From Deltaproteobacteria bacterium RBG_16_64_85 (GTDB lineage: Bacteria; Desulfobacterota; Deferrimicrobia; Deferrimicrobiales; Deferrimicrobiaceae): 35,345 bases of DNA. Under the pieces are notes generated by a model. The model saw only the letters and a program-made list of their open reading frames with translations, was not told where the DNA came from and did no database searches. The DNA is taken from contig MGQW01000073.1 in the NCBI GenBank assembly GCA_001798885.1, forward strand, positions 1 through 35,345, read 5' to 3'. The number at the start of each line of letters is the position of its first letter. Positions within the stretch are counted from its first letter, which is position 1. Shown in pieces: positions 1-35,345 of the stretch. Made by a program: the position numbers and the translations under genes.

Positions 1-1336
1 CGCGGATCAGGCGGTAAAGATAGGTCGGGGTGAGCCCGAGAATCTCCGCAGCCTTCGTCTTGTTGCCGCCCGCGTTGCGAATGGCCCGCCGGATGATGGC
101 GCGCTTGTGCTCCCGCACGGATTCATGGAAGCGGGTTTCCTCCGGCGTGGCGTCCTCCGACGCCAGGTCCGCCAGGGCCAGGCAGAGATCGGGCGGCGTG
201 ATCTCCTCCCCTTCCGAGAGGGCCACGGCCCGGCCGACGGCATTCTCAAGCTCCCGGATGTTGCCCGGCCACGGGTAGCGTTCGAGGATCTCCACCGACT
301 CCGGCGTCAGCCTCTTCCTCCCGCGCTCCATCTCCGCGCAGGTCCGCAGGAGGAAAACTTCCGCCAGGGGAAGGATGTCCTCCTGCCGCGCCTTCAAGGA
401 GGGCAGCTGGACCGGGATTCCGTTGATCCGGAAGAAGAGGTCCTCCCGGAACTTCCCCGCCTCCATCCTCTTCCTCAAGTCCCGGTTGGAGGCGCAGATG
501 AGGCGCGCGTCCGCCGTGAGGGTCTTCACCCCGCCCACCCGCTCGAACTCCCGGTCTTGGAGGACCCGGAGGAGCTTCCCCTGCATGGGATAGGGCACCT
601 CACCCACCTCGTCGAGAAAGAAGGTCCCGCCGTCGGCCAGCTCGAACCGGCCGGGCTTGGAGGTCACCGCGCCGGTGAACGCGCCTTTCTCGTAACCGAA
701 GACCTCCGCCTCCCAGAGCGTCTGCGGAATCGCGGCGCCGTTGACCTTGATGAAGGGGCCCTCCCGCCTCCCGCTGATCCGGTGGATGGCCCGTGCGACC
801 AGCTCCTTCCCCGTCCCGGTTTCTCCCGTGATGAGCACGGGGAACGGGGACGCCGCTGCCTTCTCGATCACCTTGCGGACCTCGAGCCACGCCGGAGAGC
901 GCCCCACCATTCCGAACCACTCCTCCGCGGCGTCCGGGCTCGCGCTCATTTCCCTGTCGGAGCCTGCCGCCGTCCGGACGGCGTTTCCCACCACGCGCAG
1001 GAGCTCCGCCTCGTCGAACGGCTTGGTGATGTAATCGAACGCCCCGGAGCGGATCGCCTCCACCGCGTCGCCGATCGTCCCGTAGGCCGTGACGAGGATA
1101 ACGGGCAACGAGGGGTGCCGCTCCCTGCAGTGGCGGAAAAGGGCAAGTCCGTCCATCTTCGGCATCCGGATGTCCGAGACGAGTGCGTCCGCGCGGTTCG
1201 GATTTGCCGCAAGCCATGAGGCGGCCGCGGCCCCGTCGACCGCCTCCGTGACCTCGTACCCTTCCCGCATCAGCATTGCGCGCAGGACCTTGCGCAGGTT
1301 CCGATCGTCCTCCGCGATCAGGATCTTCCCCCTCAA
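1..1336 (-). CDS. Sigma-54-dependent response regulator, NtrC family (3' end cut by window edge)
   Basis: Cytoplasmic transcription activator of a two-component system; 445 codons are visible and only the extreme C-terminus is missing. Domains in order: receiver (residues 1-120, acidic pair D10/D11, phospho-acceptor D55 in [10 protein letters not shown], switch lysine in ITKPF); AAA+ sigma-54 interaction domain (about 140-375) with Walker A GETGTGKE, the GAFTGA loop that contacts sigma-54, and Walker [12 protein letters not shown]; Fis-type helix-turn-helix ([19 protein letters not shown]) at the end. The start is taken as TTG at 1336, giving [11 protein letters not shown]. The ATG at 1344 hits a stop after three codons, and a G-rich ribosome site lies just upstream. 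It follows its kinase by 4 bases, so the two should be co-transcribed and act as a pair. The target genes cannot be told from this sequence. Confidence 0.93.
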
Positions 1337-1340
1337 CGGG

Positions 1341-3290
1341 TCATCCCCCCGGCATCTTGATGGTGAACCGGCTCCCCTTGCCGGGAGCGGTCTCGACGGC
1401 GATGGATCCCCCGTTCTCCTCCACGATCCTGCGGCAGATGGCCAGCCCCATCCCCACGCCGCGCTCGCGAGTGGTGAAGAACGGACGGAACAGTTGCAGC
1501 CGATCCTCGTCCGAGATCCCCGTCCCCGCATCCTCCACGGAGATCCTGGCCTCCCCGCCGGCACCGTTGACGCGGACGATGAGGTCGCCACCCTCGGGCA
1601 TCGCCTCCACCGCGTTGGTCAACAGGTTGAAGACGACCCGCTCGATCTCCGAAGGATCGGCATTCACCTTCGGCGCCGGCTCGGCGACGTGCATGCGGGA
1701 GCGGATCCGCTCCATCGCCTTCGACCTCTCCCGGCGAAGACGCACCATCGCCCGCTCCACGGGCTCCCGGAGGGAGATCCGGAGCGGGGTACGGTCCGCG
1801 GGCCGGGCATACTCGAGAAATTCGGTCACCACGCTGTTCAACCGGTCCGCCTCCTCCACGATAATGTCGAGGAACTCGCGGTCCTTGGGGGGGGCCTCCC
1901 GGGAGAGGAACTGGGCCGCCCCCTTGATCACTCCCGCAGGGGTCCGCACCTCGTGGGCAAGTCCGGCGGCCATCTCGCCGACGGTGGCGAAATGCTCCCT
2001 CCGCTGGATGCGCTGCTTCTGCCGGATGTTCTCCACGGCAAGGCCGATCCCTTCGAGAAACGGCGTTAAAAGCTCCATCTCCCGGAACGAGGGCGACTTG
2101 TCCTTCCAGTGGAACAGCGCCACGCCGGCCATCTCGCCCCGGAGAAAAATCGGAAAGGAAGCGTCCCACGTGTCGTCCCAGATGGCGACGTCGGCGGCCC
2201 GCGAGCCCCCATGCTCCATGAATCGAAGCGCGGGAAACCGGCTGGCGAACCGGTTGAATGCACGGAGATACTCGTCCTGGCGGACGGGGAGCGTCCCGAC
2301 CCCCTCGTCGGTCCCCCCTTCCGGCCGGATCCAGAGAGAGGCCCCCGAGACGAACGGGATCTGCGCCAGCCCCTCCTCCACCGTCCGCGCGATCTCGGAA
2401 AGGGAGGAGCCGTCGGCGAGCCTCTTGGCGAAGTTGCCCAGCCGCGCCTGGACGGCGCGCGACTCCCGAACGAGCAGGTCGGAGGAGATCCCGCCCAGTT
2501 TCCGCATCAGGACGGGGTAAAACGTCAGCAGGAAGAAGGAGATCAGGAACACGCCGGCCAGGGGGAACCAGAACTTGCGGCCGGAGGCGACCTCGAGAAC
2601 GCCGAAAACGACGGCGAAGGCGAACACCTGGATGACGAGGATGATCCCTCTCCCGACGATGTCGGGGAACTCGAAGAAGTGGAGGTGGAGGATCCCGGTC
2701 GCCATGAAATAGAAAAACAGCAGGACGGCGAAGGCGGCGAGCGGGGGGAAGTAAACACCGGTCCCCGTCAGAAAGTTCAACGGCGCCACGAGGCTCGCGA
2801 TCCCGCCCCCGACGAGCAGAAACTGGTATTTCTTCCGTTCGATGGACGAGGGATTCGCCCGTAAGCCGTGCGCGACGACGATGTAGAGGCAGAGCCCCAG
2901 GCAGGGGTAGACGTACAGGAGCGCCGCGATGTTCCACCAGGCGGAGGCGAGGAGACGGTCACTCAAGAGGGAGAGGGTGAAGGAGCCGCTGATCCACATC
3001 CCCGAAATCAGGGCGGCCGGGAATCCCTTCGGGCGCGTCCGGACGGCCGCGCCGCAGTACCGGAGGGCGAACGGCGGAATGAAGATGACCCCGGCGAGCG
3101 ATAAGCGGTGCCAGAAATCCGATCCCAACGTCTTCCAGAGGTACTCGGGGAGGCACCAGAGGAAGATGATGAACGACAGGTCCGCGAATGCGCGCGCCTC
3201 CTTGTCGTTCTTCGCCCAAACGCGAAGGTAACCCGCGATCGCCAGCGCGACGATCGCCGCGACGAGGCTTCCCTGCGCATAATAATCCAT
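1341..3290 (-). CDS. Membrane sensor histidine kinase with N-terminal multi-pass domain and GAF-like region
   Basis: 649-residue kinase that should phosphorylate the adjacent NtrC-type regulator. Residues 1 to about 265 contain roughly eight hydrophobic segments resembling the 7TM histidine kinase N-terminal sensory module, with no large periplasmic domain. A GAF-like region follows (about 285-405), then HisKA with H-box AAGLAHEVRTP (phospho-acceptor H446), then the HATPase_c domain with N-box NLLTNAVEAMP, G1 DAGTGIS and G2 GVGMGLAICRRIVEENGG, ending at residue 649. ATG at 3290 has an AAGGAG ribosome site about 12 bases upstream. The architecture resembles PilS- or PrsK-like kinases that partner sigma-54 activators. 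The ligand is unknown; signals from the membrane or quinone pool are possible but only inferred. Confidence 0.92.
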   Translation of the reverse strand: MDYYAQGSLVAAIVALAIAGYLRVWAKNDKEARAFADLSFIIFLWCLPEYLWKTLGSDFWHRLSLAGVIFIPPFALRYCGAAVRTRPKGFPAALISGMWISGSFTLSLLSDRLLASAWWNIAALLYVYPCLGLCLYIVVAHGLRANPSSIERKKYQFLLVGGGIASLVAPLNFLTGTGVYFPPLAAFAVLLFFYFMATGILHLHFFEFPDIVGRGIILVIQVFAFAVVFGVLEVASGRKFWFPLAGVFLISFFLLTFYPVLMRKLGGISSDLLVRESRAVQARLGNFAKRLADGSSLSEIARTVEEGLAQIPFVSGASLWIRPEGGTDEGVGTLPVRQDEYLRAFNRFASRFPALRFMEHGGSRAADVAIWDDTWDASFPIFLRGEMAGVALFHWKDKSPSFREMELLTPFLEGIGLAVENIRQKQRIQRREHFATVGEMAAGLAHEVRTPAGVIKGAAQFLSREAPPKDREFLDIIVEEADRLNSVVTEFLEYARPADRTPLRISLREPVERAMVRLRRERSKAMERIRSRMHVAEPAPKVNADPSEIERVVFNLLTNAVEAMPEGGDLIVRVNGAGGEARISVEDAGTGISDEDRLQLFRPFFTTRERGVGMGLAICRRIVEENGGSIAVETAPGKGSRFTIKMPGG

Positions 3291-3315
3291 GGAACCGGCA
3301 ACTCCTTAAACAAAG

Positions 3316-3347
3316 CGGGCTATCCCAGGAATTCCCAGAATAGCCCG
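3316..3347 (-). promoter_or_regulatory. Inverted repeat between sod and the kinase gene
   Basis: CGGGCTAT (3316-3323) and ATAGCCCG (3340-3347) form a perfect 8-bp inverted repeat around a 16-base centre. It lies after the superoxide dismutase stop and before the kinase start. It could be a weak terminator for sod (there is no clear T-run on the minus strand) or an operator or leader hairpin for the two-component pair. Confidence 0.35.
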
Positions 3348-3382
3348 AAACGTCCCCGGGGGGTCCGCAAAAATTCCTCTCC

Positions 3383-3961
3383 TTATTTCAGGCGTCCCTC
3401 CGCCGCCTTCCAGTCGATGTTCTTGAAGAAGGAGGCGATGTAATCCGCCCGCTTCAGACCGTAGTCGATCATGAAAGCATGCTCGAAAACGTCCATCACC
3501 AGGATCGGCGCCGCCCCGGCCGGGTTCCCGACGTCATGCTCGTTGACCCACTGGTTGATGAACCGCCCGCCCACGGTGTCCTGGTACAGGACGACCCAGC
3601 CGATCCCGCGCATCGCCCCCGCGGCGCGAAAATCCGCCTCCCACTTCTCCACGCTGCCGAACTCCGCGGCGATCGCTTTCCCGAGGCGGCTTCCCGGGTC
3701 CACCGCTCCCTTGCCCCCCAGGTTCTCGAAATAGTACTCATGGAGTCGCATCCCGTTGAACTCCCACCCCAGCCGACGCTTCAGTTCCGCGTATTCCGGC
3801 GTGGCGGTCTTCCCTTCGGAAAGCATCCCTCCGAGAATGTCGAGAAGCTTGTTCGTGTTGGTGACGTACCCCTGGTACAGTGTGAAGTGGTTCTTGAGAA
3901 GGGTTTCGCTGAATCCTGCCATCCCGATGAGCTTCCCGTAATCCTTCGCGGCGTAAGGCAT
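3383..3961 (-). CDS. sodB: Superoxide dismutase, Fe/Mn family
   Basis: 192-residue enzyme that converts superoxide to oxygen and hydrogen peroxide, probably in the cytoplasm (no signal peptide). All four metal ligands of the Fe/Mn family are visible: H25 in LLKNHFTLYQGY, H74 in RLHEYYFENL, and D157 and H161 in ILVMDVFEHAF. The length matches the family norm of 190-210. The position usually held by the outer-sphere Gln/Asn of the NQD motif appears to be histidine (NEHD, H142), as in some archaeal Fe-type enzymes, so metal choice (Fe, Mn or either) is uncertain. ATG 3961 follows a GGGGG-rich ribosome site. It is probably monocistronic. It fits an anaerobe or microaerophile that meets oxygen. 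Confidence 0.95.
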   Translation of the reverse strand: MPYAAKDYGKLIGMAGFSETLLKNHFTLYQGYVTNTNKLLDILGGMLSEGKTATPEYAELKRRLGWEFNGMRLHEYYFENLGGKGAVDPGSRLGKAIAAEFGSVEKWEADFRAAGAMRGIGWVVLYQDTVGGRFINQWVNEHDVGNPAGAAPILVMDVFEHAFMIDYGLKRADYIASFFKNIDWKAAEGRLK

Positions 3962-4031
3962 TTCATTGCCCCCTTTCGTGCGGTGGTTTTCTGCTGTCCG
4001 TCGGCTGGAACCCGAAACGTCCCGAAACTCT

Positions 4032-4081
4032 ATTTTGCATCAAGCCGTAATGTCGCGGTCAACATTTTTGATATGCAAAAA
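4032..4081 (-). promoter_or_regulatory. Candidate sod promoter with upstream palindrome
   Basis: On the minus strand TTGACC (4062-4057) is followed after 19 bases by CAAAAT (4037-4032), a long spacing that suggests activator dependence if this is the promoter. Directly upstream lies the perfect inverted repeat TTTTTG-N5-CAAAAA (4065-4081), a possible regulator site. The same A-run also serves as the T-run of the hairpin described at 4076-4103, so its role is ambiguous. Confidence 0.35.
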
Positions 4082-4103
4082 CCGGTCGGTTGCGGGAACC
4101 GGT
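4076..4103 (-). terminator. Possible second intrinsic terminator, ACCGGT hairpin plus T-run
   Basis: ACCGGT (4103-4098) and ACCGGT (4086-4081) can pair around an 11-base loop and are followed on the minus strand by TTTT. The stem is short. It would act as a back-up to the stronger terminator after the mucR-type gene and insulate sod. Confidence 0.3.
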
Positions 4104-4197
4104 CCCCGCCTACTAAATGAAGACCCGGGGCGGATCGTTTCAAACAATTTTTTTTCGTCCGGGGGACGAGCAAAATAACGGGGACGGTCCTGGCACC

Positions 4198-4233
4198 AAA
4201 AAAAGCCCGCGCGGAAGAACCTCCCGCGCGGGC
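4198..4233 (-). terminator. Rho-independent terminator of the MucR-family gene
   Basis: GCCCGCGCGG (4224-4233 read on minus) and its perfect partner (4205-4214) form a 10-bp all-GC stem with a 9-base loop, followed on the minus strand by seven T (4204-4198). It lies 25 bases after the stop codon of the upstream zinc-finger regulator gene. Confidence 0.85.
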
Positions 4234-4257
4234 CGGCATTCCCTGGATGCTTGAGGC

Positions 4258-4686
4258 TTACTTCTTTCCGCGCTTCTTTCGCCCTTCGGCAAGCTTTTCT
4301 GCCAGTCCGAGTTTCTGCGCGATCTTTTTCTTCGCCTCGGAGTAATTCCTGGCCACAAGCGGGGTCTTCGTGGGGATATTGAACTTCTTCCGATAATCCT
4401 TTGGTGTGAAGTCGTGGCTGATTGCCAGGTGCTTTTTCAGCGTCGTGAATCCCTTTCCGCACACCATACAATAAACCTTGTCGGCGCCGAACGCCTTGTT
4501 CAGAGGGACGGCAGGCTTTCCTTCGGCGGGGGCTGCCGCTTCCGCTCCCTCTACACCGGCAAGGGAAGAAAGCTTCGCAAATACCGCCTGGATTTCGTCG
4601 AGGAGATCTTCCCTGCTCATCTCATTTACGGAAGCGTGAGCCGAAACTATCTCCGCCGTCAATTCTATTACGACCTTCTTTTCCAT
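4258..4686 (-). CDS. MucR/Ros-family zinc-finger transcriptional regulator
   Basis: 142-residue DNA-binding protein. The N-terminal half (1-70) is helical and includes an Ala-rich linker. Residues 72-120 carry the Ros/MucR prokaryotic zinc finger: C and C in CMVCGKGFTTLKKH, followed by H in HLAISHDFTPKDYRKKF, then the family continuation FNIPTKTPLVARNYSEAKK. The C-terminus is strongly basic (GRKKRGKK). In the family such proteins repress or activate exopolysaccharide, motility and envelope genes, often with autoregulation. Here it is a single-gene unit with its own sigma-70-like promoter and a strong terminator. The targets in this genome are unknown. Confidence 0.9.
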   Translation of the reverse strand: MEKKVVIELTAEIVSAHASVNEMSREDLLDEIQAVFAKLSSLAGVEGAEAAAPAEGKPAVPLNKAFGADKVYCMVCGKGFTTLKKHLAISHDFTPKDYRKKFNIPTKTPLVARNYSEAKKKIAQKLGLAEKLAEGRKKRGKK

Positions 4687-4716
4687 AAATACCCCTCCCC
4701 TTATATAATGTTTTTT

Positions 4717-4745
4717 ATCATTTCAAAAGCATTCCGGAGTGTCAA
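4717..4745 (-). promoter_or_regulatory. Sigma-70 promoter of the MucR-family gene
   Basis: TTGACA (4745-4740), a 17-base spacer, then AATGAT (4722-4717), which has 4 of 6 consensus bases. The region is AT-rich in a GC-rich genome, and the start codon at 4686 is preceded by AAGGGGAGGGG. The -35 hexamer is a perfect consensus match. Confidence 0.7.
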
Positions 4746-4847
4746 TGCCGAAAAAATACATTGTTGCAAAAGAATCAGGAAGAATTTTATCCAACGATTA
4801 AAGACAACCAGAACCTATTTCGTTTTTTCATCTTGCTCTTTCTATTT

Positions 4848-5306
4848 CTACTGGAAAAAAAGCAATTTCCCTGCGCCGCGCCGGATCGTGTCGAGCCGGA
4901 TGCCGCAGACGGACCCTGCGCCGAACACCAGTCTCAAGGGATCTCCCGCGGAAAGGAGGGCGGATGCGATGAGCGCGATGGAGGGAAGATGCCCAACGCA
5001 CAGGATGTTTTCCCTTCCCCCTTGCTCCTCGATAAAGGCGAGGAACATCTCGGGGGTGGCGTCGGGGGATAACGCCTTCGTCTCCTCGATCCCGCCCGCC
5101 GGGTACCCTGCGGCGGCACAAAAGATCTCGGCTGTCTGGCGCGCGCGGAGCTTCCCGCTGGTGGCAACGAGGTCGAGGCGCCCGATCTTCCCCGAAAGGG
5201 CGGACGCCGCCGCAGAGAGCGATCGGATGCCGTCGGTGCTCAGCGGACGTGCGGGATCCACGCTTTTCGGCACCGCCTCTCCGTGTCGGACGAGCCAGAG
5301 GTCCAT
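4848..5306 (-). CDS. sixA: Phosphohistidine phosphatase SixA-like (histidine phosphatase superfamily)
   Basis: 152-residue cytoplasmic phosphatase. It starts MDLWLVRHGEA, with the RHG catalytic motif at residues 7-9 (nucleophile H8). The second catalytic histidine is in CVGHLPSIALIA, and the arginine-bearing RARQTAEIF segment matches the branch. SixA removes phosphate from histidines of phosphorelay or phosphotransferase proteins; the substrate here is not shown. Its ATG (5306-5304) overlaps the NUDIX stop by one base (TGATG), so translation is probably coupled. The same frame is open far upstream, but that part reads as shadow sequence of the NUDIX gene. Confidence 0.88.
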   Translation of the reverse strand: MDLWLVRHGEAVPKSVDPARPLSTDGIRSLSAAASALSGKIGRLDLVATSGKLRARQTAEIFCAAAGYPAGGIEETKALSPDATPEMFLAFIEEQGGRENILCVGHLPSIALIASALLSAGDPLRLVFGAGSVCGIRLDTIRRGAGKLLFFQ

Positions 5307-5857
5307 CACCGCAGATCGTATCCCGCAGCGAAAAAGAGCCCGAACGCGGCAAGGACCAGCCCGTGGGTCACGGTTCCGTCTCGCAGCGCCTTTCCGGCCT
5401 CTTCCCTCGAGAACAGCGTGACCTCGATCCGCTCGTAGGGGTCGAAGCGCGGTTCGGCCGCCCGGAACGCCTCCTTCGCCAGGAAGGTATGGCAGCGGTT
5501 GTCCTGGATCGCGGGGTTCGGCGTGACGTACCCGAGGTACTCCCACTTCTCCGCCAGGAATCCCGTTTCCTCCAGGAGCTCCCTCTCCGCCGCCGCGCGG
5601 GGATCCGCGTCGCCGGCGTCGATTGCACCGCCGGGGATCTCGACCGTCACCCCGCGGATCCCGTGCCGGAACTGTCGAATGAACACGAGCCGCCCGTCCG
5701 ATGCGATCGGAATGATGTTGATCCAGTCGGAGGTTCGGATAACGGTGAAGTCGTTCGAACGGCCGTTTCCCGCGAGGAGGTAGCGGTCGTGGTCTACGGC
5801 AATCAGCCGGTCCGAGAACATCCGCCGGCTTTGCAAAAGTTTCCAGTGAGATTGCAT
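5306..5857 (-). CDS. NUDIX hydrolase, ADP-ribose pyrophosphatase-like
   Basis: 183-residue cytoplasmic hydrolase of nucleoside diphosphate derivatives; ADP-ribose or a nucleotide sugar is the likely substrate type. The Nudix box reads GGAIDAGDADPRAAAE then RELLEETGF, with the usual REUxEExGU core and a GDA variant where many relatives have GE. An upstream strand, IIPIASDGRLVFIRQFRHG, and VEIPGG are typical of the ADPRase subfamily. The start is taken at ATG 5857; the longer frame to 5998 would run into the divergent MFS gene and lacks similarity. It is first gene of a two-gene unit with sixA, and it diverges from the MFS gene across a 92-base region. Confidence 0.88.
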   Translation of the reverse strand: MQSHWKLLQSRRMFSDRLIAVDHDRYLLAGNGRSNDFTVIRTSDWINIIPIASDGRLVFIRQFRHGIRGVTVEIPGGAIDAGDADPRAAAERELLEETGFLAEKWEYLGYVTPNPAIQDNRCHTFLAKEAFRAAEPRFDPYERIEVTLFSREEAGKALRDGTVTHGLVLAAFGLFFAAGYDLR

Positions 5858-5949
5858 GATGGCTGATTTTACCACCCATCGACCGCAAAGAAACCCGGGG
5901 GACGGTGTAAAATACTCCCTATTCCCGAATCGGGGTTCGTCCCACGTCG

Positions 5950-7164
5950 ATGCCGAAGACCGATACCGCCGGAGAGGCGCCCGCAAGGAACGGGGCACTG
6001 GTTCCCGTTCCGATCCTGATCGCCTGCACGCTGACGTTCGTCCTCTACCTGGGCGCCTACATGCGCCTGCCTCTCGTGCCGCTGTTCGCCCAGAAGCTTG
6101 GCGCTTCCACCTTCCATGTGGGGTTGATCCATGCGGGCTTCATGCTGGCCGCCACGCTCCTGTCGGTGCCGCTGGGGCTTGTGTCCGACCGGCTCGGCCG
6201 CCGGCGCCTCATCCTCGCCGGGATGGCGATCTCCGGGCTCACGTCCCTTCTCCTGCTGATCGCCCGCAGCCCTTTGCATGTGGGCGCCATCTACCTCTTT
6301 TCCGGGGTGGGGCTCGCCTGCTTCTCCCCCGCGATGATGTCCTACGTCGGCGACGTCTCCCCCGTGCCCTTCCTGGGAAGGGCGTACGGGTGGTACACGT
6401 CGGCCCTCTACCTGGGAATGGCGGCGGGACCTGGCCTGGGCGGCGCGCTCGCGGGCGGAGGATTCGGGACCGCGTTCCTCCTGTCGGCAATCGTCATCGC
6501 GGCCGGGCTCCTGCTGGGGGGGCCGCGCATGCCGGCCCCTCCCCCCGTTATCCGCCTTCCATCGGGGCACCTCCTGGCGGACTTCCGGGAGATCACGAGG
6601 AACCGTGCTGTCCTCGCCTGCTGGTCGACCACGTTCTTCTCCACCTACGCGTGGGGATCCCTTTTCGCCTTCTTTCCTCTGTACGCCCGGGACACCGGGA
6701 TCTCCATCGCCCACACGGGGTTGATCTTCACGTGCCAGGCGGCCGCCAACGCTCTCTTCCGGATCCCGTTCGGGCACCTGTCCGACCGGTCAGGGAAACG
6801 GGTTCCCTTCATCCTCGCCGGGAACCTGCTGTTCGGCCTCTCCATCATGGCGGTGGGCCAGGCGAACACGCTCATCCCGCTGTACGCCCTCTTCGTCGCC
6901 GTCGGGGGGAGCATGGCGGCAACGTTCACGGCAATCGGAACGCTGCTCTCCGAATCGGTCCCCACGAGGATCCGCGGCCTGGCCATGGGCGGCTATAACA
7001 CGTGTATTTACGGTGGGTTCACCGTTTCCGCGGCAACCCTCGGGGCCGTCATCTCCCGGACCGGTTTCCCCGCCGGCTTCGCCGTCGCCGGGGGACTGTG
7101 CGCCGCCGCCACGCTCGTTCTCTCGTTCCTTTTCCCCCGCCGGACTTCCCCGTCCCCTCTCTGA
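5950..7164 (+). CDS. MFS transporter, 12 transmembrane segments
   Basis: 404-residue inner-membrane permease of the major facilitator superfamily. Twelve hydrophobic helices are visible, with motif A in both halves: GLVSDRLGRRRLILAG between helices 2 and 3, and GHLSDRSGKRVPFILAG between helices 8 and 9, separated by a central loop near residue 200. It resembles drug or metabolite antiporters of the DHA1 type, but the substrate cannot be predicted. ATG 5950 lacks a good Shine-Dalgarno. A TAAAAT element at 5908-5913 may be the -10 of its promoter. It is read divergently from the NUDIX gene. Confidence 0.88.
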   Translation: MPKTDTAGEAPARNGALVPVPILIACTLTFVLYLGAYMRLPLVPLFAQKLGASTFHVGLIHAGFMLAATLLSVPLGLVSDRLGRRRLILAGMAISGLTSLLLLIARSPLHVGAIYLFSGVGLACFSPAMMSYVGDVSPVPFLGRAYGWYTSALYLGMAAGPGLGGALAGGGFGTAFLLSAIVIAAGLLLGGPRMPAPPPVIRLPSGHLLADFREITRNRAVLACWSTTFFSTYAWGSLFAFFPLYARDTGISIAHTGLIFTCQAAANALFRIPFGHLSDRSGKRVPFILAGNLLFGLSIMAVGQANTLIPLYALFVAVGGSMAATFTAIGTLLSESVPTRIRGLAMGGYNTCIYGGFTVSAATLGAVISRTGFPAGFAVAGGLCAAATLVLSFLFPRRTSPSPL

Positions 7165-7195
7165 ACCGCCAGAAATTCACGCCCGTAATTCGCTC

Positions 7196-7224
7196 GTGTC
7201 CCTCCGGGACGTTTCATATATACT
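7196..7224 (+). promoter_or_regulatory. Promoter-like motif shared with glgB
   Basis: Starts GTGTCCCTCCGG at 7196 and ends with TATACT (7219-7224). It matches the sequence 19604-19632 before glgB at 23 of 29 positions without gaps, including the first 12 bases, and both end in a -10-like hexamer in the same register. GTGTCC sits exactly 17 bases before the hexamer, where a -35 would be. It lies 69 bases upstream of the MEDS sensor start. Confidence 0.5.
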
Positions 7225-7293
7225 GTAGATGAAATACGGCCGCACCAAGACCGCGCATCGAACTTCGGATCTCCACCGGGAGGTTTTACGGCG

Positions 7294-9309
7294 ATGAGCG
7301 GTCCCCTCCACGAGTCCCTTGAAAAGCTGGCCCTCCACGACCACATCTGCATCTTCCACAGGAGTAAGGAAGAGCTGATTTCCGCCCTGGTTCCCTATAT
7401 CCGGATCGGACTTTCGCGAGGGGAAAAATGTCTCGTGTACTGCAATGAGACGGAAAGGGAGGAAATCCTCAACGGCCTGAAGCGCAAGGGGGTCGACATC
7501 GGGAGCGCGCTCGCCCGCGGAGCGGCGCTGGTGGTGCAGGGGCCGACGCCGCATTCCCGGAAAGGGGAGTTCGATCCGGACGCGTTGATGGAATTTTTCC
7601 GCTCCTCCGCACGCATCGCCGGCTCGGAGAAGTACACCGGGCTCCGGCTCTGCGTGGACATGGCGTTTGCGGGCGCGAAGGATGCCCCCCGGGAGCGGCT
7701 GCTGGAGTATCAGTGGAAGCTGCACGTCTTCCTCGCCGAGCAGGCCTTTCTTTGCCTTTGTCTCTGCGGGATGGACGATTTCCCCGCCGACAGGCTGCTG
7801 GACCTCCTTCGGGCGCATCCGTTCGTCATTTTCGACGGAAAGTTGATCGAGAATTTCTACTTCATCCCTCCCACGGAAAAATCGAGAAAGGTCGAGGCCG
7901 GAAGACTGCTCCACCAGCGGCTGGACCGCCTTCTCGAGTGGCACGGACAGTTGGCGCGCATCCGGCGCCAGGCGATACGGCTCACGCGGTTCCGGGACAT
8001 TACCGCATCCTTTCTCGCGCACGCGGCCGTGCCGGACCTATTGAATCGGATCGCGGAGGGGGTGGTTTCCCTGGGATCCCCGATGTGCTGGATCGGCATG
8101 GCGAAGCCGGACGGCTCCGTCGAGCCGGTGGCGAGCTGCGGGGCCAAGAAAGGGTTCCTCCAGCAGATCCCCGTGCGGTGGGACGACACCCCCCTGGGGA
8201 ACGGACCGGCAGGGGTAGCCATCCGCAAGGGAAAACCCGACATCGTCCGCGACGTAGCACGCTCGGCGCGGTTCGGCCCCTGGAGGGAACAGGCACTCGC
8301 CCGAGGGGTTCTCTCCGTGGCCGCCATCCCTCTCCGCGAGGAGAAAGCGGTCATCGGCGCGCTGATCGTGTACGCGTCGAAACACGACGCGTTCGACCGG
8401 GAGGCGATCGAGGAGCTCTCCGCCTTCGCCCTGCAGGCGTCGCTCGTCCTGCGGAGCACCCGGGAATATCAGCAGCTATCCCTTTCCGAGGAGCGGCTCC
8501 GCACGCTCTTCGAGCAGATCCCGGCGGCCTGCTTCACCTACGACCGCGAGGGAAACATCCATCACTGGAACCTGCACTGCCGCAGGCTCTTCGGCCAGCC
8601 CCCCCAGGAGGCCGTCGGCAAATCCATCTTCCGGCTGATCGTCCGGCCCGAGGACGAGAAACGGACCCGGGAGATCATCGACCGGGTGTTCTCCGGGGAA
8701 TCGTTTTTCAACCTGCAATGGGAGAACCACGCCCCCTCGGGAGAGTTCCGCCGGGTCCTTTCCAACACGGTTCCTTTCCGCGGAAAGGGGAACGAGGTGG
8801 AACTCGGGATCAGCGTGAACGTCGACATCACCCGGCAGGTGGAAGACCGGCGGGCGCTGGCGGAGTCGGAGGCGAGCTACCGCGCCCTGGTGGAGGACGC
8901 GAACATGATCGCCGTCGAGATCGACCCGGAGGGGAAGATCCTTCTCTTCAACCGCGCGGCGGAGCGGGTCACGGGCTATCCGGCCGGCGAGGCGGTGGGA
9001 AGGGAGTTCCTCGATTTCATCGCCGAGCCGGAGAGGAACCAGGCCGCCAGGACCTTCCGGGAAGTCCTCTCGGGGAAGGAAAAGGAAGGAACCCTCACGA
9101 CGATCGTGACCAGGGAAGGGGCGGAGCGGAACCTGGCCTGGAACGTCACGGCGATCCGCAACGAGGATGGATCGGTCCGCTGCGTCGTCGTGCTCGGAGT
9201 CGACCTGACGGAATGGCTTCGGGCGGATCAGGAGCTCGCAGGGACGATTCGCAGGATCCTGGACGCGGGGCGGCAGAAGGTCTGCGGTCAGACGGGGACG
9301 GGCTCGTAG
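7294..9309 (+). CDS. MEDS-GAF-PAS-PAS sensory protein without output domain
   Basis: 671-residue soluble protein. The first 180 residues match the MEDS (DcmR-type) sensory domain, beginning HDHICIFHRSKEEL and including GLSRGEKCLVYC and later FVIFDGKLIENFYF. A short helical linker follows (about 200-235), then a GAF domain (about 240-390), PAS 1 (about 396-510, FTYDREGNIHHWN), and PAS 2 (about 520-640, EIDPEGKILLFNRAAERVTGY), ending 25-30 residues later. No HisKA, HATPase, GGDEF, EAL or HTH is visible, which is unusual: relatives are normally histidine kinases. It could signal by partner binding, or be a kinase that lost its transmitter. The last 22 bases overlap the convergent flavoprotein gene. 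ATG 7294 follows GGGAGG. Confidence 0.85.
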   Translation: MSGPLHESLEKLALHDHICIFHRSKEELISALVPYIRIGLSRGEKCLVYCNETEREEILNGLKRKGVDIGSALARGAALVVQGPTPHSRKGEFDPDALMEFFRSSARIAGSEKYTGLRLCVDMAFAGAKDAPRERLLEYQWKLHVFLAEQAFLCLCLCGMDDFPADRLLDLLRAHPFVIFDGKLIENFYFIPPTEKSRKVEAGRLLHQRLDRLLEWHGQLARIRRQAIRLTRFRDITASFLAHAAVPDLLNRIAEGVVSLGSPMCWIGMAKPDGSVEPVASCGAKKGFLQQIPVRWDDTPLGNGPAGVAIRKGKPDIVRDVARSARFGPWREQALARGVLSVAAIPLREEKAVIGALIVYASKHDAFDREAIEELSAFALQASLVLRSTREYQQLSLSEERLRTLFEQIPAACFTYDREGNIHHWNLHCRRLFGQPPQEAVGKSIFRLIVRPEDEKRTREIIDRVFSGESFFNLQWENHAPSGEFRRVLSNTVPFRGKGNEVELGISVNVDITRQVEDRRALAESEASYRALVEDANMIAVEIDPEGKILLFNRAAERVTGYPAGEAVGREFLDFIAEPERNQAARTFREVLSGKEKEGTLTTIVTREGAERNLAWNVTAIRNEDGSVRCVVVLGVDLTEWLRADQELAGTIRRILDAGRQKVCGQTGTGS

Positions 9310-10259
9310 ACGCTTTCCGCCTCGGCGACGATCCGGTCGATCAGTTCCCGCACCGACGGGATGTCCGAAAGCTTCCAGACGTTCTCGCCGGAAAAGACCA
9401 GCCCTTCCTCCACGTCGCCGTTGCGGGACATGTCCAGTCGGTCGATGATGCAGAAGAGATGGCTGCATCTCTTGAGGCAGTTCCGCTTGCATTCGCCGTC
9501 GTAAACGTTTTCCCCTCCGTGGAGGCGATGGAGGAAGCGGTTCCGGATCGCGCGGCCGGGGAGCCCCACGGGGGAATCGATGAGGAGAACGTCTTCTTTC
9601 CGCGCATCCAGGTAGACCTGCTTGAAAGCGTCCGAGACGTCGCATTCCTTGGTCAGGACGAAACGGGTCGCCATCTGGACGCCGTCCGCCCCGTACTTGC
9701 CCATCATCTCGCCGAATTCGTACCCGTCCGTGATCCCTCCCGCGGCGATCAACGGAACCTTCTTGACCACTTTCCGGATCTCGGGGAACAGTTCGCGCAA
9801 CGGGCGGTCCGTGCCCAAATGCCCACCCGCTTCCTTGGCCTCCACCACGATCGCATCGGCGCCGCTCCTCTCCGCAAGCTTGCCGAATTCGGGGGAGGAA
9901 ACGATGGAGACGATGGGAACGTCGTGCTGCTTGCCGATCTTGAAGACGTCGCGGGAGAAACCGGCGCCGGTGACGATCATGTCCACGCCGGCCTCGATGG
10001 ACGCCATTACGGCCTCCATGAACTCCCGGATCGCAAACATGATGTTGACCGCAATGATCCCCTTGGTCATCCGCTTCGCCTTGCGGATGTCCTCCTTCAG
10101 CTCGTCGATGGGGACGCCGGATCCCCCGATGGTCCCGATCCCGCCGCATTCGGCCACTGCCGCTGCCAGAGACGAGGTCGACACCCGCACGGACATCCCT
10201 CCCTGCACCAGCGGGATGCGCGCAGTGAATTTGCCGATGGTAAGTGTAGGAAGCTCCAA
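9288..10259 (-). CDS. Nitronate monooxygenase / FabK-like FMN enzyme with C-terminal cysteine cluster
   Basis: About 323-residue TIM-barrel flavoprotein of the 2-nitropropane dioxygenase/nitronate monooxygenase family, which includes enoyl-ACP reductase II. Signatures: IPLVQGGMSVRVS at the N-terminus, GGIGTIGG, the phosphate-binding IVVEAKEAGGHLG, and PLIAAGGITDG. Residues 257-270 hold four cysteines (spacing C-x3-C-x3-C-x4-C), which could bind a metal or iron-sulfur cluster. The start is set at TTG 10259 (MELPTLTIG) because the GGAGGG ribosome site is correctly spaced for it; the GTG at 10268 directly abuts that site. It lies 76 bases downstream of arnD but has its own promoter, and it converges on the MEDS gene. 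The true substrate is not established. Confidence 0.85.
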   Translation of the reverse strand: MELPTLTIGKFTARIPLVQGGMSVRVSTSSLAAAVAECGGIGTIGGSGVPIDELKEDIRKAKRMTKGIIAVNIMFAIREFMEAVMASIEAGVDMIVTGAGFSRDVFKIGKQHDVPIVSIVSSPEFGKLAERSGADAIVVEAKEAGGHLGTDRPLRELFPEIRKVVKKVPLIAAGGITDGYEFGEMMGKYGADGVQMATRFVLTKECDVSDAFKQVYLDARKEDVLLIDSPVGLPGRAIRNRFLHRLHGGENVYDGECKRNCLKRCSHLFCIIDRLDMSRNGDVEEGLVFSGENVWKLSDIPSVRELIDRIVAEAESVYEPVPV

Positions 10260-10286
10260 AACCCCCACCCTCCGTAGGAATTTTCT

Positions 10287-10316
10287 ATTTTACCTCACGG
10301 GCCTCGGTCCTGTGAA
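10287..10316 (-). promoter_or_regulatory. Sigma-70-like promoter of the nitronate monooxygenase-like gene
   Basis: TTCACA (10316-10311), an 18-base spacer, then TAAAAT (10292-10287) on the minus strand. Both hexamers match 5 of 6 consensus bases. It lies in the gap between arnD and the flavoprotein gene and suggests independent expression. Confidence 0.55.
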
Positions 10317-10335
10317 CAAAATTCAACTTTTTTCA

Positions 10336-11202
10336 TCAGACCGCGCAGTGGAACGCCCGGCCGGGCAACAACGCCGCGCGGAATCCCCGCTCGGGAAGGT
10401 TGCGCTTTTTAAAGATTGCCACGACCTCAGACAGCGGGGCTACCCGGTATCCGAGTTCCCTCGCCCCCCGAAGGATGTCGGCGAAGGCGCCGCTCCAGAT
10501 CCCGCCCTCCACCTCCGCGTGGACGGGGAGAACGTGGATGCCGCCCGCCGACAGGGCCGAAAGGATTTTTCCCGCTCCCTTGGGCCCGCCCACCTCTTCG
10601 AGGCAGGGGAGGTCGGAGGGGAGCTCCACCTTCCCTGTTCCCTTGAGAAGGAACGGCGAGGGAGCCCGCGTGCAGCTCAGGTACTCCCATGGAGAATCCG
10701 CCAGGACCGCCACCGCCGGTTCGGTGAGGAGCCAGGCCGGCGCGCCGAACGCCCGGGGAGGATGCCCCAGGCATCCGTCGTATGCGGAGAGACCCTGGTC
10801 GAGCCATTCCCGGATCCACCGCTCTCCTCTCCGCGGGAGCGTATCCTGCCAGGCGCGGTGATCCCACGCGTGGAGCTCGACCTCGTGGCCCCGCGCCTCG
10901 ATCTCGCGGCACAGTCCGGGGAACGCCTTCGCGATCATCGGCGCCTTGAGGAACGTTCCGTAGAGGGCGGTCTTCACGCCGTAGAGCCCCGGCGCGTTCG
11001 TCCGGATCATCTTGAACAGGAACCTGGGATTGCGGACCAGTTGGGTGATCGCCTTCCCCGAGTTGTCGGGGCCGAAGGAGAGGAAGAACGTCGCCGGGAC
11101 GCCGGCCGACGAGAGGGCGGACAGGAGCGCAGGGACACCCTCCTCCATCCCCCGCCGCGTGTCGACGTCTACCTTCAGCCCGAGGATGCGCTCCTCGCTC
11201 AC
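10336..11202 (-). CDS. arnD: ArnD: 4-deoxy-4-formamido-L-arabinose-phosphoundecaprenol deformylase
   Basis: 288-residue NodB-type polysaccharide deacetylase that removes the formyl group from undecaprenyl-phosphate-linked L-Ara4FN. The metal-binding pattern is present: KVDVDTRRG near residue 10 gives the aspartates, and [10 protein letters not shown] supplies the H-x4-H metal histidines. Other family marks are [27 protein letters not shown] and [11 protein letters not shown]. The start is GTG 11202 ([15 protein letters not shown]), overlapping the preceding stop by four bases (GTGA). An upstream extension in frame reads as shadow of the dehydrogenase gene. It is the last gene of the arn chain; no terminator hairpin is apparent after it. 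Confidence 0.92.
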
Positions 11203-12260
11203 TTCTTTGTGCGTTTCGCGGTGGCCGATGCGGTCGGCCGGGACTTCGGGGGCTCGTTCTCCTCGAGGAAGGCATCCAGAGTCTTCGCGAGCGCTTCCCG
11301 AAGCCCCACCTTCGGGCTCCACCCGAGGCACTGCCTTGCCCGCTCGATCGAGGGAGTGCGGGTCTGGATGTCCTGGTACCCTTCGCCGTAGAACTGCTTC
11401 GAATTCACTTCGATAATCTCAGGGATCCTCTTCCTCGCGCCCGGGTGGCGGGCATAGAGGTCGCTCAGCAGATGGGCCAGGTCGCGAATCGAACAATCGT
11501 TCTTCGGGTTTCCGACGTTGAAGATCTTCCCCGCGGCGCACCCGTTGCGGTCCTCGAGAATTTTCATCAGCGCGGAGATCCCGTCGTCGACGTAGGTGAA
11601 GCAGCGGCGCTGCCTTCCCCCGTCCACGAGCTGGATCGGCTCGCCCAGGAAAAGATTCGCGATGAACTGGGTCACCACGCGGGAGCTCCCCTCCTTCGCC
11701 GTCTCGATCGAGTCGAGCCGCGGCCCGATCCAGTTGAACGGGCGGAACAGGGTGAACGAGAGCCCCTGGCGGCCGTAGGCCCAGATCACCCGGTCCAGGA
11801 GCTGCTTGCTGCAGGAGTAGATCCACCGCTCCTTCAGGATGGGCCCCAGAACGAGCGGGGAGGTCTCCTCGTCGAACTCCGCGTCGGTGCACATCCCGTA
11901 CACCTCGGAAGTGGAGGGGAAGACGACCCGCTTGCCGTAGCGGTGGGCCTGCCGGACGATTCGCAGGTTCTCCTCGAAGTCCAGCTCGAAGACGGAGAGG
12001 GGCCGTTCCACGTAGACCTTCGGCGTCGCGATGGCGACGAGAGGGAGCACCACGTCGGCCTTCTTGATGTGGTACTCGATCCACTCCTTGTTGATGGAGA
12101 TGTCCCCCTCGACGAACTCGAACCTCGTGTGGTCGACCATCCCGCCCAGCCGCTCGGCGGAGAGGTCCATTCCGTATACCTTCCAGTCGGTCTCCGACAG
12201 GATCCTCGCCGTCAGGTGGTGTCCGATGAAACCGTTCACGCCCAGGATCAGGACTTTCAT
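11199..12260 (-). CDS. arnA: UDP-glucuronate decarboxylase (ArnA C-terminal dehydrogenase as a separate gene)
   Basis: 353-residue short-chain dehydrogenase that oxidatively decarboxylates UDP-glucuronate to UDP-4-keto-arabinose. It opens [16 protein letters not shown] (NAD-binding GxxGFIG) and follows the E. coli ArnA C-terminal half closely from memory: [35 protein letters not shown] (catalytic S and E), [16 protein letters not shown] (YxxxK), [13 protein letters not shown] and [12 protein letters not shown] (active-site arginine). In enterobacteria this is fused to the formyltransferase; here it is an independent gene whose ATG overlaps the formyltransferase stop by four bases (ATGA). It ends in a basic, Thr/Ala/Lys-rich tail of about 20 residues not seen in the standard enzyme. 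Confidence 0.95.
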
Positions 12261-13246
12261 GAGAACCCCCACGTGATCGCCTTCCTGAAGAGGGAAACGA
12301 TCGCTTCTCCCTCGACGGTTTTTCCGTTCCACTCCACCTCTTCGAACCGGAGAAGGCCGGAACCGGTCCCCACCAGGACGCGCGGTTCGGTCCTCACGGT
12401 CGTCAGGCATCCTCCCGCCGTCTGAAGGGATGTCCCCCCTCCCGCGACCACCATCTTCCCCGGCGCAGGGACCTCGGGGAACCCTTCCGCGGAAACCGGC
12501 AGGGCCCGCCAGACGAGGCATTTCTCCCCGCCGAGCATCGAGTACGCGCCGGGGTAAGGACGGGTAACCGCCCGGATCAGGTTGTAGATCTCCACTGCGG
12601 ACCGGGTCCAGTCGATGCGCCCGTCCTCGGGCTTCCTTCCCCCGAAATAGCTCCCCTTCTCCAACTCGTTCCTGCGGCGCGGGATCTCCCCCGAGGCGAT
12701 CCTCGGCAGGATTCCGGACAGTAGACCCTCGGCCGCCTTTTCCATCTTGCCGTACAACGTCAGGGCGGTGTCCTCGAACGCGATCGTCACCGCCACCTGC
12801 GCCACGATGTCCCCGGCGTCGGGCTTCTCTTCCATCACGTGGAGCGTCACGCCGGTTTCGGTTTCGCCGTGGACCAGCACCCAGTTGACGGGAGCCCTCC
12901 CGCGGTACTTCGGCAGGAGCGATCCGTGCAGGTTCAACGCGCACAGCCGCGGGATGGACAGGATCTCCTTCCCCAGCATCGACCGATAATAAAAGGAAAA
13001 GAGGAGATCGGGCGAAGCGGCTCGGATTCTCTGCGGCCAGGGGGGATCGTTCACCTTCCCGGGGAGGTGGACCGGTATCCCCTTCTCCCGGCAAAACTCC
13101 GTCACGGACCCGAACCAGCGGTTCTCCTTCGGATCGTCCGCGTGGGCAAAAACCGCGGGGACCTCGAAGCCGTTCGCAAGCAGCGCCCGGATGCCGACGA
13201 TCCCCATGTTGTGGTAGGCGAAAACGACCGCGCGCACGCGCGTCAC
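12257..13246 (-). CDS. arnA: UDP-L-Ara4N formyltransferase (ArnA N-terminal domain as a separate gene)
   Basis: 329-residue enzyme that N-formylates UDP-4-amino-4-deoxy-L-arabinose with 10-formyltetrahydrofolate. It shows the formyltransferase catalytic N-x-H and D set in [19 protein letters not shown] and [12 protein letters not shown]. It begins [12 protein letters not shown] like E. coli ArnA residues 1 onward, and a C-terminal OB-like lobe ends near residue 320. GTG 13246 is chosen because it overlaps the arnC stop by four bases, as at the other joints of this operon; GTG 13237 is the alternative. Separate formyltransferase and dehydrogenase genes differ from the bifunctional enterobacterial ArnA, in which the two activities sit in one hexamer. 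Confidence 0.93.
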
Positions 13247-14166
13247 TCCCCGTGTATCCTGCGGATCGTGAACCTCGGCCGTTTCCGCACCTCGTGGTAG
13301 ATGCGGCCCACGTACTGCCCCATGATCCCGAGGGCAATAAAGAGCCCCCCCACGAAGAAGAACAGGATGGCGAACAGGGTGAAGATGCCGTACTCCGCCC
13401 ACGCCGGGCCGTAGATCAGGCGCATCACGCCGAGGAGGAGGCCGAGCGTCACGCTGCCGAACGCAAGCACGCTTCCCAGGTACAACAGGACCTTGAGGGG
13501 GAACTCGGAGAAGGAGGTGAGCAAATCGAACTGGAGATTGAGCAGCCTCGGGAGGTTGTAGTGGGAGACCCCGCCGTGCCGCTCCGCGTGGGCGACGGGG
13601 ATCTCCGTCATCCGCTTCGCGTAGAGCGTCGCCAACGCGGGGATGAAGGTGGAGTACTCCTGGCTCTCGACCATCCGGTCGACCACCTCTCGCCGATAGG
13701 CGCGCAGCATGCATCCCCAGTCGGTCATATGGACGCCGGTGATCTTCCGCGTCATCGCATTGACGATGCGCGACGGGATCATCCGGAAGAGGGAGTCGCG
13801 CCGCATGACCCGGACCGTCCCCACGACCTCGTAGTTCCCTTCCTCCATCACACGAACCAGCCCCGGGATCTCATCGGGGGGGTTCTGCAGGTCGGCATCG
13901 AGCGTCACGACAACCGATCCCCTGACGACCGAGAACCCCGACATGATCGCCGAGTGCTGCCCGTAATTCCGAGTCAGTTCGAGCACCCGGACCCCGTTTC
14001 GCCCCACGAAAGATTTCAGGATCAACAGGGATCGATCCCGGCTCCCGTCGTCGATGAAGATGACCTCGTAGGGGCGCCCCAACGGGCGAAGGACCGTCTC
14101 GAGGCGGTCCATGAGGAGGGGAAGGTTCTTCTCCTCGTTGTAGACGGGGATGACGACCGAGATCAC
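13243..14166 (-). CDS. arnC: ArnC-type glycosyltransferase, undecaprenyl-phosphate L-Ara4FN transferase
   Basis: 307-residue GT2 enzyme that moves L-Ara4FN from UDP to undecaprenyl phosphate on the inner face of the inner membrane. The catalytic domain shows [35 protein letters not shown] and the metal-binding [27 protein letters not shown] and [11 protein letters not shown] match the ArnC/DPM1-like branch. Two C-terminal membrane helices (about 225-250 and 258-285) anchor it, and it ends [21 protein letters not shown] 14166 overlaps the arnB stop by four bases. Placement between arnB and the formyltransferase supports the specific assignment over a generic dolichol-phosphate-mannose synthase. 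Confidence 0.92.
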
Positions 14167-15353
14167 GTCCGGGTCCCCGAAAGGATCTCCCGGATCGCCG
14201 CGCAGACGTAGTGCACGTCGTCGTCGGCCATGCCGGGGAAGAGGGGGAGCGAAAGGATCCGGGCCCCCGCCCGTTCGCACGCGGGAAGATCCCCTTCCTT
14301 TGTACCGAACCGCTGGCGCACGTAGGCGAGCAGGTGACAGGGGGGGAAGTGGAGGCCGACGCCGATATTGCGGTCCGCGAGCCGCCCGATGAAGGCGTCG
14401 CGGTCCATCGACGTCACCTTCACGACGAACAGGTGCCAGGAATGCTCGTGCGGGTAGGGGGGCGGCTCCGGCAGGTCGATGCCCGGTACGCCGCGCAGTC
14501 CTTCGCGATATCGGCCGGCGAGGACCGCACGCCGGTCGTTCATCCGCTTCACCTTCCCCATCTGGACGACGCCGATGGCCGCCTGCAGGTCGGTGAGATT
14601 GTACTTGTAGCCGGGATCGCGGATGTCGTAGTGCGGCGTGCCCCCCTTCCCATACCGTTTCCAGGCGTCCCGCTCGATACCGTGGAACCGGAGCAGGCGG
14701 AGCTTTTTCGCCAATTCCCCGTCGTAGCAGGTCACCATGCCGCCTTCGCCGGTGGTGATGTTCTTGATCGGGTGGAACGAATAGATCGCGATGTTGCCGT
14801 GTCCTCCGGCGGGCTTCCCCCGGTAGGAAGTGCCCACGGCGTGGGCGGCGTCCTCGATCACGGGAACGCCCGCCCGGTCGGCGGCAGCGCGGATGAGGTC
14901 GATGTCGCACGGGGCCCCGGCAAAGTGCACGGGGATGATCGCCCGCGTCCGCTTCGTGATCGCGCGCTCCACTCCCTCGGGCAGGACCTGGAGGGTCCCG
15001 TAGTCGTTTTCTGCGAAGACCGGCCGCGCTCCGCGCAGGGCGATCTGGTTCACCGTGGAGGCGAACGTCATCGAGGGGGTCACGATCTCGTCCCCCTCGC
15101 CCACCCCCAGCGCGGCAAGCACGATGTGCAGTCCCGCGGTGGCCGAAGAAACCGCCACGGCGTGCGGGGCCCCGGTCAGTGACCGGAACAGCTCCTCGAG
15201 CTCGGCGACCTTCGGCCCGCTGGTGATCCACCCGGAGCGAAGGGACGCCGCAACCGCCTCGATCTCCTCGCCGTCGAGCCCCGGACGGGAAAGGGGAAGA
15301 AAATCTTTCCGGATCTCCAAAAGGGCGGCCTCGCGCGTCTTCTGTCCCGTCAC
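14163..15353 (-). CDS. arnB: ArnB: UDP-4-amino-4-deoxy-L-arabinose aminotransferase
   Basis: 396-residue PLP enzyme of the DegT/DnrJ/EryC1 family that aminates UDP-4-keto-arabinose with glutamate. The internal-aldimine lysine is near residue 197 in YSFHPIKNITTGEGGM, preceded by the PLP-contacting VIEDAAHAVGTSYRG. The N-terminal FLPLSRPGLDGEEIEAV and GWITSGPKV, and the C-terminal HLFVVKV and GIGVGLHFPPCHLL, are typical of ArnB. The start is GTG 15353, overlapping the arnT stop by four bases. Cytoplasmic; second gene of the operon. Confidence 0.94.
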   Translation of the reverse strand: MTGQKTREAALLEIRKDFLPLSRPGLDGEEIEAVAASLRSGWITSGPKVAELEELFRSLTGAPHAVAVSSATAGLHIVLAALGVGEGDEIVTPSMTFASTVNQIALRGARPVFAENDYGTLQVLPEGVERAITKRTRAIIPVHFAGAPCDIDLIRAAADRAGVPVIEDAAHAVGTSYRGKPAGGHGNIAIYSFHPIKNITTGEGGMVTCYDGELAKKLRLLRFHGIERDAWKRYGKGGTPHYDIRDPGYKYNLTDLQAAIGVVQMGKVKRMNDRRAVLAGRYREGLRGVPGIDLPEPPPYPHEHSWHLFVVKVTSMDRDAFIGRLADRNIGVGLHFPPCHLLAYVRQRFGTKEGDLPACERAGARILSLPLFPGMADDDVHYVCAAIREILSGTRT

Positions 15354-16978
15354 GGGCGATTCACAATGAGGATACCTTCATCGGACCGGTAGAGCAACCG
15401 GTGAGCGGGGAACTTCTCCCGGATGAGCGGCAGGGCGTCGCGCTTGAACACGCAGAAGACCCGCGACCCGGACGCCCAGAGCCGCTGGAACCCGGCGCCG
15501 TTCAGGAAGTAGTCCGCCCGGTCCTTTGCCCGCGAAGCCCCGAACTTCAGCTCTCCCACCTCGTCGACCAGGACCGTCCGGCGCTTCGTGTAGAACGGAA
15601 TACCCTGTTTGTACGTGCCGTACTGGGCAACGACGTCCCCCGGCCGCAGGGAGGAGGAGAGGACCTGCGAAAGCGCCTTCACCGACTTGTATCCCCCCAC
15701 GTAGAAGGCCGCGGGACGGTTCAGGGAGATGAAAAAGAGCGCCAGGAGGAGGAAGGAGAGAAGGACCACCCGCTCGGCCCCAAGCCTTCGGAGAAAGAGC
15801 GGAACCGCCCCCCAGGCAAGGATCAGGAGAATCGGGAGGGCCGTGGCGAGCGCCCACACGGAGGGGTCGACCGGATGCCGCGAGAGGGATGGGATCCAGA
15901 AGATCGCGGCGGCGATCAGCGCCGCCAGCGCCAGCGGGGTCCGGCAGCGAATCGCGCCATCCTCCCCGTCGACCCACAGGTCCAATCCCCTCCCGAACAG
16001 CACGGCCAGCGGCGGGAAGATCGGCGCCAAGTAGGTCGGCAACTTCGACTGGGAAACGGAAAAGAAAAGGAAGATGAAGAGGACCCAGCAAAGCAGGAAG
16101 ACCAGAGCCTCGCGGGGGAGGTATTTCTCCGCCGAAGCGCGCGCAGCGAGCGCCACCCGACGCAGGAAGGCGATCCAGGGGACGAACCCACCGATGACGA
16201 CCGGGAGGAAGAACCAGAATGGTTCGAAGTGGCGATGCATCCCGGTCGTGTACCGGAGAAAATGCTCCTGCACGAAGAAGAACCGGAGGAAGTCGGGATT
16301 CCGCATCTGGACGAGGAGCACCCACGGCAGCGCAATGGCAAAAAAGAGGAGGAACCCGGGAAGAGAGACGGCGCGGAAAATCTCCCGGTGCCGCAGGGAG
16401 AAGACCAGCCAGCAGAGCAGGATCGCCGCGGGGAACATCAATCCCACGAGTCCCTTGGCGAGAAACGCGAGCCCCGCCGCCGCGTACGAGAGGTGGAGAA
16501 ACCACCGGCTCTCCCGTTTCCCGGAAAGGTAGAGATAGGCGGGGAAGATCGCGAGGACGAGCACCACCGCGAGCGTCATGTCGGGCGTGTTGAGCCGCCC
16601 GACGACGTAGTAATAAACGGAGGTGGAGAGGACGATGGAGGAGAAAAGGCCGGTGCGCGGGCCGGAGAGCGCGGACCCCATCCAGTAGGTCAGCAGGATT
16701 CCCATCACGGAGACGAGGGCCGTGAAGGAGCGGGCCGCGAATTCGTTCTCGCCGAGAAGACGCAGCGAAAGCGCGTTTCCCCAGTAGAAGAGCGGCGGCT
16801 TTTCCAGGTAGACGACACCGTTCAGATGCGGGGTAACGAAATCTCCCGTGGCCAGCATCTCGCGGGGGATCTCTGCGTACCTGCCTTCGTCGGGCTCCAG
16901 GAGGGGCATCGTCCCGAGCGCCGAGAAGTAGAAGAGAAAGAAGGCCGCGAAAAGGAGAAGGAGCGTCCGCCGGTTCAT
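15350..16978 (-). CDS. arnT: ArnT-like lipid A L-Ara4N transferase (GT83 family)
   Basis: 542-residue polytopic inner-membrane glycosyltransferase that transfers L-Ara4N from undecaprenyl phosphate to lipid A phosphates on the periplasmic side, lowering binding of cationic peptides. It carries the family's first-loop motif PLLEPDEGRYAEIPREML with catalytic acidic residues, followed by GVVYLEKPPLFYW and about 11-13 hydrophobic helices. A periplasmic C-terminal domain runs from about residue 420. Start ATG 16978 (MNRRTLLLL) has GAGAGG just upstream; the frame is open further but would be promoter sequence. As first gene of the unit it sets the order T-B-C-A-A-D, unlike the enterobacterial B-C-A-D-T-E-F. 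The PMT superfamily is broad, but the neighbours make this substrate likely. Confidence 0.9.
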   Translation of the reverse strand: MNRRTLLLLFAAFFLFYFSALGTMPLLEPDEGRYAEIPREMLATGDFVTPHLNGVVYLEKPPLFYWGNALSLRLLGENEFAARSFTALVSVMGILLTYWMGSALSGPRTGLFSSIVLSTSVYYYVVGRLNTPDMTLAVVLVLAIFPAYLYLSGKRESRWFLHLSYAAAGLAFLAKGLVGLMFPAAILLCWLVFSLRHREIFRAVSLPGFLLFFAIALPWVLLVQMRNPDFLRFFFVQEHFLRYTTGMHRHFEPFWFFLPVVIGGFVPWIAFLRRVALAARASAEKYLPREALVFLLCWVLFIFLFFSVSQSKLPTYLAPIFPPLAVLFGRGLDLWVDGEDGAIRCRTPLALAALIAAAIFWIPSLSRHPVDPSVWALATALPILLILAWGAVPLFLRRLGAERVVLLSFLLLALFFISLNRPAAFYVGGYKSVKALSQVLSSSLRPGDVVAQYGTYKQGIPFYTKRRTVLVDEVGELKFGASRAKDRADYFLNGAGFQRLWASGSRVFCVFKRDALPLIREKFPAHRLLYRSDEGILIVNRP

Positions 16979-17017
16979 CCTCTCAATCCCCCTGAAACCG
17001 CGGTTCCATGGGGGGGG

Positions 17018-17059
17018 ATTATACCCCAATGAGGTGGTTTCGGGAGGCTCTGGTATAAT
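17018..17059. promoter_or_regulatory. Divergent promoter region of arnT and the P460 gene
   Basis: Two perfect TATAAT hexamers face away from each other: 17023-17018 on the minus strand for arnT (GGGG before it) and 17054-17059 on the plus strand for the cytochrome gene, the latter with an extended -10 (TGGTATAAT). Neither has a recognisable TTGACA-like -35 at normal spacing, so an activator may help. Confidence 0.55.
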
Positions 17060-17102
17060 ACGCACATCACGCTTTCCCTGACAGGGAGGAAAGGAGTGCG
17101 CG

Positions 17103-17633
17103 GTGCATCACACCACCCCCCGGGTTCTTCTCCTTATGGGATTCGCAGTGCTCTTTCTGTCCTTCGTTGCCGGTTCGGGAACCGCCCAGGAGAAAGCGGC
17201 ATCGCCCGCAAACCTCCATGCGTCGCCGATCTTCGGTGTTACGGTCCCGGAGGGATACCGGAGCTGGCAGCTCATCGCCATCTCCCACCGCACCGACAAC
17301 AAGGACGAGCTCCGGGCCGTCCTGGGCAACAACATCGTCATGAAGGCATTCCGCGAGAACACGCTCCCCTTCCCCGACGGGTCGGTGATCGCGAAGCTGG
17401 CGTGGAAGCGCGAGCCGATGAAGGAGTTCGCGGGAGCCTGGATGCCGGGAGTCGCCCCGCGGATCGAGTTCATGGCCAAGGACTCCAGGAAGTACGCCTC
17501 TACCGGCGGATGGGGGTTCGGACGCTTCATCGACGGGAAACCGGCGGACGAGGCGACGCACAAGACTTGTTTTCCGTGCCACCTGGTCAACGTGAAGGAC
17601 CACGACTTCGTCTTTACCCGGTACGCCCCGTGA
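17103..17633 (+). CDS. Exported cytochrome P460-like mono-haem protein
   Basis: 176-residue periplasmic protein. A signal peptide covers about residues 1-29 (hydrophobic run LLLMGFAVLFLSFVAG, then GTAQE). The body matches the cytochrome P460 fold family: IFGVTVPEGYRSWQLIAIS, VLGNNIVMKAFRENTLPFPDGSVIAKLAWKR split over one stretch, and one haem site CFPCH (C156, C159, H160) near the C-terminus. True P460 enzymes oxidise hydroxylamine and have a Lys-haem cross-link; many relatives of this type have no tested function, so only haem binding is claimed. The start is GTG 17103, seven bases after AAAGGAG. It is first of a run of plus-strand genes. Confidence 0.85.
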   Translation: MHHTTPRVLLLMGFAVLFLSFVAGSGTAQEKAASPANLHASPIFGVTVPEGYRSWQLIAISHRTDNKDELRAVLGNNIVMKAFRENTLPFPDGSVIAKLAWKREPMKEFAGAWMPGVAPRIEFMAKDSRKYASTGGWGFGRFIDGKPADEATHKTCFPCHLVNVKDHDFVFTRYAP

Positions 17634-17649
17634 GAGGACGCCGGGGCCG

Positions 17650-18087
17650 ATGAACTACAAGGCCGGGACGATCGGGAAGATCCTGCTGGCGCGGTTCGAC
17701 CACGGCGAGCCGGTCGTCCCTGGGCTCGTCGATCTGTGCAGGAAGGAGAACGTCCTTTCGGGGTGGTTCTTCCTTTTCGGGGCGATTGCTGCGGGAAGGA
17801 TGGTCACCGGTCCACGGGAGGCCTGCCTGCCCCCGGAGCCCGTCTGGACGGAGTTCGCGAAACCGCACGAAATCGTCGGAATGGGAAGCGTCGCGGAAAA
17901 GGAAGGCGCCCCTGCCATCCACCTCCATGCCTCGCTCGGCAGGGGGAAGGAGGTCCTGACCGGCTGCATCCGGAAGGAAGGGGAGGTTTTCCTCGTCGTG
18001 GAGGCCCTGATCCTCCAGATCGCCGGCGTGTCGGCCTCCCGAAAGCCGGACCAGCCTTCCGGGCTGGAGCTGCTCTCCGTTGAGTAA
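17650..18087 (+). CDS. PPC/DUF296-domain protein
   Basis: 145-residue single-domain protein of the PPC (plants and prokaryotes conserved) family. Visible marks are the N-terminal strand ILLARFDHGEPVVPGL, the ENVLSGWFFLFGAI core, IHLHASLGR with the metal-binding histidines typical of bacterial members, and the closing VEALILQI. Bacterial PPC proteins form trimers; their role is largely unknown, and DNA binding is established mainly for plant AT-hook fusions. It starts 16 bases after the P460 stop, and its last codons overlap the next gene's TTG start. Confidence 0.85.
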   Translation: MNYKAGTIGKILLARFDHGEPVVPGLVDLCRKENVLSGWFFLFGAIAAGRMVTGPREACLPPEPVWTEFAKPHEIVGMGSVAEKEGAPAIHLHASLGRGKEVLTGCIRKEGEVFLVVEALILQIAGVSASRKPDQPSGLELLSVE

Positions 18088-18919
18088 CTTCTCCGTGAAA
18101 CCGCTTCGCAGCGGGAGTTCGGGGAACCTCACGCTGGTGGAGCACGCCGGCACGACGATCCTGGTGGACGCAGGTCTCTCCTCCCAGAGGGGACTCGTTT
18201 CCGCGCTCTCCGAGGCGGGATCCCACTGGGACGACATCGACGCGGTACTGGTGTCCCACCTCCACGCGGATCACATCCACCCCTCCGCGGTCGCCTGCTG
18301 CGCGCGTCACGAAGTGCCCATCCTCCTCCACGAGAAGAACCTGCGGGCGTTCTCGCGCCGGGTTCTTTCGCGGTCATCGATGTCCGGGCCGCTGCGGACG
18401 TTCGGGGCGGAGCCGTTCTCCGTCGGGAGCATCGGGGTCGTGCCGTTCGCCGTCCCCCACGACGCGGAGGGCCTCACCTGCGGATTCCGCATCGAAGCCC
18501 TCGCCGGGGACCGCGAAGCCCGCGTCTCCATGGCAACCGACCTGGGAAGCGGCGGAAACGGTCTCTACGAGCGGTTCGTCGACAGCGACCTCATCCTGAT
18601 CGAATCGAACTACGACCCCGTGATGCTCACGAACAGCCACCGCAACCATTACGACCGGGCGCGGGTCGATTCCGACGTGGGCCACCTCTCCAACGAACAG
18701 GCCGGGAAGTTCCTCGTGAGGGTGATGCAGGAGAGCCGGAAGCTGCCGCGGGCGGTGGTTCTCTGCCATCTGAGCGCCGATCACAACACCCCTTCGCGGG
18801 CCATCGGGACGGTCCGGGGAATCCTCTCCCGCTACGGTTTCGGGGATATCCCGGTGCACGCGGCACGCCGGGACCGCCCCTCTCCCCGCTTTTTCGCGAT
18901 GGAGGCGGGGAAACGATGA
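18080..18919 (+). CDS. MBL-fold metallo-hydrolase, YycJ/WalJ-like
   Basis: 279-residue metallo-beta-lactamase-fold protein with the dinuclear metal motif HLHADH (residues 60-65), preceded by the family opening VKPLRSGSSGNLTLVEH and TTILVDAGLSS. Later metal ligands are likely in VPHDAEGLTCG (H), MATDLGSG (D) and LCHLSADHNTP. The pattern matches the YycJ/WalJ group, thought to be exonucleases in cell-wall or DNA-repair contexts, but the substrate is unproven. The start is set at TTG 18080 (MSNFSVKPL), overlapping the PPC gene by eight bases. No signal peptide, so cytoplasmic. Confidence 0.87.
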   Translation: MSNFSVKPLRSGSSGNLTLVEHAGTTILVDAGLSSQRGLVSALSEAGSHWDDIDAVLVSHLHADHIHPSAVACCARHEVPILLHEKNLRAFSRRVLSRSSMSGPLRTFGAEPFSVGSIGVVPFAVPHDAEGLTCGFRIEALAGDREARVSMATDLGSGGNGLYERFVDSDLILIESNYDPVMLTNSHRNHYDRARVDSDVGHLSNEQAGKFLVRVMQESRKLPRAVVLCHLSADHNTPSRAIGTVRGILSRYGFGDIPVHAARRDRPSPRFFAMEAGKR

Positions 18920-18963
18920 ATGTACCCACCACCTCGAGCGTCAAAGATCACGGGAGGTTTCCC

Positions 18964-19581
18964 ATGCGGAAAAGCTTATGTGCGGCCGTCGCCGTCGCTT
19001 TCCTTGCGGCGGTTCTTTATGGATGCGCCCAGACGGCCCAGTCCGTCCGGGAGAACCCGAGCACCACGATCGGAGCGGGAACCGGGGTCGTGGGCGGCGC
19101 CGTCGTGGGCGGGATCATCGGCGGGAAGCGAGGCGCGGTCATCGGCGGCCTCCTCGGGGGCTTGACGGGGGGCGCGATCGGCCACTACATGGACCAGAAG
19201 GAAAAGACCCTCCCGCAGACCAGCAGGGAGTATGGATATACTCCGGCGCAGGGGACGAGGCTCAAGATCGAAACCGTCCGTTCCCGTCCCGCCGTCCTCG
19301 TTCCAGGGGAGACGGTCAACATCGACCTGACCTACGCTGTCCTCACCCCGTCGGCCGACCAGCAGGTCCTCGTCAGGGAGACGAGGGAAATCCTCGTGAA
19401 CGGCACCTCCGTGGGGAAGACGGAGATCAAGATCGAACGCGAAGGGGGGACGTGGAAGAGCATCGTCCCCATCATCCTGCCCGCCGACGCCCCGGCGGGG
19501 AAATACCGGGTCATCGCTTCGGTCGAGAGCGCCGGCGGCGGCAAGGACGTCGAGGAGACGAATTTCAAGGTACAGCGGTGA
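18964..19581 (+). CDS. Glycine-zipper outer-membrane-type lipoprotein
   Basis: 205-residue lipoprotein. The signal peptide MRKSLCAAVAVAFLAAVLYGC ends in the lipobox LYGC, so the mature protein should begin with an acylated cysteine near residue 21. Residues 40-75 form a glycine-zipper segment with repeated GG and GxxxG (TGVVGGAVVGGIIGGKRGA), as in SlyB/Pcp or Omp-type zipper proteins that embed in membranes. The C-terminal half is a soluble beta-rich domain (about 100-205) resembling an immunoglobulin-like fold. ATG 18964 has GGGAGG correctly placed; an ATG at 18916 in the same frame would add 16 residues ahead of the signal peptide and is less likely. Confidence 0.85.
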   Translation: MRKSLCAAVAVAFLAAVLYGCAQTAQSVRENPSTTIGAGTGVVGGAVVGGIIGGKRGAVIGGLLGGLTGGAIGHYMDQKEKTLPQTSREYGYTPAQGTRLKIETVRSRPAVLVPGETVNIDLTYAVLTPSADQQVLVRETREILVNGTSVGKTEIKIEREGGTWKSIVPIILPADAPAGKYRVIASVESAGGGKDVEETNFKVQR

Positions 19582-19603
19582 GAATCCCGCGCCCGATGAA
19601 GGA

Positions 19604-19632
19604 GTGTCCCTCCGGTACTTTTCCGATAGAAT
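19604..19632 (+). promoter_or_regulatory. Promoter-like motif upstream of glgB, twin of 7196-7224
   Basis: GTGTCCCTCCGG (19604-19615) followed by a tail ending TAGAAT (19627-19632), identical in register to the element before the MEDS sensor gene. If TAGAAT is the -10, transcription would begin only about two bases before the glgB ATG at 19641. Confidence 0.45.
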
Positions 19633-19640
19633 AGTCGCCT

Positions 19641-21857
19641 ATGGTCGGAACGCTCCGGAAACAGGATATCGAACTCCTCGCAGACGCCAGACACTGGGAC
19701 CCTTTCTCCGTCCTGGGCCCCCACGTGGTCGACATCAACCAGAGGAAGGCAGTGGCGATAAGGGCAGTCCTCCCCCTTGCCTCCCACGCATACGTGGTGA
19801 CCTTTAAGGAGGGGAAGAAGAGGCGCACGGAGATGGAGCGCCTCCACCCCGACGGCGTATTCGAAGCGGTCTTCCCCCGCATCCGCGAGTTCTTCCCCTA
19901 CCGGATCGAGATCGTCGATTACGAGGGGCACCGCTGGCAGCAGGACGACCCCTACGCCTTCGGCTGCGTCCTCACCGATTTCGACATCCACCTCCTGCAC
20001 GAAGGGACCCACCTCGACCAGTACGCGCGGCTCGGGAGCCACCTGGCCCGCGTGAGCGAAGTGAACGGTGTCACCTTCGCCGTCTGGGCGCCCAACGCCG
20101 AGCGCGTCTCCGTCGTCGGGAACTTCAATCATTGGGATGGCCGTACGCACCCGATGCGCAGCCGGGGCGAGAGCGGCATCTGGGAGATCTTCATCCCGGG
20201 CCTGACGGAGGGCGAGATCTACAAGTTCGAGATCCGCACCCGCGAGGCCGGAGCGCTGTTCACGAAGTCCGACCCGTTCGCCTTCCGCTTTGAGCCGCCC
20301 CCCCGCACGGGATCGATCGTCTGCAGCATCGACGGATATGCCTGGGGGGATGCGGACTGGATGGCAGCCCGCGCCTCGCGGAATCCCCTTGAGGCTCCGA
20401 TGGCCACTTACGAGGTGCACCTGGGCTCGTGGAAGCGGAAGCCGGAGGAGGGAAACCGTTACCTCACCTATCTCGAGCTCGCGGACGAGCTCGTCCCCTA
20501 CGTCCGCGACATGGGCTACACCCACATCGAGCTGCTTCCCGTCTCGGAGCATCCTTTCGACGGCTCCTGGGGGTACCAGACGCTGGGATACTTCGCTCCC
20601 ACCGCCCGGTTCGGCAACCCCGCGGACTTCATGGCGTTCGTGGACCGCTGCCACCAGGAGGGAATCGGCGTGATCCTCGACTGGGTGCCCGCCCATTTCC
20701 CGAAGGACGGGCACGGGCTGAACTACTTCGACGGCAGCCATCTGTACGAACACGCCGACCCTCGGAAAGGGGAACACCACGACTGGGGGACCCTGGTCTT
20801 CAACTACGGCCGGCGCGAGGTGGCGAATTTTCTCCTGTCCAACGCCCTTTTCTGGCTGGAGAAGTACCACATCGACGGCCTGAGGGTGGACGCGGTGGCC
20901 TCCATGATCTACCTCGACTATTCCCGGAACCCCGGGGATTGGATCCCCAACGAATTCGGGGGCCGGGAGAACCTGGAGGCGATTGCATTCCTCAAGCGGA
21001 TGAACGAGCTCGTCCACGCGAAGCACCCGGGAGCGATCACGCTCGCGGAAGAGTCCACTGCCTGGCCGATGGTGTCGCGCCCGGTGTACCTGGGCGGCCT
21101 CGGATTCACCTTCAAGTGGAATATGGGATGGATGCACGACATGCTGGGGTTCATCGAGAAGGAGCCGATCTACCGCAAGTTCCACTTCGGCACGCTGACC
21201 TTCTCTCTCCTCTATGCCTTCCACGAAAATTTCGTCCTCCCCTTCTCGCACGACGAGGTCGTCCACCAGAAGCGTGCCTTGCTGGACAAAATGCCGGGCG
21301 ACCTGTGGCAGAAGTTCGCGAACCTGCGGCTCCTGTACGCCTACATGTACGCGCACCCCGGGAAGAAGCTGTTGTTCATGGGCTGCGAGTTCGGCCAGTG
21401 GGAGGAGTGGAACCACGACGTGTCGCTTTCGTGGCATCTCCTTCAGTGGGACTCCCACCGGGGGCTCCAGACGATGGTGCGGGATCTCAACCGTATCTAC
21501 AAGGCCTCCCCCGCCCTGCACGAAGTCGATTTCCGCCCCGAGGGGTTCGAGTGGATCGGCTTCCGTGATGTCGACCACAGCATCGTCTCCTTCCTGCGCC
21601 GGGCGAAAACCCCGGACGATTTTCTGGTGTGCGCCTTCAACTTCACACCCGTCCTCCGGAAGGATTACCGGGTGGGTGTCCCCGCTCCGGGACTCTACCG
21701 GGCGGTGTTCAACAGCGATTCCGAATTTTACGGGGGGAGCAACGCGGACGGCGTCGACGCCACACCGGCGGAGGACGTCTCGTGGAACGGCCGCCCCTGG
21801 TCGGTGAAACTCTCCCTTCCCCCGCTGGGCGCCCTGTTCCTGCGACGTTCGGAGTAA
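19641..21857 (+). CDS. glgB: 1,4-alpha-glucan branching enzyme GlgB
   Basis: 738-residue GH13 enzyme that makes alpha-1,6 branches in glycogen; length is normal for the long bacterial form. Domains: N-terminal CBM48-like N1 and N2 (about 10-230, with DPFSVLGPH and [23 protein letters not shown]), the catalytic barrel (about 245-610), and the C-terminal beta domain. Catalytic residues are D417 (DGLRVDAV), E470 (LAEEST) and D538 (FSHDE), spaced 53 and 68 residues apart as in the E. coli enzyme. No Shine-Dalgarno precedes ATG 19641, and no better start exists before the conserved DPFSVLGPH. No other glycogen genes are in the window. Confidence 0.96.
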
Positions 21858-21862
21858 CCCCG

Positions 21863-23152
21863 ATGCGAACGGTCCTCCCTCCTGCGCCCCCGGGGGGCGC
21901 TCCCCCGCGCCCTCCTGCGCCCCCCCGCGTTCCCCCATCCGCGCTGGCGGCCACCTTCCAGGCGATGCGCCACCGGAACTTCCGGCTCTGGTTCTTCGGC
22001 CAGCTCACCTCGCTCGTGGGCACCTGGATGCAGACGATCGCCCAGAACTGGCTGGTGTACCAGCTGACCGGCTCGGCGCGGGATCTGGGACTCGTGAACT
22101 TCGTGGGCGCCATCCCCCTGGTGCCCCTCACGCTCTACGCCGGCGCGATCGCCGACCGGTTCTCGAAGCGGAAGATCATCTTCGCCATGCAGGCCGCCAT
22201 GATGGTCCAGGCGTTTCTCCTCTTCGCCCTGTGCTGGGCAGGCGTGGTGCAGGTGTGGCACGTTATGGCGCTCGCTTTTCTGCTCGGAGCGGCGCAGGCC
22301 CTCGACACCCCGGCACGGCAGGCCTTCGTCGTCGAGCTGGTGGGGAAGGAGGACCTGTCCAACGCGATCGCGCTCAACTCCGGGATCTTCCACGGAGCAC
22401 GGGTGATCGGGCCGGCGGTGGCGGGGATTCTCGTGGCCTACGTCGGCGTTTCCGGAGCTTTTTTCCTGAACGGGGCGAGCTTCCTGGCCGTCCTCGGCGG
22501 GCTCTTCCTGATGGACGCCTCCCTCATCCGCCGCGCGCGAGCGGACGGGAAGGTCGGGGACGACCTGCTCGGGGGGGCCCGGTACATCCGGGATTACCGT
22601 GCGCCGAAGGCGATCGTCCTCCTCGTCTCCTTCTCGGCGCTGCTGGCGATGCCGTACCACGTTCTGGTCCCCGTATTCGCCAAGGAAATCCTGGGCGGGG
22701 GGGCTGGCACCTACGGGATTTTGATGTCCGCGGCGGGGGTGGGCGCCGTGCTCGGCTCCCTGTTTTCCGCATCCGGGTGGGCGGTGCGGCGGAAAGGCAT
22801 GGCACTGACGGCGGGAAGCCTGTCGTTCCCCCTGTTTCTGTTTGCCTTCGCGTTTTCCCGCGATTATGCTCTGTCCGTTGGCCTGCTCACCGCGATCGGG
22901 TTCGCCTTCGTCCTGCAGAACGCGCCGGCGAACTCCCTGCTCCAGACGATCGTGCCGGACCACCTCCGCGGGAGGGTGATGGCCATTTACGTCTCCCTTT
23001 TCCTGGGGCTGATGCGGATCGGAGGCCTTCTCCTGGGGCTGCTTGCGGACTCTACCTCTACGACCGCAGCGCTGGCCACAGCGGCCGTCGCGAGCCTCGC
23101 CGGGGGGGCGGCGATCTGCGCGAAATTTCCGGAGCTGCGGAAAATGGAATGA
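21863..23152 (+). CDS. MFS exporter, EntS/DHA3-like
   Basis: 429-residue inner-membrane transporter. The first 30 residues are proline-rich and probably disordered. They are followed by FQAMRHRNFRLWFFGQLTSLVGTWMQTIAQNWLVYQLTGSA, here split as FQAMRHRNFRLWFFGQ and TSLVGTWMQTIAQNWL, the hallmark of the MFS_3/EntS group. Then come AGAIADRFSKRKII (motif A), AAQALDTPARQAFVVELVG, and about 12 helices in all. Family members export siderophores, macrolides or drugs; the substrate here is unknown. ATG 21863 lies five bases after the glgB stop, so the two may be co-transcribed, though no shared function is evident. Confidence 0.87.
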   Translation: MRTVLPPAPPGGAPPRPPAPPRVPPSALAATFQAMRHRNFRLWFFGQLTSLVGTWMQTIAQNWLVYQLTGSARDLGLVNFVGAIPLVPLTLYAGAIADRFSKRKIIFAMQAAMMVQAFLLFALCWAGVVQVWHVMALAFLLGAAQALDTPARQAFVVELVGKEDLSNAIALNSGIFHGARVIGPAVAGILVAYVGVSGAFFLNGASFLAVLGGLFLMDASLIRRARADGKVGDDLLGGARYIRDYRAPKAIVLLVSFSALLAMPYHVLVPVFAKEILGGGAGTYGILMSAAGVGAVLGSLFSASGWAVRRKGMALTAGSLSFPLFLFAFAFSRDYALSVGLLTAIGFAFVLQNAPANSLLQTIVPDHLRGRVMAIYVSLFLGLMRIGGLLLGLLADSTSTTAALATAAVASLAGGAAICAKFPELRKME

Positions 23153-23279
23153 GCGCTCCGCTCGCATACCCGGTACCGGCTGCGCCCCCCTCCTGCGGCG
23201 GCTCCGCCGGAGACCCCCCTGCCGCTGGAAGAAAGCCGCAATCGACGGGGTCGGCTTTCCGCGGCACGGGACTTCCGGT

Positions 23280-23297
23280 CGGTATAATAATTTACCG
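23280..23297 (+). promoter_or_regulatory. Metallophosphoesterase promoter -10 inside an inverted repeat
   Basis: CGGTA (23280-23284) and TACCG (23293-23297) flank a core that contains the perfect -10 TATAAT (23283-23288). No -35 is evident. The inverted repeat could be an operator. The start codon is 23 bases downstream. Confidence 0.45.
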
Positions 23298-23320
23298 TAA
23301 CTATTTCGCGAGGTGATCGC

Positions 23321-24106
23321 ATGAGGAAGCGCTTTCGATTCGGCTCCGTCCTGCTGCTCGCAGGGCTGCTGTGGGCTTCGGCTGCCTTCGGGTGGTCGTT
23401 CGGGGTGTGCGGGGACAGCCGGGACGACCGGTACGGGGTCTTCCCCCGCATCCTGGCGGCGGTCCGGGATTCCGACATGGAGTTCCTCCTGCACACGGGA
23501 GACCTCGAGCGTCCGGGCGGGACGAAGTCGTGGGAGGCGTTCAAGGCGAAAGCGGCGGATTTCCCGAAGCCGCTGTACGTCGTGATCGGTAACCACGAAC
23601 TGCGGGAGGGGACCCGCGAGGAGTTCGCGCGCTTTTTCGAACTGCGCTCCTCTTCTTACGGTTTCACGCACAAGGACGTGCGGTTCCTCGTCCTCGACAA
23701 CGCGGACGGGGCCCTGCCCGACTCCCTCCTCGACTGGCTGAACCGGGAACTGGCCGCCCACCCCAAGGGAAAAAACGGGATCGCCCGGATCGTGGTGGCG
23801 ATGCACATCCCGCCGCAGACGGACAGCATTTTCCCCCACCGCACGACAAGCGGCTACGGTGAGCAGAGCTTGAATCTCCTCAAGATCCTTCTGCGTCACG
23901 GGGTGGACCTGATCCTTTGCGGCCACGAGCACATGCAGATGGTGGAGGACTGGAACGGTATCAAGGTGATCGTCTCCGGCGGCGCCGGCGCCCCCCTCGT
24001 CCCCTTCCAGAAGTACGGCTTCTACCGGATCGATGTGAAGACCGACGGCATCCAGGAGACCTTCCTCCAGATACCGAAGACCGCTCCTTCATCACCCGGA
24101 AAATAA
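23321..24106 (+). CDS. Exported calcineurin-like metallophosphoesterase
   Basis: 261-residue phosphoesterase with a signal peptide (MRKRFRFG, then the hydrophobic VLLLAGLLWASAAFG, cleavage near residue 23-25). The metallophosphoesterase blocks are in order: VCGDSRD (D-x-[H/R] variant), LLHTGDLERPGG (GD), VVIGNHELREG (GNHE), VAMHIPP (H) and LILCGHEHMQM (GHEH). These residues bind a dinuclear metal centre. The periplasmic substrate is unknown; relatives hydrolyse phosphomonoesters or diesters. ATG 23321 follows GAGGTGATCGC. It stands alone with its own promoter and faces the cytochrome operon tail to tail. Confidence 0.87.
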   Translation: MRKRFRFGSVLLLAGLLWASAAFGWSFGVCGDSRDDRYGVFPRILAAVRDSDMEFLLHTGDLERPGGTKSWEAFKAKAADFPKPLYVVIGNHELREGTREEFARFFELRSSSYGFTHKDVRFLVLDNADGALPDSLLDWLNRELAAHPKGKNGIARIVVAMHIPPQTDSIFPHRTTSGYGEQSLNLLKILLRHGVDLILCGHEHMQMVEDWNGIKVIVSGGAGAPLVPFQKYGFYRIDVKTDGIQETFLQIPKTAPSSPGK

Positions 24107-24168
24107 CCCGGTCTTCCTGGGCAACCTCCGCAGGAGGGTGCGATTCCCTCCAGGGACGCAGCCGGGCG
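24107..24168 (+). other. Structured region between convergent genes, faintly GEMM-like
   Basis: Nested complementarity is visible: CCCGG with CCGGG at the outside, TCCTGG with CCAGGGA within, and CCTCC-GCA-GGAGG as an inner hairpin; GGAGGG-TGCGATT-CCCTCC is an alternative stem. In order, GGGCAACC and GGGACGCAGCC resemble the two conserved blocks of c-di-GMP-I (GEMM) riboswitches. However, the spacing is longer, the canonical AAAGCC is reduced, and no plus-strand gene follows. It may simply be a 3' untranslated structure of the metallophosphoesterase mRNA. Confidence 0.3.
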
Positions 24169-24169
24169 T

Positions 24170-24202
24170 AAAAAAAGGGCGCCGGATCGTTCTCCGGCGT
24201 CC
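24170..24202 (-). terminator. Rho-independent terminator of the cytochrome/NrfD operon
   Basis: On the minus strand GGACGCCGGA (24202-24193) pairs with TCCGGCGCCC (24186-24177) with one G-T wobble and a six-base loop, followed by seven T (24176-24170). It lies 32 bases after the stop of the last NrfD gene. Confidence 0.85.
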
Positions 24203-24234
24203 TTCGTCTACGGGCGGATCTTTTGTTTCCGGCC

Positions 24235-25494
24235 TTACGCCCCGGGGGCGGGCAGGCCTCCCGTCGTCTCTCCGTTCAACCCCTTCCCTTCCTCCCTCAT
24301 TTCCTTCCAGGGCGGCAGGATTTTCAGGAGGACGGCCAGGATGACCAGCGGCAGCAGGAGCAGAACGAAGGCGTAGAGGAGCCCCTCGAGCCCCCCGAAC
24401 TCCATCTTGTAGGTGGTAAGGCCTCGAAAGCTCTTCGAGAACATCTGTCCGCCGATGACCACGTTCCACCGCGTGGAGAAGATGCCGAACTGGATCAGGA
24501 GCACGGAGATGAAGTAGAACATCTTCCGCAGGTCCTCGTTCAGGGAGAACCGCTTCTTGAAGATCTTGGTGATGCTGATGATGCCCAGGGGCAGGAGCAT
24601 CCCGAGCATGACCTGGATGACGACCAGGCTCATGAAGAGCTTGCTCATGACCATCTCGGAGAGGATCTTGATCTCCTCCTCGCTCTGGTAGATGCGGTGG
24701 ATGAAGTCGACGAACTCGAGGGAGAAGTCGACGATGACGGCGTAGAAGAGGAAGTCGACCGCCTTGTCGACGCACTTCATGTTGATCTTTCCGCCGGTCA
24801 GGGGGGTGATGACCATATAGAAGAAGATGACGAGGGCGACCCCCGACACGATCGCGGAGAACAGGAACACGATCGGGATCAGCACGCTGCTCCACCAGGG
24901 GTTCGCCTTGACGGAGCCGAAGATGAACCCGACGTAGCCGTGCAGGAGGAACGCCGAGGGGATCCCGACGATGGTGATCGTCTTGAGCGCCTTGGAGTCG
25001 AAGGCCAGCGCCCCCTCGCTCTTGTCCGTGGAGAAGAGGGCGAGCCCCTTGTGGATCCACTTCATCGCGCCGGTCTCTCCTTCCGCCCAGTGGATCAGGT
25101 CCGTCCGGTAGACGAACCAGATCTCGAGCAACAGGACCGCCATGAGGTACCAGGCGTAAACGAACCCGAACATCGCCATCGCGGAAGAGGTCTGCGGGGT
25201 CAGGAAGATCTCGAAGCTCCGCTCGGGGTGGCCCAGGTGCGACAGCAGCGGCAGAGGCGCAACGAGCAGATACGACAGGGCCGTCAGGAGCGACAACCGG
25301 TAGAGCGGCTGGACCTCCTTGACGTTGAACACCTTCACGAGGGACGCCAGGATGAACGCCCCGGCCACGATGCCGGTGAGGTAGGGGTAGACCACGACCA
25401 GAATGCCCCAGTGGATTTCGATCTCGTTCGGGTAGATGAACCCCGTGATCTGGGGCAGGAGCTCGTACAGGGACTTATACAGTTCGTTGGTCAT
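24235..25494 (-). CDS. NrfD/PsrC-family membrane subunit (module 2)
   Basis: 419-residue polytopic inner-membrane protein of the NrfD/PsrC/DsrP type that exchanges electrons between the quinone pool and a periplasmic iron-sulfur partner. About nine to ten hydrophobic helices are visible, starting IEIHWGILVVVYPYLTGIVAGAFILAS across two pieces, with the typical PLPLLSHLGHPER loop and NPWWSSVLIPIVFLFSA. ATG 25494 overlaps the ferredoxin stop by four bases (ATGA), so both should be made together. It is the last gene before a strong terminator. The C-terminal tail (EEGKGLNGETTGGLPAPGA) is hydrophilic. No molybdopterin catalytic subunit accompanies it. Confidence 0.9.
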   Translation of the reverse strand: MTNELYKSLYELLPQITGFIYPNEIEIHWGILVVVYPYLTGIVAGAFILASLVKVFNVKEVQPLYRLSLLTALSYLLVAPLPLLSHLGHPERSFEIFLTPQTSSAMAMFGFVYAWYLMAVLLLEIWFVYRTDLIHWAEGETGAMKWIHKGLALFSTDKSEGALAFDSKALKTITIVGIPSAFLLHGYVGFIFGSVKANPWWSSVLIPIVFLFSAIVSGVALVIFFYMVITPLTGGKINMKCVDKAVDFLFYAVIVDFSLEFVDFIHRIYQSEEEIKILSEMVMSKLFMSLVVIQVMLGMLLPLGIISITKIFKKRFSLNEDLRKMFYFISVLLIQFGIFSTRWNVVIGGQMFSKSFRGLTTYKMEFGGLEGLLYAFVLLLLPLVILAVLLKILPPWKEMREEGKGLNGETTGGLPAPGA

Positions 25495-26240
25495 CGCACC
25501 TCTCCGTCCAGGCTCGCGTAGTAGACTTTCGGCTCCGTGTTGAGCCCCGGCTTGAGCACGTGGATCTTGTTCATCCGCCGGAACCGCGCCAGGGGGCTCG
25601 CCACGCTGTTCAGATCCCCGAAGATGCGGGCCTGGGTGGGGCACACCTCGACGCACGCCGGGAGCAGGTTCTGCGAGACCCGGTGGTAGCAGAAGGTGCA
25701 CTTGTCCGCGGTGTGGGTCCGGGGATGGAGGTACCGGGCCCCGTAGGGGCATGCCTGGATGCAGTACCGGCACCCGATGCACGTCTTGCTGTTGACGAGG
25801 ACGACCCCGTCATCGGTCTGGAACGTCGCCCCGACCGGGCAGACCTGGACGCAGGGCGGATCCGCGCACTGGTTGCACAGCTTCGGGACGAAGAAGCTTC
25901 GCAGGATCGACCGGTCCGCCGCGGAATCGGGCACTCCTTCCGGTTTCGTCTCGACCGTATTCACGATCGCATCGCCGTTTCGCTTGATGATGTATCGCTC
26001 CACCCAGGTCCGGGTGAAGAAGGGTTCCCTGGGGACGTCGGTTTCCGTCTTGCAGGCCTCGACGCACCGGGTGCAGCCGATGCACTTGTCCACGGAGACG
26101 CCGAAGCCGTACCACTTCCCTTTCCGCGGGGCCTCCTTCGCGAGCACCTTCGCGGGCAGGATCTGGAAGACTCCCCCGATCGCACTCCCGGAAACGAGGA
26201 ATGCGAGGACATCCCTCAGGAACTTTCGTCTGCTGTTCAC
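25491..26240 (-). CDS. Tat-exported four-cluster ferredoxin subunit, HybA/DsrO-like (module 2)
   Basis: 249-residue periplasmic electron-transfer protein. The Tat signal is NSRRKFLRDVLAFLVSG at the start. Sixteen cysteines in four groups should hold four [4Fe-4S] clusters: CIGCTRCVEAC, CNQCADPPCVQVCP, CIGCRYCIQACP and CTFCYHR with CVEVCP. This matches HybA, DmsB and DsrO types that pair with NrfD proteins. The start is GTG 26240, overlapping the cytochrome stop by four bases. It should sit between the octahaem cytochrome and the NrfD subunit on the outer face of the inner membrane. Confidence 0.93.
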   Translation of the reverse strand: MNSRRKFLRDVLAFLVSGSAIGGVFQILPAKVLAKEAPRKGKWYGFGVSVDKCIGCTRCVEACKTETDVPREPFFTRTWVERYIIKRNGDAIVNTVETKPEGVPDSAADRSILRSFFVPKLCNQCADPPCVQVCPVGATFQTDDGVVLVNSKTCIGCRYCIQACPYGARYLHPRTHTADKCTFCYHRVSQNLLPACVEVCPTQARIFGDLNSVASPLARFRRMNKIHVLKPGLNTEPKVYYASLDGEVR

Positions 26241-26995
26241 TCTTCCACCTCCGGCGAATGCGGATAATGACATTGCCAGCACACGTACTTCTCCCCGTGT
26301 GTGGACAGGTCGACCTTCGGCGCGTTCCTGGCCAACTTGTCCTTCGCGTCCTTGGCATGGCACTTCCCGCAGAACTCCCGGTTCTGCGGCTTCGTGGGCT
26401 TGACGCTCCGGGGCGAAATCTTGTGCTGCTGCAGCGCCTGGTGGCACACCGTGCACTCCAGCTGGACGTGGTGGGACACCGCCTTCGTCCGGGCGATCTC
26501 CCCGTGGCACGCCGAGCACTCCTTCGGGGTGGTCGGCGGCTTCGGGTCGTGCGGGTTGTGGCAGGCGGCGCAGGCCTTGAGCGGGTTGTGGGCCACCGGG
26601 TTGATCTGCGGGAAGCCCCTGGGACGCGACGGGTTGTAGGCGTGGCACAACGGGCAGAACGACCGCTCCTTCGGGATGGCCGGTTTGAACTTGTCGGGGT
26701 CCTGCGTGTGCGCCTTGGCGGGGCCGTGGCACGTTTCGCAGGAGAGATCCTTGTGGTATCCCGTCTTCTTCTTCTCGTAGATCTTGTCGTGGCACTCCGC
26801 GCAGGCGTGGAAGCCGGCGTACTGGACGGGCATGGCCTGCTCCCTCTTGACCGCGTCCGCCCACTGGATCTTCACGTCCTTCATGGGCTTGGGAATCAAC
26901 ACGATCACGACGAACGCCCCCACGAAGATCAATCCCAGGAAAACAACCAGCAGCCTCACCAGGGCGTCCGGCATTTTCGAAAGGAATTTTTTCAT
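26237..26995 (-). CDS. Membrane-anchored octahaem c-type cytochrome (module 2)
   Basis: 252-residue cytochrome with one N-terminal helix (LLVVFLGLIFVGAFVVIVLI, about residues 13-32) that likely stays as an anchor. Eight CxxCH haem sites follow: CAECH, CETCH, CPLCH, CAACH, CSACH, CTVCH, CGKCH and CWQCH. Extra histidines (HKD, HNP, HHV) could serve as distal ligands, giving mostly bis-His haems. The haem spacing differs from NrfH and NapC, and no family name is certain. Start ATG 26995 (MKKFLSKMPDALV) has GAGGAAG upstream. It is first gene of its transcription unit, which has its own promoter at 27128-27156. Confidence 0.92.
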   Translation of the reverse strand: MKKFLSKMPDALVRLLVVFLGLIFVGAFVVIVLIPKPMKDVKIQWADAVKREQAMPVQYAGFHACAECHDKIYEKKKTGYHKDLSCETCHGPAKAHTQDPDKFKPAIPKERSFCPLCHAYNPSRPRGFPQINPVAHNPLKACAACHNPHDPKPPTTPKECSACHGEIARTKAVSHHVQLECTVCHQALQQHKISPRSVKPTKPQNREFCGKCHAKDAKDKLARNAPKVDLSTHGEKYVCWQCHYPHSPEVEE

Positions 26996-27083
26996 TGCGC
27001 GTTCTTCCTCCTTGTGACCGTGAAAGAAAAAGGCGGACGTGACGGGATTTGCCCAGCCGCCCCCCCGCGGTTTTCGTGGGCCT

Positions 27084-27114
27084 GGCCAGCGGCCGGCATG
27101 GGCCGGCGCTGGCC
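27084..27114 (-). promoter_or_regulatory. Long GC-rich hairpin in the leader of module 2
   Basis: GGCCAGCG (27084-27091) pairs perfectly with CGCTGGCC (27107-27114), with an inner CCGG/CCGG stem. It lies between the promoter and the octahaem cytochrome start. There is no T-run on the minus side, so a leader structure, operator or transcript-stability element is more likely than a terminator. Confidence 0.45.
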
Positions 27115-27127
27115 GAAAATGCATCGA

Positions 27128-27156
27128 ATCTTACCCGGTAGCCCGGGGTCTGTCAA
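27128..27156 (-). promoter_or_regulatory. Sigma-70 promoter of module 2
   Basis: TTGACA (27156-27151), a 17-base spacer, then TAAGAT (27133-27128, 5 of 6 to consensus). It falls in the 208-base gap between the two cytochrome modules and would give an mRNA leader of about 125 bases holding the hairpin at 27084-27114. Confidence 0.75.
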
Positions 27157-27203
27157 CGAGAATGGATCCTGCCGGGAGCCGGCAGCCGGAGCGTGAAGCC
27201 GGC

Positions 27204-28502
27204 CTAAGCCTCCGCCTCGACCCCCGGCCCGCCGGAAACCCGTCCATGCCGTTGGACGATGAACCTCTGGTCCGCGATGACCGGCGTCACGCCGTCCTCC
27301 CCGACGTGGAAGTCGCCGTTCAGGATCGGAATCGCCACCCGCAGGAGCATGGTGTAGACGAAGAGCCCGGTCGCCCAGATCCCCATCGTCAACAGGAACT
27401 CGATCCCGGTGGGGGCATAGTCGTAGATTTCCCCCAGCACGTCGGGCGCCAGCCCCGGGATCACGAGCCCCATCCCCTTTTCGATGTAGACCCCGATGAA
27501 GATAAGGACGCACCCGATGTTCAGCGTCACGTAGTTTTCCCGGGTCTGCGGGATGAGGAAGAGCAGGAACGCGGTGACGTTGAAGAACATCGCCGTCCAG
27601 ATGTACGGGACCAGGGTGGTGTGCCCGTGGAGCCCCTGGAAGAGGTACTGCATCGGGGCCAGATGGATCGTGTCCGAATAGTATTCCTTGAACACTTCCG
27701 CGCCCAGCAGGAACAGGTTGAGGAACATCGAGTAGGCGATCAGCTCGGCGACCTTGAAGATCGCCTCGTCCTTGATTTCGGTCTTGGTGTATTTCCGGAT
27801 CACCTGGAAGAGCATGATCATGAAGGCCGGCCCGGAGCAGAACGCCGACGCCAGGAAGCGGGGCGCGAGGATCGAGGCGTTCCAGAAGGGACGGGCGCCC
27901 AGCCCGTTGTAAAGGAACGCCGTCACCGTGTGGATGGAGACGGCCGCCGGGATGGAGAACAGGATCAGCGGGACGGTAAACGACGGGTTCGGCTCCCGCC
28001 GGTGGTAGAGGTTGTAGAGGATGTAGACGGCGATCACGAGGTTCAGGACGAGGTAGAGGTTCAGCACCACCACGTCCCAGGCCAGGAGCGACTGGGGGAA
28101 GTTGAGGATCCCGATCTTCGGGATCAGGTGCCAGAACCGGTCGGGCCGCCCGATGTCGACCGTGACGAACAGGAGGCACATCACCATGGCGGAGACCGCC
28201 AGCATCTCGCCCAGGACCGCGATTTCCTTGATCGGCTTCCAGTGGTAGACGTAGGCGGGGATGACGAGCAGGACGGCGGCGGCCGCCACGCCGACCAGGA
28301 AGGTGAAGTTGGAAATGTAGAATCCCCAGGACACCTGGTCCCGCATCGCGGTGACGATCAGCCCGTTCTGGAGCTGGTACGCGTAGGCGACCGTGCCGAT
28401 CGCCATCATCGCCAGCAGGGAAAAGACCCAGGCGTAATACGCCACGCTCCCCTTGACCACGAGGACGAGCGTTCCCTTGAAGAATTCCCAGATCTTTTTC
28501 AT
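27204..28502 (-). CDS. NrfD/DsrP-family membrane subunit (module 1)
   Basis: 432-residue polytopic inner-membrane protein with about ten helices, of the DsrP/HmcC branch of the NrfD family. It shows VSWGFYISNFTFLVGVAAAA near residue 58, VDIGRPDRFWHLIP (the quinone-site GRPxR-like loop), HTVTAFLYNGLGARPFWNAS with a conserved histidine, and LGAEVFKEYYSDT. It should reduce or oxidise menaquinone and exchange electrons with the ferredoxin encoded just upstream, whose stop is 18 bases before this ATG. It is clearly diverged from the module 2 NrfD protein, so the pair is not a recent duplication. Confidence 0.91.
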   Translation of the reverse strand: MKKIWEFFKGTLVLVVKGSVAYYAWVFSLLAMMAIGTVAYAYQLQNGLIVTAMRDQVSWGFYISNFTFLVGVAAAAVLLVIPAYVYHWKPIKEIAVLGEMLAVSAMVMCLLFVTVDIGRPDRFWHLIPKIGILNFPQSLLAWDVVVLNLYLVLNLVIAVYILYNLYHRREPNPSFTVPLILFSIPAAVSIHTVTAFLYNGLGARPFWNASILAPRFLASAFCSGPAFMIMLFQVIRKYTKTEIKDEAIFKVAELIAYSMFLNLFLLGAEVFKEYYSDTIHLAPMQYLFQGLHGHTTLVPYIWTAMFFNVTAFLLFLIPQTRENYVTLNIGCVLIFIGVYIEKGMGLVIPGLAPDVLGEIYDYAPTGIEFLLTMGIWATGLFVYTMLLRVAIPILNGDFHVGEDGVTPVIADQRFIVQRHGRVSGGPGVEAEA

Positions 28503-28520
28503 CGTCCGCCCCCGCAGGTT

Positions 28521-29447
28521 TTACGTCGCGTAGAAGTAGTAGAACTTCGGCTGGGTGTTCAGGTCCTCCTTGAGGATGAACACCCGCTTGTTTTCGATGA
28601 TGTAGCGAACCTCGCTCTCCGGGTCGAGCAGGTTCCCGAACTTGCGGGCCCCCACCGGGCACACTTCGACGCACGCCGGGTATCGCCCCGCGCTCTCCCG
28701 GACGCGCTGGATGCAGAAGGTGCACTTCTCCACCACCCCGACGGGGCGGGGACGGTTCCCCAGGTAGTGCGTGTCCGGGTTGAGCTCGGCCGCCGGCAGC
28801 CCGGGCTTCTTCCAGTTGAAGTGCCGCGCGCCGTAGGGGCACGCCGCCATGCAGTAGCGGCAGCCGATGCACCAGTTGTAGTCCACCACGACGATCCCGT
28901 CGTTCTCCGTCCACGTCGCCTGGACCGGACATACCTTCGTGCACGGCGGGTTCTTGCACTGGTGGCATTGCACGGGCATATAGAAGTGCCCCGGCTCGGG
29001 GACCTTGGAGGGGTTGTAGTAATGCTCCGCCTCCTCCAGGAAGACCCCCTTCTCCTTTTTCATCCGGAGGACCCGGATCCAGTGGATCTGCGGCTCCCTG
29101 GACGGGTTGTTCTCCCCGACGCAGCCGTAGACGCAGCGGCGGCACCCGATGCAGCGCGAGAGGTCGAGGGCGTACCCGAACAGGACCCCCTCGATGGGAG
29201 GGGTCGCCTTTACCTTGACCGCCTTTCCGAACCGGGCGCTGTACTCTTTCTCCAGGCGGGCGAGGACCTTCTGCAGTTCCGTCTTGTCGAGCTCCCGGAA
29301 ATTCTTCTGGAAAAACGCCTCCCAGACGGAGGCGGACGCGTCCTTCCCGGGAAGAGCGAGGGCGCCCAAGCCCGCGGCCAGTCCCTTCAACGCCTTGCGG
29401 CGCGAGAGCCGGAAGGCGTTCCGGTCGCGCGTTTCCTTATCCGACAT
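28521..29447 (-). CDS. Tat-exported four-cluster ferredoxin subunit (module 1)
   Basis: 308-residue periplasmic iron-sulfur protein with Tat signal SRRKALKGLAAGLGALALPG. A helical insert of about 50 residues precedes the clusters, not seen in the module 2 partner. Cysteine groups: CIGCRRCVYGC, CHQCKNPPCTKVCP, CIGCRYCMAACP and CTFCIQRV with CVEVCP, fitting four [4Fe-4S] clusters as in HmcB, DsrO and related subunits. ATG 29447 has AGGAGAG upstream; the open frame extends further but covers the preceding cytochrome. It should connect the tetrahaem cytochrome and the NrfD protein. Confidence 0.93.
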   Translation of the reverse strand: MSDKETRDRNAFRLSRRKALKGLAAGLGALALPGKDASASVWEAFFQKNFRELDKTELQKVLARLEKEYSARFGKAVKVKATPPIEGVLFGYALDLSRCIGCRRCVYGCVGENNPSREPQIHWIRVLRMKKEKGVFLEEAEHYYNPSKVPEPGHFYMPVQCHQCKNPPCTKVCPVQATWTENDGIVVVDYNWCIGCRYCMAACPYGARHFNWKKPGLPAAELNPDTHYLGNRPRPVGVVEKCTFCIQRVRESAGRYPACVEVCPVGARKFGNLLDPESEVRYIIENKRVFILKEDLNTQPKFYYFYAT

Positions 29448-29479
29448 GACCTTCTCTCCTTGACAAACCAGGTTCACGC

Positions 29480-30028
29480 TCAGCGGATGCCTTCCGGGCG
29501 GACCGGCGGGGGCATCGGCTGGATCGGCTTGTACCTCGGGTCGTGCGGATTGTGGCAGTGGGCGCACAGGAGGTACTCCTTCTTCCCGTTCCACAGCCCG
29601 GTCCGCTTCCCGTGGACGCCCACCTTCCAGTCGCGGAACTTGTCCCCGTGGCACTGCCCGCACAGCCGGTACGACTCCGAGAAGTCGATCTTCTCGCCGG
29701 AGACCAGCCGGAGCTTGTCCCGGTTGGCGGTGTCGTGGCAGTCCAGGCACCAGCGCTGTCCCTGGGCGTGGTTCAGGACGATGCCGGTGTGCTCGTCCTT
29801 GAGGACCCTGCGGGTCGGGTTCGGCTTGATCTCCTTGTGGCACTCGGAGCAGGGGAAGATCCCCGGCGTAAACGGCGGCGGGGGAACAGGAAACTGCAAT
29901 GCTGCCGGCTCCTCATTCCGGGTCTTGCGCTCCTCCGTCTGGTGCACAGCCAGGGCTTGTGCGGAATAGAGGAGAAGAGCCGCCGTCCCCGCCAGGAGGA
30001 AAAGATAATACGGCCGTTGATTTTTCAT
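29480..30028 (-). CDS. Periplasmic tetrahaem c-type cytochrome (module 1)
   Basis: 182-residue cytochrome with a signal peptide or N-terminal anchor (YYLFLLAGTAALLLYSAQALA, read as two short runs, cleavage after ALA likely near residue 27). Four CxxCH sites: CSECH, CLDCH, CGQCH and CAHCH, with further histidines (HTGIVLNHAQ, HGKR) available as axial ligands. The arrangement CSECHKEI...CLDCHDTANRDKL resembles cytochromes found beside HybA/NrfD pairs in metal reducers and sulfate reducers. It is first gene of module 1, 73 bases after the rubrerythrin-like gene, and no clear promoter is seen in that gap. Confidence 0.91.
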   Translation of the reverse strand: MKNQRPYYLFLLAGTAALLLYSAQALAVHQTEERKTRNEEPAALQFPVPPPPFTPGIFPCSECHKEIKPNPTRRVLKDEHTGIVLNHAQGQRWCLDCHDTANRDKLRLVSGEKIDFSESYRLCGQCHGDKFRDWKVGVHGKRTGLWNGKKEYLLCAHCHNPHDPRYKPIQPMPPPVRPEGIR

Positions 30029-30101
30029 AGGACCCCCGACAACTGTCTAGAAGAGGAAACCCGACGAAAAGGGATGGCCCCCCAACCCCCCCGGCAGTTC
30101 C

Positions 30102-30614
30102 TTACTCCCCCATCCGGAGGCCGGTGGCCTCCAGGAAATCGAGATACTCGTAGATCACATCGAAATGCTTCGACTCCTCGCTCGAGAGGAGCTTGAAGAA
30201 CTTCCGTTCCTGGGGGTTCGTCGCCCCCTCGGCCATCCGCTTGTACATCTCGCGCCCCTCCGCCTCGAAGCCGAGGGCTTTCCGCATGGCGGCCGCCGCG
30301 TCCCCGGAAATCGTTTTCTCCTTCCGGATCCGCCGCGTTTCCCGCTCGAACATCTGCATCCTCGCCTCGCTGGAGGCGGTGGAGACCGCCGGGAACTTCC
30401 CCTCCTCCTCGAGCTTCCGGGAGATCACAAGGATGTCCTGTGCGTGCTTTTCCTCAAGGACGGCGAGAAGCTCGAACACCTGCCTCGCGAAAGCATCCGA
30501 ACTCTTGGCGGCGGCTGCGGCGAAAAACCGTTTCCCCTGTTTTTCGAACCGGAGCGCCCGGGTCAGGGCGCCGGAAGAGTTCTTTTTCCATTTCGAAGAC
30601 GCGGAATTCGCCAT
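30102..30614 (-). CDS. Rubrerythrin-like ferritin-fold diiron protein
   Basis: 170-residue four-helix protein of the ferritin-like superfamily. Two carboxylate-histidine pairs suit a diiron site: E in RFEKQGKRFF with EEKHAQD in the first half, and E in FEAEGREMYKRM with EESKHFD in the second, the usual rubrerythrin repeat. The C-terminal rubredoxin domain of classic rubrerythrins is absent. Family members reduce peroxide or handle iron; the electron donor here is unknown. ATG 30614 follows GGGGTGGAAGAGCG. It could be co-transcribed with the cytochrome module just downstream. Confidence 0.88.
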   Translation of the reverse strand: MANSASSKWKKNSSGALTRALRFEKQGKRFFAAAAAKSSDAFARQVFELLAVLEEKHAQDILVISRKLEEEGKFPAVSTASSEARMQMFERETRRIRKEKTISGDAAAAMRKALGFEAEGREMYKRMAEGATNPQERKFFKLLSSEESKHFDVIYEYLDFLEATGLRMGE

Positions 30615-30760
30615 CGCTCTTCCACCCCCCTCGAATTCAATAAACAGTCCTGATTATTATGCCCACGGTCCGTCCCCGTTTTCCACTCGAAAAAAAATCT
30701 ATTCTTTTTTCTTCGGTCGGGACCCGACGGGCGGGCCGGATCCCGTTTGCGATCATTTGT

Positions 30761-31618
30761 TTATCTCTTCTGCAGCTCACCTACGCCAATAAACGGTACC
30801 GCCCCGCCCCCTGTAACCTGGGGGAGTATCCCATTCCATTTATCTATGGCCTTGAGATTGGCCTCGATCTTTCTAAGCTCTATAAGGTCCGGTGAAATAT
30901 TCGCTCTCTGCAGCCTCAAGGATTCCGCCTCTGCCCTTGCTGCTGTAATCTTCTGCTCTGCCTCTATCTTTATTCTATCCAGGTCTCTCCTTGCCTTTAG
31001 TGCAAGCTGTTCTGCTGTCTGCTTTGACTCAATAGCCTCCGTAAATATTTTAGAGAAGCTGAAAGCGACAATAGAAACCGCATCAACTGCTATATTATTA
31101 GGCATAAGTCTTTCAGCAAGGTTTGCTCTCATTGCCTCGCTTACTGCTGCTCTCTTTGTTATAAGCTCTTCTGCTGAATACCTGGCTGACACAGCTTTCA
31201 TTACCTCTTGTATTGCAGGGTCTATAATACGCTCCTTGAAGTGTATCCCAATGGTTTGATAGACAACATTTGCCTTATCAGGTATGACATGATAGTTAAG
31301 CGCAACCGATGAAGTCACATCCTGAAGATCAGCTGAGGCTGATGTGGCATCAGTTACTGCCTTTTGAACCTTGACATCCATTATGGCAACCCTCTGCATT
31401 ACAGGTATCCTGAAATGCAGCCCTTCTCCAAACACATTCTCCTGAACAGCACCAAAATTAAGGACAACCCCTCTTTCACCTGCCCCAATCTGAACCCATG
31501 GCTTCAAGAACATGAAAAAGGCCAGGATTGCTACAATGATCAGCGCCTTCCTCGCAGGTCCTTTCTTCATCGCAGACAGCATCGTCTCACTTGCACTGTA
31601 AACATTTCTTTCATCCAT
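30761..31618 (-). CDS. Prohibitin/SPFH-domain membrane protein on an AT-rich island
   Basis: 285-residue protein with one N-terminal membrane helix (ALIIVAILAFFMFLKPWV, about residues 22-40), an SPFH/band 7 domain (about 45-210: GERGVVLNFGAVQENVFGEG, VMDVKVQK-like segment, VALNYHVIPDKAN, IIDPAIQEVMKAVSARYSAEEL), then a coiled coil (about 210-260) and a short tail. Prohibitins form large ring scaffolds that regulate membrane proteases such as FtsH. Start ATG 31618 (MDERNVYSASE) follows GAGGGGGTAGGG; a longer in-frame start lacks support. Base composition is far lower in GC than all neighbours and uses ATA, AGA and TTA codons, so recent transfer is likely. Confidence 0.9.
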   Translation of the reverse strand: MDERNVYSASETMLSAMKKGPARKALIIVAILAFFMFLKPWVQIGAGERGVVLNFGAVQENVFGEGLHFRIPVMQRVAIMDVKVQKAVTDATSASADLQDVTSSVALNYHVIPDKANVVYQTIGIHFKERIIDPAIQEVMKAVSARYSAEELITKRAAVSEAMRANLAERLMPNNIAVDAVSIVAFSFSKIFTEAIESKQTAEQLALKARRDLDRIKIEAEQKITAARAEAESLRLQRANISPDLIELRKIEANLKAIDKWNGILPQVTGGGAVPFIGVGELQKR

Positions 31619-31800
31619 CCCTACCCCCTCATTGAAGGAAGTTTGTTTTTTCGCTGCCCAGTCGGTAGGGTCCTTCACTCCTCCCGGCCGTTGTGTTTCG
31701 GGGGCCGGATCGACCTGCCCGACATCACCGACCCCGCCACACCTAACGCTGCTGCTTCCGACGGCCTTTCGCCGTCAGTATACTCAAATGGGATGGGAAT
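31619..31800. other. Junction between AT-rich island and transposase scrap
   Basis: No gene is supported here. GC content jumps from low to normal around 31650-31680. A perfect hairpin GACGGC-CTTTC-GCCGTC lies at 31760-31776. The region is likely debris from insertion or rearrangement. Confidence 0.4.
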
Positions 31801-31973
31801 CAACAGGACGCTGGCCTGGAAGAGGTCCCGCAGGATGACGGTATCGAAGACGGGGGAGTGGACGAAACTCCCGTCCGTCCGGAAGACCCCCGCGGGAGCA
31901 AGGACGTGCAGGTGGGGATGCCAGCCGAGGAACTCCCCGGCGGTCTGGATGGAGACGATGGCGACGGGAAGAT
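31801..31973 (-). pseudogene. Fragment of IS91-type (Y2) transposase
   Basis: Reading 31973 towards 31801 on the minus strand gives PVAIVSIQTAGEF, then LGWHPHLHVLAPAGVFRTDG and ILRDLFQASVL. This is the HPHLH metal-binding block and flanks of the IS91-family Y2 transposase, usually in the middle of a 350-400 residue protein. There is a stop just upstream, and after FQASVL the sequence no longer fits the family, so only about 57 codons remain. It lies between the AT-rich prohibitin gene and typA. Confidence 0.75.
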
Positions 31974-32011
31974 GCCCTTCTTAGGCTCGACTTTACCAAC
32001 CCCTTTTGACC

Positions 32012-33826
32012 TTAAATAGCCGGCTCTTTTTTCCTGGGACGGCGATTGGCCTCCAGGACCTTCTTCCGGAGACGCAGCGAGGACGGCGTCACCTCGGCCA
32101 GCTCGTCCTCGTTGATGAACTCGAGCGCGCCCTCCAGCGACAGGATCCTCGGCGGGACCAGGCGAAGCGCCTCGTCGGCGCCGGCCGCGCGGATGTTGGT
32201 GAGCTTCTTCTCCTTCGTTACATTGATGTCGATGTCCACGGGACGGGAGTTCTCCCCGACGATCATCCCTTCGTAGACCTGCGTCCCTTCCCCGATGAAG
32301 AAGGCGCCGCGGGACTGGAGATGGAAGATCGCGTAGGCGGTCGCCCGGCCTGACCGGTCGGCCACCAGCGCCCCGTTGATCCTCTCCGGGATCGGGCCCT
32401 GCCACGGCTCGTACCCGTCGAAAAGATGGTTGAGCAGCCCCGTCCCGCGCGTCTCCGTGAGGAACTCCGAGCGGAACCCGATGAGCCCCCGCGACGGAAT
32501 CCGGTATTCGAGGCGCACCCGCCCATGCCCGGGATTGACCATCTTCGTCATCTTCGCCTTGCGGGCCCCCAGGCGTTGAGTCACCGTTCCCAGGTAGGCC
32601 TCGGGGATATCGACGAACAGCATCTCCACCGGCTCCTTGAGCACTCCGTTCCCGGTTTTCGTGACCACCTCGGGGCGGGAAACCGACAACTCGAATCCTT
32701 CGCGGCGCATCATCTCGATGAGGATCGCCAGCTGCAGCTCCCCGCGACCCATCACGGTGAATGCGTCGGTCCCGGAGAAGTCGATCCGGAGCGCCACGTT
32801 GGCGAGTAGTTCCTTCGCAAGTCGCTCCCGAAGCTGCCGTGAGGTGACGTATTTCCCCTCTCTCCCGGCGACCGGAGAGGTATTGATCGAGAAGACCATC
32901 GACACCGTCGGCTCGTCGACCGCGATCCGCGGCAGGGGGCGCGGCGCCATCGCGTCGGAAACCGTGTCCCCGATGGTGATCAGCGGAGCTCCTGCGACGG
33001 CCACGATCTCTCCCGCTCCGGCTTCCGGGATCTCCTCCCGGGAAAGCCCTTCGTAGCCGTAGAGGAGCGCGACCTTGACGCGCTCCATCGCCCCGTCCTT
33101 TCCGCAAATGGACACGGCCTCCCCGGCGCGGAGGGTCCCGGAGAAAACCCTCCCCACGGCCAGCCGACCGATGTAGTCGCTGTAGTCCAGGCTCGTCACC
33201 AGGAACTGCAGGGGGGCGGAAGGATCCCCGGACGGAGGCGGTACGTGGGTGAGGATCCGGTCGAACAGAGGGCGGAGGTCTCTCCCCTCCCCGCCGTCTT
33301 TCTCCCGTGCCGTCCCCGCGCGGGCGTTCGTCAGGAGGATCGGGAATTCCAGCTGCTCCTCCGCCGCGTCCAGGTCGATGAACAGGTCGTAGACCTCGCT
33401 GATCACCTCGTCGATCCGGGCGTCCGGACGGTCGATCTTGTTGACGACCAGGATCACCGGGAGTGCCTGTTCCAGCGCCTTCGAAAGGACGAAGCGGGTC
33501 TGGGGGAGCGGCCCCTCGGAAGCGTCCACCAGCAGGAGCACCCCGTCGACCATCTTCAGGGTGCGCTCCACCTCCCCGCCGAAATCGGCGTGGCCCGGGG
33601 TGTCCACGATGTTGATCTTCACCCCCCGGTAGACCACGGCGGTGTTCTTCGCCAGGATCGTGATCCCCTTCTCCCGCTCCAGGTCGGTCGAGTCCATCAC
33701 GCGATCGGGAACGGCCTGATGTTCGCGGAAGACGCCGCTCTGTTTGAGCATCGCGTCGACCAGCGTGGTCTTGCCGTGGTCCACGTGGGCGATGATCGCC
33801 ACGTTGCGGATGTCGGAGGGTCGCAT
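32012..33826 (-). CDS. typA: Ribosome-associated GTPase TypA/BipA
   Basis: 604-residue translational GTPase, normal family length. GTP-binding motifs are clear: G1 [10 protein letters not shown]2 region around EKGITI, G3 DTPGHADF and G4 NKID. Domains II, III and V follow, and the TypA-specific C-terminal domain includes [18 protein letters not shown], split as [11 protein letters not shown] and [11 protein letters not shown]. BipA assists ribosome assembly and stress or low-temperature growth. ATG 33826 ([20 protein letters not shown]) is 13 bases after the SLOG-like gene stop, so the two are probably one operon. The in-frame extension further upstream overlaps that gene and is not coding. 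Confidence 0.96.
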
Positions 33827-33839
33827 GCGCGTGAGGGTC

Positions 33840-34400
33840 TTACCGGAAGGAGCGCTCGAACAGCTCCCGGATCGCCCGGCGGCCGTTTTCCTCCAGGAAC
33901 CGCGTCCCGGTCCCGGTAAACCGGCGATTGCCGATCCGCAGGGCGGCGGGGTCCGCGATCTCCGCCCAACCGTCTTCCTTCCACGCGAACCAGCGGCCCC
34001 GTTCCTGATCGAAGACGAAGATCGGCTTGTTGCAGAGCTTGGCGAACTCGGCGCCCCAGCCGGTGCCGCCGCGCACGGTCCCGTCTTCAAGGATCTTGCC
34101 GATGACGTAGATCTCCTGCCCCGCGTTGACCATGTACCACAACGTCTGCAGCACCTTGCGGATGAACAGGGCATCGGAGTACGTGCGATTCATCAGCTTC
34201 GAGACGTAGGCCAGGCTCACGTCGCCCTTCGAAAGCTCCTCGCGGGAGAGCACCCTCACTCCCCGGACACGCGCGATCCCGTGCCCCTCGAACGTGAAGT
34301 TGACTTCCTCGATCCCGTACGCTTCCGCCTGGACGCCGAACTCGTGCTCCGCGCCGTTCGCGCCGCCGCTGTACAGGACGCACTCCTCTTTCTTCAGCAA
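33840..34400 (-). CDS. SLOG/Rossmann-like protein of unknown function
   Basis: 186-residue cytoplasmic protein that I do not recognise as a named family. It begins [22 protein letters not shown], where [13 protein letters not shown] looks like a SLOG-type nucleotide-binding first loop. [10 protein letters not shown] and [22 protein letters not shown] resemble the second SLOG motif and following strand, so binding of a nucleotide or nucleotide-like ligand is inferred. A C-terminal part ([27 protein letters not shown]) is helical. TTG 34400 has GGAGGC at good spacing; no ATG or GTG fits. It leads the operon with typA and has a palindromic leader. Confidence 0.75.
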
Positions 34401-34410
34401 TGTCGCCTCC

Positions 34411-34442
34411 TTTGTTCGCCGCTGCGAACAAAAACTATAGCA
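34411..34442 (-). promoter_or_regulatory. Extended -10 promoter and 22-base palindrome before the SLOG-like gene
   Basis: Extended -10 TGCTATAGT (34442-34434) is followed at once by a perfect inverted repeat TTTGTTCGC-N4-GCGAACAAA (34411-34432) that overlaps the expected transcription start and ends next to the ribosome site AAAGGAGG. It can be a repressor operator or, as RNA, a hairpin that gates translation of the SLOG-like gene and typA. Confidence 0.6.
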
Positions 34443-34494
34443 TGTACCGGACCGGAAGGCGCTTCGCCTGCGTCCGTATCGGCGGCCGTTTTCG

Positions 34495-34839
34495 TTAGGC
34501 GAAGTCGAACAGGTATTCGGTTGCAGAACCGCCGGCACGCTTCGCATAGAGAGCGATTCTCTTCGCAACGAGCCGAAAGTTATCCGGGGGGACCGTCCAA
34601 GGCAGGATCAGGACCCCGGCGTGGGGCAGGCCCTTCTCGAAGAACTCCCGCGTTAGTAGGATGAAGTCGTTCCGGTTGCGGGTGACCAGGCAACGGTCCT
34701 CTACCGCCGCAAGTTCCAACTGCTCCCGGTCGGACAACCCTTGCCTTCCCGACTCGTGCACGCTGGTCGCATCCACTCCCAAGGACCTGAGGATGACGGC
34801 GACTTCGGGGGCGATGTCCTCGTCGAGGCAAATCTTCAC
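34495..34839 (-). CDS. DUF5615-type PIN-like toxin
   Basis: 114-residue PIN-like nuclease of the DUF5615/Mut7-C type. Acidic motifs: LDEDIAP at residues 5-11 and TRNRNDF near 53-59, with GLSDREQLELAA between, as is usual for this toxin group; they would coordinate metal for RNA cleavage. The start is GTG 34839, overlapping the antitoxin stop by four bases (GTGA), the normal antitoxin-first order. By family, it should be held inactive by the upstream DUF433 protein. No evidence on its RNA target. Confidence 0.87.
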   Translation of the reverse strand: MKICLDEDIAPEVAVILRSLGVDATSVHESGRQGLSDREQLELAAVEDRCLVTRNRNDFILLTREFFEKGLPHAGVLILPWTVPPDNFRLVAKRIALYAKRAGGSATEYLFDFA

Positions 34840-35255
34840 CGGGGGGACCTGCGGACGAAGGGGAGTCTTTCCCGGACGATATTTTCGTCCATGTCCCTGT
34901 TCGCGTCGACGAGATCTTCCATCTCCTTGGGGTAGGCACGGTAGTATCCCAAAGCGGCCAGCAACTGCCTGTCGGAGAGCCAGGCATACGCCTTTTTAAG
35001 CCGCTTCTCGTCCTTTCCCAGCGCGAGGTAGGAGGCGATCACCTCCCAGACTTCGATCCCCGTTCCTTCGATTCTCGCCCTGCGGCCCGAAGGGCCGTCG
35101 GCGAATACGACCCCGGGGCACCGCCGCATCTTCGCCGCTTCGGCGATAAGCTCCGAAGCCAGGGAAGAGAAGGTCGCCCGCCGCCCGCGCCGCAGTTGCT
35201 CAATATCCCGGGCCGTTGCGTCGTTGATGCGCACGCTCTTTACGGAAGTCTTCAT
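34836..35255 (-). CDS. DUF433-type antitoxin with N-terminal DNA-binding arm
   Basis: 139-residue antitoxin. Residues 1-45 (TSVKSVRINDATARDIEQL, FSSLASELIAEA) resemble a ribbon-helix-helix or similar DNA-binding arm. Residues 50-115 contain the DUF433 core (RIEGTGIEVWEVIASYLALG, SDRQLLAALGYYRAYPKE), and the tail MDENIVRERLPF probably wraps the toxin. Such proteins bind their own promoter. A strong promoter with palindromes lies just upstream, fitting autoregulation. ATG 35255 follows GAGGTGG. Confidence 0.87.
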   Translation of the reverse strand: MKTSVKSVRINDATARDIEQLRRGRRATFSSLASELIAEAAKMRRCPGVVFADGPSGRRARIEGTGIEVWEVIASYLALGKDEKRLKKAYAWLSDRQLLAALGYYRAYPKEMEDLVDANRDMDENIVRERLPFVRRSPR

Positions 35256-35271
35256 CGGCCACCTCGATTAT

Positions 35272-35318
35272 TACAATTGTATACAGTACATTATATATGT
35301 ATCAGATCTCACCATCAA
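35272..35318 (-). promoter_or_regulatory. Toxin-antitoxin promoter with operator-like palindromes
   Basis: TTGATG (35318-35313), a 17-base spacer, then a perfect TATAAT (35295-35290). Downstream, at the transcription start and leader, are the palindromes GTATAC (35279-35284) and TACAATTGTA (35272-35281), suitable for antitoxin binding. The -35 is only three bases from the CRISPR-like repeat at 35322. Confidence 0.7.
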
Positions 35319-35321
35319 CAC

Positions 35322-35345
35322 ATTTCAATCCACGCGCCCGCGCGG
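35322..35345 (-). CRISPR. Partial type I-C-like CRISPR repeat at window edge (array continues outside)
   Basis: The last 24 bases, read on the minus strand, are GGGCGCGTGGATTGAAAT preceded by CCGCGC. This is the 3' part of the classic type I-C repeat, which ends GCGTGGATTGAAAC and has a GC stem before it. The final C is T here, as expected for the degenerate terminal repeat at the trailer end. Only one partial repeat is inside the window, so the array itself is inferred. Confidence 0.65.

Follow-up and report, generated by a model that had tools for sequence, protein, structure and literature searches.

A low-GC prohibitin gene, very likely of Nitrospirota-like origin, at the oriIS end of an IS91-like element in a GC-rich Desulfobacterota genome

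The DNA analysed here (the window) is a whole contig of 35,345 nucleotides from the assembly of Deltaproteobacteria bacterium RBG_16_64_85 (2.2 Mb, 96 contigs, 99% complete). It carries a prohibitin-type gene of low GC content, very likely acquired by horizontal transfer from a Nitrospirota-like donor richer in AT. Directly before its start codon lies the oriIS end of an IS91-like element, and the account in which we place considerable confidence is that a horizontally gained, Nitrospirota-type prohibitin gene became joined to this end and spread with it as a unit. The features concerned are as follows, G004 being a genome of another genus in the same family.

30102-30614, minus strand: rubrerythrin/ferritin-like gene, right neighbour of the insert
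30703-30720: right copy of an imperfect 18-nt direct repeat, bracketing the insert with the left copy
30761-31618, minus strand: prohibitin-type SPFH gene, 285 aa, likely start ATG at 31618, stop at 30761
30932-31400, minus strand: central part of the prohibitin gene, which clusters with Nitrospirota alleles rather than with G004 and may be a recombined block
31619-31633, minus strand: junction of the IS end with the ATG, containing GAGGGGG at 31630-31624; last 12 nt the same in G004
31634-31809, minus strand: 3′ (oriIS-type) end of an IS91-like element, with further copies elsewhere in the family
31678-31980, minus strand: open frame containing a fragment of IS91-family transposase (Y2_Tnp; profile match at 31858-31959)
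31777-31803, minus strand: promoter-like TTGATT-15-TATACT inside the IS end, found by eye and absent from the consensus scan output
32012-33796, minus strand: typA (the portion that served as query), left neighbour of the insert
32025-32042: left copy of the imperfect 18-nt repeat, within the typA 3′ end

Composition and identity of the gene

A 500-base profile gave 0.60-0.66 GC up to position 30750, 0.44-0.46 at 30751-31500 and 0.58-0.65 from 31501 onward. The sequence-only reading had judged by eye that GC falls sharply across this one gene (about 40-45% against above 60%) and returns to normal on both sides, and the profile confirms this observation. The ORF as listed (30761-31678, minus strand) has a GC of 0.463 and a GC3 of 0.451, and flank GC in the fetched loci was 0.645-0.653. 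In 185 kb of the same genome (the window and ten other stretches, GC 0.636), overlapping 900-base segments averaged 0.637 (sd 0.039, n = 1756) and only three fell below 0.47; of nine start points below 0.50, seven were over the prohibitin gene and two in another stretch (L149). Codon usage follows the same pattern, as had also been claimed. The prohibitin codons resemble a low-GC Nitrospirota background with a mean log ratio of +0.61 per codon, the median for 49 low-GC Nitrospirota ORFs being 0.56 and the maximum among 126 called genes of the genome itself being -0.02, a control biased towards typical genes because the gene caller retained only high-GC3 ORFs. A milder dip in GC (0.50-0.54) was seen at 4001-5000, over a 142-aa ORF (4258-4686, minus strand) and the region upstream of it.

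The low-GC prohibitin ORF is real, with the single amendment that its listed start at GTG 31678 is probably wrong. Judged by the sequence, ATG 31618 is the likelier start, being preceded by GAGGGGG and in agreement with the starts of relatives, and the 20 codons from GTG 31678 to ATG 31618 are an IS-derived leader. The call of a prohibitin was borne out. A Band_7/SPFH domain was found (PF01145, 110.8 bits, cut-off 23.6, E 9.9e-32), and among solved structures (PDB) searched by sequence, prohibitins were matched at E 3e-34 and HflC at E 3e-5. HflC/HflK belong to the same superfamily and HflC gives weak matches, but the protein scored only 38.2 bits against a cut-off of 134.4 for the HflC equivalog TIGR01932 (NCBIfam). 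An AlphaFold2 model built from 32 sequences has modest confidence values (pLDDT 69.5, pTM 0.42), with helices predicted at residues 21-37 and 190-239, and Foldseek ranked human PHB1/2 chains first for it (TM-score about 0.43, E 1.4e-14). Both sequence and fold thus place the protein nearer to prohibitins than to HflK/C or stomatin. It resembles the SPFH4 prohibitins and the PHB1/PHB2 complex in its Band_7 domain and its best matches, and differs from PHB1/PHB2 in being a single bacterial gene whose modest model reaches TM-scores of about 0.43. Family membership suggests a prohibitin-type membrane scaffold function. The dN/dS value against the relative L032 is 0.149, implying that the gene is under purifying selection now or was until recently.

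Phylogeny and native prohibitins of the family

In a 100-row protein tree, the window prohibitin is sister to the gene of Nitrospiraceae MAG UBA2194 (support 99/88, 89% identity) and is surrounded mostly by Nitrospirota rows. This tree omits two fragments (L021, L022), duplicates, and hits shorter than 170 aa or lacking tblastn support at 1e-5; for related stretches, the best 80 of 252 were kept. The closest relatives are Nitrospirota genes with 86-89% protein identity. Thirteen other prohibitins of the family fall in two separate groups of 5 and 8 rows. The family's own prohibitins are 55-65% identical to the window gene and have a GC3 of 0.88-0.99, with the one exception of G018 (0.65), whose flanks are likewise at 0.50 GC. 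That a vertically inherited gene has been held AT-rich by selection is scarcely credible: we found nothing in its support, and it is contradicted by the phylogeny at 100-row sampling, by the high GC3 of all but one of the family copies and by the empty site described below. Horizontal gain, which the sequence-only reading had proposed from composition and the adjoining transposase debris, is backed by a tree nested in the donor group, donor-like composition and a locus that is empty in relatives. What that reading had named as evidence against it, a vertical phylogeny with equally low GC in relatives, was not observed.

Native-type prohibitins were counted in 15 of 24 family genomes (the window's included in the 24), two of them (G009, G011) by fragments only. 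Nitrospirota-type copies were found in three, namely the window's genome (G000), G004 and G010, and six had no prohibitin or weak SPFH hits only, several of these being incomplete assemblies (61-97%). No genome among the 24 was seen to carry both types. A search with a native-type query found no native copy in G000, G001, G004, G010 or G015, which form one typA subclade (93/91) with foreign-type copies in three of its five members; the typA tree covers 20 of the 24 genomes, G008, G019, G022 and G023 having partial or paralogous typA matches. Since no native prohibitin was found in this subclade, the newcomer likely takes over that role, which would be that of a prohibitin-HflK/C-type protein forming a ring or cage at the inner membrane. 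The copy in G010 (G010:C65:32396-33259, L136) is foreign-type, 77% identical, has a GC3 of 0.84 and no IS91 leader, and pairs with a Smithella MAG in the protein tree.

The insertion site

In each of the 16 other family genomes that gave both a typA match and a rubrerythrin-like match of at least 64% identity, a gap of 46-423 bp separates the two on a single contig; four of these loci were aligned. The gap in the window genome is 1.4 kb. The earlier reading had suggested looking for target-site duplications: an imperfect 18-nt direct repeat, its two copies 83% identical, brackets the insert. Next to the right copy, 30699-30722 (minus strand) reads SRPKKKE-stop, resembling the ends of typA in relatives (ARRPKRKE in G001), so that the insertion may have interrupted typA at its extreme 3′ end. 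Alignment of the right flank scored above all 200 shuffles for G001 and G011, and not for G010 and G015. IS91 elements insert at a fixed tetranucleotide and are not known to duplicate their target, and an 18-nt duplication would be atypical of them. Downstream of the rubrerythrin-like gene is a multihaem cytochrome, iron-sulphur and NrfD-type gene cluster (25491-30028, minus strand), the order of which is common to G001, G010 and G015.

The IS91-like end and its junction with the gene

The transposase debris noted beside the gene is real, and proved to be more than debris. The Y2_Tnp match (23.3 bits, cut-off 20.9) covers positions 3-36 of 183 and stops short of the catalytic tyrosines, so the Y2 (HUH) transposase of IS91 elements is represented by a fragment only, the 5′ part of its gene being absent here. 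It is accompanied by an oriIS-type end with an oriIS-like AAACTTCCT at 31644-31636 (minus strand), and the matched end stops 15 nt before the prohibitin ATG. The IS end AAACTTCCTAT, also AAACTTCCT(AT), resembles the ISCR1 oriIS GTGGTTTATACTTCCTATACCC as given in an excerpt of PMC13023784. This end was matched at E 0.01 in 16 of 24 family genomes, many of the matches being weak or partial, and its motif is held by 9 of 12 loci examined, the window included. At two loci (L157, L158) an ISCR1-like end follows the C-terminus of an IS91-type transposase, which is the IS91 arrangement of oriIS downstream of the transposase gene; Y2_Tnp was above cut-off in L157 and just below it in L158. The DNA behind eight other located ends in the family has a GC of 0.57-0.66, and low-GC cargo is therefore not the rule. 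Copies of the end are scattered in family genomes (L156, L157, L158, L159, L160, L161, L144), most without an intact adjoining transposase, and two adjoin tRNA-Pro.

The same end precedes the prohibitin of G004, which is 79% identical to that of the window. No match to nine other window genes, including typA and the rubrerythrin-like gene, was found in its 16-kb stretch. A model built without G004 recovered the G004 end in two pieces separated by a 68-position gap (E 3.2e-7 and 0.017), and the genome-wide search gave E 1.4e-5. Of the 54 nt before the ATG, 46 are the same in the two genomes, including all of the last 12. This junction pattern was found in 2/24 genomes of the family and 2/395 of the phylum, the same two in each case. 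As the junction recurs at a different locus, the joint is older than either copy, and since it formed the unit has relocated or passed between hosts at least once.

Other explanations of the region were rejected. A structured RNA or riboswitch leader at 31619-31804 gave no Rfam match at gathering scores and only chance-level matches in a permissive search, the fold z-score was -1.47, and the repeat copies are not consistently upstream of genes; the region is the IS91 end. A tRNA island was dropped. A tRNA-3′-like string is visible by eye after the G004 prohibitin and two repeat copies lie beside tRNA-Pro, but an ARAGORN scan for tRNAs in the G004 locus was negative. Carriage by plasmid or phage was discarded as well, all matching plasmid records (548/548) and phage records (247/247) among those searched being below 60% identity; one scan of viral contigs returned four loci at 24-44% identity.

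Origin and spread of the joined unit

In the history that we favour, an intact Nitrospirota-type prohibitin gene would have been acquired horizontally by a GC-rich lineage and fused to the oriIS end of a rolling-circle element of IS91 type, the unit later reaching two or more chromosomal loci across two genera. In the window genome it sits between the 3′ end of typA and the rubrerythrin-like gene, and the element has decayed there to a transposase scrap and an oriIS end directly before the prohibitin start. A likely but less certain step is the replacement of the gene centre by another Nitrospirota allele. The IS end probably supplies the leader and a candidate promoter, TTGATT-15-TATACT, although a consensus promoter scan reported four other sites (0.9 expected) and not this one. 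Involvement of IS91 in the movement of the gene is likely, and we infer rolling-circle transposition as the vehicle, expression from the IS-borne promoter and a scaffold role for the newcomer. Several points count against this account: no intact IS91 unit with a prohibitin was found, the eight other located IS ends have no low-GC cargo behind them, the promoter pair is missing from the scan output, the foreign-type copy of G010 is without the junction and groups with a Smithella MAG, the nearest rows to the window at both gene ends are Nitrospirota and not G004, and an 18-nt duplication would be atypical of IS91.

A rather unlikely alternative is that the gene was gained by ordinary recombination of taken-up DNA and that the IS91-like element arrived upstream later, with no part in the transfer. 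This would suit a decayed element known from a transposase scrap and an oriIS-type end alone, and family IS ends that elsewhere have no low-GC neighbour; however, the shared junction at another locus in G004 indicates that the joint preceded the spread. A Nitrospirota read stretch joined to the contig by misassembly or contamination is very improbable. The assembly is in 96 contigs, but family gene order is kept on both flanks, the insert bears a family-type IS end that also precedes the G004 gene, and no row exceeds about 92.5% identity to the gene centre. Transfer together with the IS91-like end remains the reading that we prefer. Less likely than not is a wider proposal, in which the subclade lost its native prohibitin and refilled the slot at least twice with foreign ones, one of them travelling as a cassette whose IS91 oriIS end became its promoter and whose centre is repeatedly exchanged with other alleles. 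If true, this would be a mobile, recombining housekeeping membrane-scaffold gene.

A possible mosaic

The affinities of the gene differ along its length. At both ends the nearest row to G004 is the window, but the nearest rows to the window are Nitrospirota (0.853 and 0.887; G004 reaches 0.821 and 0.875). In the centre, the window and G004 separate. Rows with N or hits spanning fewer than 220 residues were excluded from this comparison. Segment trees used 30 rows chosen by closeness, with breakpoints picked on the same data as the trees tested. For the centre, the window lies in a ten-row Nitrospirota clade (100/100), and the data reject a clade of window and G004 (lnL difference 97.9). For the ends, the best tree lacks that clade but the data do not reject it (p = 0.38), and they do reject placing the window with the L032 group (p = 0.027); the Nitrospirota centre-allele clade, tested on the ends without the window and G004, is not rejected (p = 0.15). 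Informative sites match G004 in 4/79 cases inside the block and 29/62 outside it, which was reached by 0/200 shuffles with the leader included. With coding sites alone it was reached by 3, 160 and 14 of 1000 shuffles for three reference trios, and by 61 of 1000 when G010 replaced G004.

Taken together, these comparisons suggest that the gene may be a mosaic, its centre (about 31400-30932) coming from another allele than its ends, with moderate support that is weakened by some controls. Of five Nitrospirota control rows, L035 and L045 themselves contain stronger blocks (0 of 1000 shuffles), and L034, L033 and L036 weaker ones (19, 33 and 188 of 1000). Recombination as such is likely, and the chance that the mosaic was made in this lineage is about even. 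Somewhat short of even is the chance that it stems from the donor or from exchange among Nitrospirota prohibitins, the gene having arrived as it is, or that G004 is the recombinant. The blocks in L035 and L045 point that way, as do the weak coding-only results in two of the three trios (160 and 14 of 1000). Against this, the contrast in GC3 between ends and centre is 0.162 in the window and at most 0.121 among 23 relatives, and window and G004 have the junction and the ends in common but centres in different clades. Mosaic-like blocks were observed in the Nitrospirota prohibitins L033, L034, L035 and L045, the strongest being that of L035 at 31478-31381 (window numbering).

Relation to known systems

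Lateral transfer of prokaryotic prohibitins (SPFH4) has already been reported, their patchy spread in bacteria having been deduced from trees and distribution (excerpts of PMC2636767), and the present case is therefore a further example with unusually clear anatomy. Like IS91/ISCR elements, the remnant has a Y2_Tnp scrap and an ISCR1-like oriIS (excerpt of PMC13023784), and as in ISCR1 the cargo lies directly on the oriIS side, where the region corresponding to the oriIS end drives downstream genes (excerpt of PMC6218425). It differs in that the element is decayed and the cargo is a prohibitin, not a resistance gene. We found no paper describing a prohibitin as IS91 cargo in the literature searched. 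Prohibitin transfer and IS91/ISCR mobilisation are both known, and this is a new, well-resolved example. An IS91 oriIS end before the start codon offers a concrete vehicle for the patchy lateral spread of bacterial prohibitins and an instance of IS91-type cargo outside antibiotic resistance, and the path of transfer is traceable because the junction is common to two loci. Towards the end of the window, beyond typA, two minus-strand ORFs (34495-34839 and 34836-35255) encode a DUF5615 (PIN-like) and DUF433 pair that is toxin-antitoxin-like, the DUF5615 protein being present in 1/24 family genomes, the window's own.
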